Origin: Solobacterium sp.
GTDB taxonomy: Bacteria; Bacillota_I; Bacilli_A; Erysipelotrichales; Erysipelotrichaceae
NCBI GenBank assembly: GCA_017469355.1
Contig: JAFUGM010000015.1
Coordinates: 1-64,000 of the forward strand
Length of the DNA: 64,000 nt
Direction: 5' to 3'
Below are positions 1 through 64,000 of the stretch, in pieces. Numbering within the stretch: position 1 is the stretch's first letter; every line of letters begins with the position of its first letter. A model generated the notes under the pieces. That model worked only from the letters and a program-made list of their open reading frames with translations. It ran no database searches and was not told the DNA's origin. A program made the position numbers and the translations under genes.

Positions 1-351
1 AAGGGAGAGCAGAGTTCAGAAACCGAAACCGAAGAACTGGTACGGGAACACCTTCGCAAGGGAAATCCGGTCGATGGGATTATCACAAGTTCTGACCGGG
101 CAGCCTTTGGCGCAATGGCCGCACTTCGTTCTGTGGGCTACTATGTACCGGAGGATGTCAAACTGATATCTTTTGACAACAGTCCATATTCCACCATGGG
201 TACTCCAGCGATTACCGCATTGGATCGAAATCCAAAAGAACTTGCGGAAACCGCATGTAAGATACTGCTGAAGCAGATCAATCACGAACATGATTTTCCA
301 CTGGAACACCGGATTCCGGTTTCCCTGGTGAAACGGGACTCTACACGCTGA
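1..351 (+). CDS. LacI-family transcriptional regulator, C-terminal part (5' end outside window)
   Basis: The reading frame is open from base 1 and ends at a TGA at 349-351. The visible 116 residues match the end of the periplasmic-binding-like effector domain of LacI/GalR repressors: DGIITSSDRAAFGAM, then VPEDVKLISFDNSPYS and a final segment LAETACKILLKQI. These are the usual subdomain strands around the sugar pocket. The DNA-binding N-terminus lies outside the window. The family represses sugar-uptake and glycosidase operons and is released by a sugar effector. The manA gene follows after about 105 bp, which fits control of a mannose or mannoside pathway, although the ligand cannot be read from this part. 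Confidence 0.88.
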   Translation, partial: KGEQSSETETEELVREHLRKGNPVDGIITSSDRAAFGAMAALRSVGYYVPEDVKLISFDNSPYSTMGTPAITALDRNPKELAETACKILLKQINHEHDFPLEHRIPVSLVKRDSTR

Positions 352-456
352 AAAGCCATTCATAACAGTATCTGACTCAGTATTGCCTATGGACTGTACT
401 CTTTGCGGACTTAATTGACGGGTAACAACATATAGAATGATTTGGAGGTAGAAAAT

Positions 457-1353
457 ATGTTTCTTCTGAAATGTGAAGCTCATGAAACAATATGGGGTGG
501 GCAGAAATTAGTTCCCTACACGGATGGAACGCATGATGTCATTGGCCATTTATACTCGGTACATTGTACTGCGGAAGGGTCAAATACAATTCTTACAGGC
601 CCTGATAAAGGAAAATCCATGAACCAGTATTTTGTGGAGCACCGCGAACAGTTCGGCCTTCAGGGTTATGACTATTTTCCAGTGGTGATCGCGTTAGTAG
701 ATGCCAGTGACAATCTGAGTATTCAGGTTCATCCAGATGATGAATCCGTTCTGGTTCTTGATCCTGAGATGAAGCGGGGGAAGAATGAATCCTGGTTCTT
801 TATTGATACGCCAGAGGAGGGATCTATCTTCTGCGGGTGTGAATGTAAAACCATGGATGAGCTCAGAAATGCCATTAAGAAGGGAGAGATGGAACAGGCC
901 ACGCATCGTCTGCCTGTGAAACAGGGGGATTATGTGTATGTGCGTGCCGGCACATTACATGCCATGTCAAAAGGGTCTCTGGTCTATGAAATTGAGGAGA
1001 ACGGTGGAGCTACCTACCGCTTTTATGACTTCAATCGCAAAGATGCGGAAGGGAATACCCGTCCATTGCATATTCCGGAAGCATTCTTTTCGGTAAAAGT
1101 GGGGCTTGAATCCACCCCAAGACAATATGGATCGGAACCGATTGAGGAGCTCAGATACTTCACTCAGCATTTAAACAACATCTCTTCCTACAGGAATCGC
1201 AGTAATACACTGCAGGTATTCACTGTGTTGAAGGGGACATTTGAGTTTGAAGGCAATTCGGTTACCACAGGAAGTTCAATTATCCTGGAACCTAGGGATG
1301 AACTGGTAGTGGATGTTGAAGAGGCGATCGTAGCAGAGCCAAAACCACTTTAA
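457..1353 (+). CDS. manA: Class I mannose-6-phosphate isomerase
   Basis: Interconverts mannose 6-phosphate and fructose 6-phosphate, feeding mannose into glycolysis. The 298-residue protein is a short, Firmicutes-type class I isomerase. Zinc-site features are visible: the SIQVHPDD segment, the Glu in GKNESWFFI, and the His in YVRAGTLHAMSKG, followed by YEIEENGGATYRFYDF. A TTG in frame at 442 would add five residues, but it overlaps the ribosome site GGAGG at 444-448. The ATG at 457 is 8 bases downstream of that site and is preferred. It lies 105 bp downstream of a LacI-type gene in the same direction, so sugar-responsive control is likely. The gene looks intact. Confidence 0.93.
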   Translation: MFLLKCEAHETIWGGQKLVPYTDGTHDVIGHLYSVHCTAEGSNTILTGPDKGKSMNQYFVEHREQFGLQGYDYFPVVIALVDASDNLSIQVHPDDESVLVLDPEMKRGKNESWFFIDTPEEGSIFCGCECKTMDELRNAIKKGEMEQATHRLPVKQGDYVYVRAGTLHAMSKGSLVYEIEENGGATYRFYDFNRKDAEGNTRPLHIPEAFFSVKVGLESTPRQYGSEPIEELRYFTQHLNNISSYRNRSNTLQVFTVLKGTFEFEGNSVTTGSSIILEPRDELVVDVEEAIVAEPKPL

Positions 1354-1509
1354 GTTCACGATTCGATATTCTTCGAAATGATTGGTAATTCCTACGTATA
1401 TTCAGGGCGTTTTGTGATAGGTAATTGAAGAATTTTATGAAAAATCGTCAAAAAACCATCGCTATCCGTCTTGAATTCTCAATTCTGAGATGATAATATA
1501 TGTGGGCAC
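1354..1509. other. Intergenic region before tRNA-Asn, nothing else recognised
   Basis: AT-rich spacer of 156 bp between manA and the tRNA gene. I see no coding potential or clear hairpin terminator for manA. A promoter for the tRNA should lie here, but I cannot assign its boxes with confidence. Confidence 0.5.
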
Positions 1510-1585
1510 GCCTCAATAGCTCAGTCGGCAGAGCGAGCGGCTGTTAACCGCTAGGTCACAGGTTCGAGCCCTGTTTGAGGCGCCA
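1510..1585 (+). tRNA. tRNA-Asn (anticodon GTT)
   Basis: Complete cloverleaf: acceptor GCCTCAA pairs with TTGAGGC (1575-1581), discriminator G, and an encoded CCA at 1583-1585. The anticodon arm reads GCGGC-TGTTAAC-CGC with GTT as anticodon, and the T-loop has the GGTTCGAGCC pattern. It stands alone rather than in a tRNA cluster. Confidence 0.97.
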
Positions 1586-1590
1586 TATCA

Positions 1591-1616
1591 AAACCCGCAT
1601 AAACAGCGGGTTTTTT
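1591..1616 (+). terminator. Intrinsic terminator of tRNA-Asn
   Basis: Stem CCCGC (1594-1598) with GCGGG (1606-1610), loop ATAAACA, flanked by AAA/TTT that extends the stem, followed by six T. It lies directly behind the tRNA. Confidence 0.9.
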
Positions 1617-1808
1617 GCTCTCTTATCCAGATTGGAGACACGTAAACTGATATACCGGGATGAAAATAAAGAAAGAGATTCCGTAAGCTCTTCATGTTAC
1701 GTGAACCTCATTTTCATTATGGTGCGGATAACGGAAGTTGAACCTGTACGGATCACTTCATCGGGTCTTAATTCCTTTAAATGCGTAAAGAAGATAGTAA
1801 TCTCCCGA

Positions 1809-2855
1809 TCAGTGCCCTCGGTACTGTTTTGGGGTACAGCCATATTTCTCTTCAAACAGCTGATAAAAGTGTGTCCGGTTGGTAAAATTCAAAAACCTTA
1901 TGATATCGGTCACTGTTTTGTCTGTTCCGATGAGCAGATTCGCGGCAGACTCCAGACTGATGGACATGCAGAAATCCGACAGGGACATGCCGGTGTGCTT
2001 TTTTACAATATGGCTGATGTAGGAACCACTGTAGTTCAAGGTCTGAACAAGCTCAGCCCGAGTAATCCGGCCATGGCTGTCTTCTGCCAAATTGCGGATA
2101 CGGTTGAATATGACGGAGTCAGTATCGGACAGCAACTGAACACGGGATACATGGTAATACTCCGGGTTACTCAGAATGTTGATCATTCTGCAGAAAAGCG
2201 CCTGCATTTGGAAGGTGGATCCGAATTCATGGTTAAGCAACGTCTGGATCATCTGCTCGAAAAGCTCCTGCATGCGTTTCTGAGATGCCTGGTTGTGAAA
2301 AATCGGCTGATAATCGAGGAAGCTTTTCTCTTCTGATTTCGCACTTTCATAAAGATACTGCGTGGTCAGATTACTGCCCAGCGAAGCCTCATCCCGGAAT
2401 ATGTATGGCTGCCCATAATTCTGGAGTCTTGCAAGAAAGTCAGGCTTAATATTAAAGAAGATTACGGTATAGGGTGTGTCAAAGCCCTCGGTATGCCTGA
2501 GATTCTGATTTATCAGGCAGCTGCAACCTGCCGTATAGAGGATCTTACGCCCTTCAAGCAGATGGTAGATCGATCCATCATAAACATACATGAGCTTGGT
2601 GTAATTGACATGATGCATAATACATCCTGTTGCCAGAAGGTTTCTGGGATAGCTTTGAAATGATTCCTGATCCGGCGCGTAAATGGTTAACTGATAGCTG
2701 TCTTCTGTCCTCGTAGGATCATTGGTCACCACGTGGATGGAAAACGGCACATCCACATCATAGTACTGGGTTACGGAGCCGCTGTTTACATGGATGTTCA
2801 GCCCGGATTTCTGAAGAGGATCGATCAGATCCCGGATCTCAATCTTTTTGCTCAT
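1809..2855 (-). CDS. AraC-family transcriptional regulator
   Basis: A 348-residue regulator divergent from the GH3 operon. The N-terminal 200 or so residues resemble a cupin-like effector domain. The last 100 residues carry the two helix-turn-helix units of the AraC family: ITRAELVQTLNYSGSYISHIVKKHTG and TVTDIIRFLNFTNRTHFYQLF, ending in the typical GCTPKQYR. The frame is open 52 codons further upstream, but the ATG at 2855 has an AGGAGA site 7 bases before it (2863-2868 on the plus strand), so I place the start there. Members of this family usually activate sugar-degradation genes. Its position predicts that it controls the neighbouring glycosidase, esterase, deacetylase and symporter genes; the inducer is unknown. 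Confidence 0.9.
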   Translation of the reverse strand: MSKKIEIRDLIDPLQKSGLNIHVNSGSVTQYYDVDVPFSIHVVTNDPTRTEDSYQLTIYAPDQESFQSYPRNLLATGCIMHHVNYTKLMYVYDGSIYHLLEGRKILYTAGCSCLINQNLRHTEGFDTPYTVIFFNIKPDFLARLQNYGQPYIFRDEASLGSNLTTQYLYESAKSEEKSFLDYQPIFHNQASQKRMQELFEQMIQTLLNHEFGSTFQMQALFCRMINILSNPEYYHVSRVQLLSDTDSVIFNRIRNLAEDSHGRITRAELVQTLNYSGSYISHIVKKHTGMSLSDFCMSISLESAANLLIGTDKTVTDIIRFLNFTNRTHFYQLFEEKYGCTPKQYRGH

Positions 2856-3023
2856 TTCATTGTCTCCTGATTTTTTTATTATACGTACTGATTTTTGAAA
2901 AGCACAATATGATACAAAATCGGTTTGTTTTTTATACGGCTGTGACATAGCCGAAAAAAAAGGTTCATAGGACAATTGAATCAGGAAACATTTGATAAAT
3001 ACCAGAAACAAGGAAGGATCATC

Positions 3024-5501
3024 ATGCTAAAAAAAGTGGATCATATCCAGACCTGTGCACATCTGACTGATGAGGTTACACCTCTGGAAATAGAAAATTA
3101 CAAACGTGTCCGTGAAGCGGCTTCTGAAGCGATCGTACTTCTGGAAAACCGGAATGCGTTGCCGCTGACACGGGACATGAAAATTGCCATGTTTGGCGAA
3201 GGTGTGACACAAACGGTCAAATGTGGCAGCGGCAGTGGCGAAGTCAACGACCGCAGGCCGACCCCTATTTATGAGGGCATGAAAAACGCTGGTGCCGACA
3301 TCGTAACAGCACCGATGCTGGAAGCATACAGGGCCAGAGCCGATAAGGCGAAGACTGATTATCTCACCGCGATGCAGAAAAAGGCCGGATTTATGAATTT
3401 CCAGGCTATCAGTATGGCAAATATTTCGAAGCCCTTCAGCGCTCCTGCTTTCCCCTGCATGTCAAAGAAGGATTTGCCGGAAGCGGACGCTTGCGTCTAT
3501 GTGATTTCCCGTATTTCCGGAGAGAGCTATGACCGGGAACTGACGAAAGGAGACTATTACCTGACCGAGGCTGAGGAGGCCAATATACGCTTATGTCGGA
3601 GCGCTTACAGCAAGCTGATTCTGGTCATCAACGCGGGCGGCATGGTGGATATCGGTGTCCTGGATGACGCCAGGCCTGACGCGGTTCTTTTCATGGCCAT
3701 GCTGGGCTCTGCCGGCGGTGACGCTTTAGCTGATGTTCTCTATGGCGATGTGTCTCCCTCCGGTCATCTGACTGCGACCTGGCCGATGAAATACGAGGAC
3801 ATTCCATATGCGGAAGAATACAGTTATCTCAATCATGACGTGGACCGGGAATATTACCGCGAAGACATCTTTGTGGGCTACCGCTATTTTGATACCTTTT
3901 CTGTTGAGCCCCGGTATCCCTTTGGTTACGGGCTGAGCTACACAAACTTTTCTATGGACGGCACGGCAGCACTGAGCGGCGATACGATCCGGGTGACGGC
4001 ACGCGTTAAAAATACCGGAGAGCATTCCGGCAAAGAGGTCGTACAGGTCTATGTGTCCTGCCCGGACGGTAAACTTCAAAAGGAATACCAGCGGCTTGTG
4101 AGTTTTCAGAAGACAAAGCTTTTGCGGCCGAATCAGGAGCAGACGCTCACTCTGGACATCCCGCTTGGGGAACTGGGCAGTTATGATGAAAAGACGGCAT
4201 CCATGCTGCTGGAGGCAGGATGTTATCTGATTCGTCTGGGCAATTCTTCCCGCAATACGCGGATCATCGCCGCAGCCGAGCTTGCATCTACCGTACAGCT
4301 TTCCTGCCACGATAATATCTGCCCGACCAACGCAGGATTCTCCAAACTTTCCAAATCCCCGGAAGCTGTGAATGAACAGGTTCCGTCTGAGATACCGAGA
4401 CTGCAAATCAACCCAGGCGCGATCGTGACGGTCCTTCATCAGTATCCGGAGCCTGCAGCATGTGACGATCCGGAAGTCGAGCAGTTGCTTCAAAAGCTGA
4501 CGTATGATGAACTAGCGCTGTTGGTAGTGGGTTGCGGCAATGATATGTTGATTCCGATGGAGCACACCCGCACTGTTCCGGGTGCAGCCGGATACAGCAC
4601 TTATAAACTGCACAAGAAAGGCATCACCGACATCGCATTCTGCGATGGGCCTGCCGGTATTCGCGTACAGCAGCAGGCTGTGGCGGTCAGGGGAAAGAAC
4701 AAGATAAAAGCGATCACGCCAGCGCTAGAGATGCTGTCCTATCTGCCCAAGGCGTTCCGGAATTTCACTTTCGGAAAGCCGGAGGATGGAACCATGCTTT
4801 ATCAGTACACCACGGCGCTTCCGGTTGGAACTGCGCTTGCACAAACATGGAACACTGCGCTCATTGAAAAACTTGGCCAGGGTGTCAACGCAGAACTGGA
4901 GGAATATGGGATTGACTTCTGGCTGGCGCCCGGTCTGAATATCCAGCGCAATCCTCTGTGCGGCAGAAATTACGAGTATTATTCCGAAGACCCGGTTCTG
5001 TCAGGGAAAATCGCGGCGGCAATGGCTCGCGGTGCCCAGATCCGGGGCAGCCACAGCGTGACACTCAAGCATTTCTTCTGCAACAATCAGGAAACCAATC
5101 GAGGTAATGTTTCTTCCGAGGTTTCTGAACGCGCCATCCGGGAAATTTATCTTAAAGGCTTTGAGATTGGCGTAAAGGAAGGTCATGCCGGAGCTGTCAT
5201 GACAAGCTATAATCGCGTAAACAATGTGTTCAGCGCCGTTAACCGGGATGCTCTCATCAAGGTTCTGCGCGACGAGTGGGGATTTGACGGACTTGTTATG
5301 ACGGACTGGGATACAACCAAACCGGACTGCGACGCTGAGAAATCCATGGAAGCCGGCGTCAGTATCCTGATGCAGGGTGAGAAAAAACAGGTCAGCAGAA
5401 TTCGTAAAGCGATGAAAAATGGGACTCTGGATCCGAAATATGTGAGAAGGAGCGCCTCCCATGTCCTGCGGGCCATTATTCTTTCGAGCAAAGGAGATTA
5501 A
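3024..5501 (+). CDS. Glycoside hydrolase family 3 beta-glycosidase, permuted domain order
   Basis: Expected to hydrolyse terminal beta-glucosides or related beta-linked oligosaccharides, probably in the cytoplasm because no signal peptide is seen. The domain order is inverted against the commonest GH3 layout. The alpha/beta sandwich domain (start REAASEAIVLLENRNALPL) and the fibronectin-like part (after YPFGYGLSYTNF) come first. The TIM-barrel domain (YGIDFWLAPGLNIQRNPLCG, SVTLKHFFCNNQETNRG, VMTDWD) comes last. The nucleophile should be Asp761 in VMTDWD. The same permutation is known in rumen Firmicutes such as Ruminococcus albus. ATG 3024 has AGGAAGGA at 3011-3018; an earlier in-frame ATG at 2976 lacks a site. 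It heads a four-gene operon. Exact substrate is unknown. Confidence 0.93.
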   Translation: MLKKVDHIQTCAHLTDEVTPLEIENYKRVREAASEAIVLLENRNALPLTRDMKIAMFGEGVTQTVKCGSGSGEVNDRRPTPIYEGMKNAGADIVTAPMLEAYRARADKAKTDYLTAMQKKAGFMNFQAISMANISKPFSAPAFPCMSKKDLPEADACVYVISRISGESYDRELTKGDYYLTEAEEANIRLCRSAYSKLILVINAGGMVDIGVLDDARPDAVLFMAMLGSAGGDALADVLYGDVSPSGHLTATWPMKYEDIPYAEEYSYLNHDVDREYYREDIFVGYRYFDTFSVEPRYPFGYGLSYTNFSMDGTAALSGDTIRVTARVKNTGEHSGKEVVQVYVSCPDGKLQKEYQRLVSFQKTKLLRPNQEQTLTLDIPLGELGSYDEKTASMLLEAGCYLIRLGNSSRNTRIIAAAELASTVQLSCHDNICPTNAGFSKLSKSPEAVNEQVPSEIPRLQINPGAIVTVLHQYPEPAACDDPEVEQLLQKLTYDELALLVVGCGNDMLIPMEHTRTVPGAAGYSTYKLHKKGITDIAFCDGPAGIRVQQQAVAVRGKNKIKAITPALEMLSYLPKAFRNFTFGKPEDGTMLYQYTTALPVGTALAQTWNTALIEKLGQGVNAELEEYGIDFWLAPGLNIQRNPLCGRNYEYYSEDPVLSGKIAAAMARGAQIRGSHSVTLKHFFCNNQETNRGNVSSEVSERAIREIYLKGFEIGVKEGHAGAVMTSYNRVNNVFSAVNRDALIKVLRDEWGFDGLVMTDWDTTKPDCDAEKSMEAGVSILMQGEKKQVSRIRKAMKNGTLDPKYVRRSASHVLRAIILSSKGD

Positions 5502-5503
5502 CG

Positions 5504-6469
5504 ATGGAGACGCTGAAAATCTGGGGAGAGAATATTCCTTACAATACCGGGAAACCCAAAGCACCTGATATGGTTATACGCAAGATACCCAGGTGGCTTG
5601 CCATGATGGGGTGGGTAAAAGATGTATTCGGTACGCGCGTAGCCCGGGATACAGGCGGGATGGACACGTATACATACCTTGATGAAATCAAAACCGGCAA
5701 GGCCAGCGCCAGCTATGATGATGTTCCGACGCTCACACCCTTTCTTTCAACCGGCAGCGATACCGCTGTGATCATCGCTCCAGGCGGCGGCTTCTGCAAT
5801 CAGTCGCGTGAGCTGGAAGGGTATAATATCGCCGCTTTTTTGAATCGGAAGGGAATCAGTGCATTTGTACTGGACTACCGTTTGAACCCTTACCGGGCTC
5901 CAGTCTGCTATCTGGATATGCAGCGGGCAATCCGCTATGTCCGCTACCACGCAGAAGAATATGGGATTGCGACAGACAAGATCGGAACACTTGGTTTTTC
6001 AGCCGGCGGCTACCTGTCCGGAGCCAGCCTGATCCTGCTTGGAGATAAGGCTGTAGAGATTTCAGGCTATGTCCCGGATGCAATAGACGCACAGTATGGA
6101 ACGGCGGATTTTGTGGGAATGGTCTATCCTGTCGTTGACTTTGACAGGAATCAGAATATGCTTGCACTGCTTGCCGGCAAGGATTTCTATGATCCGGAAA
6201 AGCGGCCGCATCTTCAAAACCGCTATTCCCTGACAGCGCAGCTGCAGCACTCAACCGTCCCACAGTTCCTGTGTTATGGAAGCAAGGACATGATCAAGGG
6301 GCAGGACGCCTATGCACAGCGGCTTGAAGAATTGCACATTCCCCACAAGACACTGCGGATCGAGGGCGCTGGACATGGCTTCGCTTTGGAAAATAAGAAA
6401 TACGCCTTTTGGGCAGACGAATTCGTCCAATGGGTCAGGGATGTCACAGCGGAAAAACAGACACAGTAG
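5504..6469 (+). CDS. Alpha/beta hydrolase, acetyl-esterase-like
   Basis: A 321-residue cytosolic serine esterase of the alpha/beta-hydrolase fold. The oxyanion-hole segment is APGGGF, the nucleophile elbow is GFSAGG with Ser166, and the catalytic His lies in GAGHGF near the end. The region CYGSKDMIKG probably supplies the acid. Proteins of this type next to glycosidases usually remove acetyl groups from oligosaccharides so that the glycosidase can continue; that is inference here. The start follows the GH3 stop by two bases, with AAAGGAG inside the end of the GH3 gene, so the two are translationally coupled. No signal peptide is seen. Confidence 0.85.
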   Translation: METLKIWGENIPYNTGKPKAPDMVIRKIPRWLAMMGWVKDVFGTRVARDTGGMDTYTYLDEIKTGKASASYDDVPTLTPFLSTGSDTAVIIAPGGGFCNQSRELEGYNIAAFLNRKGISAFVLDYRLNPYRAPVCYLDMQRAIRYVRYHAEEYGIATDKIGTLGFSAGGYLSGASLILLGDKAVEISGYVPDAIDAQYGTADFVGMVYPVVDFDRNQNMLALLAGKDFYDPEKRPHLQNRYSLTAQLQHSTVPQFLCYGSKDMIKGQDAYAQRLEELHIPHKTLRIEGAGHGFALENKKYAFWADEFVQWVRDVTAEKQTQ

Positions 6470-6482
6470 GGGGAGAGAGAAG

Positions 6483-7265
6483 ATGCCTGAATTCAAAAAA
6501 TACTTTACGCTCAGTTATGACGACGGGCTGGAACAGGACAAGCAAACAATCGTACTGATGAAAAAATACGGGATCCGGGGGACGTTCAACCTGAATTCCG
6601 CCCTGTTGGGCGAGAAATCCAATATCGAATATACGGGCACGATTGGCTTTAAAAATGTAGACCCAAGTATTGTGAAAAAGGGCTTGATTAAAACCGCACC
6701 GGCCAACCGCATCCCCGCCGATGAGATCCGGCAGGTATACGAAGGCTTTGAACTGGCTACTCATGGCGCACACCATCTGAACATGAGAAAGCTTGGTAAG
6801 GAAGAAACCGAAACAGAGATCCTGAAAGACAGGGAAGCTCTCGCTCAATACACGGATCTGCCGGTCGTCGGCCATGCGTTTCCTTTCGGCAGCAAAAGCC
6901 CCGCGCTACGGGAGGTCCTGAAAAACAATGGATTCCTGTACGCCCGTGCGCTGGGTAGCACCAAAGGCAAAGGTGAAGACCGCTTTGCGTTTCCTGAAAA
7001 CCAGCTTGACTTCGCCCCGACCTGCTGGCACATCGACAAAAACATCAAAGAGCTGTTCGAAGAGTTCCTGTCCATCACTCCGACAAAGGGAGACATGCTG
7101 TTTTACATGTGGGGCCACGGGTATGAATTTGACTTTGATGTAATGAAAAAGCGTGAAATCATCAAAACCATGGAGTGGATGTTCGATCGGGTTGCAAATG
7201 ACGATGCAATCATTTCCTGCACAAATGCCGAGGCATTTATGGGCCATAGTTCAGCAAATACGTAA
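6483..7265 (+). CDS. Polysaccharide deacetylase-family protein (NodB-like fold)
   Basis: A 260-residue protein with the carbohydrate-esterase 4 layout: the N-terminal YFTLSYDDG motif, where both Asp residues are expected to bind metal, and LATHGAHHLNM, which supplies the two metal His residues. It then has HAFPFGS and MLFYMWGHGYEFD near the end. The family removes N- or O-acetyl groups from sugars. No signal peptide is present, so it probably acts on imported oligosaccharides. The ATG at 6483 follows a GGGGGAG site; the frame is open upstream into the esterase gene, but nothing there looks like a start. It lies between the esterase and the symporter in one operon. Confidence 0.82.
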   Translation: MPEFKKYFTLSYDDGLEQDKQTIVLMKKYGIRGTFNLNSALLGEKSNIEYTGTIGFKNVDPSIVKKGLIKTAPANRIPADEIRQVYEGFELATHGAHHLNMRKLGKEETETEILKDREALAQYTDLPVVGHAFPFGSKSPALREVLKNNGFLYARALGSTKGKGEDRFAFPENQLDFAPTCWHIDKNIKELFEEFLSITPTKGDMLFYMWGHGYEFDFDVMKKREIIKTMEWMFDRVANDDAIISCTNAEAFMGHSSANT

Positions 7266-7292
7266 GCAAATATTACGCAGAGGTGAGTAGAC

Positions 7293-8651
7293 ATGAAAGA
7301 AAAAAAAGAAGCAAAGAAGAATCATCTTCCGCATTATGGCCTCAGAGCCGCGGTCTGGACGACCTATGCAGCGTCCAATGGCATGGAGGCACTGCTGTTG
7401 GGCTATATGTCCTTTTATCTGACAGACAGTGTGTTGATGGCTGCGGCCACAGTAGGCACAATCATCGCGCTCTCCCGTCTTTTCGACGGTGTTTCAGACG
7501 TGATTGCGGGCTTCATCATTGACAGGACCAATTCTCGCTTGGGTAAGGCAAGACCCTATTCCATCTTCTCACTGGTGATGTGGGCGACCGCGGTTCTGCT
7601 CTTCAGCGTGCCGGATATATCCGATACCGGCAAGATCATCTATGTGTTCATTATGTACAACCTGGCGGACACCGTATCCCGCACAATGCTCTTCGCGTCT
7701 GAGAGCGTCCATTGCAAACGCGCCTTCAACCCCGATGAACAACTGGATGTGGTTGGAGTTGCGGGCCTTGCAGCCGGGATTGTCAACATGGTTGTCGGTG
7801 TACTGATGCCGTTGCTCATTAACAGTGTTGGCAAGACGAAAGAGGGCTGGACTATAATCGCCCTGTGCCTTGCCATTCCCGGCGGCGTCATGGGCGTGCT
7901 GAAACTGTTCTTCCTGCCGGAACTTGACATGCAGGAGGTGCTGGACAAGAAACAGGAATATCGCCTGAGCGTGAAAGAGTCTGTCATAGCGTTATTTCAT
8001 AATAAATATATCTTGCTGTTTTTGGTGGTGGGCATGACGCGGTATACGATCATGGGTATGTCCATGCACACCTATTACTTTACTTACATCGTTGGGAATC
8101 TGGATCTGTACTCAGTCGTCAGCATGGTGGGCCTTCTGAGCATGGTGGTCATGCCTTTCATTCCCGCGCTGACCCGGAAGCTGGGCATCCGGAAATTTGC
8201 CTCTGTCTTCCTTTTCGCGGGAGCCGTGGCCTACGCCGCAGTCTATGTTGCCCCGAAGAATATCATCCTGCTGGCCATTTCTTCCGCTGTCACGCTGCTC
8301 GCGGGTCTTCCTGTCAGCATGTTGGAAAACCTCGTTGCGATCCAATGCATGAAATACTCCGAATGGAAGGATGGAGTACAGATTGAAGGCGTTATTTCTT
8401 CTATGAACGGTGTCTCTCACAAGGTAGGGCAGGCGATCGGCGCAATGCTGGTTGGCTTCCTGCTCTCTGCTAGCGGTTATAACGGTGAACTGGAAGTGCA
8501 GGGAGCTGCAGCTTCGGAGATGATCAAGTTTCTCTATATCGGCTTGCCTGCAATCCTGACGCTGATTGCTTCGCTGTGCATGCGTGGCTACCGGCTGGAA
8601 GATAAACTGGACACGATTGAGGCCGACCTTGCCGAAAGAAAGAATGTATGA
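7293..8651 (+). CDS. GPH-type sugar:cation symporter (MFS, MelB-like)
   Basis: A 452-residue membrane protein with about twelve hydrophobic segments and a soluble, charged N-terminus (MKEKKEAKKNHLPHYGLRA). It has family marks of the glycoside-pentoside-hexuronide group: SRLFDGVSDVIAGFIIDRT in the first loop with the cation-binding Asp residues, and GKARPYSIF after it. It probably imports the oligosaccharide that the three upstream enzymes degrade, driven by sodium or protons. A good AGAGGTGAG site precedes the ATG. It is the last gene of the operon; an inverted repeat follows at 8739. Confidence 0.9.
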   Translation: MKEKKEAKKNHLPHYGLRAAVWTTYAASNGMEALLLGYMSFYLTDSVLMAAATVGTIIALSRLFDGVSDVIAGFIIDRTNSRLGKARPYSIFSLVMWATAVLLFSVPDISDTGKIIYVFIMYNLADTVSRTMLFASESVHCKRAFNPDEQLDVVGVAGLAAGIVNMVVGVLMPLLINSVGKTKEGWTIIALCLAIPGGVMGVLKLFFLPELDMQEVLDKKQEYRLSVKESVIALFHNKYILLFLVVGMTRYTIMGMSMHTYYFTYIVGNLDLYSVVSMVGLLSMVVMPFIPALTRKLGIRKFASVFLFAGAVAYAAVYVAPKNIILLAISSAVTLLAGLPVSMLENLVAIQCMKYSEWKDGVQIEGVISSMNGVSHKVGQAIGAMLVGFLLSASGYNGELEVQGAAASEMIKFLYIGLPAILTLIASLCMRGYRLEDKLDTIEADLAERKNV

Positions 8652-8738
8652 CGACGAATGTTATGCGAACTTTTTTACAGAAGAAAGAACTTCATTATAT
8701 CTTTAGTTAAAGATGTGATGTTGATCGTGTTCTAACAC

Positions 8739-8759
8739 TCTTGGGGCAATTTGCCCCAA
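8739..8759. terminator. Perfect inverted repeat, probable end of sugar operon
   Basis: CTTGGGGCAA and TTGCCCCAAG form a perfect 10-bp stem around a single central T. There is no long T-run, so a function as a Rho-independent terminator is likely but not certain. It is 87 bp beyond the symporter stop. Confidence 0.5.
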
Positions 8760-8945
8760 GATTGAATACATGAAAAATCTGGTTATTCAGTTATTATAAA
8801 GACGTAGAAAGCGACAGTACCGATGACGGTTACCTAGCTTGCTCGGTAATTAAACCTAAGATAACCCACAAAAGTAGGTCTATAAATGAAGGTATATGAA
8901 AACACGTTAGGTTCATTCATATGCCTTTTCATATCTGAGATGCCT
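8760..8945. other. Gene-free flank of IS remnant
   Basis: No coding frame of note. It contains the hairpin at 8889-8929 and AT-rich sequence that may include the outer end of the degraded insertion sequence. I could not find a matching terminal inverted repeat on the other side. Confidence 0.4.
8889..8929 (+). repeat. Hairpin repeat, copy A (second copy at 54144)
   Basis: AAGGTATATGAA pairs with TTCATATGCCTT and is followed by four T. The loop AACACGTTAGG is nearly the same as in a second hairpin behind the AAA/nuclease gene at 54144-54186. Both have the stem built on CATATG and share the loop pattern AAACACGTT.G.TTCA. Conservation of the loop as well as the stem suggests a dispersed element that also works as a terminator. 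Confidence 0.55.
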
Positions 8946-9827
8946 TCAGATTTGAACGGTATCTGTACAGAAACGGCTGAGTTTAAAACTGCCGGGTATC
9001 TCTATTCCAAGATCTTTGTAAAACTGTCTTACCTGCTTGTTAGGTGTCTCCACCAGAATTAGACCATCCGATTTCTTCATACACATCAATGACTGTGTCT
9101 TCCCGATCAGCTTTGTCATTGAAATGCCAATCTTTGTCAGCTTCTTCCTCATCTGCAGATAAATGATCGTACATATCATGTCATTCAGCAGTTTCCCCCG
9201 GACTGTCTGATCGCTCCATTTCGATAATGGCAACAGATCCAGATATTCTTTGCTTGTCTTGAATGTGGTCTCAATATCTGTTCTTCCGTAATACTCATCC
9301 AGCATCTCATCCGGCTCAAGTTTCTTATTGCTTGTCAGAATGAAATATCCGTATCTGACAGAGTACCAGTTCTTGTCCTTGTCCGTCGTCGCCTGGTATT
9401 CCTTCTCGTGTTCGTATCGGTATTTTCGGCATCCTTCCAACGCATTGTCCTTATCTACATATACATATGCATATTCCCGGCATCCGAAAATTGTGACTTC
9501 CTTCCGATAACCAAAGTAAGTATGGCCTTGTCTTATGATTTCGTACTTGGCATTGGAAAACAGACTCTTTGTATTGTGATACAGCGTTTTATACGGATAC
9601 CCGTTTTTCGCTGGCATCCGTGCTGTCATGAACTTCTCTATCACCTCTCCGTCTTCATCCACATATGGGGCAGTATCAAGGTTAAATGCGTGAATCAGAT
9701 CCTGATTCATATATCCTGCATCCAGCACAAGTTCATCAATTCGAATATCAAGGCTCTCTGCCACATCGCTCATTACATTCATGATTGTGCTGAAGTCCAG
9801 CACATTTCCGGGCATGATCTGAAACAA
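8946..9827 (-). pseudogene. Truncated IS transposase (IS4/IS1634-like DDE)
   Basis: This is the C-terminal 290 or so residues of a DDE transposase. The second catalytic Asp is in ELVLDAGY and the Glu lies in the YYGRTDIETTFK signature typical of the IS4 superfamily, closest in style to IS1634. The N-terminal third with the first Asp is missing. The frame begins abruptly at FQIMPGNVLDFST, where the homologous family member would already be in mid-domain. At the break point, sequence of another gene starts on the opposite strand. The element is therefore a dead fragment. The C-terminus appears intact up to its stop at 8946. Confidence 0.85.
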
Positions 9828-9950
9828 TACATTCTGCAGGGGTATGCAGTTAACGACCGCCTTCTTTTAGCACAGAATAAAACAATTGAACTGCAGTCTC
9901 GTATTAATGCTGGATCATTCGAGGGAGAAGAAACGAAAGTTCAGGAATGA
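9816..9950 (+). pseudogene. C-terminal remnant of a phage-antirepressor/RhuM-like gene
   Basis: From about 9816 the plus strand reads DLKQYILQGYAVNDRLLLAQ followed by about 24 more residues to a TGA at 9948-9950. The phrase LKQYILQGYAVN resembles the end of RhuM-type proteins, where a helix of this kind closes the domain. The upstream part has been replaced by the IS fragment, so no start codon remains. The assignment rests on a short stretch and is tentative. Confidence 0.4.
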
Positions 9951-10103
9951 CGAACGCACTAATCGTTTCTTCAAGTTTGCGTATGCCAGATGATCATCTG
10001 GTGGTACAGTAAATTGCATAAAGAGACGGAAAGCCGTGTGCGTTAGTAGCGCACGCACGGTTTGTCAGGGGGCGGTTGGCATTAAGTTAATCGCCTACCT
10101 TAT
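9951..10103 (+). mobile_element. 3' end of a group II intron (domains V and VI only)
   Basis: Bases 10031-10063 fold as group II domain V: AAGCCGTG (10031-10038) pairs with CACGGTTT (10056-10063), a two-base bulge CG follows the upper stem, and TGCG/CGCA closes the tip. The catalytic AGC triad sits at 10032-10034. The next hairpin GGCGGTT/AATCGCC and the ending CTACCTTAT fit domain VI and the 3' splice site. No intron-encoded reverse transcriptase is present, and the 5' part has been lost toward the IS/RhuM junction. The intron cannot splice in cis. The exact left edge is uncertain. Confidence 0.75.
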
Positions 10104-10146
10104 ATTGAGGCTATATATGGTTTCGAAGGATGGAGATAAAGAACGG

Positions 10147-10995
10147 ATGAAGACGTCAATTCGGTTTTTCGATGATATGCCGGTAAGGTCTGTCTGGGAT
10201 GAAGAAACTGGGAAATGGTGGTTTTGTGCTGTAGATGTTGTATCAGCAATTGCGGACACGTCAAACCCTAGAATATATTGGGCAACAGTCAAACGTAGAA
10301 ACAAGCAGTTGTTTGCAAATTGCAAACAACTGAAACTGGCGGCTGCGGATGGCAAGAAATATAAAACGGATGTCATTGATGACAATATGTATCAGAAACT
10401 GATGCTGGCGATCAAAAGCCCGAAAAAAGACAGTTTTCAGAACTGGATGGCATCCGTTAACAGTTCTCTGGACGAAAAGAGCAAATTGAAAGCGTACGAT
10501 CTTTTTGAAAGTGGCGCAATTGGCAGTATAGAAGTTGGTACTGTTAATGGACTGCAGCAGATTCATGCATATTTATTTGGCGGCTTATATGAATTTGCCG
10601 GGCAGATCCGGACAAAGAATATCAGTAAGAACGGCTTTACATTTGCGAATGCTATTTATCTTCCGGGAAACCTTAAAAAGATTGAGGAGATGCCTGAATC
10701 ATCACTGCAGGAGATCATCGCAAAATATGTTGAGATGAATATCGCACACCCGTTTATGGAAGGAAACGGCCGCAGTACCCGAATCTGGCTGGATCTGATA
10801 CTGAAACGGAATCTGGACAAATGCGTGGACTGGAGCCAAATCAGTAAGAAAGAGTATCTTCATGCAATGGAACTCAGTCCCTATGATGAAGCAGAACTTT
10901 TTCAGTTAATCCAATGTGCTTTAACAGATAAAACAGATGATCGAGAGATATTCATGAAAGGCGTCGATTACTCCTACTATTACGAAGAAGAATAA
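10147..10995 (+). CDS. BRO-N domain fused to class III Fic AMP-transferase domain
   Basis: The N-terminal 110 residues form a BRO-N (phage antirepressor) DNA-binding domain: [41 protein letters not shown] and [15 protein letters not shown]. Residues 135-282 form a Fic domain with the full active-site motif HPFMEGNGR (201-209); His201 should be catalytic. The C-terminal helix ends in SYYYE (276-280), the place and form of the class III inhibitory Ser-x-x-x-Glu motif, but the Gly that usually follows is Glu. Fic enzymes transfer AMP to hydroxyl groups of target proteins. The ATG at 10147 has GGATGGAG about 11 bases upstream; an earlier start at 10117 is possible. The gene is flanked by group II intron ends. 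Confidence 0.85.
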
Positions 10996-11052
10996 TGGAA
11001 TCTGTCCCTGATGAAAAAATGTATAGCCGGATCAGTAAAAGTATCTTATATG

Positions 11053-11260
11053 GTGCGCCTGCTGAAAGGTGAGTGCAGCCCTTGTGACAAAAGAGGGTCT
11101 AACAAGCATTTTCGACGAATGGATACACGGACAGATGAAGCTCCTGTGAGAAATAATGCACAAACCATAAGCATTTAAAGGATGCGCAAGGGAGCGGACC
11201 GTAATTACTATGAAGATTAAAATGCTTTTCACAACCCGAAGTTCATGATTATAATGAACG
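11053..11260 (+). mobile_element. Probable 5' fragment of a group II intron
   Basis: Starts with GTGCGCC, the usual 5' end of group II introns, and continues with the purine-rich, hairpin-rich sequence typical of domain I (GGTGAGTGCAGCCC, CTTGTGACAAAAGAGGG, GGATGCGCAAGGGAGCGGAC). No domain V follows in this copy, so it is 3'-truncated. It lies in the same orientation as the 3' fragment at 9951-10103, on the other side of the Fic gene. The right boundary is estimated. Confidence 0.5.
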
Positions 11261-11384
11261 CGTTATGAAACATCAGGAAGCTATGTATATGGAGATGTGT
11301 AGAAGCGATGCGTACGACGACTTCGTACTGCGGATACGTTTTTCCATTGAGCAGACTGACGCTTGATAAAACACGGTATCACAG

Positions 11385-11413
11385 GTGCGGAGGTAAGAAA
11401 GCCGCACTTTTTT
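11385..11413 (+). terminator. Hairpin with T-run just upstream of lysR
   Basis: GTGCGG (11385-11390) pairs with CCGCAC (11402-11407), followed by TTTTTT. It ends 20 bases before the LysR start, so it would act as a leader attenuator if the lysR promoter lies upstream, or as the end of an upstream transcript otherwise. A 27-codon open frame with three Met codons and one Cys codon at its start (from 11282) precedes it. Confidence 0.7.
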
Positions 11414-11432
11414 ATGGAAGGAGAACACAGCT

Positions 11433-12371
11433 ATGACAATCCAGCAGATCTATTATGCAATCGTAATTTCCGAAACAGGATCAATTAATAAAGCCGCAGA
11501 AACGCTCTATATTTCGCAGCCATCTCTGACCAGTGCGCTTCAGGAACTGGAAAAGTCCATCGGTATTACCATTTTCAACCGATCGGGGCGAGGCGTTACG
11601 GTAACCAATGACGGAAAGGAATTTCTGCAGTATGCCCGTCAGGTATACAACCAGTACGAGCAGCTCCAGGAACGTTATGGTGCAGGGGGACATCTGAAGA
11701 AGAAGTTCAGTGTATCCACCCAGCATTATTCCTTTGCGATCAAGGCGTTTGTGGAGATGGTCAAGAAATTCGACACAAGAGAATATGAGTTCTCCATCAT
11801 GGAAGAGCGAACCAAGGAAGTCATCTCGGATGTCAGTAATGCCAGAAGTGAACTGGGAATACTGTATCTTTCCGATTTTAACCGCAGTGTGATTGGTAAA
11901 CTGCTGCGCGCAAATGGACTTGAGTTCCATCATCTCATTGACTGTAATGCGTATGTCTATGTCTATCGTGAACATCCTCTGGCGAGACAGAAGTCAATTA
12001 AGTTCTCTCAGCTGGAAGATTATCCGTGCCTTTCCTTTGATCAGGGCGATACCAGCTCCTTCTACTTTGCGGAAGAAATTCTCAGCACAAATGAATATGC
12101 CCGCATCATCAAAGCCAATGACAGAGCTACCATGCTGAATCTGATGGTAGGTCTTAACGGATATACGTTATGTTCGGGAATCATCTGTGAAGAGCTGAAT
12201 GGTTCGGATTATGTCGCCATTCCTTATAAGGCAGATGCGGATAACCCAAATGCATCCATGGAGATCGGATATATTACCCGCAGGAATACGGTGCTTGGGG
12301 TAATCGGTGAGCAGTATATCGAGGAATTGAAGGCGTATCTTTCAAAAAGCAAAAACTATAAGACGGAATAA
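11433..12371 (+). CDS. LysR-family transcriptional regulator of sulfur amino-acid genes (predicted)
   Basis: A 312-residue LysR protein. Its winged helix is at residues 1-60 (YAIVISETGSINKAAETLYISQPSLTSALQELEKSIG), followed by an effector domain with two lobes. In Firmicutes, close relatives (CysR, MetR/MtaR, YtlI-like) control cysteine and methionine genes with O-acetylserine, O-acetylhomoserine or homocysteine as co-inducer. The next genes encode O-acetylhomoserine sulfhydrylase and MccBA, and two palindromes of identical geometry precede them (12375, 14653). I therefore infer that this protein binds those boxes. The ATG has AAGGAG upstream. A terminator-like hairpin lies in its own leader. 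Confidence 0.9.
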   Translation: MTIQQIYYAIVISETGSINKAAETLYISQPSLTSALQELEKSIGITIFNRSGRGVTVTNDGKEFLQYARQVYNQYEQLQERYGAGGHLKKKFSVSTQHYSFAIKAFVEMVKKFDTREYEFSIMEERTKEVISDVSNARSELGILYLSDFNRSVIGKLLRANGLEFHHLIDCNAYVYVYREHPLARQKSIKFSQLEDYPCLSFDQGDTSSFYFAEEILSTNEYARIIKANDRATMLNLMVGLNGYTLCSGIICEELNGSDYVAIPYKADADNPNASMEIGYITRRNTVLGVIGEQYIEELKAYLSKSKNYKTE

Positions 12372-12374
12372 ATT

Positions 12375-12391
12375 TATAGGTTTCACCTATA
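12375..12391. promoter_or_regulatory. LysR-type palindrome upstream of metY
   Basis: TATAGGTTTCACCTATA: perfect 7-bp arms around TTC. The form TATAG-N7-CTATA matches the box published for Streptococcus MetR/MtaR-type regulators (TATAGTTTnAAACTATA). A weak -10 (CAGAAT, 12437-12442) would place the box centre about 65 bp upstream of transcription start, the classical LysR position. Confidence 0.6.
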
Positions 12392-12465
12392 GCGAAATAT
12401 TCGATTCGCGTATTAGCGCAAATCACTCATGGGTGGCAGAATAAAACCCGTAGAGGAGAGAAGTT

Positions 12466-12525
12466 ATGAATCGAATCGTAAAAAAATGTTTCTCTTCCGT
12501 ATTGTTGAGTGTAAATCGAATGTGA
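12466..12525 (+). CDS. Putative 19-codon leader peptide before metY
   Basis: MNRIVKKCFSSVLLSVNRM with a good AGAGGAGAG site just upstream. It lies in the 236-bp leader between lysR and metY. It contains one Cys codon and three Ser codons. No terminator hairpin follows, so an attenuator mechanism is not evident; it may be a translated upstream ORF or chance. Its last residues resemble the end of the Cys leader peptide at 14726 (VNR). Confidence 0.4.
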   Translation: MNRIVKKCFSSVLLSVNRM

Positions 12526-12607
12526 CCCTGACATCTGGGGAAAGAAAAACAATCGCATTCATTGACACACATAAAAAACAATAAGGAAAGAAAGAGGTAT
12601 AAACATC

Positions 12608-13912
12608 ATGACAGATATTAGAGATCCCAAGAATTGGAGTATTGAAACAAAGCAGCTTCACGTAGGACAGGAAAGTGCAGATCCCGCAACTGACGCACGT
12701 GCAGTTCCCATCTACGCAACCGCATCTTATGTATTCCACAACTCCCAGCACGCAGCTGACCGCTTCGCACTGAGAGATGCAGGAAACATCTACAGCCGTC
12801 TTACCAACCCGACAGAGGGTGTATTCGAAGCTAGAATCGCTGCTCTTGAAAACGGTGTTGGAGCGCTCGGACTCTCTTCTGGTGCCGCTGCTGTTACATA
12901 CGCAATTCAGGCTCTTGCGAAGGCTGGCGAACATATCGTAGCTTCCAAGACCATCTATGGTGGAACCTACAACCTGCTGGCTCATACACTCCCGTTAACA
13001 TCTGACATCACGACAACATTCGTTGATCCGTATGAAGAAGGTTCCTTCGAAAACGCAATTCAGGAAAACACCAAGGCGATCTTCATTGAAACCCTCGGAA
13101 ACCCGAATTCCAACATTATCGATATTGAAGCAGTTGCCGCAATCGCGCACGCTCACAATATCCCGCTGGTAATCGACAACACCTTCGCTACACCGGTTCT
13201 TGTAAGACCGATCGAATACGGCGCAGACATCGTTGTTCATTCCGCAACCAAGTTCATTGACGGACACGGCACCGCAATCGGCGGCGTGATCGTAGACAGC
13301 GGTAAGTTTGACTGGAAAGCATCCGGCAAATATCCTTGGATCTCCGAAGCGAATCCCAGCTACCATGGTGTATCCTTCGTAGACGCAGCCGGTGCAGCAG
13401 CTTACATTACCTACATCCGTGCGATCCTTCTCCGTGACACAGGCGCAACTGTATCTCCGTTTGCCGCATTCCTGTTCTTACAGGGTCTGGAGACACTGTC
13501 TGTACGTGTAGAACGTCATGTTGAAAATGCGATTAAGGTTGTCAACTATCTGAACAGCCATCCGCAGGTTGAAGCAGTTCACCATCCTTCTCTGGCTACC
13601 GAACCCAGCAATAACCTGTATGCGAAGTTCTTCCCGAACGACGGCGGATCCATCTTCACATTTGAAATCAAGGGTGATGCAGCTACAGCTCAGAAGTTCA
13701 TCGACAACCTGCCGATCTTCTCACTCCTTGCTAACGTGGCAGACGTGAAGTCACTCGTAATTCATCCGGCCAGCACAACACATTCTCAGCTGACGGAAGA
13801 AGAACTCCTGGATCAGGGAATCAAGCCGAATACCATTCGTCTTTCGATCGGTATCGAAAAGGCTGAAGATCTGATCGCTGCTCTCGACACCGCATTCGAA
13901 GCAGTTAAATAA
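12608..13912 (+). CDS. metY: O-acetylhomoserine sulfhydrylase (aminocarboxypropyltransferase)
   Basis: A 434-residue PLP enzyme of the Cys/Met metabolism family that makes homocysteine directly from O-acetylhomoserine and sulfide. The Schiff-base lysine is Lys215 in VVHSATKFIDGHGTAIGG. The opening ETKQLHVGQ, the YSRLTNPTEGVFEARIAALENG segment, and the insertion after the lysine (long SGKYPWISEANPSYHG) are typical of MetY and set it apart from the shorter MetB/MetC enzymes. Strong codon bias suggests high expression. It follows a LysR gene and a LysR-type palindrome, and ends in a good terminator. It supplies homocysteine for methionine and for the mccAB pathway downstream. Confidence 0.93.
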   Translation: MTDIRDPKNWSIETKQLHVGQESADPATDARAVPIYATASYVFHNSQHAADRFALRDAGNIYSRLTNPTEGVFEARIAALENGVGALGLSSGAAAVTYAIQALAKAGEHIVASKTIYGGTYNLLAHTLPLTSDITTTFVDPYEEGSFENAIQENTKAIFIETLGNPNSNIIDIEAVAAIAHAHNIPLVIDNTFATPVLVRPIEYGADIVVHSATKFIDGHGTAIGGVIVDSGKFDWKASGKYPWISEANPSYHGVSFVDAAGAAAYITYIRAILLRDTGATVSPFAAFLFLQGLETLSVRVERHVENAIKVVNYLNSHPQVEAVHHPSLATEPSNNLYAKFFPNDGGSIFTFEIKGDAATAQKFIDNLPIFSLLANVADVKSLVIHPASTTHSQLTEEELLDQGIKPNTIRLSIGIEKAEDLIAALDTAFEAVK

Positions 13913-13941
13913 GAAATCAATTCAGAATTGAATTCGTCGGA

Positions 13942-13970
13942 GGAGCCTTGAAAAAGGCTTCTCTGTTTTT
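13942..13970 (+). terminator. Intrinsic terminator of metY
   Basis: GGAGCCTT pairs with AAGGCTTC around GAAA, followed by TCTGTTTTT. It lies 30 bp beyond the metY stop. Confidence 0.85.
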
Positions 13971-13987
13971 AACGGGAGGGGAAAGAT

Positions 13988-14656
13988 ATGAAATTCAGTG
14001 TAGAACAGAATGTAAAGGATCTTGGCGTAGATGTGGTCGGTGTGGTAATTACCGGGATTGATAATACATCAAAATCCGAAGAATATAAGGCATGGAGAGA
14101 ATCCACGGTCGCATCGTTACTGGAACGATACCGAGACTATGATGTGAAGCAGGATGCAGTTCTGGAAGGGTTTTATTCCCTTCATGCCAAAGTGGGAGTG
14201 CCCCGCAGAAAGAATCCTTCTGCCCCTGAAAATCTGATTCGTCTGCTGGAAAAGAAGCAGGGATTATTTGAAATAAACAAGGCAGTGGATATCTATAATC
14301 TCGTATCACTGGATACCAGACTTGCGTTAGGGGCCCATGATATTGATCGACTGGATGGGAATGTGACACTGCGGCTGACTGATGGAACGGAACGCTTTGT
14401 GCCTCTTGGCAGCCCGGAACCAAAACCGGTCAAGGCAGGGGAGTACTCCTATATTGATGATTCCAATGAGATTGTTTGCCATCTGGAAATTCGTCAGGTG
14501 GAGAAGGACAAGGTAACAGAGGATACGACAAATGTGTTCTATATCGTTCAGGGAAATGAAGCGGTGGAACATCAGGTGCTGCTGGATGCGGCGAAGCAGC
14601 TGATTGATCTTACCGTGCGATTCTGTGGAGGAAGTGGTGAAATTCTTGAGTCATAG
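13988..14656 (+). CDS. Stand-alone B3/4 domain protein
   Basis: A 222-residue soluble protein made up of the B3/B4 tRNA-editing-like domain otherwise found in the beta subunit of phenylalanyl-tRNA synthetase. The recognisable parts are PRRKNPSAPENLIRLLEKKQ, the strand pair INKAVDIYNLVSLDTRLALGAHDIDRL, and the late EVVCHLE-like segment NEIVCHLEIRQ. Free-standing copies are common in bacteria, but their substrate is not established; editing of mischarged tRNA or amino-acid binding are the options. A GGGAGGGGAAAG site precedes the ATG. The stop codon overlaps the LysR-type palindrome that probably drives mccBA. Confidence 0.82.
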   Translation: MKFSVEQNVKDLGVDVVGVVITGIDNTSKSEEYKAWRESTVASLLERYRDYDVKQDAVLEGFYSLHAKVGVPRRKNPSAPENLIRLLEKKQGLFEINKAVDIYNLVSLDTRLALGAHDIDRLDGNVTLRLTDGTERFVPLGSPEPKPVKAGEYSYIDDSNEIVCHLEIRQVEKDKVTEDTTNVFYIVQGNEAVEHQVLLDAAKQLIDLTVRFCGGSGEILES

Positions 14657-14667
14657 TTAAAAACTAT
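14653..14667. promoter_or_regulatory. LysR-type palindrome upstream of mccBA
   Basis: ATAGTTAAAAACTAT: perfect 6-bp arms with a 3-bp spacer, the same spacing as at 12375-12391. It lies across the stop codon of the B3/4 gene and is centred about 66 bp upstream of the predicted mccBA transcription start (about 14726). The promoter there has a perfect -10 but no recognisable -35, as expected for an activated promoter. Confidence 0.65.
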
Positions 14668-14713
14668 AGCTCTATATAATGCATGCGTATGGCGGAGCGA
14701 TTTGATCTTTGCC

Positions 14714-14719
14714 TATAAT
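14714..14719 (+). promoter_or_regulatory. -10 element of mccBA leader transcript
   Basis: TATAAT with no good -35 at 17-19 bp upstream. Six bases separate it from the ATG of the leader peptide, so transcription should begin at or within a base or two of that ATG. Confidence 0.65.
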
Positions 14720-14725
14720 GAAGCC

Positions 14726-14782
14726 ATGGAGACAAGACTTACATTTGTGAAAGTTTGTTGTTGTATGAAAGTGAACCGGTGA
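14726..14782 (+). CDS. Cysteine leader peptide of mccBA attenuator
   Basis: An 18-residue reading frame, METRLTFVKVCCCMKVNR, ending in TGA at 14780-14782. It contains three consecutive TGT codons (14756-14764). No ribosome site precedes the ATG, and the -10 element ends only 6 bases upstream, so it would be translated from a leaderless transcript. Immediately after the stop codon lies one arm (14783-14794) of an antiterminator helix that excludes the terminator at 14823-14856. A ribosome stalled on the Cys codons would leave this arm free; a ribosome reaching the stop codon would cover it. This is the textbook layout of an amino-acid attenuator, here for cysteine. Confidence 0.75.
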   Translation: METRLTFVKVCCCMKVNR

Positions 14783-14828
14783 CGGAGATTTTTCATACAT
14801 TCCATACAGTATTGAAGAATTTACTCCG
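14783..14828 (+). promoter_or_regulatory. Predicted antiterminator helix
   Basis: CGGAG (14783-14787) pairs with CTCCG (14824-14828), and TTTTTC (14789-14794) pairs with GAAGAA (14814-14819, one G-U), across a small internal loop. The right arm uses the bases that form the left arm of the terminator at 14823-14830, so the two structures cannot coexist. Confidence 0.65.
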
Positions 14829-14856
14829 CCATGAAATGTAACCGGGCGGAGTTTTT
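14823..14856 (+). terminator. Attenuator terminator of mccBA
   Basis: ACTCCGCC (14823-14830) pairs perfectly with GGCGGAGT (14845-14852), loop ATGAAATGTAACCG, followed by TTTT. It ends about 20 bases before the mccB start, between leader peptide and operon. Confidence 0.85.
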
Positions 14857-14877
14857 ACTTGAAGGAGGAACGTACTT

Positions 14878-16035
14878 ATGACCAGAAAAATCGAAACACA
14901 ATTGATTCATGCGGGGATTCCCGAAGATGAAGCGACAGGCGCAGTCAATATCCCGATCTATCAGACTTCAACGTATCACCAGACTGCGCTTGGTGTTCAT
15001 AAGGGGTGGGAGTATTCCCGCACTGGCAACCCGACCAGGGCAGCTCTTGAACAGCTGATCGCTGATCTTGAACATGGGACACATGGCTTCGCGTTTGCCT
15101 CAGGCCTGGCCGCACTCACAACCATCCTGCATCTGTTTTCTTCAGGAGATGAGATTCTGATCAGTGAGAATGTATACGGAGGAACGTATCGGCTTCTGGC
15201 AAATGTGTTTGATCAGACTGGCCTGAAGTTTTCCATTGTGGATACGACCGATCTTTCAAAAACTGAAGAAGCACTTTCCCGTCATCCTTCCGCGATTCTG
15301 ATTGAAAGCCCAGCTAATCCACTGCTTACGATTACGGATGTGGAAGCAGTCGCCCAGGCGGCACACCGGGAAGGAGTTCTGGTAATTGTGGACAGCACCT
15401 TCATGACACCGTATCTGATGCGTCCGTTGGATCTTGGGGCTGATATCGTTGTGCACAGTGCCACCAAGTACCTTGGCGGGCACAGTGACCTGATTGCTGG
15501 TCTTGCGGTGGTAAAGGACGAAGAACTTGCGCAGAAGCTTGCGTTCCTGCAGAATGCGGCAGGTGCGGTGCTGGCGCCATTTGACTCCTATCTTCTGATA
15601 CGTGGAATCCGGACTCTGGGTGTGCGGATGGACCGCCATCAGGAAAATACTGCAGCGATCGCATCTTTCCTGAAGGAAAGCCCGGCAGTCAAGTCCGTTT
15701 ATTATCCTGGATTTGAGGATGCTCAGGGCCATGAGATACAAAAGAAACAGGCTTCTGGATTCGGTGCGATGATCTCGTTTGAACTGGCGGAAGAATATGA
15801 TTTCAGAGTTTTCCTTTCTTCCCTGAAACTGATCTATCTTGCGGAGAGCCTTGGTGGGGTGGAGAGTTTGATCTGTCACCCTTCCAGTATGACCCACGCT
15901 TCGATTCCGGAAGAGATCCGGAATAAGGTCGGCATCAGTGAACAGTTACTTCGTCTTTCTGTGGGAATCGAGCATGCGGAAGACCTGATTGAAGACCTGA
16001 ACCAGGCATTTGAACAGAGCAGAAAAGGAGAATGA
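14878..16035 (+). CDS. mccB: Cystathionine gamma-lyase / gamma-synthase family enzyme (MccB-type)
   Basis: A 385-residue PLP enzyme of the Cys/Met family. It has YQTSTYHQ, the YSRTGNPTRAALE phosphate-binding segment and Lys197 in VVHSATKYLGGHSDLIAG. Sequence alone does not separate gamma-synthase, gamma-lyase and beta-lyase activities. The next gene is an MccA-type cystathionine beta-synthase, overlapping this stop region, and that pairing in Bacillus (MccAB) makes cysteine from homocysteine via cystathionine. I therefore favour cystathionine gamma-lyase. Expression is predicted to be under both the LysR-type box and the Cys attenuator upstream. A GAAGGAGG site precedes the ATG. Confidence 0.85.
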   Translation: MTRKIETQLIHAGIPEDEATGAVNIPIYQTSTYHQTALGVHKGWEYSRTGNPTRAALEQLIADLEHGTHGFAFASGLAALTTILHLFSSGDEILISENVYGGTYRLLANVFDQTGLKFSIVDTTDLSKTEEALSRHPSAILIESPANPLLTITDVEAVAQAAHREGVLVIVDSTFMTPYLMRPLDLGADIVVHSATKYLGGHSDLIAGLAVVKDEELAQKLAFLQNAAGAVLAPFDSYLLIRGIRTLGVRMDRHQENTAAIASFLKESPAVKSVYYPGFEDAQGHEIQKKQASGFGAMISFELAEEYDFRVFLSSLKLIYLAESLGGVESLICHPSSMTHASIPEEIRNKVGISEQLLRLSVGIEHAEDLIEDLNQAFEQSRKGE

Positions 16036-16037
16036 TG

Positions 16038-16958
16038 ATGAATTACAGAGAAGATTTTCATGATCTGATTGGCAATACCCCATTAGTAAAACTCGGACAT
16101 CTTGGATTCCCGGAGGGCGTTAATGTTTTCGCAAAGCTGGAACTTCTGAACCCAGCCGGTTCGGTCAAAGACCGTACAGGACGAGCCATGGTGGAAGCTG
16201 CGGAGCGTTCTGGTCAACTGAAGCCAGGCGGTACAATTATCGAGGCAACGGCCGGGAATACCGGAATCGGAATTGCCTTCGCCGCGTTAAACAAGGGATA
16301 TCGTGTTATCTTTGCGGTTCCCCTGAAGTTTTCCAAGGAAAAGATCGCGATCATGAAGGCATTAGGTGCGGAAATTATTCAGACCTCACGGGAAGGTGGA
16401 ATGCTTGAGGCAAGAGCCAAAGCGGATGAACTTCATGCGCAGATTCCCAATTCGGTTGTGATGGGCCAGTTTATTAATCCGGCAAACCCTGCAGCGCATT
16501 ATGAAACAACCGGCCCGGAAATCTATGATGATCTGGAAGGTCAGATTGACTATTTCGTGATGGGAGCGGGAACCGGCGGAACCTTCAGCGGGGTCACACG
16601 ATACCTCAAGGAACGTAATCCAAACATTAAAGGTGTACTGGCAGATCCGGTTGGCTCAACCATCGGCGGTGGCGAACATGCGGATTATGAAATTGAAGGA
16701 ATCGGAAATGATTTTATCGCAGATACGATGGATATCTCACTCGTAGATATGGTATATAAAGTCAGTGATGCGGATGCCTTTGGGGCGGTGAAGGAACTGG
16801 CGTTACGCGAAGGGATTCTTGCCGGGTCATCTTCTGGTGCCGCGCTTGCGGGTGTTAAGAAACTGGTCGCGGATGGCTATAAAGGTAATATCGTCACCTT
16901 ATTCCCGGACCGGGCAGACCGCTATCTGTCGAAAGGAATCTTTGACTGGGGAGAATAA
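16038..16958 (+). CDS. mccA: O-acetylserine-dependent cystathionine beta-synthase (MccA-type)
   Basis: A 306-residue fold-type II PLP enzyme. Lys44 in PAGSVKDRTGR is the Schiff-base residue; EATAGNTGIGIAFAALN binds substrate, and GAGTGGTF and the late GSSSGAA bind the cofactor phosphate. It resembles Bacillus MccA (YrhA) more than CysK in the LFAKLE-like opening, the KFSKEK loop, and the ending TLFPDRADRYLSKGIF. MccA joins O-acetylserine and homocysteine to cystathionine. Three in-frame ATGs occur at 16032, 16035 and 16038; AAAAGGAG at 16023-16030 is best spaced for 16038. It is translationally coupled to mccB. Confidence 0.88.
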   Translation: MNYREDFHDLIGNTPLVKLGHLGFPEGVNVFAKLELLNPAGSVKDRTGRAMVEAAERSGQLKPGGTIIEATAGNTGIGIAFAALNKGYRVIFAVPLKFSKEKIAIMKALGAEIIQTSREGGMLEARAKADELHAQIPNSVVMGQFINPANPAAHYETTGPEIYDDLEGQIDYFVMGAGTGGTFSGVTRYLKERNPNIKGVLADPVGSTIGGGEHADYEIEGIGNDFIADTMDISLVDMVYKVSDADAFGAVKELALREGILAGSSSGAALAGVKKLVADGYKGNIVTLFPDRADRYLSKGIFDWGE

Positions 16959-16964
16959 CAATCT

Positions 16965-17471
16965 ATGGGACGAATCCGTAAAATTGATCCGGAAACCGCT
17001 TCGGAAGAAGTAAAAGAAGCCATTGCGGCTCATCTGAGCCAGGGCTATCATCTGACCAATGAGAAACTGACACTGCTGCACAGTGTGCCGTGTTTTCTGG
17101 CCATTGAAGAAAGCTCCTATGCGGTGGACCGGGAACTGCAGAAACTCATTGGGAAGCGGGCAGCGGATATTTATGAGTACGCGATCAGCGATGCCAATGA
17201 ATGCTTAGTGTGTTCGCTGTATTTCCGGGATCTGTTAAAACGGGAAGGCATTGATATCGCAACGCTGGAGTTTACGGAGGAGGAAACCCTGCTTATTGAA
17301 TTTGCGAAGGCTCTGGCAAAGGATGCCATGCATGTGCCGTCTGAATTGAAGGATCGTATGCAGGAAAAATTCGATGATCATGCATTCGTGGTAATTACCA
17401 CGATGGGAATCATGATGCTGGCGAATAACTACTTCAATGAAATCGCAGAGGTAGATACAGGAGCTGCCTGA
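16965..17471 (+). CDS. Carboxymuconolactone decarboxylase / AhpD-like protein
   Basis: A 168-residue all-helical protein of the AhpD-like fold. It has the redox motif CLVC in EYAISDANECLVCSLYFRDLL. The full AhpD motif also has a His four residues after the second Cys; here that position is Arg, so peroxidase activity may differ or be lost. The gene starts 7 bases after mccA and belongs to the same operon. A thiol-redox or peroxide-defence role linked to cysteine supply is plausible but unproven. Confidence 0.75.
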   Translation: MGRIRKIDPETASEEVKEAIAAHLSQGYHLTNEKLTLLHSVPCFLAIEESSYAVDRELQKLIGKRAADIYEYAISDANECLVCSLYFRDLLKREGIDIATLEFTEEETLLIEFAKALAKDAMHVPSELKDRMQEKFDDHAFVVITTMGIMMLANNYFNEIAEVDTGAA

Positions 17472-17535
17472 TTAGACAACCTGCGAAAAGAAGGGTAAAC
17501 TCATTAATTGAATTTGGAAAAGAGGAAGAAGTCTT

Positions 17536-17961
17536 ATGCTGAAACAGGTATCCGTGATTGCGGAAAATAAAAAAGGCGCCGTCAATGCGGTTATTTCTGA
17601 CATCTCGGATGCCGGAATCGATTTCTACAACGTCGTCAGTAACGACAGCCCGGAGTTTGGAATTATCCGTATGCTGTGCTCGGATCCGGAGCGGGCTGTA
17701 GAGATTCTCAAGAATAACGGATATCTCACAAGATCTGACAATGTGCTGGGAATTGTGATCTCGGAAGAAGTTGGAAGCTTAAGCAGACTTCTCAGTGATG
17801 TTTCTGACAGCTATATCAATATTGATTATCTGTATGTATGTTATATCCGGAATGTGGAAAATCCGGTAGCGATCCTCCATGTTCATGAATGTTCCGAAGT
17901 GGAAGAGTGTCTGAAAGGGAAAGGGTATATTTCGCTGGATAACTCCTCACTCTATAAGTGA
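17536..17961 (+). CDS. Tandem ACT-domain protein
   Basis: A 141-residue protein composed of two ACT domains: residues 1-68 (KQVSVIAENKKGAVNAVISDISDAGIDFYNVV) and 70-141 (VLGIVISEEVGSLSRLLSDVSDSYINIDYLYVCYI). ACT domains bind amino acids and mediate allosteric control; stand-alone pairs have been linked to amino-acid sensing. It is 64 bp downstream of the AhpD-like gene with its own GAGGAAG site and closes the sulfur operon, so it may sense cysteine, methionine or a branched-chain amino acid for the transporter downstream. Confidence 0.82.
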   Translation: MLKQVSVIAENKKGAVNAVISDISDAGIDFYNVVSNDSPEFGIIRMLCSDPERAVEILKNNGYLTRSDNVLGIVISEEVGSLSRLLSDVSDSYINIDYLYVCYIRNVENPVAILHVHECSEVEECLKGKGYISLDNSSLYK

Positions 17962-17991
17962 TCTCGTTCTTCCGTCTTTTAAAGAACAACG

Positions 17992-18024
17992 CAGTCCGAC
18001 CGTCTGGTTTGGGCTGTTTTTGTG
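17992..18024 (+). terminator. Intrinsic terminator of the sulfur operon
   Basis: CAGTCC pairs with GGGCTG across GACCGTCTGGTTT, itself partly paired, followed by TTTTTGTG. Confidence 0.8.
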
Positions 18025-18091
18025 TTGAACGGATGAGATGTAAGGACCATTCACGTAAAGGGTAGAGAAGAAAATCTGAGCGTGAAATGTA

Positions 18092-18146
18092 ATGAAAATA
18101 ATTGCGAAAATTTTCATAAAAGTGTGGAAATTATGAAAATAATTGC
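18092..18146. repeat. Direct repeat ATGAAAATAATTGC upstream of livK promoter
   Basis: Two exact 14-bp copies at 18092-18105 and 18133-18146, starts 41 bp apart (about four helical turns). Between them lies the palindrome GAAAATTTTC. The last copy ends 10 bp before the -35 box. The arrangement suggests a regulator binding site; the regulator (Lrp-like or CodY-like) cannot be named from sequence. Confidence 0.6.
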
Positions 18147-18156
18147 AGGAAATGTG

Positions 18157-18185
18157 TTGAATTGATGAAATTCTCTACATATAAT
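18157..18185 (+). promoter_or_regulatory. Promoter of branched-chain amino acid transporter operon
   Basis: TTGAAT (18157-18162), 17-bp spacer, TATAAT (18180-18185). Transcription would start near 18192, about 40 bases before the livK start. Confidence 0.8.
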
Positions 18186-18231
18186 TAGTGCGACTTCTTT
18201 TTTTTGAAGTTAGAAAACGAGGGAAAGAAAG

Positions 18232-19464
18232 ATGAAATTCGAAAAGATGCTTAAAGGAGGCCTTGCTGCAGTAATGGCAATGTCTCTGGTAGCTTGTTCC
18301 GGAAGCAGTGATTCTTCTGCACCGGCAGCTGACACTTCCACCGGCAGTGATACTACGGAGACAACCGTAGCAGCTGCAGGCGCATTCAAACTTGGCGGAT
18401 CCGGACCTCTGACCGGCGGTGCTTCCGTTTATGGACAGGCCGTAAAGAATGCTGCTGAACTGGCCGTTGAGGAAATCAACGCGAAGGGCGGAGTACAGTT
18501 TGAGTTCGTTATGGAAGATGATGAACACGATACAGAAAAGGCAGTTAATGCATATGCTGCTCTGAAGGACTGGGGCATGCAGGTTTCCCTGCTGACCGTC
18601 ACATCCGCTCCGGGTGCTGCGGTTGCGCCGCTTTATAAGGAAGACAGCACATTCGCTCTGACACCGTCCGGCTCCTCTCTTGCGATCATTTATGCTGATC
18701 TCATCAATCTGGCAGATCCGTACGGAAACGTATTCCAGATGTGCTTCACCGATCCGAACCAGGGTGTTGCTTCTGCGGACTACCTCTCCACACATACAAA
18801 CCTTGGATCCAAGGTTGCGATCATCTATAAGAATGATGACAACTACTCCACAGGTATCTATGAGAAGTTTGTGAACGAAGCTGCAGATAAGGGTCTTGAA
18901 GTAGTTTATGCCGGTACATTCGCTGGCGAAGACAATGACTTCAACGTACAGCTGTCCCAGGCGCAGGCAAATGGCGCAGACATCCTGTTCCTCCCTATTT
19001 ACTACCAGCCGGCTTCCACAATCCTGAAACAGGCGAAGGATATGGACTACGCTCCGACCTTCTTCGGTGTTGACGGTATGGATGGAATTCTTGCGATGGA
19101 AGGCTTCGATACCTCTCTTGCGGAGGGTGTATACCTTCTGACACCGTTCTCTGCAGATGCTTCTGATGATCTGACAAAGAACTTCGTATCCAACTATCAG
19201 AACAACTATGGCGACACACCGAACCAGTTCGCTGCTGATGCATATGACTGTGTCTATGCGATCGCTCAGGCTCTGGAAGCTTCCGGTGCTACTGCAGATA
19301 TGAGTGCTGCTGAAATCAACGATCTGCTCGTTGAGCAGTTCACATCCATGACATTCAACGGTCTGACCGGTACAGATGTCACATGGAATACCAACGGTGA
19401 AGTCTCCAAGGCTCCGAAAGCTGTTATTATCGAAAACGGTGTATACGTTGGCGTAGAAGACTAA
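18232..19464 (+). CDS. livK: Branched-chain amino acid ABC transporter, substrate-binding lipoprotein
   Basis: A 410-residue lipoprotein. The signal peptide MKFEKMLKGGLAAVMAMSLVAC ends in the lipobox LVAC, so it is anchored outside the membrane. The mature part, after a Ser/Thr-rich linker, is a type I periplasmic-binding fold: GGSGPLTGGASVYGQAVKNAAELAVEEINAKGG, then GAAVAPLYKEDSTFALTPSGSS and later SKVAIIYKNDDNYSTGIYEKF. It should bind Leu, Ile or Val and deliver them to LivHM, although the amide/urea-binding relatives cannot be excluded. A strong hairpin follows before livH. An extensive antisense open frame is only a shadow. Confidence 0.9.
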   Translation: MKFEKMLKGGLAAVMAMSLVACSGSSDSSAPAADTSTGSDTTETTVAAAGAFKLGGSGPLTGGASVYGQAVKNAAELAVEEINAKGGVQFEFVMEDDEHDTEKAVNAYAALKDWGMQVSLLTVTSAPGAAVAPLYKEDSTFALTPSGSSLAIIYADLINLADPYGNVFQMCFTDPNQGVASADYLSTHTNLGSKVAIIYKNDDNYSTGIYEKFVNEAADKGLEVVYAGTFAGEDNDFNVQLSQAQANGADILFLPIYYQPASTILKQAKDMDYAPTFFGVDGMDGILAMEGFDTSLAEGVYLLTPFSADASDDLTKNFVSNYQNNYGDTPNQFAADAYDCVYAIAQALEASGATADMSAAEINDLLVEQFTSMTFNGLTGTDVTWNTNGEVSKAPKAVIIENGVYVGVED

Positions 19465-19486
19465 CTTCCGCATCTGAATCACGATG

Positions 19487-19528
19487 AAAGGTTGCCAATG
19501 GAAATATTGGCAACCTTATTGTATTTTT
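19487..19528 (+). terminator. Strong hairpin between livK and livH
   Basis: AAGGTTGCCAAT and ATTGGCAACCTT form a perfect 12-bp stem around GGAAAT-type loop, followed by ATTGTATTTTT. It probably terminates most transcripts after livK, so that the binding protein is made in excess over the permeases. Confidence 0.85.
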
Positions 19529-19548
19529 AAGGGAAAGGGGGATAAATC

Positions 19549-20430
19549 ATGGCCTTTTTATCTTATCTGATCAATGGCCTGAGTCTTGGGAGCGTCTATG
19601 CCATCATCGCCCTGGGATATACGATGGTTTACGGTATCGCCAAAATGCTGAACTTCGCACATGGAGATATTATGATGGTCGGAGCGTTTGTGGCGTTCTT
19701 CGCGCTCAACAGCTTTGGCCTTCCAGTAGTTGTTTCAGTAATATTGTCCATGCTTGCGACAACCTGTCTTGGGGTAGTTATTGAGCGTCTGGCCTATAAG
19801 CCGCTGCGTCAGGCATCGAGTCTTTCGGTACTGATTACAGCGATTGGTGTCAGTTATTTTCTGCAGAATGGAGCGCAGCTTCTGTGGTCTTCTTCCACAA
19901 AGGTATTCCCGTCTATTATTGCCAGCGGGTCGTTGCGTTTATTCGGCGGAGCGCTTTCCATATCCTATCTGACCTTGGTGACCATTACCGCCTGTATCGC
20001 AGTTATGGTCTGCCTTACATTATTTATTAATAAGACCAAAACCGGGATGGCCATGCGGGCCTGCTCGGAAGATAAGGGTGCTGCGACTCTGATGGGAATT
20101 AATGTCAACCGCATTATCTCCATTACGTTCGCAATCGGCTCCGGCATTGCGGCACTTGCGGCAGTACTGTTATGTGCTACTTATCCGACTCTCAGCCCGA
20201 CCCTTGGTTCGATGCCTGGTATTAAGGCATTTACCGCTGCCGTATTCGGCGGAATCGGTTCGATTCCCGGTGCTTTCCTTGGCGGATTGATGTTGGGAGT
20301 AATTGAGATTCTCGCTAAGGCGTATGTATCTACACAGCTCAGTGATGCGATTGTATTTGCGGTGTTGATTATCGTGCTTCTGATCAAGCCTACCGGACTC
20401 CTTGGCAAGAAGCTGAGTGAGAAGGTATAG
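19549..20430 (+). CDS. livH: Branched-chain amino acid ABC transporter permease LivH
   Basis: A 293-residue integral membrane protein with about eight hydrophobic segments. It starts LINGLSLGSVYAIIALGYTMVYG and has the family loop RACSEDKGAATLMGINVNRIISITF, which contacts the ATPases. The ending GVIEILAKAYVSTQLSDAIVF is typical for LivH. It forms the channel together with LivM. A good AAAGGGGG site precedes the ATG. The stop codon is followed after 10 bases by livM. Confidence 0.93.
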   Translation: MAFLSYLINGLSLGSVYAIIALGYTMVYGIAKMLNFAHGDIMMVGAFVAFFALNSFGLPVVVSVILSMLATTCLGVVIERLAYKPLRQASSLSVLITAIGVSYFLQNGAQLLWSSSTKVFPSIIASGSLRLFGGALSISYLTLVTITACIAVMVCLTLFINKTKTGMAMRACSEDKGAATLMGINVNRIISITFAIGSGIAALAAVLLCATYPTLSPTLGSMPGIKAFTAAVFGGIGSIPGAFLGGLMLGVIEILAKAYVSTQLSDAIVFAVLIIVLLIKPTGLLGKKLSEKV

Positions 20431-20440
20431 GAGGCAGCGT

Positions 20441-21526
20441 ATGAAAAACAAAAAGTCATTTGTTGGAAACCTGTTTTCCAGAACCTACCGCAGTCGTACG
20501 ATTTCGTTTCTGATTATTATTGTCGGTTATATTCTCATTGAACTGCTGTTAAAGACAGGAAATCTGTCCAGTATGTTTCAGTCGCTCTTAGTTCCAGTGA
20601 CCTGCTATATTGTGGCGGCACTTGGCTTAAACCTCAATGTTGGTGTATCGGGAGAGTTAAATCTCGGCCAGGCTGGATTCATGAGCCTTGGGGCATTCAT
20701 GGGCATCTGTGTTTCCGGAGCGCTGTCCTCGGCGATTCCAAATGGATTAATACGGTTAGTCATTGCGATTGTTCTAGGCGCATTGATCGCTTCTGTGCTT
20801 GGATTTGTGATCGGGGTTCCGGTACTCAAACTGCAGGGAGACTATCTTGCGATTGTCACTCTGGCTTTTGGAGAAATCATTAAATCCCTGATCAACAATA
20901 TGTATGTCGGTATTGATCCTAACGGCTTTCAGTTCAGCTTCGTAGAGAATAAACTGAGCCTTGCGCCGGGCGGAAAGATGCTGATCAGCGGCCCGATGGG
21001 TGCTACCGGCACAAACCGCATTGCGACCTTTTCGGTAGGTGTGGTTCTGATTCTGATTGCGCTTGTTATTGTTTATAACCTGATTTACAGCCGGAGCGGA
21101 CGTGCCATTCAGGCATGCCGTGACAACCGGATTGCGGCGGAATCTGTTGGTATTCATGTAGCGAATACAAAGATGCTGGCGTTTGTTGTTTCAGCGGGTC
21201 TTGCTGGAGCGGCAGGTGCGTTGTATGGTCTGAACTACTCTACCCTGATTCCAGCGAAGTTTGACTTCAACCTTTCGATTCTGATTCTTGTCTATGTCGT
21301 ACTTGGCGGGCTGGGCAATATGACCGGAACGATTATTTCCACCATCGTACTGGTACTTCTGCCGGAACTGCTGCGTGGACTGCAGGACTACCGCATGCTG
21401 ATATATGCGGTGATACTGATTGTCATGATGATTCTTTCCAATAACGAAAAGGTAAAGAATCTGCTTTCTCTCCTGCATCAGAAGCTGTCATTCGGTAAGA
21501 CAAAGGAGGCCGAAGCCAATGAGTGA
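20441..21526 (+). CDS. livM: Branched-chain amino acid ABC transporter permease LivM
   Basis: A 361-residue permease, the second channel subunit. It shows GLNLNVGVSGELNLGQAGFMSLGAFMG, the long loop that includes LKLQGDYLAIVTLAFGEI, and the ATPase-contact segment ACRDNRIAAESVGIHVANTKMLAF. The frame is open 24 bases upstream, but AGGAGG at 20428-20433 fixes the start at the ATG at 20441. It overlaps livG by 8 bases, which indicates translational coupling. Confidence 0.93.
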   Translation: MKNKKSFVGNLFSRTYRSRTISFLIIIVGYILIELLLKTGNLSSMFQSLLVPVTCYIVAALGLNLNVGVSGELNLGQAGFMSLGAFMGICVSGALSSAIPNGLIRLVIAIVLGALIASVLGFVIGVPVLKLQGDYLAIVTLAFGEIIKSLINNMYVGIDPNGFQFSFVENKLSLAPGGKMLISGPMGATGTNRIATFSVGVVLILIALVIVYNLIYSRSGRAIQACRDNRIAAESVGIHVANTKMLAFVVSAGLAGAAGALYGLNYSTLIPAKFDFNLSILILVYVVLGGLGNMTGTIISTIVLVLLPELLRGLQDYRMLIYAVILIVMMILSNNEKVKNLLSLLHQKLSFGKTKEAEANE

Positions 21527-22292
21527 AAAGAAAACACCGGTACTGGAAGTCCGGGATCTTGGAATTGATTTCGGCGGTCTTACTGCGGTAAATGACTTCA
21601 ACATGGATGTCTATGAAGAAGAAATTGCCGGATTGATCGGCCCGAATGGTGCTGGTAAGACAACCGTCTTCAATATGCTGACAAAGGTATACCAGCCTAG
21701 CCGGGGAACCATTCATTTCCTGGGGCAGGATACCGCTAAGATGAGCGTCGTGGATATGAACCGGGCGGGGATTGCCCGTACATTCCAGAATATTCGTCTG
21801 TTCTCGAATATGAGCGTGCTGGACAATGTTCGTATCGGCATGCACAACAAGATTACCTATAACGAACTGGAGGCAGTATTCCGCCTTCCAAAGTACAGAC
21901 AGCAGGAACAGGCAGTGGAAGAAGAGGCGATGGAACTGCTCAAGATCTTCGATCTTGATAAGGACGCATCTCTCATTGCCGGAAACCTGCCTTATGGGGC
22001 ACAGCGTCGTCTTGAGATTGCCCGTGCCATGGCAACTAACCCGAAACTGCTTCTTCTGGATGAACCAGCAGCCGGTATGAATCCACAGGAAACCGAAGAT
22101 CTGATGAAGATGATTCGATTTGTACGGGATCATTTCCGGATTGCTGTACTTCTGATTGAACATGATATGCGTCTTGTCATGGGAATCTGCGAGCGGATAA
22201 CCGTACTGAACTATGGAATGATGCTGGCGGAAGGAACCCCGGCGGAGATTCAGGCGAACCCGCAGGTCATCAAGGCGTATCTGGGAGAGTGA
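21519..22292 (+). CDS. livG: Branched-chain amino acid ABC transporter ATP-binding protein LivG
   Basis: A 257-residue ATPase. Walker A is GPNGAGKTT, the signature region reads YGAQRRLEIARAMAT (an LSGGQ variant usual in LivG), and Walker B is LLLLDEPAAGMN. The LivG-type insert QNIRLFSNMSVLDNVRIGMH follows the Q-loop. It pairs with LivF to power uptake and starts inside the end of livM. Confidence 0.94.
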   Translation: MSEKKTPVLEVRDLGIDFGGLTAVNDFNMDVYEEEIAGLIGPNGAGKTTVFNMLTKVYQPSRGTIHFLGQDTAKMSVVDMNRAGIARTFQNIRLFSNMSVLDNVRIGMHNKITYNELEAVFRLPKYRQQEQAVEEEAMELLKIFDLDKDASLIAGNLPYGAQRRLEIARAMATNPKLLLLDEPAAGMNPQETEDLMKMIRFVRDHFRIAVLLIEHDMRLVMGICERITVLNYGMMLAEGTPAEIQANPQVIKAYLGE

Positions 22293-22298
22293 TCGAAT

Positions 22299-23003
22299 AT
22301 GCTGAAAGTAGAAAATCTGGTCGTTCGTTATGGAATGATCGAAGCGATCAAAGGGATCAGCTTTGAAGTAAATGACGGAGAAATCGTCACTCTGATTGGA
22401 GCTAATGGTGCTGGTAAGACAACCACGATGCATGCGATTTCCGGACTTCTGAAACCGGTCAGCGGATCGATTCTGCTGGATGGAACGGATCTGACAAAGA
22501 TTCCGTCGCATCAGATCGTTACGATGGGTCTGGCACAGGTGCCGGAGGGACGGCGTGTCTTCGCTCAGGAAACGGTGGAAGAGAATCTGATTCTCGGTGC
22601 GTATTTCCGTAAGGACAAAGATAAGATTCAGGCGGATATGGAAAATGTATTCGAACTGTTTCCCCGTCTGAAGGAGCGTCGTTTGCAGGCGGCGGGAACG
22701 CTGTCTGGCGGTGAACAGCAGATGCTGGCGATGGGAAGAGCGCTGATGGCAGATCCTAAGATCATGCTGCTGGATGAGCCTTCCATGGGTCTTTCACCGC
22801 TGCTGGTATCCGAAATATTCAGTATTATAGAAGAGATCAACAAGAAGGGAACGACAGTGCTTCTGGTTGAACAGAATGCGAAGCGAGCCCTGGCAATTGC
22901 CAATCACGCCTATGTTCTTGAAACCGGCAGAATCACGCTGGAAGGAACCGGTGAGGAACTTGCCCGGGATGAACGTGTTCAGAAAGCATATTTAGGAGGA
23001 TAA
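22299..23003 (+). CDS. livF: Branched-chain amino acid ABC transporter ATP-binding protein LivF
   Basis: A 234-residue ATPase. Walker A is GANGAGKTT, the signature is LSGGEQQMLAMGRALM, and Walker B is IMLLDEPSMGLSPLL; VPEGRRVFAQETVEENL is the LivF hallmark. It follows livG by 6 bases and completes a five-part transporter. Confidence 0.95.
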   Translation: MLKVENLVVRYGMIEAIKGISFEVNDGEIVTLIGANGAGKTTTMHAISGLLKPVSGSILLDGTDLTKIPSHQIVTMGLAQVPEGRRVFAQETVEENLILGAYFRKDKDKIQADMENVFELFPRLKERRLQAAGTLSGGEQQMLAMGRALMADPKIMLLDEPSMGLSPLLVSEIFSIIEEINKKGTTVLLVEQNAKRALAIANHAYVLETGRITLEGTGEELARDERVQKAYLGG

Positions 23004-23006
23004 ACC

Positions 23007-23690
23007 ATGTACGTAAAGGATCACATGACGAGAAACCCTCAGACCGTTTCCAAGGATACAACCATATCCAAAGCGGTAGAACTGATGGGAAAGAACAACT
23101 TCCATCGTCTGCCGGTAGTAGATGAGGATGGAAAACTGATCGGTCTGGTTACACAGGGAATTGTGGAAGAAAGCAGCGGTTCTCAGTCTACCTCGCTTTC
23201 CATCTTTGAACTGAATTATCTTCTTTCCAAGCGTAAGGTCAGCGATATCATGATTTCCGATGTGAAAACCACAACGGAAGATGTCTTCCTGGAAGAAGCC
23301 GCAAAGATCATGATCGATCATTCGATCTCGGTTCTTCCGGTGGTGGATGCCGATCGGCATGTCATTGGAATTATCACTGAGAAGGATATGTTTCAGGCCT
23401 TCGTGGATCTATTGGGATATGGAAAACGAGGCACACGCTTCGTTATCCGCTGTGTCGACCAGCCTGGGTACTTTGTCGGTATTTCCAAACTGTTCGCGGA
23501 AAACTTTGCGAATGTGGAATCGATTGCGGTATTCCGTACGGAAGAGCGCGGTACCGAAGTGGTCGTTAAGGCGACTGGTGATATTCCGGTAGAACAGATG
23601 CGTGACATCCTGGTCAAAGCTGGATATACGGTCACGGAGATCGTACAAACAACGATTGACGGAAAACGCGTTAAACATCCTGTTGAATAA
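23007..23690 (+). CDS. CBS-pair and ACT-domain protein (AcuB-like)
   Basis: A 227-residue soluble protein. Residues 1-60 and 78-135 are a CBS pair (VKDHMTRNPQTVSKDTTISKAVELM, VSDIMISDVKTTTEDVFLEEAAKIM), which usually binds adenosine nucleotides. Residues 145-215 form an ACT-like domain (TRFVIRCVDQPGYFVGISKLFAENFANVESIAVF). It starts 3 bases after livF, so it is part of the operon. A role as a sensor tuning branched-chain amino acid uptake or synthesis is likely; the partner is unknown. Confidence 0.85.
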   Translation: MYVKDHMTRNPQTVSKDTTISKAVELMGKNNFHRLPVVDEDGKLIGLVTQGIVEESSGSQSTSLSIFELNYLLSKRKVSDIMISDVKTTTEDVFLEEAAKIMIDHSISVLPVVDADRHVIGIITEKDMFQAFVDLLGYGKRGTRFVIRCVDQPGYFVGISKLFAENFANVESIAVFRTEERGTEVVVKATGDIPVEQMRDILVKAGYTVTEIVQTTIDGKRVKHPVE

Positions 23691-23735
23691 TAAATGCGGA
23701 CGGAGAAATCCGTCCGTACGTTTGAAGAGGTGAAT

Positions 23736-24188
23736 ATGACTATTGGCGATCTTATCTTTTATGCCCTTGATATCTTTATTCTGTTCATGTTGGTAAGAAT
23801 GCGTAAGAACTCCAGAGAAATTGAAGTTCCAACATCCCTTGGGCCAAGATGGGTGATTCCCGCGATCTTCTTTGCGATTGCGATCCTGGGATTGATCAAC
23901 TATACAGGTCTGTTCCGGTGGGTTCAAACCATTGCGCTTGTCGTAATGGGCATTATTTACTGGGGTATGAATTCCGGGCTTTCCCCTAAGGGTGTGGTTA
24001 TGATCGGAAGACTGTATCCTTACGAAAAGTCCAAGCCGATCACGGTGGATGATGAACATCACAATGTGACATTCAATATCCGCAGATCCCCGACACCGGT
24101 TAACTTTCTTCCGGAACAGATGAAGGAAGTACGTAATTATCTGTCAAAATACGCGGGAATCGCAAAGCACGCGGTACGTACAAAATAA
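23736..24188 (+). CDS. Small membrane protein, function unknown
   Basis: A 150-residue protein with an N-terminal hydrophobic helix (LIFYALDIFILFMLV), a basic stretch, a second and third hydrophobic segment (WVIPAIFFAIAILGLINY, IALVVMGIIYWGM), and a soluble C-terminus (YEKSKPITVDDEHHNVTFNIRR). I do not recognise the family. GAAGAGGTG precedes the ATG at 23736; an in-frame ATG at 23694 has no site and would overlap a hairpin (GCGGACGGA/TCCGTCCG, 23699-23719). It is the last gene of the liv operon before a terminator. Confidence 0.7.
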   Translation: MTIGDLIFYALDIFILFMLVRMRKNSREIEVPTSLGPRWVIPAIFFAIAILGLINYTGLFRWVQTIALVVMGIIYWGMNSGLSPKGVVMIGRLYPYEKSKPITVDDEHHNVTFNIRRSPTPVNFLPEQMKEVRNYLSKYAGIAKHAVRTK

Positions 24189-24200
24189 TCCACCAGAGTG

Positions 24201-24224
24201 AAAAGCGGAGCGATCCGCTTTTTC
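24201..24224 (+). terminator. Terminator of liv operon
   Basis: AAAAGCGGA pairs with TCCGCTTTT around GCGA, followed by T. Stem and tail are strong. Confidence 0.9.
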
Positions 24225-24269
24225 ATATGCAGCGAAAGAGAAAGGTAATGTGTTTCCATATTGGAGACA

Positions 24270-24299
24270 TTGAGGGAAAGGGTTCTTGTACGGTAAAAT
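24270..24299 (+). promoter_or_regulatory. Promoter of sigma-factor gene, leaderless
   Basis: TTGAGG (24270-24275), 18-bp spacer, TAAAAT (24294-24299). Only six bases separate the -10 from the ATG of the sigma gene, and no ribosome site precedes that ATG, so the transcript is probably leaderless. Confidence 0.55.
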
Positions 24300-24305
24300 C
24301 TGGAT

Positions 24306-24800
24306 ATGGCTCTTTCGATTAAGGAACTGCGAATTCGAAGAATTCTGGATCGCTATGGCGACAGCATCTTCCGATTGGCCTGTTCGTACCTTCATAATGA
24401 GGCGGATGCTCAGGAGGTGGTTCAGGATACGTTGATACAGCTGCTTCGCTATGATCCGGACTTCCATGGGGATACACAGAAGGAAAAAGGATGGATGATG
24501 AAGACGGCGGTGAATCTTTCCCGCAACCGGCTCCGCGCATTATCTGCCCATCCCAGTGAAGAACTGAATGATAATACCGAGGTGATTAAAGATCCGGATC
24601 TGAGGTTTGTCTGGGAGGCGGTAAATACACTGCCGGTGCGTTATCGGGAAGTAATTCATCTGTTTTATCAGGAAGGATATTCCGTCAAGGAGATTGCTTC
24701 GATTACCGGGCGAAGAGAGGGGACAGTAAGGTCTGATCTTTTCCGGGCAAGAGCAGATCTGAAAGAGGTGCTTAAGGAGAGTTATGACTTCGAGGAATAA
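24306..24800 (+). CDS. ECF-like sigma-70 family RNA polymerase sigma factor
   Basis: A 164-residue sigma factor with region 2 (YGDSIFRLACSYLHNEADAQEVVQDTLIQLLRY) and region 4 (LPVRYREVIHLFYQEGYSVKEIASITGRREGTVRSDLFRARADLKEVL) and no regions 1 or 3, which is the extracytoplasmic-function layout. The next gene overlaps by 17 bases and encodes a membrane protein with a cytoplasmic N-terminus, as expected for an anti-sigma factor. The stimulus is unknown. The start has no Shine-Dalgarno sequence. Confidence 0.9.
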   Translation: MALSIKELRIRRILDRYGDSIFRLACSYLHNEADAQEVVQDTLIQLLRYDPDFHGDTQKEKGWMMKTAVNLSRNRLRALSAHPSEELNDNTEVIKDPDLRFVWEAVNTLPVRYREVIHLFYQEGYSVKEIASITGRREGTVRSDLFRARADLKEVLKESYDFEE

Positions 24801-25389
24801 ATATCAGGAAGCCAATGAATCCATCATGCTTTCTGAAAAGCGTAAGGAAGCGATTCTGGACGCAGTATTAACAACTGAAGTTGCCCCTGTGCGGCGGTTT
24901 TCATCGCGGTTTCATTGGGCGGGAGTCGGTGTGCTTGCGGCAGTAGCTCTGCTTATTGTGATAATTCCTGCCCGCTTTCGTATGGGCTCGGCTAGTCAGT
25001 CGGAGGCCCCAATGGAAGCGATGGCTGTCGCAGAATCTGCGGAATACGATGAAGCAGAGGAACCGGTTCTCTCCGATAACGGAAGTTATGAGGCAGCCTC
25101 TGCCATGCCAGGTATCGCAGTTCTTCCAGTTCCTGATCTGATGGAGTTTGAAGGAGTTCAGTCTGTAAGAGAACTGCATAATGAAGATGGTTCTATTACA
25201 TTGGATATAGATACCGATACCGGCAGAATTGAAATCAATATCTGTCAGGAGGATCTTGAGTCTACGGACAGTGATCTTGTGATTGATGGAGTGAGTTACT
25301 ACATTACTTCAGAGCCCTTACTGAGCGAAGAACAGATGGAGCGTCTTAAGGAGTTCATTGTGGCGCAGATACAGGAAGAAGAATACTGA
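24784..25389 (+). CDS. Single-pass membrane protein, putative anti-sigma factor
   Basis: A 201-residue protein with a 45-residue N-terminal cytoplasmic part (SEKRKEAILDAVL), one hydrophobic helix (WAGVGVLAAVALLIVIIPA), and an acidic external domain of about 130 residues. Its position and its overlap with the sigma gene suggest that it holds the sigma factor at the membrane. No conserved anti-sigma zinc motif is seen, so this rests on gene context and topology. Confidence 0.65.
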   Translation: MTSRNKYQEANESIMLSEKRKEAILDAVLTTEVAPVRRFSSRFHWAGVGVLAAVALLIVIIPARFRMGSASQSEAPMEAMAVAESAEYDEAEEPVLSDNGSYEAASAMPGIAVLPVPDLMEFEGVQSVRELHNEDGSITLDIDTDTGRIEINICQEDLESTDSDLVIDGVSYYITSEPLLSEEQMERLKEFIVAQIQEEEY

Positions 25390-25390
25390 T

Positions 25391-26074
25391 ATGAAACATC
25401 CCATGCGAAAGGAACTGGAGGCAGTGCGGGATCCCTCCAACGCAGAGTTTGTATTGAAACTGTGTCCTGGAATGGAACGGAAACGGGTGCTGGGGCTGAA
25501 AGCACCGGTATTGCGGAAGTTTGTTCGGGAGTTAGAACGGCAGGATCTTACAGAGATGTTCCTGAATGATATCCCACATCGTTATCTTGATGAAGATCTG
25601 ATTCATGTACAGCTAATCAGCCGGAAGAAATCCGTTGAAACGATTCTGGAGCGGGTTGAGGAATTTCTTCCCTATATGGATAACTGGATGGTGACGGATG
25701 CTCTTCGCCCAGGGATCTTCAAAACGGACACGGAACTGTTGGAGCCAAGGCTTGAAACATGGATCGCATCAACTGAACCATATACGGTACGTACAGCGAT
25801 TGGATTGTATATGTCCTACTTTCTTGATCAGGCATTTCATGCCAGTCAGGCAGAGCGGATCAGCGATCTGAGATTTGATCACTATTATGTAAAAATGATG
25901 TGTGCATGGTATATGGCAACCGCACTGTACAAACAGCCTGAAACTGCCATGACTATTCTGAAAGAAGAACGTATGGATGTCTGGACGCACAATAAAACCA
26001 TTCAGAAAGCGATTGAAAGCTATCGAATCACCGATTCCATGAAACAGGAATTAAGGTCACTCAGGAGGAAATAA
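25391..26074 (+). CDS. AlkD-like DNA alkylation repair protein
   Basis: A 227-residue all-helical protein of the HEAT-like AlkC/AlkD family of DNA glycosylases, which remove alkylated bases. Typical segments are RVLGLKAPVLRKFVREL, FLPYMDNWMVTDAL (the DNWxxxD active-site region) and TVRTAIGLYMSYFLD. The ATG at 25391 directly follows the stop of the previous gene; the frame is open 11 codons upstream inside that gene. It may be co-transcribed with the sigma operon. Confidence 0.82.
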   Translation: MKHPMRKELEAVRDPSNAEFVLKLCPGMERKRVLGLKAPVLRKFVRELERQDLTEMFLNDIPHRYLDEDLIHVQLISRKKSVETILERVEEFLPYMDNWMVTDALRPGIFKTDTELLEPRLETWIASTEPYTVRTAIGLYMSYFLDQAFHASQAERISDLRFDHYYVKMMCAWYMATALYKQPETAMTILKEERMDVWTHNKTIQKAIESYRITDSMKQELRSLRRK

Positions 26075-26078
26075 GTGT

Positions 26079-26609
26079 ATGAATATTGCGGTATATCTGG
26101 CTTCTACCCCGGGAAATCATTCGAAGTATGCGGAATGCGCCAATGAGGTAGGAGAGCGTATCGGCGAAGCCGGTCATACCCTGGTCTATGGCGGAGCAGA
26201 TGATGGCTGTATGGGCATTGTGGCAGATGCAGTGCTGGCTTATGGAGGGAAGGCCATCGGTGTAATTCCCGGATTTTTCTCACCCCGTGCGCATCAGGGA
26301 TTGACACAGTTAATCACTGTGGAAACCATGGGTGAGCGAAAGAAGAAGATGATTGAGCTCGCAGATGCGTTTATTGCACTTCCTGGCGGTCCGGGAACCA
26401 TTGAGGAAATCAGTGAGATCATATCCGCACGCAGGATTGGTCTGTTTCAAAAACCCTGTATCATATTGAATCTGGATGGTTTTTACGATGATCTGAAGCG
26501 GCAATATGAACGGATGGTGGAAGAAGGGTTCTTAACTGATGAAGAACTGAATCGTATCCAGTTCGTCGCAACCCCGAAAGACGCATTAAATGCGTGCGGA
26601 GTTCAGTGA
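26079..26609 (+). CDS. LOG family protein (TIGR00730)
   Basis: A 176-residue Rossmann-fold protein with the family motif PGGPGTIEEISEIIS (PGGxGTxxE) and the early segment GHTLVYGGADDGCMG. Characterised members cleave cytokinin riboside monophosphates or other nucleotide N-glycosidic bonds; many bacterial ones act in nucleotide turnover. CAGGAGG precedes the ATG. It follows the AlkD gene by 4 bases. Confidence 0.9.
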   Translation: MNIAVYLASTPGNHSKYAECANEVGERIGEAGHTLVYGGADDGCMGIVADAVLAYGGKAIGVIPGFFSPRAHQGLTQLITVETMGERKKKMIELADAFIALPGGPGTIEEISEIISARRIGLFQKPCIILNLDGFYDDLKRQYERMVEEGFLTDEELNRIQFVATPKDALNACGVQ

Positions 26610-26852
26610 AGCTGTTTGAATCATACGTATCATTGAAATTATGCCGGATCTTCGACAGTTTATATGACAGGGAAACGCTGGAAATCGCATAGAAAAGCGA
26701 AAATCCAGTGTTTTTGTATGAAAACTGCACTACGTCTTTAATACGGGCAGGGGCGGCATAATGGGGAGGGCTCGTTTTTCGGGCAAAAAAGGCTCGTTTG
26801 AGCCATCATGTGAAGTCGGGTATGGATCCGATTATTTTTTGAAAAATTTAGA
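26610..26852. other. Intergenic region with terminator
   Basis: Contains the terminator at 26673-26716 and then a 130-bp AT-rich stretch with two copies of GGCTCGTTT (about 26777 and 26801). No coding potential is seen. Confidence 0.5.
26673..26716 (+). terminator. Terminator after LOG gene
   Basis: AACGCTGGA pairs with TCCAGTGTT, with an inner TCGC/GCGA stem, followed by TTTTTG. Confidence 0.75.
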
Positions 26853-26871
26853 TGTAACTATTGACATTACA
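26853..26871. promoter_or_regulatory. Predicted Rrf2 operator, copy 1
   Basis: TGTAACTATTGACATTACA, an imperfect palindrome that contains the -35 box TTGACA. A near-identical copy with the same overlap lies before the rrf2 gene at 27732. Confidence 0.65.
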
Positions 26872-26889
26872 ACGGCAGGGCGATATATT
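26861..26889 (+). promoter_or_regulatory. Promoter of SnoaL-like gene
   Basis: TTGACA (26861-26866), 17-bp spacer, TATATT (26884-26889). The -35 box is inside the predicted operator, so a bound repressor would block polymerase. Confidence 0.8.
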
Positions 26890-26957
26890 CTTCCTATCAG
26901 ATGAAACCGCGGCGGTTACAACAGGCCGACGCGAATAGAATGAAGGAGGATACTATC

Positions 26958-27731
26958 ATGACAAAGATTGAAAAGGCTTTGGCTCTCATCAACACATTCG
27001 CAACTGGCGATACCGAAAAAGCCGCTTCTCTGCTCGCAGAGAGCTACATCCAGCATAACCTCGCTTACGGCACTGGCCGAGATGCTTTTGTGGGCAGCGT
27101 TGCTTACCTCGCTTCCGCTCCTGTGAAGACAACCGTCAACAACATCCGCTCCTTTGAGGATGGCGACAAGGTTTTCCTGCAGACCGTTTACAACTTCGCC
27201 GGGATGGGCGAGCAGGTGGCTTTCGATATCTTCCGTTTTGATGAAGCCGGCCTGATTGCTGAGCATTGGGATAACCTTGCTGCAAAGGCTGATCCAAATC
27301 CCTCCGGCCACACCCAGATTGACGGGTATGATACTCTTGAGGATCTGGACAAGACGGAAGAGAACCGCGAAATCATCAAGAACTTCCTGCATGATGTGAT
27401 GCAGAACAAGGCTCCTGAGAAGACGACTTCCTACTTTGACGGCGATACGTACATCCAGCACAACACCGGCATTGCTGACGGGCTCTCCGGCCTCGGTGCG
27501 GCTCTGGGTGCTCTTGCGGAGCAGGGCATCCAGATGATCTATGACACGATCCATCAGGTGCTTGTGCAAGGCAACTATGTGCTGGCTGTTTCCGAGGGTA
27601 CCTTCGGCGGTGCGCCGACTTCCTATTATGATCTGTGGAGGATCGAGAACGGCAAAGTTACTGAGCATTGGGATGTCATGGAGACCATCGCTGAGAAAGA
27701 CACATGGCAGAATCAGAACGGCAAATTCTAA
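26958..27731 (+). CDS. Tandem SnoaL-like (NTF2-fold) protein
   Basis: A 257-residue protein that is an internal duplication of a SnoaL-like alpha+beta barrel. The two halves repeat SYIQHNLAYGTGRDAF/TYIQHNTGIADGLSGL and FDIFRFDEAGLIAEHWD/YDLWRIENGKVTEHWD, joined by a linker near residues 118-135. The conserved Gln-His and the late His-Trp-Asp point into the cavity of the family. SnoaL-like proteins act as cyclases, isomerases or hydrolases on small molecules; the substrate is unknown. AAGGAGG precedes the ATG at 26958; the frame is open 19 codons upstream. Control by the Rrf2 regulator downstream is predicted. Confidence 0.85.
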   Translation: MTKIEKALALINTFATGDTEKAASLLAESYIQHNLAYGTGRDAFVGSVAYLASAPVKTTVNNIRSFEDGDKVFLQTVYNFAGMGEQVAFDIFRFDEAGLIAEHWDNLAAKADPNPSGHTQIDGYDTLEDLDKTEENREIIKNFLHDVMQNKAPEKTTSYFDGDTYIQHNTGIADGLSGLGAALGALAEQGIQMIYDTIHQVLVQGNYVLAVSEGTFGGAPTSYYDLWRIENGKVTEHWDVMETIAEKDTWQNQNGKF

Positions 27732-27750
27732 TGTAACCGTTGAAATTACA
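27732..27750. promoter_or_regulatory. Predicted Rrf2 operator, copy 2
   Basis: TGTAACCGTTGAAATTACA; 15 of 19 positions equal copy 1, including both arms. It contains the -35 box of the rrf2 promoter, so autoregulation is likely. Confidence 0.65.
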
Positions 27751-27768
27751 ACCTGTTCGTAGTAAATT
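27740..27768 (+). promoter_or_regulatory. Promoter of rrf2 gene
   Basis: TTGAAA (27740-27745), 17-bp spacer, TAAATT (27763-27768), the same geometry relative to the operator as at 26861. Confidence 0.7.
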
Positions 27769-27788
27769 ACGACAGGAGGTGTTGCTTC

Positions 27789-28250
27789 ATGCAGATTTCA
27801 AGTAGATTTACCATCGCACTGCATATCTTCACCTGCGTCGATGTATTCAAAGATGGATACAAGGTAACGAGTGACTTCCTTGCAGGAAGCATCAATACGA
27901 ATCCTGTCGTCATACGAAAAATCCTGACGCAGCTGAAAAACGCAGGCCTTATTACAGTAGCGAGAGGAACTGGTGGCGTGAAGCCAACAAGACCGCTATC
28001 GGAGATCACATTTTATGATGTGTATCAGGCGATTGAGCCTGTCGAGAACGGAGATCTGTTCCGCTTCCATGAGAGCCCTAATCCGGAATGCCTGGTAGGC
28101 AGAAATATTCACGCACTGCTTGATGATAAATTGAAGGCCATACAAAGTGCGATGGAAGAAGAGATGCGTAAATATACGCTTCTTGATCTGCGCTCCGGGA
28201 TAACAGAGCTAATGGAAAAGGAAAGCTTACATACAGGCTCCGAAGGGTAA
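27789..28250 (+). CDS. Rrf2-family transcriptional regulator
   Basis: A 153-residue Rrf2 winged-helix protein: SSRFTIALHIFTCVDVF, the recognition region SINTNPVVIRKILTQLKNAGLI and the wing VARGTGGVKPTRP. IscR/NsrR-type members bind an iron-sulfur cluster through three Cys; this one has only Cys15 and a Cys in PNPECLVG, so it is probably a redox- or electrophile-sensing type without a classical cluster (YwnA/CymR-like group). Two matching palindromes, at its own promoter and at that of the SnoaL-like gene, are its likely targets. AGGAGGTG precedes the ATG. Confidence 0.9.
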   Translation: MQISSRFTIALHIFTCVDVFKDGYKVTSDFLAGSINTNPVVIRKILTQLKNAGLITVARGTGGVKPTRPLSEITFYDVYQAIEPVENGDLFRFHESPNPECLVGRNIHALLDDKLKAIQSAMEEEMRKYTLLDLRSGITELMEKESLHTGSEG

Positions 28251-28267
28251 TCCTTCCGGAGCTTTTT
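28236..28267 (+). terminator. Terminator overlapping end of rrf2
   Basis: GGCTCCGAAGG pairs with CCTTCCGGAGC (one bulge), then TTTTT. It overlaps the rrf2 stop and lies directly before the next start, so downstream expression is reduced or uncoupled. Confidence 0.8.
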
Positions 28268-28278
28268 AGGAGGCAACA

Positions 28279-28899
28279 ATGGAGACAAAAGATTATCTCT
28301 CATATATCGTTCATAAAATCCATACTACTATTGTCGCAACGGTTGATGACGATGGACTTCCGGTTACTGCAGCTATCGATATGATGGACAGCGATGATAG
28401 CAGCTTGTATTTTCTTACTGCAAAAGGGAAAGGATTTTATGACCGACTGGTCAAGCGCTGCTTTCTGGCGATGACCGCAATTAAAGGAGAAACCACCTTG
28501 TCCAGTGTGGCAGTATCTCTTCGTGGAAATGTCCGGGAGCTTGGTTATGAAAAGATACCGGAACTTTTCATGAAAAATCCTTATATGCACGAGATTTATC
28601 CAACCGAGGAATCCATGCGTGCGCTGACCGTTTTTCAGGTTTATGAGGGAAATGGTGAATGGTTTGACCTGTCGAAGAAACCGATTGAACGGGTATCGTT
28701 TACTTTTGGTGGTGCTGAGAAGAAACAAGAAGGCTACTACATTACGAATGCCTGTATCGCCTGCGGGATTTGTACCGGGGTTTGCCCTCAGAAATGCATC
28801 ATGACAGATTGTATTCCATTTGAAATTGAACAGGCTCATTGCTTGCATTGTGGGAACTGCATGGTAGCATGTCCGGTTGGAGCCGTGGAAAGAAGGTAA
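28279..28899 (+). CDS. PNPOx-like flavin protein fused to a two-[4Fe-4S] ferredoxin domain
   Basis: A 206-residue fusion. Residues 1-140 are a pyridoxamine-phosphate-oxidase-like split barrel (TTIVATVDDDGLPVTAAIDMM, LYFLTAKGKGFYDRL) that usually binds FMN or F420. Residues 155-203 hold two cluster motifs, CIACGICTGVCPQKC and CLHCGNCMVACPVG, separated by about 20 residues. The layout suggests electron transfer between ferredoxin clusters and flavin. It lies behind an Rrf2 regulator in a likely redox-stress unit; the substrate is unknown. A TTTAGGAGG site precedes the ATG. Confidence 0.85.
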   Translation: METKDYLSYIVHKIHTTIVATVDDDGLPVTAAIDMMDSDDSSLYFLTAKGKGFYDRLVKRCFLAMTAIKGETTLSSVAVSLRGNVRELGYEKIPELFMKNPYMHEIYPTEESMRALTVFQVYEGNGEWFDLSKKPIERVSFTFGGAEKKQEGYYITNACIACGICTGVCPQKCIMTDCIPFEIEQAHCLHCGNCMVACPVGAVERR

Positions 28900-28903
28900 T
28901 CAT

Positions 28904-28984
28904 ATGAAAAATATGACACAAGATCAGCGACTTTTTGATCTTCTCTATGATTGCGATGTTTACGTTTTCACTGCGTATAGTTGA
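28904..28984 (+). pseudogene. Short open frame, possible truncated gene start
   Basis: 26 codons, MKNMTQDQRLFDLLYDCDVY and six more, with GAAGG at proper distance and a start 5 bases after the ferredoxin gene. It looks like the N-terminus of a larger protein cut off by decay. No family can be named. Confidence 0.3.
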
Positions 28985-28991
28985 GGTAATT

Positions 28992-29180
28992 ATGAAGCCG
29001 ATATCCAACAAGGAATATGAGAAGTACCAGTAGTACCAGGCCGACAAGCTGTATGGTCGGATACTGATACCGGATGGGCCACGTATTCTCTGCGTCGGTC
29101 TGGATAATGATCCAGAGAAGATCGGCATCCACATGCTGGAGATGCCGGCCAGGTTTGGAAATGAAGGAATCGTGGAATGA
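28992..29180 (+). pseudogene. Decayed small gene with in-frame amber codon
   Basis: From the ATG at 28992 the frame runs 62 codons to TGA at 29178-29180, with one TAG at 29031-29033. The translation (MKPISNKEYEKYQ, stop, YQADKLYGRILIPDGPRIL, then DPEKIGIHMLEM) has the composition of a real protein, and a good terminator follows. I read it as a small unknown gene with a nonsense mutation. Confidence 0.45.
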
Positions 29181-29183
29181 AAA

Positions 29184-29231
29184 CACCCGATCACCAGAGT
29201 AAGAACAATCCGGTGGTCGGGTATTTTTATT
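29184..29231 (+). terminator. Intrinsic terminator
   Basis: ACCCGATCACC pairs with GGTGGTCGGGT (one mismatch), followed by ATTTTTATTT. Confidence 0.85.
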
Positions 29232-29457
29232 TCTGATAAGCAAGTGAAAAGAGAGCACTCAGTTCTTTTCCGCTTTCCTGCATACCACGTTTGATCCATT
29301 CGAGCATCCATCCATATATACCATAAGCCCAAAAGGATTTCATGTATGCCTGAAGATTCTGCATTTCAGGCGTGATCTGAATGGCGCCTATAATCGTTTC
29401 CATCATAATGGATGACAAAACAAGCCTTTTCAGGCCGCTTCCGGGCTGGGCGCACAT
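29227..29457 (-). pseudogene. C-terminal fragment of a TetR-family regulator
   Basis: The minus strand encodes about 75 residues that end in FWAYGIYGWMLEWIKRGMQE and SGKELSALFSLAYQK, the closing helices of TetR regulators with a TetR_C_8-like ligand domain. The N-terminal helix-turn-helix is absent, and the upstream 170 bp carries no matching frame. It is a remnant, in line with the decay of neighbouring small genes. Confidence 0.65.
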
Positions 29458-29635
29458 ATAGGGGACGTATCAAAGACGACGTTAAGATAGACGCTGATTT
29501 GTTGTATGGAAAGTGGTGTTTACCCATACATTCTACATTATTTACTGTTTACCTCCCTCAGGAATCTGATCATTCTGAAAACGTAGTATGTTCATTTTAG
29601 ATGATGTATATAGCACAAATGTATTGCCAAAATCC
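29458..29635. other. Gene-free region before repeat array
   Basis: AT-rich, no coding frame. It probably contains the promoter of the DUF4143 gene; I cannot fix its boxes. Confidence 0.4.
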
Positions 29636-29752
29636 TGGCAGAATGGATGTTTTTGCGATTTAAAACTTTGGCAGAACGGATATTTTTTGTGTTGAAAATT
29701 GTGGCAGAACGGATATTTCAGGCTAAAATAATATTGGCAGAACGGATATTTT
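29636..29752 (+). repeat. Four direct repeats, 33-bp period, before DUF4143 gene
   Basis: The core TGGCAGAACGGATATTT occurs at 29669, 29702 and 29735, with a variant (TGGCAGAATGGATGTTT) at 29636. All starts are exactly 33 bp apart; the 15-16 bp between cores differ. The last copy ends 20 bp before the start codon at 29773 and just before its GAGGTGAG ribosome site. A matching arrangement with a different repeat precedes the other DUF4143 gene at 46442. Confidence 0.9.
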
Positions 29753-29772
29753 CTGCTGAAAGAGGTGAGAAT

Positions 29773-31113
29773 ATGGCTCTATTTAAACGCAAACTGTATG
29801 ACAAATTGCTGGAATGGAAAGAACAGTCTGCAGGGAAATATGCTGTTTTGATCGAAGGCGCAAGACGTGTAGGAAAAAGTACTCTGGTGAAGGAATTCGC
29901 TGAAAATGAGTACGAATCCTATGTGATGATAGACTTTTCAAATACATCAAAGGAACTCAGAAACTGCTTTGATGATATCGCAGATTTAGATAGATTCTTT
30001 TTGCGACTTCAAACGATCACAGGCACTCAGCTGCTAAATCGAAACTCCGTGATTATTTTTGATGAGGTTCAATTATTTCCACAGGCAAGACAGGCAATCA
30101 AGCACCTTGTCGCGGATGGAAGATATGATTACATAGAAACCGGATCCCTGATATCAATCAGAAAAAATGTAAAAGATATTCTGATTCCCTCCGAAGAAAT
30201 AAAATTGAAGCTGTATCCATTGGATTATGAAGAGTTTTTATGGGCGAGTGGAAATGAGACATACCGAATGCGAAAGGAGTTTTTTGAAAACAGGAATGCG
30301 ATTGGCAATTTGCTGAATAGAAAACTGATGCGTGATTTCAGAGTGTATATGGCTGTAGGAGGGATGCCGCAGGCAGTTCAGGCATATCTTCAGAAAAAGA
30401 GCTTTAGAGAGATTGATGAAGTCAAAAGAGAATTGATACATCTTTATGAGGATGACTTCAGGAAGATAGATTCTTCAGGCTTATCAGCCAGAATATACAG
30501 GGACATACCCTCACAGCTTGCACATAATAGAAAGCGTTATGTTATCTCCAGTGCTACGGGGAAGAAAACGCAGAAACGGGATTTGGAAAGGTTATATGAC
30601 GTAATTGATTCACAAACGGTTTTAGCGTCATATAACATCGCAAAACCAGACATCAGTTTATCAAGCACAAAAGACTTAAACAGCTACAAGCTTTACATAG
30701 CGGATACAGGACTGTTTGTGACATTGATGTTTATGGACAGACCTGCCGCAGAAAATATACTTTATGAAAAACTGCTGTCGGACAAACTGCCTGCAGATTT
30801 GGGTTATCTGTATGAAAATGTGGCGGCACAGATGATTGCCGCGTCAGGAAGAGAACTCTGTTATCACACCTGGCAGAAACCGGACAGTACACATTATTAC
30901 GAAGTGGATTTCCTGATAGGAATAAAACAGAAGATCATTCCTATAGAGATAAAATCATCCTCAACAACTTCTCATAAATCAATTGATGTTTTTTGTGAGA
31001 AGTATTCACAGGTCGTTGGCCGGCCGTATATTTTTTCCCAGAAAGATATCTCAAATGATGGGCAAATCCTATTTATGCCGATTTATATGATGCCGTTTCT
31101 GCTGGAAGAATAA
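29773..31113 (+). CDS. AAA ATPase with DUF4143 domain
   Basis: A 446-residue protein. Residues 15-170 are an AAA_14-type ATPase: Walker A EGARRVGKST, Walker B SVIIFDEVQ, and YIETGSLISI as sensor region. The C-terminal part is DUF4143 with a PD-(D/E)XK-like motif, YEVDFLIGIKQKIIPIEIKSS. Function of this widespread family is not established; its members often sit alone in variable regions, as here. The frame is open upstream through the repeat array, but the ribosome site and the first conserved residues (MALFKRKLYDKLLEW) place the start at 29773. Base composition is more AT-rich than its neighbours, a sign of transfer. Confidence 0.88.
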   Translation: MALFKRKLYDKLLEWKEQSAGKYAVLIEGARRVGKSTLVKEFAENEYESYVMIDFSNTSKELRNCFDDIADLDRFFLRLQTITGTQLLNRNSVIIFDEVQLFPQARQAIKHLVADGRYDYIETGSLISIRKNVKDILIPSEEIKLKLYPLDYEEFLWASGNETYRMRKEFFENRNAIGNLLNRKLMRDFRVYMAVGGMPQAVQAYLQKKSFREIDEVKRELIHLYEDDFRKIDSSGLSARIYRDIPSQLAHNRKRYVISSATGKKTQKRDLERLYDVIDSQTVLASYNIAKPDISLSSTKDLNSYKLYIADTGLFVTLMFMDRPAAENILYEKLLSDKLPADLGYLYENVAAQMIAASGRELCYHTWQKPDSTHYYEVDFLIGIKQKIIPIEIKSSSTTSHKSIDVFCEKYSQVVGRPYIFSQKDISNDGQILFMPIYMMPFLLEE

Positions 31114-31226
31114 ACTGCTTTTATGTTTCGCGACGATCTGTAGGAATTTGTTGGACTGATTGGGGAAATGATTTGAATAATATGGGCATTTACAGTATTG
31201 TTGTGTATGTCTATATGGAGGAAAGA

Positions 31227-31802
31227 ATGAAAAAGATCAGTAAAATTATTACCGCTTCACTGCTTGTGGCAGGACTTGCGGCATGCGGATCCAATTCCGT
31301 CAGTAACATTGTGAATAATGAAAGCAGCAGTTCTTCCTCTTCTTCCAGTAACGTCATCTATGCGGAAGACGGATACGGGGAAGGAGAGCTCGGAGATACA
31401 CTTGGAACCGCATGGTTTACCTTCCGTGTTAATGATGCATATCTTGCGGATGAGTACAAAGGCCAGGTTACACCGGATGATGGTGAGACACTGCTCGTTG
31501 TCAATGTCACACTGGAGAATACCTTCGGTGAGGATATCATTATGTTCGATGTGGATTTCCAGACCCAGTGGGGTGGAGAAGGCGATGATGATTATCGGAT
31601 GCCGGTAACACTCTATGATGATTCCTTACAGATTGATGGAATGCTGGAAGGAGAGTACACACTGGCGGCTGGGGAAACCCGCAGTGGTGATCTCGTATTC
31701 TCGGTTCCGACTGGATATGATGTATTCTCGCTGTCTTTCATGGAATACTTTGAAAATGAAGAGACAGGAGATACCTTCTTCGTCTTCTTCCCGGTTGATT
31801 AA
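31227..31802 (+). CDS. Lipoprotein with DUF4352-like domain
   Basis: A 191-residue protein with a lipoprotein signal (MKKISKIITASLLVAGLAAC, lipobox LAAC), a Ser-rich linker, and a beta-sandwich of the DUF4352 type: TAWFTFRVNDAYLAD, ETLLVVNVTLENTFGEDI and LAAGETRSGDLVFSVPTG. Members of this group are surface proteins of unknown role, often with an immunoglobulin-like fold. GGAGGAAAG fixes the ATG at 31227. It has its own terminator. Confidence 0.85.
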   Translation: MKKISKIITASLLVAGLAACGSNSVSNIVNNESSSSSSSSSNVIYAEDGYGEGELGDTLGTAWFTFRVNDAYLADEYKGQVTPDDGETLLVVNVTLENTFGEDIIMFDVDFQTQWGGEGDDDYRMPVTLYDDSLQIDGMLEGEYTLAAGETRSGDLVFSVPTGYDVFSLSFMEYFENEETGDTFFVFFPVD

Positions 31803-31813
31803 CGGATTCCAAC

Positions 31814-31841
31814 AGCTCTGCAGTGATGCGGAGCTTTTTTT
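31814..31841 (+). terminator. Terminator of lipoprotein gene
   Basis: AGCTCTGCA pairs with TGCGGAGCT around GTGA, followed by seven T. Confidence 0.9.
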
Positions 31842-31938
31842 CTGTTTCTGATACCGGAAACAGGCATAACGTCAAGTCCTGATTTATTTTTCCTTCGTGG
31901 TAAGATAGAGCAGGCATGAAAGGTTAAGGTTTTAACGT

Positions 31939-34224
31939 ATGAATGAAGAAATTATCAGATCAATCGCTGAACAGCTGAAAGTATCTCCTTCTCAGGTTCA
32001 GGTTACCCTCAATCTTCTGGAAGAGGGCGCAACGGTTCCGTTTATTGCCCGGTACCGGAAAGATCAGACCCATGGTCTGGATGAAGAACAGATTCTGGTC
32101 ATTGAAAAGCAGTATAAATATGAGCTGAATCTTAAAGAGCGTAAGGAAGCAGTTCTCAACCTGATTGAACAGCAGGGAAAACTGACCGATGAAATCCGGG
32201 ATTCGATTCTTGCATGTAAGAAGCTCTCCGAGGTGGAAGACCTCTATAAGCCTTATAAGCAGAAAAAGAAAACCCGTGCTGCAGTTGCGATTAAGAATGG
32301 TTTACAGCCTCTGGCAGACTGGATTCTTACCCTTCCGGAAGAAGGAGATCTGAGTGCGGTCGCAGAAGGATATCTGAACGAAGAGGTCAAAACTCCTGCA
32401 GATGCGATTCAGGGTGCGAAAGACATCATCGCAGAAAATGTCTCTGACAACGCGAAACTGCGCTGGTCCTTCAAGGATACCATCATGAAGAGCGGTGTTC
32501 TTGTGACGAAGAAAAAGAAGGATGCAGTTGATGAGAAGCACGTATACGAGATGTATTATGAACGCAGTGAAAAGATCTCACAGATTGCCAATCACCGCAT
32601 CATGGCCATTGACCGTGCCGAAAAGGAAAAGGTGATTTCCGTATCCTTCTCTTATGACAATGAGTATCTGGAAAATGAGGCATACCGTGCCTATGTTCAT
32701 GAAGCAACAACGGTTGTGGCAGATACTTTAAAGGAAGCGGTTGTGGATGGATGCGAACGGCTTCTGTTCCCTTCGATTGAAAATGAAATCCGCTCTGATC
32801 TTTCCGACCGCGCTCATACCAGTTCTATTGAAGTTTTCTCCATGAATCTTGAGAAGCTGCTGAGCCAGCCGCCTCTGAAGGGACGGATCGTACTTGGATT
32901 TGACCCGGGTTATGCGAATGGATGTAAGCTTGCGGTACTGGATGATACCGGAAAAATGTTAACGGTGGATAAGGTGTATCCGTTTAACAGGAAGGGAGAA
33001 ATTCTTCCTGAAGCTGGACGGAAGGTGCTTGCGCTGATCAAGAAGTATGGCGTACAGATTGTCGCGATCGGAAATGGTACGGCATCCCGGGAAAGCGAAA
33101 AGCTGATTGCGGATCTGATCCGTGAGAATCAACTTGATGTGGAATATGCGATTGTCTCTGAAGCAGGTGCTTCTATCTGGTCAGCCCAGGAGGAAGCTCG
33201 GAAGGAATTCCCGGATCTTGCGGTAGAACTGCGAAGTGCGGTTTCCATCGGACGTCGTCTGCTTGACCCGCTTCCTGAACTGATCAAGATTGACCCGAAA
33301 TCCATCGGTGTCGGTCAGTACCAACATGATCTTCCGGAAAAGGCATTGAATGAACGTCTGGATGAGGCAGTTATGAAGGTTGTCAACCGTGTTGGGGCAG
33401 ACCTGAATACCGCATCTCCTGAGTTATTGACACATATTTCCGGTCTGAATGCGGGAATCGCGAAGGAGATCGTCAACTATCGAAATGAAAATGGCCGCTT
33501 TACCAACCGTGATCAGCTGCTTAAGGTGAAGAAGCTCGGTCCGAAAGCTTTTACACAGTGCGCTGGCTTCCTGCGTATTATGGATGGTGAGGAGCCGCTG
33601 GATGCGACAAACATCCATCCGGAAAGCTACGATGCGGCACGCAAGGTCATGGCTGCCTGCGGAATCACTTCCCTTGGCACACCAGATGCGCAGTTCCCGG
33701 AAGAGAAGGTAAGAGATCTTGGGATCGATGCCTATACACTCAAGGATATTGAAGATGCGATTCGTACGCCGCTTCGTGATTATCGTGATCAGTTTGAAGG
33801 CGCGATTCTCCGCAGTGATGTACTGGAACTCTCTGATCTGAAGCCAGGTGATCAGCTGAGCGGAACCGTTCGTAATGTCGTAGACTTTGGTGCGTTCGTG
33901 GATATTGGTGTCCACGAGGATGGTCTGGTTCATATTACACATATGTCCATGAAGCGGATCAAGCACCCCAGTGAAGTATTGTCGGTAGGCGATATTGTTA
34001 CTGTGTATGTCCTGGAAGTGGATGAGGCCAAGGGACGGGTTGCGCTGAGCCTTCTGCCGAAGCAGAAGCTGGAAGAGCGTGACGCAGCCTTTGCGGCGAA
34101 TCGGGCTCGCAGCGGACGACATGGGAAAAACCGGAATGATCGCCGTCGGGAAGAACCCGCAAAACCTGTGACGATGGAAGATGCGACGGCACGTCTACTG
34201 GAACGCTTTGGCAATAAGCACTAA
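31939..34224 (+). CDS. tex: Tex family RNA-binding transcription accessory protein
   Basis: A 761-residue protein with the full Tex layout: an N-terminal helical region (VPFIARYRKDQTHGLDEEQI), a YqgF/RNase-H-like domain (VLGFDPGYANGCKLAVLD), tandem helix-hairpin-helix segments (LNAGIAKEIVNYRNENGRF) and an S1 RNA-binding domain (GDQLSGTVRNVVDFGAFVDIGVHEDGLVHI) before a basic tail. Tex binds nucleic acids and affects transcription and toxin gene expression in several bacteria. It is a single gene with its own terminator. Confidence 0.96.
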   Translation: MNEEIIRSIAEQLKVSPSQVQVTLNLLEEGATVPFIARYRKDQTHGLDEEQILVIEKQYKYELNLKERKEAVLNLIEQQGKLTDEIRDSILACKKLSEVEDLYKPYKQKKKTRAAVAIKNGLQPLADWILTLPEEGDLSAVAEGYLNEEVKTPADAIQGAKDIIAENVSDNAKLRWSFKDTIMKSGVLVTKKKKDAVDEKHVYEMYYERSEKISQIANHRIMAIDRAEKEKVISVSFSYDNEYLENEAYRAYVHEATTVVADTLKEAVVDGCERLLFPSIENEIRSDLSDRAHTSSIEVFSMNLEKLLSQPPLKGRIVLGFDPGYANGCKLAVLDDTGKMLTVDKVYPFNRKGEILPEAGRKVLALIKKYGVQIVAIGNGTASRESEKLIADLIRENQLDVEYAIVSEAGASIWSAQEEARKEFPDLAVELRSAVSIGRRLLDPLPELIKIDPKSIGVGQYQHDLPEKALNERLDEAVMKVVNRVGADLNTASPELLTHISGLNAGIAKEIVNYRNENGRFTNRDQLLKVKKLGPKAFTQCAGFLRIMDGEEPLDATNIHPESYDAARKVMAACGITSLGTPDAQFPEEKVRDLGIDAYTLKDIEDAIRTPLRDYRDQFEGAILRSDVLELSDLKPGDQLSGTVRNVVDFGAFVDIGVHEDGLVHITHMSMKRIKHPSEVLSVGDIVTVYVLEVDEAKGRVALSLLPKQKLEERDAAFAANRARSGRHGKNRNDRRREEPAKPVTMEDATARLLERFGNKH

Positions 34225-34236
34225 GAATAAAAAGAG

Positions 34237-34267
34237 ACCCGGAAGGAGAGAACCAACCGGGTTTTTT
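34237..34267 (+). terminator. Terminator of tex
   Basis: ACCCGG pairs with CCGGGT, followed by TTTTT; lies between the convergent tex and MATE genes. Confidence 0.85.
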
Positions 34268-34298
34268 CGTATTTGATGATTACTGTTTACAGCAGCCT

Positions 34299-35708
34299 TC
34301 AGTCAAAATGTTTTGCCAGCCATCTGCCTCGGGCAAGCCGAATCAGAAACAGAATCCCGCGGACCTGGAGTTCAATGGACATTGCGGTCCATACGCCGGG
34401 CAGACCCATGCGTTTTACAAGAATTGAGGCCAGAGTAATGCGAACACCCCACATACTGATCAGATTGAGAATGCCCGGAACCAGGGTATCTCCGGCACCA
34501 CGGAGTGCGCCCGTCGCCACAATACTGGCGGCGAAGAGCGGCTCTGCCAACAATTCAATACGAAGTACCTGAACCCCAAGATCACGAACTTCCTGAACCG
34601 GTGTGAGGAAGGCGAATACGTAGGGACAGAGCACATACATCAGGATTCCTGACATGGTCATCAGAACGATGCCTAATGCGGTAGAAAGCCAGGCGAAGCT
34701 TTTCGCCAGGTCCTTTCGCTTGGCTCCTACCGCCTGTCCAACCAGTGTTGTGGCGGCAGAACCAATGCCATAGCCAGGCATATAGCAGAAGGCTTCTGCG
34801 GTAATTCCGAATGAATTCGCCGCAAGCGGAATTGTGCCAAGCGGCGCAACGATACGTGTACTTACTATCTGAGCGATGGTGAGTGCAGAGTGTTCCAGTC
34901 CCATTGGGATGGAAATGGACAACGCCTTCTTCAATACAGAAGACTCCACCGCCCAGGAAGCTTTGTCAGTAAGCCGCAGAATGGGAGAACGAATTCCTGC
35001 CGCATACGCAAGAATCAGAAATGAGAACGCATATGAACATGCGGTCCCAAGCGCTGCGCCAGCGACCCCAAGTCCTGCCCCGGGAACTGTAATCATCGTT
35101 CCAGATAGAGAAACGGTGCGGGTTGGGAAGATGAGAAAGAAATTGAAGATCACATCACTGAGACAGCAGAGGACTCCCACAAGACTGGGCGTTTTCATAT
35201 TGCCCGTACATTGAAGGGAAGAAAGAAACAGATTGTAAATCTGACGTACTGGAATGAAGAGTGCATAGATCCGAAAATAAGCCCGCGCATTCGCAAGGAT
35301 TTCTTCCGAACCGCCCAGCCATTCCGGGAGATAGGAAGAAATGGAACTGCAGATGATTTGAAGAAACAGAGAAAACAACAGGCAGGAAAGAATTGCCTGA
35401 CGGAACAGTTTCCCTGCCAGGCTGTGATCCCCAGCACCGGTTGCCTGGGCAATCTGAACTGAGAACCCGTAGGCACATGCCATGATCAGGTTTCCGATCA
35501 GCCAGGTAGACGATGCGACTAAGCCAATCGAAGCACTTGCGCCTGCGCCAAGAGAACCGACCATGGAAGAATCAATATATTGCATGATGATTTCTGAAAT
35601 CATCGCAAGAATGGTGGGGATGGACAGGGAAAGCACGACCCGCATCTTCTGAGGAAGGGAGAGGGGATCAGTGGAACGCATAACACTTTCAAGACTCAGC
35701 GCAGCCAT
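34299..35708 (-). CDS. MATE family efflux transporter
   Basis: A 469-residue membrane protein with twelve predicted helices in two related halves. Family marks include IDSSMVGSLGAGASASIGLV in the first half and MGLEHSALTIAQIVSTRIVAPLG in the second, plus AKSFAWLSTALGIVLMTMSG. MATE pumps export cationic drugs, dyes or metabolites using sodium or protons. A TATAAT lies only 9 bases before the first ATG (35708), with no ribosome site, so either this ATG is used from a nearly leaderless transcript or translation starts at the internal ATG at 35681. It is divergent from msrA. Confidence 0.92.
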   Translation of the reverse strand: MAALSLESVMRSTDPLSLPQKMRVVLSLSIPTILAMISEIIMQYIDSSMVGSLGAGASASIGLVASSTWLIGNLIMACAYGFSVQIAQATGAGDHSLAGKLFRQAILSCLLFSLFLQIICSSISSYLPEWLGGSEEILANARAYFRIYALFIPVRQIYNLFLSSLQCTGNMKTPSLVGVLCCLSDVIFNFFLIFPTRTVSLSGTMITVPGAGLGVAGAALGTACSYAFSFLILAYAAGIRSPILRLTDKASWAVESSVLKKALSISIPMGLEHSALTIAQIVSTRIVAPLGTIPLAANSFGITAEAFCYMPGYGIGSAATTLVGQAVGAKRKDLAKSFAWLSTALGIVLMTMSGILMYVLCPYVFAFLTPVQEVRDLGVQVLRIELLAEPLFAASIVATGALRGAGDTLVPGILNLISMWGVRITLASILVKRMGLPGVWTAMSIELQVRGILFLIRLARGRWLAKHFD

Positions 35709-35802
35709 ACGAGAGATATTATATTCGAAACTCTGGGAATGTGTGCTGTTGGCGCAGGGGTCAGGTTATAATGGGAGAAACAATGTAACGGAGCTTATTT
35801 TT

Positions 35803-36318
35803 ATGAGTGAAATTTATCTTGCCGGAGGGTGTTTCTGGGGAATGGAGAAGGTCTTCCGCTCCCTGAATGGTGTGATTGCGACAACGGTAGGCTATGCCAA
35901 TGGAACGGTAGATCATCCGACATATGAACAGGTATGTACGGATACCACCGGACATCGGGAAACCGTAAAAGTGGAATATGATCCGGATCAGATTTCTCTG
36001 ACGAAGATTCTGAGAGCCTATTTCATCTGTATTGACCCGACCAGAGAAAACGGGCAGGGCCATGACATTGGTTCTCAATATCAGACTGGAATTTATACCA
36101 CAGATGATGACAGTCTGGCCATTGTAAACCGTGTGGTAGAGAAGGAAAAAGTGAATTATCCAAGATTTTGTACGGAAGTCATGCCATTAAAGAACTTCTG
36201 GCCGGCAGAGGAATATCATCAGAACTATCTGGAAAAGAATCCGAATGGATACTGTCATATTTCAAATGCGGAATATGACCTGGTTCAAGCACTCAATCTG
36301 GAGGGGAATCATGATTAA
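35803..36318 (+). CDS. msrA: Peptide-methionine (S)-S-oxide reductase
   Basis: A 171-residue single-domain MsrA that repairs methionine-S-sulfoxide in proteins. The catalytic Cys lies in GGCFWGMEKVF, followed by GYANGTVDHPTYEQVCTDTTGH and HDIGSQYQTGIY. The frame is open for 44 codons upstream, but CGGAG at 35789-35793 and conserved length place the start at 35803. A -10 TATAAT at 35767-35772 supports a promoter between the divergent MATE gene and msrA. It overlaps ppk1 by 8 bases. Confidence 0.95.
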   Translation: MSEIYLAGGCFWGMEKVFRSLNGVIATTVGYANGTVDHPTYEQVCTDTTGHRETVKVEYDPDQISLTKILRAYFICIDPTRENGQGHDIGSQYQTGIYTTDDDSLAIVNRVVEKEKVNYPRFCTEVMPLKNFWPAEEYHQNYLEKNPNGYCHISNAEYDLVQALNLEGNHD

Positions 36319-38533
36319 GAACTTATATAAGCAGGGGTATACGCAGAACCGGGAACTCTCCTGGCTGCGGTTTGATGAACGGTGTCTCAATGAGGCAAGA
36401 GATTCCGGGGTTCCCTTATTGGAGCGGCTGAAGTTCGTTTCCATTTTCTCTTCCAATCTGGATGAGTTCTTTGGGGTGCGTGTTGGTTCTATCACCGATA
36501 TGAAGCACTATAAACCGGATTCCATCGATAATAAATCCGGTCTTACCCCAGAGGGTCAGTTAAAGAAAATCTATCAGGCCGCAAATAAACTCTGTGACCG
36601 CAGAGAAGATGTGTTCCGTGATTTGAAGCGGGCACTGCGCAAGGAAGGAATCTATGATCTTTCCCTGGAAGAATGCACGAAAGAAGAGCGTGCGTGGCTG
36701 AAGAAATTCTTCCGCACTGCAGTAGCTCCTACACTTGGCGCACAGATTGTGGACAGCCGTCATCCGCTTCCCGCCCTGCAGTCGGGAGTAATCTATGCGG
36801 CAGGTCTCATGAAATATAACGGCAGTGATGCGTTTGCGTTAGTACCGGTACCTTCTTCCTTACATAAGATTGTTCGACTTCCCGGAACGAAGGATGTGGT
36901 GCGCTATGTTCATATGGAGGATATCATCCTCGATAATATGGAGAGCGTCTTTAAGGGCACTCCTGTTCATGACAAACTGAAGTTCATGATGATCCGGAAT
37001 GCGGATGTCAGTGTTGATGATGACTCCTTTGAGGATACCGATGACTATCGGGATCGTATGATGGAGATGTTAAAGAAACGGAAACGGATGAGCCCGGTAC
37101 GGGTTGAAGTGTCCAAGGGGATTGGTGAAGGAATCCGCCGATATCTTGCGAAATACATCAAGGCGGAAGAGCGGATGGTATACATTTCCTCCATGCCGCT
37201 GGATCGCTCCTACATGTTTCAGATCAAGGATCTGCTTTCCCCGGAAACTGTTGCCCGGCTTTCCTATGTTCCATATACGCCAAAGCTCAGTCCTTCTTTC
37301 GAATATGGAGAAAATCTCTTCGCGCAGATTCAGAAGAAGGATGTATTGCTTTCCTATCCGTATGAATCCATGGATCCCTTCCTGTTGTTAGTGAAGGAAG
37401 CGGCTGCGGATCCCAATGTCATTTCCATCCGCATTACGATCTATCGTCTTGCCCGTAAGGCCAGACTGGTCGATTATCTCTGCCTTGCGGCGGAAAACGG
37501 GAAGGAAGTGGATGTACTGATCGAATTGAAAGCACGGTTCGATGAGCAGAACAACATCGACTATTCCGAGAAACTGATGGATGCCGGATGTACGGTCATG
37601 TATGGATTTGAGGACTATAAGGTTCACTCCAAGCTGTGTCTGATTTCCCGGATGAATGATCGTCAGTTATCTCATGTTGCACTGATTTCTACCGGAAACT
37701 TCAATGAAAACACCGCTCGTCAGTATACCGATTTTGCCTATCTTACGGCTCGCCCGGGTATTGTGAAGGATGCGGTTGCGTTCTTTCAGAATATGATGGT
37801 TGGAAAACTGGATGGCTCCTACCGCTATCTTCTGGTATCACCCGTATCCATGAAACAGACCTTACTTCAGTTAATGGATCGTGAGATCGCTAAGAAAGAG
37901 AAGGGGTCCATTACCTGTAAACTCAACTCGATCACTGATGAAGAATTGATTTATAAGCTTCATCAGGCAAGTGATGCGGGAGTACAGATCCGCCTCATTG
38001 TTCGGGGAATCTGCTGTGTTCTTCCGGAAGTGAAAGGAAAGACGGACAACCTTCATGTCCGCTCCATCGTCGGACGGTATCTTGAACATTCCAGAATCTA
38101 TCAGTTTGGAAGTGGAAGAGATGAGAAACTGTATATCTCCTCAGCTGATTTCATGACCCGTAACACCGAGCGCCGGGTAGAAGTGGCAGTTCCGATTCAG
38201 GATCGGGAAATCAAAACAAAGATTCATAATTATCTGGATCTCTGTTTTGCGGATAACACAAAGGCCCGTATTATGGACAGTGAGGGGAAATACCATCACC
38301 TTCATAAAGATGAGCCTGACTTCTCCAGTCAGGACGCATTGATGGAACGCACTGTTGGATCCAATGAAGCGCTGCCTCAGGGAACCATTCGACCTGCGCA
38401 TAAGGGAATCATTTTCGATACAAAGTTCAAGGTGGAAGTGGAAGTTGATCCAAAACCGAAAAAGAAAAAGGATAAGAAACCCAAAGCCAAATCAAAGACC
38501 AAAGAAAAGACAGGGAAGTCCAAAAAGAAATGA
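36311..38533 (+). CDS. ppk1: Polyphosphate kinase 1
   Basis: A 740-residue enzyme that makes long-chain polyphosphate from ATP. It shows the opening QNRELSWLRFDERCLNEA, the phosphorylated-His region DYKVHSKLCLISR, and the phospholipase-D-like second motif (VGRYLEHSRIYQFGSG). The last 35 residues are a Lys-rich tail (KPKKKKDKKPKAKSK), unusual among Ppk1 proteins and possibly polyphosphate-binding. The ATG at 36311 overlaps msrA; GGAGGGG precedes it. The next gene overlaps its stop. Confidence 0.95.
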   Translation: MIKNLYKQGYTQNRELSWLRFDERCLNEARDSGVPLLERLKFVSIFSSNLDEFFGVRVGSITDMKHYKPDSIDNKSGLTPEGQLKKIYQAANKLCDRREDVFRDLKRALRKEGIYDLSLEECTKEERAWLKKFFRTAVAPTLGAQIVDSRHPLPALQSGVIYAAGLMKYNGSDAFALVPVPSSLHKIVRLPGTKDVVRYVHMEDIILDNMESVFKGTPVHDKLKFMMIRNADVSVDDDSFEDTDDYRDRMMEMLKKRKRMSPVRVEVSKGIGEGIRRYLAKYIKAEERMVYISSMPLDRSYMFQIKDLLSPETVARLSYVPYTPKLSPSFEYGENLFAQIQKKDVLLSYPYESMDPFLLLVKEAAADPNVISIRITIYRLARKARLVDYLCLAAENGKEVDVLIELKARFDEQNNIDYSEKLMDAGCTVMYGFEDYKVHSKLCLISRMNDRQLSHVALISTGNFNENTARQYTDFAYLTARPGIVKDAVAFFQNMMVGKLDGSYRYLLVSPVSMKQTLLQLMDREIAKKEKGSITCKLNSITDEELIYKLHQASDAGVQIRLIVRGICCVLPEVKGKTDNLHVRSIVGRYLEHSRIYQFGSGRDEKLYISSADFMTRNTERRVEVAVPIQDREIKTKIHNYLDLCFADNTKARIMDSEGKYHHLHKDEPDFSSQDALMERTVGSNEALPQGTIRPAHKGIIFDTKFKVEVEVDPKPKKKKDKKPKAKSKTKEKTGKSKKK

Positions 38534-40188
38534 AGCTGAAACTGTATCTGAATAACGACCAGTCAATCACAAAACAATATGATGAACCGGTGTCGATTGA
38601 AACGATTGTAAAGGAAGTTCAGAACGAAGTCCCGTACCGGATTGTTTCAGCGCGGTTTAACCGCAAGGTAAAGCGGCTGAACACCGTTCTTACAAGAAGC
38701 GGAACATTGGAACTTCTTGATATCCGCGATCCTGGTGCGCGCATGAGTTATCAGGCAAGCCTGTTACTGTTGTTTGTAAAGGCAGTTCATGATGTTGCGG
38801 GACCTGGAGTAAAGGTTTATGTCAATAACAGTTTAAGCAAAGGCCTTTATACAACACTCAAGAAAACCGAACTCACGGATGCATTTATTGAAGCAGTAGA
38901 GGAGCGCATGCGTAAACTCCAGAGAGAAGCTCTGCCGATTCATGAACGCACGGTTTTAAGGGACGAACTGATGGATGGGTCAATTGACCCGATTCCCGAA
39001 TCGCTTCGTTCCAATCTTGCCTATACTCCAGAACTCAAAGTCATGCATTTATATTCCATTGAAGATGAGGAATGGGCATTCTCCTCCGTACTTGTCCCGG
39101 ATACGGGATACATAGATCTCTTTGAAGTGCGGAAATACCGCAGAGGAGTACTGGTTCGCTTTCCGCATCCTACCTCACCTGGAGAAGTGCTTCCATTTGA
39201 GGAACAGAAGGTATTGTATGATGCTTTTTCGGAGGAACGCCGTTGGTGTAAGATCACCGGATGTCATCTGGCATCGGATTTGAACCGCATGATTCTGGAA
39301 GAGAAGGAAAAAGAACTTGTGTTTATGAATGAAGCACTTCATGAACATAAGATTGCGTCAATTGCGGCCCAGATCGTAGAGCAGAAAAAGCGGGTGATAC
39401 TGATTGCGGGACCTTCTTCCTCCGGGAAGACCACATTTGCGAACCGGTTGTGTATTCAGCTTCGAGTAGCGGGTCTGAATCCGCTCTATATCGGTACGGA
39501 CAACTATTATGTCGGCCGTGCCAATATGCCGATCGGAGAAGATGGAAAACCGGACTTTGAAGGAATTGAGGCACTGGATCTCGATCTCATGAACCATGAT
39601 ATTCAGGCTCTTTTGAACGGGGAGACCGTAGACCTTCCGGTTTATAACTTCAAGGACGGTGTTAAGGAATTTGGAAAACGGATCCTCAGTATTGAAGCGA
39701 ATGCGCCGATTGTCATTGAAGGATTACATGGATTAAATCCAAAACTCAGTGAGCACTTTGAGGAAGCAGATAAGTTCCGCATCTACATCAGTCCTTTGAC
39801 GCAGCTGAATATTGATTCGATGAACCGGATCCCGACAACGGATGCCAGGATGCTGCGAAGGATTGTCCGCGATGCCCGATTCCGTGACTACAGTGCAGCG
39901 CAGACGATTGAAATCTGGCCAAGAGTGAATCGTGGCGAAGATCGTAACATCTTTCCGTATAACATCTACGCAGACGCGTTCTTCAACAGTCAATGCATCT
40001 ATGAACTCGCGGTGCTGAAGAAGTATGCCAAACCACTACTGGAGAAGATTACGGATGATCAGCCGGAGTATACGGAAGCGCAGCGTCTTCTGAATCTTCT
40101 GGAATACTTTGTGACGATGGAAGATGATGAAGTGATTCCCAATAATTCCATTCTTCGGGAATTTATTGGCGGATCGGTCATCGTATAA
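38530..40188 (+). CDS. TGS-domain nucleoside kinase (uridine kinase-like)
   Basis: A 552-residue protein. The N-terminus has a TGS-like fold and threonyl-tRNA-synthetase-like second domain (CKITGCHLASDLNRMI-type region), and the C-terminal half is a P-loop nucleoside kinase: Walker A GPSSSGKTTFANRL, TDNYYVGRANMP, and VIEGLHGLNPKL. This fused family is widespread in Firmicutes and is annotated as uridine kinase or nucleoside kinase; its true substrate is not settled. The ATGA overlap with ppk1 indicates coupling. Confidence 0.88.
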   Translation: MKLKLYLNNDQSITKQYDEPVSIETIVKEVQNEVPYRIVSARFNRKVKRLNTVLTRSGTLELLDIRDPGARMSYQASLLLLFVKAVHDVAGPGVKVYVNNSLSKGLYTTLKKTELTDAFIEAVEERMRKLQREALPIHERTVLRDELMDGSIDPIPESLRSNLAYTPELKVMHLYSIEDEEWAFSSVLVPDTGYIDLFEVRKYRRGVLVRFPHPTSPGEVLPFEEQKVLYDAFSEERRWCKITGCHLASDLNRMILEEKEKELVFMNEALHEHKIASIAAQIVEQKKRVILIAGPSSSGKTTFANRLCIQLRVAGLNPLYIGTDNYYVGRANMPIGEDGKPDFEGIEALDLDLMNHDIQALLNGETVDLPVYNFKDGVKEFGKRILSIEANAPIVIEGLHGLNPKLSEHFEEADKFRIYISPLTQLNIDSMNRIPTTDARMLRRIVRDARFRDYSAAQTIEIWPRVNRGEDRNIFPYNIYADAFFNSQCIYELAVLKKYAKPLLEKITDDQPEYTEAQRLLNLLEYFVTMEDDEVIPNNSILREFIGGSVIV

Positions 40189-40210
40189 ACACAATATCGC
40201 AAATTAGATT

Positions 40211-40242
40211 CCGCATTGGACCTTGTGTCTGGTGCGGTTTTA
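40211..40242 (+). terminator. Terminator of ppk1 operon
   Basis: CCGCA...TGCGG stem with inner GGACC/GGT pairing, followed by TTTTAT. Confidence 0.7.
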
Positions 40243-40251
40243 TATTCCGAT

Positions 40252-40278
40252 AAAAAAACACCGGAGATTGATCCGGTG
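40252..40278 (-). terminator. Terminator of PPK2 gene
   Basis: On the minus strand CACCGG (loop ATCAATCT) CCGGTG is followed by seven T. Confidence 0.88.
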
Positions 40279-40284
40279 CTGTAA

Positions 40285-41217
40285 CTATTTCTTCTTCTTT
40301 TTCTTTTCTTTGGGGCTGTTATAGGTCGGGATGACGCTTGCCTTAACATCCTGCAGAGGAAGATCACGCTTGATCTCTTCCTTGAGCTGCTGGAATACTT
40401 CCAGACGTTCCTCGGTGACTTCCGGATATTTGGGGTCCATATCCTTCAGTGTACTAAGAATGATTTCACTGACGACATAGCGCATGTACCATTTGTGATC
40501 CGCTGGCACAACATACCAGGGAGCTTCTTTTGTGGCAGTCGCATTGATCGCATCTTCGAATGCCTGCTGATAAGCATCCCAGTATTTTCTTTCATTCCAG
40601 TCAGACTCCGAGAACTTCCAGTTCTTCTCTGGTTCTTCAATGCGGGAAAGGAAGCGTCTTGCCTGTTCATCCTTTGAGACGTTGAGGAAGATCTTTACTA
40701 CCCGTACATTGTTATTCCAGAGGTAATGCTCAAAGTTGTTGATGTCGGTATAACGATTCGCAATGACTTTATTCAGATCAATGCGGTCCGCATGAGCCTG
40801 AGATTTGTACAGCTCACGGACACTTCCGATCAGGACATCCTCATAATGAGATCGGTTGAAGATTGCGATCTCTCCCTTGGCGGGAACCTGCGCAGCGACC
40901 CGCCACAGATAATCATGGGCAAGTTCGTTGCTGGAAGGAGATTTAAAGGCAGCTTCATATACACCATGCGGGCTCAGGCACTGCAGTACAGCACGGATGG
41001 TTCCGTCTTTTCCTGCCGCATCCATTGCCTGAAACAGGAAGATCACGCCTTCCTTTTTCTCCGCATAGAGTTTCTGCTGAAGTGCGTCAATTTTCTTGTT
41101 GTTCTTCGCGAGCTTCGCTTCCGCTGCTTCGCGATCTTCACACAGGGAAGTGTCGTTGGTTTTGACTTTGTTCAGACGGAATCGGTTTTTTCCGTCGTAG
41201 CGGTATTCTTTAAACAT
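40285..41217 (-). CDS. ppk2: PPK2-family polyphosphate:nucleotide phosphotransferase
   Basis: A 310-residue PPK2 enzyme, which uses polyphosphate to phosphorylate AMP, ADP or GDP. Walker A is FQAMDAAGKDGTIR, the lid-side motif is GEIAIFNRSHYEDVLIGSV, and FLNVSKDEQARRFLSRIEEPEKNWKFSE follows. The opening KNRFRLNKVKTNDTSL matches the PPK2 class that acts on AMP/ADP. The tail is Lys-rich (KEKKKKKK), like that of Ppk1 next door. It is convergent with the ppk1 operon. GGGAG precedes the ATG. Confidence 0.92.
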   Translation of the reverse strand: MFKEYRYDGKNRFRLNKVKTNDTSLCEDREAAEAKLAKNNKKIDALQQKLYAEKKEGVIFLFQAMDAAGKDGTIRAVLQCLSPHGVYEAAFKSPSSNELAHDYLWRVAAQVPAKGEIAIFNRSHYEDVLIGSVRELYKSQAHADRIDLNKVIANRYTDINNFEHYLWNNNVRVVKIFLNVSKDEQARRFLSRIEEPEKNWKFSESDWNERKYWDAYQQAFEDAINATATKEAPWYVVPADHKWYMRYVVSEIILSTLKDMDPKYPEVTEERLEVFQQLKEEIKRDLPLQDVKASVIPTYNSPKEKKKKKK

Positions 41218-41319
41218 GAGATGGTTACTCCCTTCGTAAGTATCATACCCCTGATTGCCGTATCGCTCGAAGAAAAAAGAAGTAAGCGTTGACTAACCGG
41301 AGGAGGAGATGGGAAACTT

Positions 41320-41481
41320 TAACATGTCGTGAGGGAGTAGCGAGCGCTTGCGTGGCAGATCAACATACTGGCCTACCTGCCTGGTCTGTCTTAAATCGCG
41401 AGACTCACGCATGGAGTTTTCTGTGCGTGGTCTGTGGAGTGAAGGAGTTACAGCCAGGCACAGATGCCTGGTTTTACTTTT
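41320..41481 (+). ncRNA. yybP-ykoY manganese riboswitch with terminator
   Basis: The sequence carries the conserved pieces of the Mn2+-sensing yybP-ykoY class: GAGGGAGTAGCG near the 5' end, ATCAACATACTGG, and later TCTGTGGAGTGAAGGAGTTACAG. The expression platform is the terminator CCAGGCA (41454-41460) / TGCCTGG (41465-41471) plus TTTTACTTTT. The next gene is mntP, the best-known target of this class. Ligand-bound RNA should prevent termination, so manganese excess turns on export. Confidence 0.92.
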
Positions 41482-41499
41482 GGAGAGAGGAACTGCCTG

Positions 41500-42069
41500 A
41501 TGTTCATGTTTATCCTGAATTCCGTCCTGCTTGGGGTTGGACTGGCGATGGATGCGTTTTCCGTATCCCTGGCAAACGGATTGAATGATATCCGGATGAA
41601 TCGGAAGAAGATGAATCAAATTGCCGGAACCTTTGCGGCATTTCAGTTTCTGATGCCGATGATTGGATGGTTATGCGTACATACCATCGTTACGATATTT
41701 CAAAGATTTGAAACATATATTCCCTGGATTGCGTTACTTCTGTTGGCATATATCGGAGGGAAGATGGTATGGGAAGGCATACATTCCAAAGAAGAAGGAA
41801 AGGCGTCTGGTACCGTCTTAACAAACCAGGAGCTGCTTCTTCAGGGAATTGCGACTTCGATTGATGCGTTGTCGGTAGGCTTCACCATTTCTGATTATTC
41901 TGTCAGCGGCGCATTTCTTTCCTCACTGATCATAGCGGCAGTCACTTATGTTATTTGTGTTGCGGGAGTACGAATCGGTAAAAAAGCTGGTACGAAGCTC
42001 TCGGGAAAAGCTTCGATTCTTGGCGGAATCATTCTGATCATCATTGGCATTGAAATCTTTATCGGTTAG
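41500..42069 (+). CDS. mntP: Manganese efflux pump MntP
   Basis: A 189-residue membrane protein with six helices arranged as two repeats. Conserved acidic residues that bind Mn2+ are visible in both halves: LGVGLAMDAFSVSLANGL and LLQGIATSIDALSVGFTI. It exports Mn2+ and is controlled by the riboswitch directly upstream. AGAGG at 41486-41490 supports the ATG at 41500 over an upstream in-frame ATG inside the terminator. Confidence 0.95.
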   Translation: MFMFILNSVLLGVGLAMDAFSVSLANGLNDIRMNRKKMNQIAGTFAAFQFLMPMIGWLCVHTIVTIFQRFETYIPWIALLLLAYIGGKMVWEGIHSKEEGKASGTVLTNQELLLQGIATSIDALSVGFTISDYSVSGAFLSSLIIAAVTYVICVAGVRIGKKAGTKLSGKASILGGIILIIIGIEIFIG

Positions 42070-42070
42070 A

Positions 42071-42099
42071 AAAAGCGCGGATTTGAGGCCGCGCTTTCG
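42071..42099. terminator. Bidirectional terminator
   Basis: AAAGCGCGG pairs with CCGCGCTTT around ATTTGAGG; T-rich on both strands. It serves mntP and the convergent acyltransferase gene. Confidence 0.85.
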
Positions 42100-42100
42100 C

Positions 42101-42988
42101 TTAGTTGTAATCAAAGTTACTGGGAGCGGATAAGGGCTGTTCCAGCAGTTCTGGATTGGCGAACAGATGTTTCACCAGTTTCAGACTGCGGGCAAAGTAG
42201 AAGCCATCTCCGATACGCTCATCAATCGTAGAACCGATATTAACCACATCACGAATCTGCTTGGTTCCATCCGGCATGATCACTTCGGCTTTATGAATCG
42301 TACCGATGGTTGTCATGAAGGAGTTGGTTCCGTAGTTATTCAGATGGTGATATACGGCAGGACATTTGATACTGCCAAGATTGCTGAGGAAGATGGTACT
42401 GTAATTTGGATCTCCGTCAGTGATGAACTTCGGGTTGATACCCCAGAAGTCCAGACACCTGATGATCCAGACAAGAAACATCATGAGAAGTTTTGGCATA
42501 GCGGCGAATTTATCCAGAAGTTCATCGACTCCGCCCGTCGCATGTTCACTCTTGCGGGTTTCACGCACGTCACCGACGATCTGTTTTGCGATGGAATCTA
42601 GGTTGTCGTCATCTTTGGGAACCATGAACATCAGTGCTTCTTCCGCATGATCTGCGAAGCGGCGCTTTGCGACAAAGGCAACGGAGATGTCATACCGCTG
42701 GTAAATGGAACCTCCCTGGATGAAGCGATTCATCTGCGGGCGTTCCCGAACCATCTTGGTCAATGCCATGACGAAGCAGTGAAACAGTGTAATTTTATAT
42801 TCCGGATGCTCCTGATTCTTCTTTTCCAGATACTGCAGAAGTTCGGTGATATCAAACTCTTCATTCAGATAGCACTCACAGTCTGTGCGATTTGGCATCA
42901 GGGCGGTCATCACCGTCTGTAGTCCGGGGACTTTTACTTTATAACCGTCACGCCGGTCTCCCCATTTGCGTTTTCTTGTCTCACTCAT
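42101..42988 (-). CDS. E2-like (2-oxoacid dehydrogenase acyltransferase-type) protein lacking the catalytic His
   Basis: A 295-residue stand-alone CoA-acyltransferase fold without lipoyl or E1/E3-binding domains. In true E2 enzymes and chloramphenicol acetyltransferase the C-terminal motif is DHRxxDG or HHxxxDG. Here it reads IDERIGDGFYFAR, so the catalytic His is Glu. Earlier parts fit the fold (KITLFHCFVMALTKMVRERPQMNRFI, TIFLSNLGSIKCP). It starts 3 bases after the stop of the acyl-CoA ligase and is coupled to it, suggesting use of acyl-CoA made by that enzyme, perhaps with altered chemistry or as a binding protein. Confidence 0.8.
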   Translation of the reverse strand: MSETRKRKWGDRRDGYKVKVPGLQTVMTALMPNRTDCECYLNEEFDITELLQYLEKKNQEHPEYKITLFHCFVMALTKMVRERPQMNRFIQGGSIYQRYDISVAFVAKRRFADHAEEALMFMVPKDDDNLDSIAKQIVGDVRETRKSEHATGGVDELLDKFAAMPKLLMMFLVWIIRCLDFWGINPKFITDGDPNYSTIFLSNLGSIKCPAVYHHLNNYGTNSFMTTIGTIHKAEVIMPDGTKQIRDVVNIGSTIDERIGDGFYFARSLKLVKHLFANPELLEQPLSAPSNFDYN

Positions 42989-42991
42989 ATC

Positions 42992-44686
42992 TCAGTTTTC
43001 CTCAAGTTCAGCGTTAGCTTCTTCTTCCAGTTTGCGGTAGGCAACCTTTCCGACGAGTGTCTTAGGCAGATCATCACGGAATTCAATTTCCTTCGGAAGG
43101 GCATATCCTGCCACGTTCATTTTCAGTGTGTCGAGAATCTTTTCCTTCATCGCTTCATCCCCCGTAAATCCGGGTTTTAATACGACATAGGCACGCACTC
43201 TCTGCATGCGGCGGGGATCCTTGACGCCGATGACACAGCTGTAGGCGACTTCATCGATGGAGTCGATGACATTTTCTACCTGTCCTGGATAAACGTTGTA
43301 TCCGTTGGTGATGATCATACGCTTAATGCGCTGTTTGAAGTAAACATAGCCGTCTTCATCCATATATCCGAGGTCCCCGGTAAAGAGCCAGGTATCCCCA
43401 TCCGCAAGTGTCCGCAGTGTCTGTGCGGTTTCTTCCGGATTCTTCAGATATTTGATCATGACGGAAGGACCTTTGAGAATGATTTCTCCTTCTTCTCCAC
43501 AAGGTACTTCTTCATCCGTGCCTGGACGTACAATACAGTACTCCGTATCAGGGAAGGGAAGACCAATGGAATTCTCTCGATAGGTATCTCTTGGGGTAAG
43601 GCAGCTTGCGGTGACGCATTCAGTAAGCCCATATCCTTCCCGGACCTGGATAGAAGCGTTATGTTCCTTAAGGAAGGTATCCACCTTCTTTTTAAGTTCT
43701 ACGCTCAGTGCATCTCCGCCACAGAACATTCCTTTCAGACAGGAGAGATCCGCATCCTTAAGCTCCTCAATGTGAAGCAAGGCCTCAAAGATAGTAGGTA
43801 CACCGGCAATGAAGTTCGGTTTCTTCTTCATCAGCATATCCGCATAGGACTTGCCATTGAATGTCGGCATCAGTATGCATTCCGCCCCATTGATCAGAAC
43901 GGTATGAATGTTAATGCCAAGGCCGAAACCATGGAATACCGGCATGCACGATAACATCGTATCCCCGGGGCCCAGCCGCTGCTGGATCGCCTCGGTTGCC
44001 TGAAGGGCAGTTGCGTTGAAGTTCTGATCGGAGAGGCAGATTCCCTTCGGTGTTCCACTGGTGCCGCCGCTGTAAAGAATTGCGGCAGTTGCTCCTGGAT
44101 CATAGATGGGATCAGGAAGTTTCACACTTGGTACACCACGACTCAGGAAGGTCGTCCATAACATTCCATTAATGGTATTCGGGAATTTGCGGAATTTTTT
44201 TCCTGTGGTAAGGGTGAATCCAACACCCTTGATGAGGTCCAGCTCATCTGACATGCGGGCAGTCAGAATCGTCACCGGATATTTGCTTTCCTGAATCGCC
44301 GCATCTACTTTCTCATAGAACATGTCCATGGTCAGAATCATCCGGCTTTCGGAGAAGTCCAGGAAGAAGGTGATTTCCTTCTGTGCACTCATTGGATGAA
44401 CCATGTTGCAGATAGCACCGATGCGATTCAGCGCGTAGAAGCAGTCCAGTGCCTGTGGTGTGTTAGGCATACATATGGTTACCGCATCCCCTCGGCGGAT
44501 ACCCATGGAAGTGAAGGCACGTGCCGCCCGCTCAATCCGGCTGAGGAACTGGCGGTAAGTTGTCTTTTTGCCAAAGAACTCATAGGCAGGATAATTTGGG
44601 TTTTCCTTTGCCATTCGTTCTATCATTTGAAACATTGTAAGTCTAGGATACTCAAGATGTTCTTTCATATTGTGTTTTAACCCCAT
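42992..44686 (-). CDS. AMP-forming acyl-CoA ligase
   Basis: A 564-residue member of the adenylate-forming family that activates carboxylic acids through acyl-AMP. Motifs: the P-loop YSGGTSGTPKGICLS, the substrate region REGYGLTECVT, DTWLFTGDLGYMDEDGYVYFKQRIKRMI, and the late PKTLVGKVAYRKL with the catalytic Lys. Length and motifs fit long- or medium-chain fatty-acid ligases. It stands before the E2-like gene in a two-gene unit. A TTGTAT / TACAAT promoter lies just 9 bases before the ATG, and no clear ribosome site is seen. Confidence 0.9.
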   Translation of the reverse strand: MGLKHNMKEHLEYPRLTMFQMIERMAKENPNYPAYEFFGKKTTYRQFLSRIERAARAFTSMGIRRGDAVTICMPNTPQALDCFYALNRIGAICNMVHPMSAQKEITFFLDFSESRMILTMDMFYEKVDAAIQESKYPVTILTARMSDELDLIKGVGFTLTTGKKFRKFPNTINGMLWTTFLSRGVPSVKLPDPIYDPGATAAILYSGGTSGTPKGICLSDQNFNATALQATEAIQQRLGPGDTMLSCMPVFHGFGLGINIHTVLINGAECILMPTFNGKSYADMLMKKKPNFIAGVPTIFEALLHIEELKDADLSCLKGMFCGGDALSVELKKKVDTFLKEHNASIQVREGYGLTECVTASCLTPRDTYRENSIGLPFPDTEYCIVRPGTDEEVPCGEEGEIILKGPSVMIKYLKNPEETAQTLRTLADGDTWLFTGDLGYMDEDGYVYFKQRIKRMIITNGYNVYPGQVENVIDSIDEVAYSCVIGVKDPRRMQRVRAYVVLKPGFTGDEAMKEKILDTLKMNVAGYALPKEIEFRDDLPKTLVGKVAYRKLEEEANAELEEN

Positions 44687-44754
44687 AACTCTTCGATTGT
44701 ATCAGAGACTGCACAGAAGATACAATTGTAAATGTAGTTGTTAAGGCGCTTCAA

Positions 44755-45645
44755 ATGCGGACATTATCAGGTGTTCTGAAAGAACAGTATGGAGAAAAAC
44801 TGTATAAGTTGAGCCTCTCCTCCGGCTGTACCTGCCCGGTACGTGACGGAACGATTTCCAAAGATGGATGTACGTTCTGTTCGGCTGGGGGATCCGGAGA
44901 ATTTTCTGTTCCCTTTCTGCCAATTGAAGAACAGATAACCCTTGCCAAGAAAAACGCAGCAGGCAAACATGCCGGAAGTTATATTGCGTATTTTCAATCC
45001 TATACCAACACCTATGGAGATCCTTCCCGACTGCGGGAGTTATATACAGCTGCTATTTCCTTTCCCGAGATCAGAATTCTTTCCCTTGGCACACGTCCGG
45101 ATTGTCTTGGGGATGAGATGATGGAACTGCTGATTGATCTTAATCGCATCAAGCCGGTATGGGTGGAGCTTGGGCTTCAGACCATTCATGAAGAAACCGC
45201 ACAGCGGATTGGTAGGGGATATCCTTTATCTGTATATGAAGAAGCGATTCAGAAACTGAAGTCGGCTGGTATTACCGTCATTGTGCATATGATCTTTTCG
45301 CTTCCGGGAGAAAGTGAAGAAATGATGCTGGAAAGTATGCGATACCTCTGTGATCCATCGCATCGTCCGGATGGCGTGAAGTTACAGATGCTGAATATAT
45401 TGAAAGGCAGTCAGATGGAAGAAGAGTACCGGAATGAACCGTTTCCTCTATTAAGCCAGGATACGTATACGAGTCTTATTGTGAAAGCGATTCAGATACT
45501 TCCGGTAGATATGGTACTTCACCGTATGACAGGAGATGGCCCAAAGCAGCTTTTAGTCGCGCCAACATGGGTATGTAATAAGAAGGCTGTGCTGAATGAA
45601 ATCAACCGGAAGCTACGAGCACTTCCGGTCAATCCGCTACGATAA
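44755..45645 (+). CDS. Radical SAM protein, TIGR01212/YhcC-like
   Basis: A 296-residue radical SAM protein with the unusual long spacing of this subgroup: Cys residues in SSGCTCPVRDG, then CTFCS, which bind the [4Fe-4S] cluster. GTRPDCL and VWVELGLQTIHEETAQRIGRGY follow, as in Elp3-like barrels, with a final part IQILPVDMVLHRMTGDGP. E. coli YhcC belongs here; the reaction is unknown. It ends in a 17-base convergent overlap with the pentapeptide gene. Confidence 0.9.
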   Translation: MRTLSGVLKEQYGEKLYKLSLSSGCTCPVRDGTISKDGCTFCSAGGSGEFSVPFLPIEEQITLAKKNAAGKHAGSYIAYFQSYTNTYGDPSRLRELYTAAISFPEIRILSLGTRPDCLGDEMMELLIDLNRIKPVWVELGLQTIHEETAQRIGRGYPLSVYEEAIQKLKSAGITVIVHMIFSLPGESEEMMLESMRYLCDPSHRPDGVKLQMLNILKGSQMEEEYRNEPFPLLSQDTYTSLIVKAIQILPVDMVLHRMTGDGPKQLLVAPTWVCNKKAVLNEINRKLRALPVNPLR

Positions 45646-46267
45646 TTCCAAGCAGTTTCGCACAGGCTGCGGCCTGATCATAATTGAGCGTGACACCTTT
45701 CAGATCGGCTGGTTTTACAGAAATCCCGCCGATTTCACTGTCGGAAAAATCTAACCCATTCAACGGTGTATCACCGAAATCGCAGGCACTGAAGTCACAG
45801 TGATGAATTCTGGTGTGCTTCCATGTACAACGGGAAAAATAAGATTCCTGAAACAGAGAATCTTCCAGTGTGATTCTGTCCCATGAGGTATCGGAAAAGT
45901 TGCCATAAGAGCTCTGACAGTCTGAATAGACAACATCCTGAAATGAACTGTGACTCCATTCTGTTCCCATCATTCGACAGCGCTCAAACCGGCATCTTCG
46001 AAATATGTTCTGTTCAAGATGGCTGCCGGAGAAATCACAGCCGGAAAACAACACGTCAGAAAACACAACACCAGAGGCCTGATCAGAAAATACAGTTGAA
46101 CGAAATATACATTCATTGATGCGGGTATCCGGCGCAATAAAAGAAATCTGTTCCTCAATAAACCGCATGGATTCAATTTCGTGTTCATGACACCTGTCAC
46201 TCCAGGAAGCTTCACACTGTTCGAAATGAAACTGAGGAGCTTCGGCTTCAAACCGATTTGTTTTCAT
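45629..46267 (-). CDS. Pentapeptide-repeat protein
   Basis: A 212-residue protein with five-residue A(D/N)LxX-like coils from about residue 50 to 185 (INECIFRSTVFSDQASGVVF, FSGCDFSGSHLEQNIFRRCR, YSDCQSSYGNFSDTSWDRI), which fold into a right-handed beta-helix. Qnr and MfpA proteins of this fold mimic DNA and shield gyrase; many others have no known role. The gene is followed upstream by a DUF4143 cassette, and a diverged fragment of a paralogue lies on the far side of it (47767). Confidence 0.88.
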   Translation of the reverse strand: MKTNRFEAEAPQFHFEQCEASWSDRCHEHEIESMRFIEEQISFIAPDTRINECIFRSTVFSDQASGVVFSDVLFSGCDFSGSHLEQNIFRRCRFERCRMMGTEWSHSSFQDVVYSDCQSSYGNFSDTSWDRITLEDSLFQESYFSRCTWKHTRIHHCDFSACDFGDTPLNGLDFSDSEIGGISVKPADLKGVTLNYDQAAACAKLLGIIVAD

Positions 46268-46343
46268 ATATCGAACCGTACAGGATAATACCTATGATGT
46301 CAATGAAACGGATAAGCCGATCGAACTCCTGCAATCCAAATTC
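46268..46343. other. Short intergenic region
   Basis: Between the divergent pentapeptide gene and the repeat array; no further feature recognised. Confidence 0.4.
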
Positions 46344-46402
46344 TGAAAAGTGCTCATCAAATTATCTGAAAAGTGCTCAGTGAATCTCTTGAAAAGTGCT
46401 CA
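46344..46402 (+). repeat. Three direct repeats, 23-bp period, before DUF4143 gene
   Basis: The 13-bp core TGAAAAGTGCTCA is exact at 46344, 46367 and 46390, with starts 23 bp apart; a weak fourth copy (ATATGTGTTCA) may follow near 46414. The array ends 26 bp before the AAGGAGG ribosome site of the ATPase. The sequence differs from the array at 29636 but the position relative to a DUF4143 gene is the same. Confidence 0.9.
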
Positions 46403-46441
46403 ATGATATGGCAATATGTGTTCAGCAAGGAGGCGACGACA

Positions 46442-47725
46442 ATGAGTTTAACGAAGGAAGGATATAGGCCCCGACTCATTGATGATAGGATAGCAAGATA
46501 TCTGCGTGTGTTTGGAGCGGTATCAATCGAAGGACCAAAATGGTGTGGGAAGACATGGACAAGTCTGAACCATGCTAATAGCGTGACATATCTGACTGAA
46601 ACAAGTGCCCGAAACCTGGCGAAGGTAGATCCGAAATATGTTTTTACAAACGATCGCCCACAGCTTATCGATGAGTGGCAGGTTGTTCCAGAGGTATGGG
46701 ATGCCGTGCGCCACGAGTGCGATAGTGACCATGACAAAGGAAAATTCATTTTGACTGGCTCCACGTCATTAAAGAAAAGACGAGGTGAGGGAAAGATATA
46801 TCACACCGGGACTGGCCGAATTGCTCCTTTGAGGATGCATCCTATGAGCCTTTTTGAATCTGGAGATTCCACCGGTGAAGCCTCAATTGTTGGTATGAGA
46901 GACGGTCAGATTAATGAGGGCTTTGTCAGAAAAGTAGAATTAGCTGAAATTGCAAGACTCCTCATTCGAGGGGGATGGCCGGAAAATCTCGATATGGCGA
47001 CGGAAGATATTGGGATTATCCCTGAAAGCTATATTGAAGCCATTGTGACAAAAGATATGCACGAAGGGCAGACGAAAAAGAGAAGTCCTCAGAAGATGCG
47101 TATGCTTTTGAAGGCATTGGCCCGACATGAGGCATCTCCTGTTGGGGATCAGGCGTTGGTCAGGGATATCGAAGAGTATGAGACAAATGATGAGCTGATC
47201 AAAAGCAGAGCTACGATTGCGGATTATACCAGCGTACTGGACAGCTTGTATCTGACCGCAGATCAGGAGGCCTACAGCCTACATTACAGGTCATCAACAA
47301 GGATCGGAAAATCTGCTAAACGGCATCTCGTGGATCCATCACTCAGCTGTGCTTGCCTGCAGCTAACACCTGATAAGCTGATGAATGATCACGCAACGTT
47401 TGGCCTTATGTTTGAAGCGCTGGTCGAAAGAGATCTGCGAATTTATGCTGATTATCTTGAGGGGCATCTTTATCATTTCCGGGATAACGCATCCGGTGAC
47501 GAAGTGGATGCAATCATTGAGTTCAAGGATGGAGAATATGCAGCCTTTGAGATCAAACTGAGCGATGGCAGTATCGAAGATGCGATTCAGAGTTTAAGCA
47601 AATTCTGTGAGCACGTTGAAAAGAAACCAGTTTATATGTGCGTTGTTATCGGACACTTGGATACCGTGATGAGGGATCCAAATACAGGGGTATTTATTGT
47701 CCCACTGACATCTCTAAAACCATGA
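46442..47725 (+). CDS. AAA ATPase with DUF4143 domain
   Basis: A 427-residue protein of the same family as the one at 29773 but from another branch. Walker A is EGPKWCGKTWTSL, Walker B is RPQLIDEWQVVPE, and FILTGSTSLKK follows. The C-terminal DUF4143 part has the nuclease-like motif VDAIIEFKDGEYAAFEIKLSD (written here in two parts of the same segment). AAGGAGG at 46428-46434 sets the ATG at 46442; an upstream in-frame ATG at 46373 lies inside the repeats. It stands between a pentapeptide gene and a pentapeptide fragment, as an inserted unit would. Confidence 0.88.
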   Translation: MSLTKEGYRPRLIDDRIARYLRVFGAVSIEGPKWCGKTWTSLNHANSVTYLTETSARNLAKVDPKYVFTNDRPQLIDEWQVVPEVWDAVRHECDSDHDKGKFILTGSTSLKKRRGEGKIYHTGTGRIAPLRMHPMSLFESGDSTGEASIVGMRDGQINEGFVRKVELAEIARLLIRGGWPENLDMATEDIGIIPESYIEAIVTKDMHEGQTKKRSPQKMRMLLKALARHEASPVGDQALVRDIEEYETNDELIKSRATIADYTSVLDSLYLTADQEAYSLHYRSSTRIGKSAKRHLVDPSLSCACLQLTPDKLMNDHATFGLMFEALVERDLRIYADYLEGHLYHFRDNASGDEVDAIIEFKDGEYAAFEIKLSDGSIEDAIQSLSKFCEHVEKKPVYMCVVIGHLDTVMRDPNTGVFIVPLTSLKP

Positions 47726-47766
47726 TCGAGGTTCTGGAAGCCACCGAGAATGATCAGAAAACATGG

Positions 47767-47890
47767 TTGATCGAAATATGTATTCATTGATGGGTACCTG
47801 GCCTAAGGAAAGAAATCCGTTCATGAATAAGCAGAATGGATTCAATTTCATATTCATGATGCCTGTCATTTCGGGAAGCTTCATTGAGTC
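47767..47890 (-). pseudogene. Diverged fragment of a pentapeptide-repeat gene
   Basis: About 120 bp that aligns base by base with 46093-46215 in the N-terminal half of the pentapeptide gene, in the same orientation. Shared blocks include CATTCATTGATG, AAAGAAATC, ATGGATTCAATTTC, TTCATGA, CCTGTCA and GAAGCTTCA, with roughly a quarter of positions different. The rest of the gene is missing. The DUF4143 cassette thus lies between an intact gene and a paralogous scrap. Confidence 0.7.
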
Positions 47891-47977
47891 TGCGGGAGAA
47901 TTAGCTGAAAATGATGTGAATGCCCGACATCAGCTGAAATTGAGGAAGAACTATAAAAAGAGGAAAGAAGAACTTGT

Positions 47978-48865
47978 ATGTATCTTGTAAATCGTATTGA
48001 AGAAACAACGGTGAAATATCATGATGCCCGACAGGTAATCGGTCGTTTTATCATGAACGAGCAGGGGAATCTGCACAACTATACAATCGATGAGATCGCA
48101 GATAAAACATATACTTCAAAAGCTACGGTAACCCGTTATGCAAAACTTCTGGGATACAGTGGATGGCGGGAGTTCATCCGAGAATACATGCTTGAGATAA
48201 ACTATCTGGAAAGCCATAAAGGCGTTGTTGATGTGAATCAGCCATTTAAAGCGGGTGACAGTGATGAAGTTATTTCTGATCAGCTGCAGGCATTAATCAA
48301 TGAATGCGTTGCGGATACAAGAGAACATCTTGATTACGGGTTGCTGCGCATGGCAGTGCGATACCTTGAAGGTGCGGATCGAATTGTTATTTTTGGCATG
48401 AGCCCAAATCTTTATCTTGGGGAACTGTTTGCCAGAAAGCTCCAGACCATCGGAAAGACTGCTATGGTTGTCAATCCTTCGGAATTCGGAATCACAAGTT
48501 ACACCATGTCCAAAAACGACTGCGCTGTTATTATTTCCTATTCCGGGTCGTATTCTTCACATTCATCCTGTGTTGTTGTACCTCGGCTTAGAGAACAAAA
48601 TGTTCCCATCATCGGTATAACCGGTGGTGGAGATAGTTATCTTCGACAGAATACGCCATGTATTCTTCATATTTCTTCCAGGGAAAGACTGTACTCTAAA
48701 ATCGCTAATTTTGCGACCGAGGAATCCATTAATTATCTGCTGAACCTTCTGTTCTCCTGCCTGTTTGAACGGGCGTATGACAGAAACTTCGCATTTAAAG
48801 TGGATGGCGCGAAGCTTCTGGAACAGGACCGGACGGCAGTGCTGGATGAAATGAAGGAAATATAA
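47978..48865 (+). CDS. RpiR/MurR-family transcriptional regulator
   Basis: A 295-residue regulator with an N-terminal helix-turn-helix (YTIDEIADKTYTSKATVTRYAKLLGYSGWREFI) and a C-terminal SIS domain that binds phosphosugars (DRIVIFGMSPNLYLGELFARKLQTIGK, CAVIISYSGSYSSH). It precedes a PTS and a 6-phospho-beta-glucosidase gene in the same direction and is their likely regulator, sensing a phosphorylated beta-glucoside or hexose phosphate. Confidence 0.9.
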   Translation: MYLVNRIEETTVKYHDARQVIGRFIMNEQGNLHNYTIDEIADKTYTSKATVTRYAKLLGYSGWREFIREYMLEINYLESHKGVVDVNQPFKAGDSDEVISDQLQALINECVADTREHLDYGLLRMAVRYLEGADRIVIFGMSPNLYLGELFARKLQTIGKTAMVVNPSEFGITSYTMSKNDCAVIISYSGSYSSHSSCVVVPRLREQNVPIIGITGGGDSYLRQNTPCILHISSRERLYSKIANFATEESINYLLNLLFSCLFERAYDRNFAFKVDGAKLLEQDRTAVLDEMKEI

Positions 48866-48894
48866 GAAGTTTCATCATTTTTCTTTCGACGGGA

Positions 48895-48930
48895 CATGAA
48901 AAACGCATTTGCATTAAACAAAGTTTCATG
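48895..48930. promoter_or_regulatory. Spaced inverted repeat, candidate RpiR operator
   Basis: CATGAAA (48895-48901) and TTTCATG (48924-48930) are exact inverted arms, with an additional TTTCAT at 48870. The site lies between rpiR and the PTS gene. Confidence 0.45.
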
Positions 48931-49039
48931 TTTTGCATAGTTCGTTGAGCATACCTCGTTTACTCGGTATTCTTCGAATGTATACAGCGGTGACCGATTA
49001 ACCCGGGAAACGGAACCGTCTGAAGAAAGGGAGAACACT

Positions 49040-51939
<2,900 letters not shown>

Positions 51940-51954
51940 AGTCTAAATCCTTTT

Positions 51955-51990
51955 AGCGGAGATGTCCGAGCGGATATTTCCGCTTTTTGT
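51955..51990 (+). terminator. Terminator of beta-glucoside operon
   Basis: AGCGGA pairs with TCCGCT, with the inner stem continued by ATGTCCG/CGGATAT, followed by TTTT. Confidence 0.8.
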
Positions 51991-52238
51991 TCTGCCAACG
52001 AATCCATGAAACGAACTGCTTTTACAAGGATGATCTGGTGTGATGAAAGAAAGTACTGAAAAATGTATTTCCGATAATTTGGTTCAACAACCAATGAGAA
52101 ATAAGGCGCATATGAACCTAATAAGGCAGAGTGATTCGGAAGTAAATGAATTGTTAAATGACATTATGCCGATCAAGTTGACATTCTTCTGATTGCGACT
52201 AATAACGAGGATGACTGAAAAAGGAAGGGGCAATGCAC
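51991..52238. other. Intergenic region before the AAA/nuclease gene
   Basis: AT-rich, no gene. Two copies of AATAAGGC occur at 52094 and 52115, 21 bp apart, a faint echo of the repeats before the DUF4143 genes. The ribosome site of the next gene (AGGAAGGGG, 52222-52230) is at its end. Confidence 0.4.
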
Positions 52239-54100
52239 ATGGCTGATATGATACCGATAAAAGATATCGCTCTGCGATGGGGGTAACAGAACGCCGCGTT
52301 ACAGACATGTGCAGAAACGGAAAGCTCTCAGGTGCACTCAAACAGGGAGGAATCTGGTATGTTCCGGTGGACACGCAGCGCCCGGCAGATGGCCGTGTTC
52401 GTACGGGAGCGTATATCAAGGCAGATACGAGAAGAAAGTTGCCGCTGCCTGTAGGAATTTCTGATTACCGGCTTGCGTCTACTCAGTATTACTACGTAGA
52501 TAAGACAATGCTTATCCGTGACTTTTTGGATGAACGTCCTATGGTTTCCCTGTTCACTCGTCCACGCCGTTTTGGCAAGACATTGACTATGGACATGCTT
52601 CGGACGTTCTTTGAAATATCAAATGAAGACACCTCTGTTTATTTCAAAGACAAAGCAATCTGGCGGGCAGGAAAGAGATATCAGGCGTATCAGGGAAAAT
52701 ATCCTGTCGTGTATGTTACCTTCAAAGACATTAAGTGTGAGACCTGGGAAGAAACGCTGGAAAAGCTGGCAGAGGTCATCGGAAATGAATATGCTCGGCA
52801 TGAGGTGCTTCTTGCCTCTGATCGCTGCAATGCGGTGGACAAGGCTTATTTTCGCCGGGTAATGGAACGTTTGGCTTCCCCGACAGAACTGACCAGTTCG
52901 TTCATGACACTGACCAAGATGCTTCATGAACATTATCAGATCGCACCGATCATTATTATTGATGAGTATGACACGCCAATACAGCAGGGACATGTACGTG
53001 GTTTTTACGACAAAGTTATTCTTTTTATGCGTAATCTGTTTTCCGGAGGACTCAAAGATAACCACCATCTGTCCTTTGGCTTTCTGACTGGTATTCTGCG
53101 GATTGCCCAGGAGAGTATTTTCAGCGGACTGAATAATCTGACCATTAACTCGATTCTGGACGAGAAATACAGTTCTTACTTTGGCTTTACATCAGATGAA
53201 GTTCGGGCAATGGCTACTTACTATGACGCAGGCGATAAGTTTCAGGAGATCTGCGAATGGTATGACGGCTATCAGTTCGGAGAAACAGATATCTTTAATC
53301 CCTGGTCTGTGATCAAATACTTCAGTAACAACCACCGTCCGGGTGCCTATTGGCAATCTACAGGAAGTAACGAGATCATCGGGGAGGTTCTGTCTGAAGC
53401 AGGTGCTGATATTTATGAACATCTTAAGACCATTCTGCAGGGAGAAACTTTCCTGACCTATATTGATACCGATGTAATTTATCCAGAGATCCGCCGCCGA
53501 CCAACTACCGTTTACAGCTTTCTGCTGGTAGCTGGATATCTTAAGGTGATCAGCGCAGAGCCGGGGTTTGCCGGAGGACAGATGTGCAAGGTGGCACTTC
53601 CGAATCGGGAGATCGCTATTGTGTACAAAAAGGAAATATTGGATCAGTTGAACGATATCGTTCCACCATCTCTGGCGGTTTCCATTCAGGAGGCATTATT
53701 TACAGGAAATGAGGATGCATTGAAACAAAACCTTCGCAGCCTTCTTCTGGAAAGCGCAAGTGTTTACGATACGATTGGAGAAAACTTTTATCAGGGGCTG
53801 GTGCTTGGCCTATGCGCTATGATGGACAGCCTATATACAGTTCGTTCGAACCGTGAGTCTGGTGAAGGAAGGTATGATATTGCCTTAATGCCGAAATCAA
53901 AGATGTTACCCGGTATTCTGATTGAATTGAAATCTGCGGGAAAAGGGGAACGAAACGGATTGAAGAAACTGGCAGAGGCTGCGCTTTCTCAAATCGAAGA
54001 GAAGCAGTATGAAACAGAACTGACATCGCAGGGAATCTCGAAGATTTACCGATATGGTGTAGCCTTTCATGATAAGGATGTCGAGATTGTGATGGCGTAA
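52239..54100 (+). CDS. HTH - AAA-ATPase - PD-(D/E)XK protein, frameshifted near the N-terminus
   Basis: The main frame (52277-54100, 607 residues) has an AAA-ATPase-like domain (VDKTMLIRDFLDERPMVSL, Walker A RPRRFGKTLTM, Walker B IIIDEYDTPI) and a C-terminal DUF1703-type nuclease-like domain with GRYDIALMP and ILIELKSAG. The first residues, VTERRVTDMCRNGKLSGALK, are the second half of a helix-turn-helix. The first half, MADMIPIKDIALRWG, is encoded in another frame from ATG 52239, which has a good ribosome site. The join is at five G (52279-52283); one extra G or a -1 shift restores the full domain. The family resembles the DUF4143 ATPases in plan, and its function is unknown. Confidence 0.82.
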
Positions 54101-54143
54101 CAGAATCATTCTTGTATAATCCGCAATCGCAGATTGATTAACG

Positions 54144-54186
54144 AAAGCATATGGAAACACGTTTGATTCACTCATATGCTTTTTTC
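54144..54186 (+). terminator. Hairpin repeat, copy B; terminator of AAA/nuclease gene
   Basis: AAAGCATATG pairs with CATATGCTTT, followed by further T. The loop GAAACACGTTTGATTCACT resembles that of copy A at 8889-8929. Confidence 0.75.
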
Positions 54187-54240
54187 ATGTGTCTTTGATT
54201 CAAGCTGTCAGAAGAAGGAAAGGAACTGCCTATATAAATG

Positions 54241-54261
54241 AAAAGGGCCCGAAGGCCCCGA
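54241..54261 (-). terminator. Terminator of the gene at 54269
   Basis: On the minus strand GGGGCC-TTC-GGGCCC-type hairpin (GGGCC/GGCCC around TTCG) followed by TTTT. Confidence 0.85.
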
Positions 54262-54268
54262 GAGAGGA

Positions 54269-54673
54269 TTAGCCGTGATTCATCAGCTTGGTATCAGTGA
54301 TTGCCGGTTCTCCATCCGCTGTGACAGTGACTGCCAGAGTATCTGTGGAGAATTTTGATGGGAGTGATCCGGAAAACTGAACCAGAAGCGTGTTGACTCC
54401 TGCACCCATCACGGAGAAGGAGGAATCCTGACGTGTGACCGCACGGTCAAACGTGATTGCGATGGAACTCATGTGGTAGTTCGCGGTGGAATTGTTGTTA
54501 TCCTCGGCCCTGACATAAATTCCATAGCTGCCATCCGCATTAGGGACGACGGAGGTATAGAACACAATTCCGTTCTGCGGGGTGAATGTTCTGGAAGGCT
54601 GCGCTGCCCCGCTGTAGGCATAGACACCTTCATGCAGGTCATCAAGAAACAGAATTTCAGGCTTCATATACAT
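54269..54673 (-). CDS. Small protein with EGVYAxSG-type leader segment, unknown function
   Basis: A 134-residue protein with its own ribosome site (GGAGG about 10 bases before the ATG) and terminator, so it is a real gene. The first 25 residues read MYMKPEILFLDDLHEGVYAY and SGAAQ, a leader-like stretch of a kind I associate with small Firmicutes proteins of unknown role. The rest (NGIVFYTSVVPNADGSYGIY, TFDRAVTRQDSSFSVMGAG) looks like a beta-sandwich. There is no hydrophobic signal peptide. The function cannot be named. Confidence 0.6.
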   Translation of the reverse strand: MYMKPEILFLDDLHEGVYAYSGAAQPSRTFTPQNGIVFYTSVVPNADGSYGIYVRAEDNNNSTANYHMSSIAITFDRAVTRQDSSFSVMGAGVNTLLVQFSGSLPSKFSTDTLAVTVTADGEPAITDTKLMNHG

Positions 54674-54830
54674 AGGTCGTTTACCTCCGACACAATTATC
54701 TTAGAATTCTTAGAACCCTACACGCATTTGCCAGAATCCAGGCAAGGAGAGACAAAAAATCACAACTTTGACATAAGGGATAGCAGCCACGCAGGAGAAG
54801 GGGTTCTGCGTGTTATGTATCAGAAGGAAA

Positions 54831-54857
54831 TAAAGAAAAGCAGCGTTGCCGCTGCTT
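54831..54857 (-). terminator. Terminator of tRNA-Leu
   Basis: On the minus strand AGCAGCG-GCAA-CGCTGCT followed by TTTCTTT. Confidence 0.9.
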
Positions 54858-54862
54858 GTGTA

Positions 54863-54943
54863 TGCACCAGACAGGACTTGAACCTGCACGGATCTCTCCA
54901 TACGCCCCTCAAGCGTACGTGTCTGCCATTCCACCACTGGTGC
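54863..54943 (-). tRNA. tRNA-Leu (anticodon GAG)
   Basis: On the minus strand the acceptor GCACCAG pairs with CTGGTGC, discriminator A, CCA not encoded. The anticodon loop TTGAGGG gives GAG, and the variable arm is of the long type II form (GGAGAGATCC), as in Leu and Ser tRNAs. The T-loop is GGTTCAAGTCC. Confidence 0.95.
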
Positions 54944-54990
54944 GTGCTTGTTTATTATAGCAGTTCCGAGGATTTCGTCAAAGATTAATA

Positions 54991-54996
54991 TATAAT
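54991..54996 (+). promoter_or_regulatory. -10 element of the DD-carboxypeptidase gene, leaderless
   Basis: TATAAT followed by six T and then directly the ATG at 55003. No ribosome site exists, so the transcript is probably leaderless. No convincing -35 box is visible. Confidence 0.5.
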
Positions 54997-55002
54997 TTTT
55001 TT

Positions 55003-56325
55003 ATGAAAGTTATCAGACAGGTGATCTGTGCGATTGTGATGATGGGATTGCTGGGAGGCTGTACGGCAGAACAACCGCGGAAACCACAGGAGGATCCCTC
55101 CACATTTCAAGCCAGGGAAGAGCTCTCGCTTCATTGTGATTATGTCTATCTGATTGATCCGGATACCGAGCAGGTACTGATGGACCGCGGTGGGCAGGAA
55201 CGCATGTATCCTGCCAGTATGACCAAGGTCATGACTTCTATACTTGCGATTGAAGAAATACCTGATCCTGAAACTGTGACAATTGAGTTTACCCAGGAGA
55301 TGCTAGATGGGCTTATCGCCGCAAGTGCGAACCGGGCCGGGTTCCTGCCTGGGGATGAACCGACTGCGCTGGATCATATCTATGGGGATCTTCTGCCATC
55401 GGGTGCGGATTGTTCCAGGGCACTTGCCTTTTACATTGACGGCAGTGAAGAAGCATTTGTGGAGCGGATGAATGAAAAAGCGGAAGCCCTTGGCATGCAT
55501 GATACACATTTTGTGAATACTTCCGGCCTTCATGACGATGATCATTACACCACCTGTGAAGATATGATGACACTCTATCTCTACTGTATGGAAAACGAGA
55601 CCTTCATGAATATCCTGAAAACACAGGTCCATACATCCATTCCGGTTCTTCATTTTCCGGATGGACTTGGAATGACGAACTTTGTGCTGATGTATATCAA
55701 CCAGGAAAATCCCGCATACAGTCAGAACTATATGATCCCCGGATTTATTGCTGGGAAGAGCGGATATACCATTGAAGGACAATATACGCTTGTATCCAAT
55801 GCGGAGATCAACGGGATGAATCTGGTTCTGGTCAACGCCCATGGGTATGTGGAACCGCATTATCCCGCAAGTATTGAAGATGCATCTGTGATATACAACT
55901 GGTATCGCGAACATTATGAGCGCGCAACTCCAGTAGCGGAAGGTGATATGTTTGGCGCCGTCCGGGTTCGGGGATATTCGGGCATGACTGCGGAAGCCTT
56001 CGCTGCTTCTTCCATTACTGGAGATCTTCCTTCCGATGACAACCTTCATATCTGCTATGAACTTCCTGAAGTTCTGGAAGCACCGTTATCAAAAGGGCAG
56101 GTAATCGGAACGGTAACGGTTTATGACTATGACAAACCTGCGTATACTGCGGATCTTATTCTGCAGGAAGACTGTCCCCGCACAAAACTTGGGGAACTTC
56201 TCACATGGATGTATGAGTTTTCTGACGGACGAATGGGACTGGCATATATTCTGTTAGGACTATGCGCATTGATTGTCATCTGCCTTGGCATTCTTATCGC
56301 AGTGTCACGGCGCATGTCGTCGTAA
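55003..56325 (+). CDS. D-alanyl-D-alanine carboxypeptidase (peptidase S11)
   Basis: A 440-residue DD-carboxypeptidase that trims peptidoglycan stem peptides. The N-terminus has a lipobox (MMGLLGGC), and a C-terminal hydrophobic helix (LAYILLGLCALIVICLGILIAV) gives a second anchor. Active-site motifs: SMTK with Ser72, SGA in LLPSGADCSRAL where most relatives have SxN, and KSG in AGKSGYTIEG. Both variants are known in S11 enzymes. The start lies six bases after a TATAAT and lacks a ribosome site. It is divergent from tRNA-Leu. Confidence 0.9.
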   Translation: MKVIRQVICAIVMMGLLGGCTAEQPRKPQEDPSTFQAREELSLHCDYVYLIDPDTEQVLMDRGGQERMYPASMTKVMTSILAIEEIPDPETVTIEFTQEMLDGLIAASANRAGFLPGDEPTALDHIYGDLLPSGADCSRALAFYIDGSEEAFVERMNEKAEALGMHDTHFVNTSGLHDDDHYTTCEDMMTLYLYCMENETFMNILKTQVHTSIPVLHFPDGLGMTNFVLMYINQENPAYSQNYMIPGFIAGKSGYTIEGQYTLVSNAEINGMNLVLVNAHGYVEPHYPASIEDASVIYNWYREHYERATPVAEGDMFGAVRVRGYSGMTAEAFAASSITGDLPSDDNLHICYELPEVLEAPLSKGQVIGTVTVYDYDKPAYTADLILQEDCPRTKLGELLTWMYEFSDGRMGLAYILLGLCALIVICLGILIAVSRRMSS

Positions 56326-56338
56326 GGGCGTTTGGCGG

Positions 56339-56367
56339 TTGTCAAAACGATACCTCCATCCTATAAT
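56339..56367 (+). promoter_or_regulatory. Promoter of typA
   Basis: TTGTCA (56339-56344), 17-bp spacer, TATAAT (56362-56367), 26 bases before the ATG. Confidence 0.85.
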
Positions 56368-56393
56368 AAGGAACGTTTTGAGGGTGATGGAAT

Positions 56394-58235
56394 ATGGACT
56401 ATCAGAAGATTATTAACATTGCGGTGATTGCGCACGTAGATGCAGGGAAATCCACACTGGTCGATGCGTTTTTAAAGCAGAGTCACGTCTTTAAGGACAA
56501 TGAAAAGGTTGTGGACTGCGTGATGGATTCCAATGCCCTGGAGCGGGAACGCGGAATTACCATTTATTCCAAGAACTGCTCTGTCACCTATAAGGACTAT
56601 AAGATCAACATCGTTGATACACCAGGTCACGCAGACTTCTCCTCGGAAGTAGAACGGATTATCAAGACAGTGGATACGGTTATCCTGTTGGTTGACTCCA
56701 GTGAAGGGCCGATGCCACAGACACGTTTTGTTCTGCAGAAGAGTCTGGAAATCGGATTACGGCCGATCCTTCTTATTAATAAGATGGATAAGCCGGATGC
56801 CCGTGCTGATGAAGTCATCGATGAAGTATATGATCTCTTCCTGGATCTCAATGCGGCAGACGATCAGCTGGACTTCCCGATTCTCTATGGTGTAGCCCGT
56901 CAGGGAATTGTCCGTTATGACTGGAACGAAGATACCAATGAAGATATAACACCGTTGTTTGAGACGATTGTTCATCATGCCCAGGCATATCCGGATCTCA
57001 TGGAAGAACCGGTACAGATGCAGGTATGTGCACTTGCCTATGACGACTATATCGGCCGTCTTGGCATTGGAAGAATCTATTCCGGAACACTGAAGGAAGC
57101 TACCAGCTATGAGGTCTGCAACCGCGAAGGCAAAAGCGGGCGTGGGAAGACCAACCAGGTATTTGTCTATAAAGGACTCAGCCGCATTGCGGTAAATGAA
57201 GCACAGTGCGGAGAGATTGTCATGATCTCCGGCATTCCCGATATCTCCATCGGTGATACGCTTTGTCCTGAAGGAGCACCAGACCCGATGCCGGTCATCC
57301 GGATTGAAGAGCCTACGCTGTCCATGAATTTCATGGTAAATGACAGCCCGTTTGCCGGGCAGGTCGGAAAATATGTCACTTCCCGCAATATTCGTGAGCG
57401 TCTGGAAAAGGAACTGGAAGTCAATGTCGGACTCCGGGTGGAAGAGACAGACTCCACCGATACCTTCAAGGTCAGCGGCCGTGGTGAACTTCATCTGACG
57501 ATCCTATTGGAACAGATGCGCCGGGAAGGCTATGAAGTTGCGGTATCCCGTCCGGAAGTTATTCTCAGAAAAGTGGATGGGGTAACCTGTGAACCGATTG
57601 AAGAAGTAGTATGTGATGTACCGAATGAATACAGCGGTGCGGTTATCTCTGCTCTGAATATCCGTAAAGGCTTGTTACAGAATATGGAAGATGAGGGATC
57701 CTACACCAGGATTACCTATACGGTTCCGACCCGCGGACTTATCGGTTACCGCAGTGACTTCATCAATACCACGCATGGGGAAGGCACGATGGTGCAGCGT
57801 CTGTATGGCTATGAACCATGGAAGGGGGATATCCCACAGCGTGAAAACGGTGCGTTAATCTCCACGGAAACCGGCGGTGCCATGACATATGCCTTATGGA
57901 ATATTCAGGAACGTGGTCAGTTGTTCATCGGTGCCCAGACGCCGGTCTATGAAGGAATGATTATCGGTGTTTCCTCCAAGAACCGTGATATGACTGTCAA
58001 CCCGATTAAAAACAAGAAGATGACCGCGGTTCGCTCCACCGGAAACGATGAAGCGATGAAACTGGTTCCGCCAAAAGTTCTGACCCTGGAACAGGCAATT
58101 GAATTCATCAATGATGATGAGCTGGTGGAAATTACTCCGGAAGATATCCGTGTGCGCAAAAAGTATCTGACAATTATCGATCGGCGCAGACATGCGCGTG
58201 AACTTGGAAAACTGGAAGACGAAGATTCCGATTAA
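56394..58235 (+). CDS. typA: Translational GTPase TypA/BipA
   Basis: A 613-residue ribosome-binding GTPase used in growth at low temperature and stress. G1 is AHVDAGKSTLVDAF, the switch region has ERERGITI, G3 DTPGHADF and G4 NKMDKPDAR. EF-Tu-like domain II follows, then SGRGELHLTILLEQMRREGYEV of domain III and the BipA-specific C-terminus (THGEGTMVQRLYGYEPWKG). Length and motifs are standard. Confidence 0.97.
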   Translation: MDYQKIINIAVIAHVDAGKSTLVDAFLKQSHVFKDNEKVVDCVMDSNALERERGITIYSKNCSVTYKDYKINIVDTPGHADFSSEVERIIKTVDTVILLVDSSEGPMPQTRFVLQKSLEIGLRPILLINKMDKPDARADEVIDEVYDLFLDLNAADDQLDFPILYGVARQGIVRYDWNEDTNEDITPLFETIVHHAQAYPDLMEEPVQMQVCALAYDDYIGRLGIGRIYSGTLKEATSYEVCNREGKSGRGKTNQVFVYKGLSRIAVNEAQCGEIVMISGIPDISIGDTLCPEGAPDPMPVIRIEEPTLSMNFMVNDSPFAGQVGKYVTSRNIRERLEKELEVNVGLRVEETDSTDTFKVSGRGELHLTILLEQMRREGYEVAVSRPEVILRKVDGVTCEPIEEVVCDVPNEYSGAVISALNIRKGLLQNMEDEGSYTRITYTVPTRGLIGYRSDFINTTHGEGTMVQRLYGYEPWKGDIPQRENGALISTETGGAMTYALWNIQERGQLFIGAQTPVYEGMIIGVSSKNRDMTVNPIKNKKMTAVRSTGNDEAMKLVPPKVLTLEQAIEFINDDELVEITPEDIRVRKKYLTIIDRRRHARELGKLEDEDSD

Positions 58236-58242
58236 CCAGAAT

Positions 58243-58275
58243 GAAAGCAGAGCTGTGAATATGAGCTCTGCTTTT
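58243..58275 (+). terminator. Terminator of typA
   Basis: AAAGCAGAGCT pairs with AGCTCTGCTTT around GTGAATATG, followed by T. Confidence 0.9.
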
Positions 58276-58277
58276 CC

Positions 58278-58745
58278 AACTAATTCATCATAACATAGAA
58301 ACGCAAATATGTAAGGGCTTTCATTTTACGTTGCTTTCGGTTATCAAAGAAGTGAAGAAGGATTGATTCATCCGGGAGGTAACCAATGGGACCGGGAATT
58401 CATAAAGGCAGTGCCATCGGAAGGTGAGCCTGCGTAAACAAACTGTCTGTCTGTAACTGCGCGACCTGATTTGACCAGGCGTACAACGTGTGCTCAGGAC
58501 ATGTATGAAATGGATGCTTGAGGGTGATGCCGATTCACCTGGGCAGGAAGTTTCAGACCATGTCTTATCGATCATGACTGTTTCCTGAATTCGCATTGAG
58601 CACAGCACTTCTGCCGAAATGATACCTCCTTATCACCGAGAAAAGCGGTGGAAGAAATGGCGGATCGGGTATAAAACCGCAGATCCACAGACCATATCAG
58701 AACCATGAGGTCCGCATGTGATTGCGGATCTCTTATTTGATTCTG
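58278..58745. other. Gene-free 470-bp region, possible structured RNA
   Basis: No coding frame of interest. It has several G/C-rich segments and closes with a strong hairpin at 58707-58738. I compared it in mind with tmRNA, RNase P, SRP, 6S and common riboswitches and found no match. A non-coding RNA or an unread leader is possible. Confidence 0.35.
58707..58738 (+). terminator. Intrinsic terminator
   Basis: GAGGTCCGCA pairs with TGCGGATCTC around TGTGAT, followed by TTATTT. It would end a transcript from the gene-free region. Confidence 0.8.
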
Positions 58746-58783
58746 CTTGAAACAATTTTCATGAAAAGAGTCTGAAAAAATGA

Positions 58784-58812
58784 TTGACAGACCGAGGTGC
58801 TTGCCATAAACT
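58784..58812 (+). promoter_or_regulatory. Promoter of T-box operon
   Basis: TTGACA (58784-58789), 17-bp spacer, TAAACT (58807-58812). Confidence 0.7.
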
Positions 58813-58818
58813 TCAATT

Positions 58819-59055
58819 AACCCAACGAACAGAAGAGTAGCTGAACCGATGCCTACAGCGAGCCTGTACAGAGTGGAAGACAGGCAGGAAGTCATTCAGT
58901 GAACCGCATCTGGGAGGGGTCTTCCTGAACTTATAGTAGGGAGGAACGTATTCCGGCGATAACGGACAGAGGTGGTCGGTATAACCGGCAACCAGAGTGG
59001 TACCGCGATGAAATGTCGTCTCTGGATCGTATGTTCCGGAGATTTTTATTTTCCG
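58819..59055 (+). ncRNA. T-box leader
   Basis: The T-box sequence AGAGTGGTACCGCG is at 58994-59007. Upstream, stem I shows AGAGTAG (5' part of the specifier loop), the helix GCTGAA/TTCAGT, and GTGAACCGCATCTGG as the specifier side. The terminator TCTCTGGA/TCCGGAGA plus TTTTTATTTT ends at about 59055. Uncharged tRNA would allow readthrough into the ABC transporter genes. The specifier codon is not certain: CGC (Arg) followed by A and CAT (His) are the best candidates, both sensible for a polar amino-acid transporter. Confidence 0.9.
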
Positions 59056-59081
59056 GATACTGACAATTGGAGGAAAGAAAA

Positions 59082-59846
59082 ATGAAGACAGGAACTGTAA
59101 TGAAAACAATGCTCGCAGCTGTTGCTGCACTGAGCCTGACGGCGTGTGGAAGCAGCACCGCCGCAGCCCCTGCGGGAGAAACCCAGAACATTATTATCGG
59201 AATCTCCCCGGACTACCCGCCATATGATGATCTGACAGCGGATGGTCAGCTGACCGGTTATGACTATGAGATGGGCGAATGGCTCTTCGGCTGGCTTGAA
59301 GACAATGGTTATAACTATTCCCATGAATGGAAACAGATGAGTTTTGACACCATTATCTCTGCCATTCAGGCAGACCAGGTAGACCTTGGTATTTCAGGCT
59401 TCACCTATGACAGCGAACGTAAGGTTCTTTTCTCTGAACCGTATCTTGAGTCTGCGGAAGTTGCGTTAGTCAACGCGGATAACGATGAAATCAACACATT
59501 GGACGATCTTGTTGGAAAGGCAATCGGGGCTCAGCTTGGAACGACCGGCGAAAGTTGCGCCAACGAGATTGAAGGTGCGACGGTACAGGCGATTGAAGAC
59601 ATGGGCATCTGTGTAGAATCCCTTAAGGGTGGCGCGCTTGACGCGGTAATTATGGATAGACCGGTCGCGGAGAACTATGTGGCTGCGGGCGGATATAAGA
59701 TTCTCGATGGCGCACTGCTTGATGAACAGAACTATGTCATTGCCAAGGAAGGCAATACCGAGCTGATGGATGCGATTAATGCGGCGATTCAGGCATTTGA
59801 AGCCAGTGATGACAGCGCAGCGCTGAAAGAAAAGTACGGACTCTGA
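59082..59846 (+). CDS. Polar amino-acid ABC transporter, substrate-binding lipoprotein
   Basis: A 254-residue lipoprotein with lipobox LTAC after MKTGTVMKTMLAAVAALS. The mature protein is a type II periplasmic-binding fold of the HisJ/GlnH/ArtJ group: IGISPDYPPYDDLTADGQLTGYDYEMG, DLGISGFTYDSERKVLFSEPYLES and LDAVIMDRPVAENYV. The T-box leader directly upstream indicates control by a charged-tRNA level. GGAGGAAAG precedes the ATG at 59082. Confidence 0.9.
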   Translation: MKTGTVMKTMLAAVAALSLTACGSSTAAAPAGETQNIIIGISPDYPPYDDLTADGQLTGYDYEMGEWLFGWLEDNGYNYSHEWKQMSFDTIISAIQADQVDLGISGFTYDSERKVLFSEPYLESAEVALVNADNDEINTLDDLVGKAIGAQLGTTGESCANEIEGATVQAIEDMGICVESLKGGALDAVIMDRPVAENYVAAGGYKILDGALLDEQNYVIAKEGNTELMDAINAAIQAFEASDDSAALKEKYGL

Positions 59847-59853
59847 TTGATTT

Positions 59854-60525
59854 ATGGCGGATATTTTCACTTCCGACAACTTAATATTCATGCTGAAAGG
59901 GGCCGGCGTCTCCTTACTGCTGGCACTTGGAGCAGTGGTGATCGGCTGTGTCATCGGTATTTTGTTTGCGGCCGCAAAGCTTTCCAAATCAAAGCTGTTA
60001 CGGGCAATTGGAACTGTATACGTGGAGATCTTCCGCGGTACGCCGATGCTGTTACAGGTACTGTTCTTCTATCTGGGTGTTCCGGTTCTCTATCAGCGGA
60101 TCACCGGCACCCGGATGAGTGCGGACCCGTATATGGTCGGTCTGATAGCACTTTCCTGTAACTCCGGGGCATATCAGACAGAACTGATCCGCTCTGGCAT
60201 TCAGGCGGTAGACAAGGGTCAGTGGGAAGCTGGCGAAACCCTTGGCATCAGCTATCCGGTCATGATGAAGGAGATCATCCTTCCACAGGCATTCAAGCAT
60301 ATCATTCCACCGCTGGTATCGGAGTTCATTACCCTGATCAAGGACAGTTCTCTGATTTCCAATATCGGCGCCCTGGAACTGCTGTACAGCGCACAGGTGC
60401 TTGGCAAGCGATACTATGACTATCTCGACCCTCTGATTCTTGCGGGTGTGATGTATCTCTGTATGACGGTATTAACCTCATATCTTTCCAGAAAAGTGGA
60501 ACGGAGGATGACGCTCAGTGATTAA
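59854..60525 (+). CDS. Polar amino-acid ABC transporter permease
   Basis: A 223-residue permease of the His/Glu/Gln/Arg/opine family with five helices. It has [21 protein letters not shown] at the start of the coupling region and the EAA loop [30 protein letters not shown] single permease gene suggests a homodimeric channel. It starts 7 bases after the binding protein and overlaps the ATPase gene. Confidence 0.93.
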
Positions 60526-61249
60526 AGTTGAACATCTTCATAAGTCCTTTGGTGAACTGAAGGCCCTTCATGACATTAATCTGGAAGTGAAGGAAGGGGA
60601 AATTGTATGCCTGATCGGACCTTCGGGTTCGGGAAAAAGTACGCTGTGCCGGTGTATTCACGGGCTGGAGAAACCAGACAGCGGCGACATCTATCTGGAA
60701 GGGGAACGCATGGATCCTTCCCAGCCCGCAAAATATGCGGAGCAGCGGAAAAAGATGGGATTTGTCTTCCAGCATTTCAATCTGTTTACCAACAAAACCG
60801 TCCTTGATAACTGCATGCTGGCACAGACCAGCGTTGCCGGAAAAACAAAAGAAGAAGCGGAACAGACCGCGATGGAGCTGTTAGCCCGGGTTGGGCTTGC
60901 GGATAAGCGCGACGCTTATCCCAATAAGCTGTCCGGCGGTCAGAAACAGCGGGTGGCCATTGCCCGTGCCTTATGCATGAATCCCGAGATCATGTTGTTT
61001 GATGAACCGACATCTGCCCTTGATCCGGAAATGATCAAGGAAGTACTCGAGGTTATGAAAGACCTTGGAACTAACGGTATGACGATGGTTGTCGTAACCC
61101 ATGAAATGGGATTTGCGAGAAAAGTGGCCGATCGGGTTGTGTTCCTTGATGGTGGGGAGATCGTAGAACAGGCTCCTTCCGAGCAGTTCTTCTCCAACCC
61201 ACAATCCGAGCGGGCAAAGGACTTTTTATCCAAAGTATTCTACGATTAA
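60518..61249 (+). CDS. Polar amino-acid ABC transporter ATP-binding protein
   Basis: A 243-residue ATPase of the GlnQ/HisP group. Walker A is [13 protein letters not shown], the signature is [17 protein letters not shown], Walker B is [14 protein letters not shown], followed by [17 protein letters not shown]. The start is GTG, 8 bases inside the end of the permease gene, with GGAGG at 60503-60507. Confidence 0.95.
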
Positions 61250-61261
61250 TAACAACTGCTT

Positions 61262-62347
61262 ATGAAACTGCCGAAATTTGAAGTCGAACAGTGGATGACC
61301 GATTATGAACATGATGCGGTATACAATCTGACCGATACGTGCATCCCGGCACTGACGTTTGAAGAACTTTGTGCATTGGATCACGACGGGGATTTTCGTC
61401 ATGTGCTGCTGGATTACGGAACGATTACCGGTGATCTGGAACTCAAACAGGAGATCTTGAAGTTATATACTTCCGGAACGGTGGATAATATCACGTTGTC
61501 ACAGGGCTGTCTTCAGGGAAGTGAGCTGGTCATGATGTCCCTGCTGGAACCGGGTGATCATGTGATTGCCTATGTGCCAGGCTATCAGGCGTTCTATGAT
61601 TATCCCGCTTCGCTTGGCTGCGCTGTGACAAAACTTCCGCTTTATGAAGAGCGGGGCTGGCAGCCGGATCCAGTTGAACTAAAAGAGGCGATGCGTACGC
61701 CGACGAAACTGATCATTCTCAATCTCCCGGGAAATCCTACCGGGTCATTGTTTGAGGAGTCCTACCTGAATGCAGTATTCGCTCTGGCTGAAGCACAGGG
61801 TACCTACGTGCTCTGCGATGAGATTTACCGTGATCCGAGAATCCCTTCCATCAGTGATCGATACGAGCGGGGAATTTCCGTATCGTCATTATCAAAAATG
61901 TATGCCTTGGCTGGCCTTCGGCTAGGTTGGATCAAAGGTCCGCAGGATCTGATCCATACGATCAATGAACGGCGGGATTATTCCATTATTTCCACCGGGC
62001 CACTGGTCGATCATCTTGGAATTGTCGCATTAAAGCATTCGGAAGAACTGCTGAATCGCAGCCGGAAACGGATCGAAGAAGATAAGGCTGTGATTGAAGA
62101 ATGGCTGAAGGAAGAAAAACGCTGTCAGGTGGTGCTTCCTGCCTATGGAACGGTCTCCTTCCTGCGCTATGAAGCTCCGCTTGATTCCCGCACCCTTGGC
62201 TTGCGGCTGTTGCACGATTATGGAGTATTCCTGGTGCCCGGGAGTTGCTTTGAAGCGGAGAACCACTTCCGTCTTTCCTTAACCTGTCCTCCGGATCTCA
62301 TGCGGGAAGGCTTGAAGCGGATTTCGGAGTGTCTTAACCAGCTGTAA
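61262..62347 (+). CDS. Aminotransferase class I/II, substrate unknown
   Basis: A 361-residue PLP enzyme of the aspartate-aminotransferase fold. It shows LNLPGNPTGSLFEE, YVLCDEIYRDP and the Schiff-base Lys212 in SVSSLSKMYALAGLRLGWI; the last part FLVPGSCFEAENHFRLSLTC has the carboxylate-binding Arg. It is 12 bases after the ABC ATPase gene and shares the T-box control, so its substrate is probably the transported amino acid or a derivative. Relatives are often listed loosely as capreomycidine-synthase-like; I do not assign that function. Confidence 0.82.
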   Translation: MKLPKFEVEQWMTDYEHDAVYNLTDTCIPALTFEELCALDHDGDFRHVLLDYGTITGDLELKQEILKLYTSGTVDNITLSQGCLQGSELVMMSLLEPGDHVIAYVPGYQAFYDYPASLGCAVTKLPLYEERGWQPDPVELKEAMRTPTKLIILNLPGNPTGSLFEESYLNAVFALAEAQGTYVLCDEIYRDPRIPSISDRYERGISVSSLSKMYALAGLRLGWIKGPQDLIHTINERRDYSIISTGPLVDHLGIVALKHSEELLNRSRKRIEEDKAVIEEWLKEEKRCQVVLPAYGTVSFLRYEAPLDSRTLGLRLLHDYGVFLVPGSCFEAENHFRLSLTCPPDLMREGLKRISECLNQL

Positions 62348-62359
62348 ACAGAAGATTCA

Positions 62360-62380
62360 GGCGGGAAACCGCCTTTTTTA
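62360..62380 (+). terminator. Terminator of T-box operon
   Basis: GGCGG-GAAA-CCGCC followed by six T. Confidence 0.92.
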
Positions 62381-62438
62381 CTATGGGAAGGATATCGTTG
62401 GGATGTTATAATTTTAACAAGTGTAAAGGAGACGCATC

Positions 62439-63014
62439 ATGAAATGCGCGATTTTTCTTGCGAAGGGATTTGAAGACTGTGAAGGTCTGATTACCGTAGA
62501 TATGTTACGGCGGGCGGGGATTCCCGTGGACACGGTATCCATTACAGATGATCCGGTGGTTGAGACTTCCCATGGCGTACGTCTGTTTACGGATGCTGTA
62601 TGGAAGGATATTGATCCTTCCGCATATGATGTATTGATTCTGCCCGGAGGGAAGGCTGGTACCGCCAATCTGGATGCGTTTGAACCGCTGAACCAGGCAC
62701 TGAAGGAACACTTCAATCAGGGGAAGCTCACCTGTGCGATCTGTGCTGCGCCTTCGGTTCTCGGGCATCTCGGAATTCTGAATGGGAAACACTATACCTG
62801 CTTCCCTGACTTCCGCAGTGATTCGTATGAAGGAGAATACGAAATGGAACTCGCGGTGGAAGACGGGAATGTCATCACCGGAAGAGGTATGGGAGCGACG
62901 ATTGAGTTCGCCCGGACAATCATCCGCCGGATAGAAGGAGAAGAAGTTCTGCGGAAGGTTGAATACGGGATGCAGTATGAGCACAGTTTCAGAGAATTAA
63001 TCAGCCAGGAGTGA
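62439..63014 (+). CDS. DJ-1/PfpI family protein
   Basis: A 191-residue protein of the DJ-1/ThiJ/PfpI fold. The nucleophile elbow is AICAAPSVLGHLGIL with Cys102; Glu in FEDCEGLIT-like opening (GFEDCEGLI) completes the site. Family members act as glyoxalases, deglycases or chaperones, and this type (YajL/DJ-1) is usual in Firmicutes. A TATAAT at about 62407 and AAGGAG before the ATG support an independent unit. It lies 19 bases before the hydrogenase-like gene and may be co-transcribed. Confidence 0.9.
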   Translation: MKCAIFLAKGFEDCEGLITVDMLRRAGIPVDTVSITDDPVVETSHGVRLFTDAVWKDIDPSAYDVLILPGGKAGTANLDAFEPLNQALKEHFNQGKLTCAICAAPSVLGHLGILNGKHYTCFPDFRSDSYEGEYEMELAVEDGNVITGRGMGATIEFARTIIRRIEGEEVLRKVEYGMQYEHSFRELISQE

Positions 63015-63033
63015 AAGAAGAGGGAGACATTTT

Positions 63034-64000
63034 ATGGCAAACATGTTCAGTCATGAGTCCAGACAGTTTAAATTCGATATTCTTGTGAATATCAGCCGTC
63101 AGGCATTTGAAGGGGAAGTAAATGAAGATGCGGTTCAGGCGTATGCCAAGAACCTGGTCTCACTGGATGGCCCCCGATATCGGTGTTGTGTATATAAGGA
63201 ACGGGAAGTACTGCGTCAGCGTGTGCGTCTTGCGATGGGAAAGATGGCTTCGGAAACAGCCGAACCCAATCCCCGTCAGATTATTCATGTCATTGATGCG
63301 GCATGTGATGGATGTACGATCAAAAAGATCCGTGTCACGGATAACTGCCGGAAATGCATGGCGAAGTCCTGCCTTGCGGCGTGCCGGTTCGGTGCGATTC
63401 ATATCGGAAGTGAGCGCAGTGAAATCGATTATTCTAAGTGTAAGGAATGCGGCGCCTGTTCCAGAGCCTGCCCATACAGCGCAATTGTCGTAACCGAACG
63501 TCCGTGCTATGCCCATTGCCCGGTACAGGCCATTAGCTGGAATGAAATGAATATCGCTGTGATTAACGACAAGAAGTGTATCAACTGCGGACAGTGCGAA
63601 GGCGCGTGCCCGTTTGGAGCGATCGAGGATGTTTCCTGGGTTGTGCCGGTCATTCGGGAAATCCGGGAAGGGAAGTCAGTAACTGCAGTCGTAGCTCCGT
63701 CCATTCAGGGACAGTTTGACGACACCAAGCTTCCTCAGATTCTCAAGAGCGTTGAAATGCTTGGATTTGAAAAGTGCATCGAAGTCGCAGTCGGTGCCGA
63801 TGCCGTAGCGGAGTTCGAGTATCAGGAACTTGCGGAACATAAGAAGAAGGGTCTGCCGATGACCACCTCATGTTGCCCGGGATTCGTTAATATGTTACGG
63901 ATTCATTTCCCGAAGCTCTATGCGGAAAATAAATCCACCACCGTTACGCCGATGGAAGCGATTGCCCGTCGGGTAAAGAATGAAAACCCGGATACCACCG
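63034..64000 (+). CDS. Monomeric [FeFe]-hydrogenase-like iron-sulfur protein (3' end outside window)
   Basis: From the ATG at 63034 (GAGGGAG upstream) the frame is open to the end of the window, 322 codons. The N-terminal half holds at least three Cys clusters: CRKCMAKSCLAACRFGAIHI, CKECGACSRACPYSAI and CINCGQCEGACPFGAI, plus CDGC and CYAHC. The second half starts an H-cluster domain with TTSCCPGFVNML, the L1 motif of [FeFe] hydrogenases in a group B-like form. The early region RCCVYKEREVLRQRVRLAMG is also typical of that group. It would exchange electrons with ferredoxin and protons; the remaining H-cluster motifs are outside the window. Confidence 0.85.
   Translation, partial: MANMFSHESRQFKFDILVNISRQAFEGEVNEDAVQAYAKNLVSLDGPRYRCCVYKEREVLRQRVRLAMGKMASETAEPNPRQIIHVIDAACDGCTIKKIRVTDNCRKCMAKSCLAACRFGAIHIGSERSEIDYSKCKECGACSRACPYSAIVVTERPCYAHCPVQAISWNEMNIAVINDKKCINCGQCEGACPFGAIEDVSWVVPVIREIREGKSVTAVVAPSIQGQFDDTKLPQILKSVEMLGFEKCIEVAVGADAVAEFEYQELAEHKKKGLPMTTSCCPGFVNMLRIHFPKLYAENKSTTVTPMEAIARRVKNENPDTT

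Follow-up and report, generated by a model that had tools for sequence, protein, structure and literature searches.

Phased direct repeats upstream of DUF4143 ATPase-nuclease genes as candidate gene-specific operators

Results and discussion

A private 23-bp array precedes a DUF4143 gene

The window analysed here, a 64,000-nucleotide stretch of Solobacterium sp. DNA, carries on its forward strand a gene for a 427-residue AAA_14-DUF4143 ATPase (46442-47725), assigned by domain and profile matches to the PADLOC family PDC-S01 and placed in clade A of the tree described below. Its likely start is the ATG at 46442, which is preceded by AAGGAGG; a GTG located within the array is the less likely start. 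Directly upstream, as the first-pass annotation had described, TGAAAAGTGCTCA occurs three times on the same strand as exact copies (46344-46356, 46367-46379 and 46390-46402), each 23 bp after the previous one, and TRF reports an array at 46337-46402 with a period of 23. The weak fourth copy that had also been noticed was recovered by direct reading and is best placed at 46412-46424 on the forward strand (CAATATGTGTTCA), where 8 of 13 positions are identical at a distance of 22 bp. A -35-like hexamer, TTGAAA (46389-46394, forward strand), coincides with the 5' part of copy 3, and a -10-like CAATAT (46412-46417, forward strand), which agrees with the consensus at 3 of 6 positions, is overlapped by the weak fourth copy.

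Exact matches to TGAAAAGTGCTCA in the 2.69-Mb genome were confined to the three window copies, and the reversed control pattern gave none. When up to two mismatches were allowed, 44 matches were found genome-wide against 27 for the reversed control, and the repeats thus form no evident regulon. A regulon reading of the arrays was unsupported, both units found in the window being private to their own genes. A search of Rfam gave no match up to E = 1, and the reading as an RNA element was dropped.

The neighbours of the array and its gene in the window are ordinary metabolic genes, with no transposase among those examined. We also observed a 135-bp direct duplication, 80% identical, that flanks the array and ATPase gene (46080-46214 and 47751-47883) and derives from the start of a neighbouring pentapeptide-repeat gene (45629-46267, minus strand). 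It is perhaps a trace of how the array and gene arrived.

The encoded protein combines a STAND/Orc-type ATPase with a predicted nuclease

The AlphaFold model of the window protein has a mean pLDDT of 90.5. For residues 1-307 the nearest solved folds were 2QEN (Z 14.6, rmsd 3.9 over 249 residues) and 2FNA (Z 12.9, rmsd 4.8 over 259 residues), followed by further STAND proteins including NLR/CED-4 (Z 11-12); Orc/Cdc6 folds were also among the structure matches. Both Walker motifs are conserved, and in Walker A (GPKWCGKT, residues 31-38; 46532-46555, forward strand) G31, K33, G36 and K37 are invariant in 35 homologues, giving a P-loop ATPase with a winged helix as in STAND/Orc-type AAA+ proteins. 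The helix modelled at about residues 256-268 (47207-47245, forward strand) follows two other helices and precedes a hairpin, and was for this reason taken as the predicted recognition helix of a winged helix-turn-helix; covariation, described below, points to the same segment.

The C-terminal domain alone (pLDDT 92.4) matched the McrC, Can2 and Card1 nucleases with Z scores of 8-10, the comparison with McrC 6hz4 giving Z 10.3 and an rmsd of 2.6 over 106 residues. Its motif E354-x-D356 ... E370-x-K372 (47501-47557, forward strand) is invariant among homologues. Together, the motif and the modelled restriction-endonuclease-like fold identify a predicted PD-(D/E)XK nuclease.

A sequence search found no relatives among the sequences of solved structures, and NCBIfam gave no match. 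PADLOC PDC-S01 profiles matched both window proteins (E 7e-62 and 4.5e-97), and the combination of AAA_14, DUF4143 and profile match places them in the PDC-S01/DUF4143 ATPases, a candidate defence family. According to PMC12988326, which counts roughly 39,000 PDC-S01 genes, PDC-S01 is an ATPase fused to PD-(D/E)XK, and DUF4143/PDC-S01 ranks fourth in abundance among the candidate defence genes of prokaryotes; validation of most PDCs is described as pending in PMC12988326 and PMC13356809.

A companion array and numerous paralogues share the genome

A second array with another core and another period had been reported before a further DUF4143 gene, and this was confirmed. Four GGCAGAACGGATATTT-type copies with a period of 33 rather than 23 bp lie at 29637-29751 on the forward strand: a diverged one at 29637, then GGCAGAACGGATATTT itself at 29670, 29703 and 29736. 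They precede a gene for a 446-residue AAA_14-DUF4143 ATPase (29773-31113, forward strand), placed by the tree in clade B.

The Solobacterium genome contains 27 DUF4143 genes, against 0-10 in each of the 59 relatives searched. About 10 of the 27 have strong arrays, and their units are all different. DUF4143 genes were also often found paired side by side, several pairs combining different clades (G000:C74 34264 + 35739; C68 13081 + 14616; C67 108388 + 109319; and, in a relative, G032:C210 8389 + 10525).

Arrays are widespread and their period follows the protein clade

Upstream regions were scored by the best three-copy phased repeat within 220 bp of the gene, with spacings of 18-51 bp left unconstrained. 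In a first sample of 151 DUF4143 genes, taken from the Solobacterium genome, its relatives and class-level homologues, 65 had 10 or more of the 13 columns identical. This threshold was reached by 5/133 other genes and by none of 302 shuffles, which ruled out chance. The four highest-scoring genes among the 133 controls matched the DUF4143 array of their own locus in reverse complement. Periods in this sample were 23, 32-33 and 46 bp, with one case each at 34 and 39.

In a 144-protein tree, the 23-bp form was present in 38/43 genes of clade A (the GPKWCGKT type, to which the window gene belongs) and the 33-bp form in 34/51 genes of its sister clade B (which contains the gene at 29.6 kb). Two other DUF4143 clades were essentially without arrays, one having an array in 1/21 genes and the other a different repeat in 1/29. 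The array labels could be explained on this tree with 21 changes, whereas shuffled labels needed 62.3 on average; the expectation of the first-pass annotation that repeats should track the ATPase clade is in agreement with this result.

The breadth of clade A was examined with 88 loci from public genomes and viral contigs, a few of the genes repeating ones already counted. At a score of at least 9, an array was found in 80 of the 87 evaluable loci, at 22-23 bp in 78 of these 80, in hosts from Bacillota, Bacteroidota, Spirochaetota, Actinomycetota, Saccharibacteria, Deltaproteobacteria and archaea. Copies on plasmids (Collinsella, Bacteroides) also had the 23-bp form. Neighbouring genes in the clade A loci reached the same score in only 3/232 cases, one of them with a repeat that exactly matches a clade B unit already known; with the 5/133 of the first sample, these controls ruled out a general property of upstream regions. 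Further clade B genes had an array in 64/80 cases, every one at 32-34 bp.

Two variations on this pattern were observed. At L056 a 12-copy array upstream of a DUF4143 gene consists of two alternating 23-bp units that produce a 46-bp higher-order period, and the clade A arrays of L081, L118 and L237 also scored best at 46 bp. In a DUF4143 clade with the P-loop GIRRCGKS (L022, L027, L028 and L023), the upstream regions have no phased direct repeats; there seem to be inverted repeats near the promoter of these loci, which may represent a third geometry; L022, for example, has ACTGACAGATTTT...AAAATCTGTCAGT.

Repeat units keep a frame and vary in a core

Across clade A, 114 of 124 genes had an array, with 3-12 copies each. 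Their units align to AAAWnTnnCnGAATnAAA, the variable core occupying approximately positions 7-11. Within the subgroup of the window gene, GAAAAGTG is mostly kept and the bases that follow it vary, being GCTC in the window, GCAA or GCAT in relatives at 74-83% identity and GTAT or GTTA in others. The similarity of units rises with protein identity (Mantel test, 0/2000 permutations). The earlier suggestion that each protein has a repeat sequence of its own holds in that the window units are private and units differ between genes. A 62%-identical homologue from Candidatus Saccharibacteria (L173) has three exact copies of TGAAAAGTGTATA, with the same core as L061 and L116; this shared core suggests transfer of array and gene across phyla.

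Arrays lie on one side of the gene, at its promoter

In 108 genes, 324 core copies were counted within 230 bp upstream and only 6 within 300 bp downstream. Relative to the end of the last core, the best -35-like hexamer has two preferred start points, about 14 bp upstream and about 9 bp downstream, which differ by one period; promoter consensus scores were only slightly above those of shuffles. In L061 and L062, which are near homologues, the last repeat holds TTGAAA, followed at 17 bp by TATAAT. The equivalent in the window is TTGAAA-17-CAATAT, with a poor -10 that a strict promoter scan missed. At many other loci the array sits just upstream of the -35. The repeats lie at the promoter of the gene that they precede, and the two window units are private to that position, as would be looked for in an autoregulated operator.

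One alternative is that the array serves as a self-specific docking site that holds a nuclease oligomer inactive (or primed), transcription control being secondary, and that phage action on the host DNA displaces the oligomer and releases the nuclease. The STAND-like fold (2QEN, 2FNA, NLR/CED-4), the invariant PD-(D/E)XK motif, the PDC-S01 profile match and the privacy of both window arrays would all suit such a guard. A pure docking site, however, would have no need to lie upstream only and at a preferred phase near the promoter. We consider this role unlikely, although it is the most interesting of the rivals.

Similarity between the window locus and the five closest homologues examined starts at the array and stops at the stop codon. 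These limits indicate that array and gene form one module placed in different surroundings, and the five homologues indeed have differing flanks and come from different phyla. The same unit might be expected if the array were the end of a mobile element, with transposase-type sites as repeats and the ATPase as an IstB/TnsC-like helper that moves together with them. There is no second, inverted end, however, the 6 downstream copies standing against 324 upstream, and the absence of a transposase among the window neighbours examined also speaks against this reading, which we regard as very improbable; a two-ended transposon of the IS21/Tn7 type was rejected on the grounds that repeats occur on one side only.

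A spacing of 22-23 bp is typical of plasmid iterons. This spacing, the Orc/Cdc6 folds among the structure matches and the plasmid location of some copies are what a replication or partition site of the iteron-Rep or Orc-ORB kind would show. Such a site is hard to reconcile with 27 DUF4143 genes in one genome, with a clade-specific spacing of either 23 or 33 bp, with an array at the gene's own promoter and with metabolic neighbours in the window, and we judge it extremely unlikely. Both the transposon-end and the replicon reading are weakly supported, and the label "iteron" implies no plasmid replicon here.

Covariation links the repeat core to the predicted recognition helix

Mutual information was calculated for clade A between 279 well-filled protein columns and the 23 unit positions (about 6,400 residue-base pairs). 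The highest z, 9.3, belonged to residue 257 paired with base 11, and the next, 8.3, to residue 256 paired with base 8; both exceed the 95% point of the permutation maximum (7.3). The two residues are neighbours at the beginning of the helix predicted to be the recognition helix, and their partners are core bases 8 and 10-11. R256 was accompanied by G8 in 22/23 cases, D257 by G11 in 36/38 and I257 by T11 in 5/5, pairings of Arg with G, Asp with a G:C pair and Ile with T that are chemically sensible.

Tree-independent pairs comparing D/E257 with G11 were concordant in about 8.7 cases and discordant in 0.1 (median sign-test p 0.008). The rules were then applied to held-out sequences, unused in rule finding and at most 80% identical to those used. 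D/E257 predicted G11 in 5/5 against 7/30 (p 0.0024), and the full 257-to-11 rule reached an accuracy of 0.50 against 0.22 (p 0.0004). For 256 and 8, tree-controlled pairs were nearly always concordant and too few for significance, and the rule did not replicate on the held-out sequences (p 0.34 and 0.38). The coupling of residue 257 to base 11 thus appears well supported by the sequence comparisons, and that of residue 256 to base 8 probable only. Clade B gave no significant residue-base pair, in part as its units are hard to bring into register.

The arrays could also be an operator for another regulator, with the ATPase only the target, and RptR, a small repressor acting on direct repeats at a defence promoter (PMC12255303), sets a precedent for this. 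Against it, the cores co-vary with a predicted recognition helix in the ATPase itself and the module common to close relatives holds no other gene, which makes a separate regulator highly improbable. The same covariation, together with the Mantel result, argues for the cognate pairing of repeat and ATPase that the first-pass annotation had put forward.

Proposed mechanism

We propose, at a probability of about 0.68, that every ATPase-nuclease controls its own gene by binding the repeats in front of it, probably as a repressor. Computation established that the arrays exist, that their spacing is specific to the clade, that the two window units are private, that arrays lie on one side of the gene and that residue 257 is coupled to base 11, also on held-out sequences; physical binding, cooperativity, repression and the trigger are what we infer. 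The module would consist of one gene and its own operator array, the product being an AAA+ ATPase of STAND/Orc-like fold that also has a winged helix-turn-helix and, at the C-terminus, a PD-(D/E)XK nuclease domain. In each repeat, a core of about 5 bp would be read by the recognition helix. The 23-bp period of clade A corresponds to two helical turns and the 33-bp period of clade B to three, a spacing that would place identical subunits on one face of the DNA and make cooperative binding possible, beside or over the gene's own promoter.

Autoregulation, probably as repression, would keep a potentially harmful nuclease scarce, with release when the protein is consumed or its nucleotide state changes, for example during phage infection. 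Repression is favoured since the array overlaps promoter elements in the window gene and its near relatives; activation would also suit the loci where the array sits just upstream of the -35. Paralogues would need different cores, which would avoid cross-control among the many copies in one genome.

A bolder version, which we think improbable, is a self-labelling immune system. Here a STAND-type nuclease would recognise its private barcode array via the residue-base code, many orthogonal copies would coexist in one genome, and the nuclease would be armed not just by derepression but also when the barcode is lost or masked during infection.

Under the autoregulatory model, a self-specific array and a partial recognition code would make part of each protein's DNA target predictable from its sequence. 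The open question on DUF4143/PDC-S01 would become one of direct experiments, and the family would offer a large natural collection of mutually orthogonal protein-DNA pairs.

Comparison with known systems

In the openly accessible journal literature searched we found no description of arrays before DUF4143/PDC-S01 genes, nothing on iteron-like repeats with an autoregulated ATPase and no established function for DUF4143/PDC-S01. The passages on PDC-S01 in PMC12988326 and PMC13356809 mention neither promoter arrays nor autoregulation.

The nearest folds, PABY2304 (2QEN) and SSO1545 (2FNA), are archaeal STAND-class AAA+ ATPases with a sequence identity to the window protein of only 15-16%. Initiator-like proteins that bind phased repeats near their own gene are found in plasmid iterons with Rep and in archaeal Orc1/Cdc6 with origin boxes; unlike these, the window family has a nuclease domain and many divergent copies per genome. 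RptR, which is encoded first in an E. coli defence island, likewise binds three direct repeats located in a defence promoter, but it is a 9-kDa dimeric repressor acting on adjacent 9-bp repeats at one conserved site (PMC12255303). In the arrays described here the candidate regulator is instead the ATPase-nuclease itself, and the copies are 23 or 33 bp apart with a gene-specific sequence.
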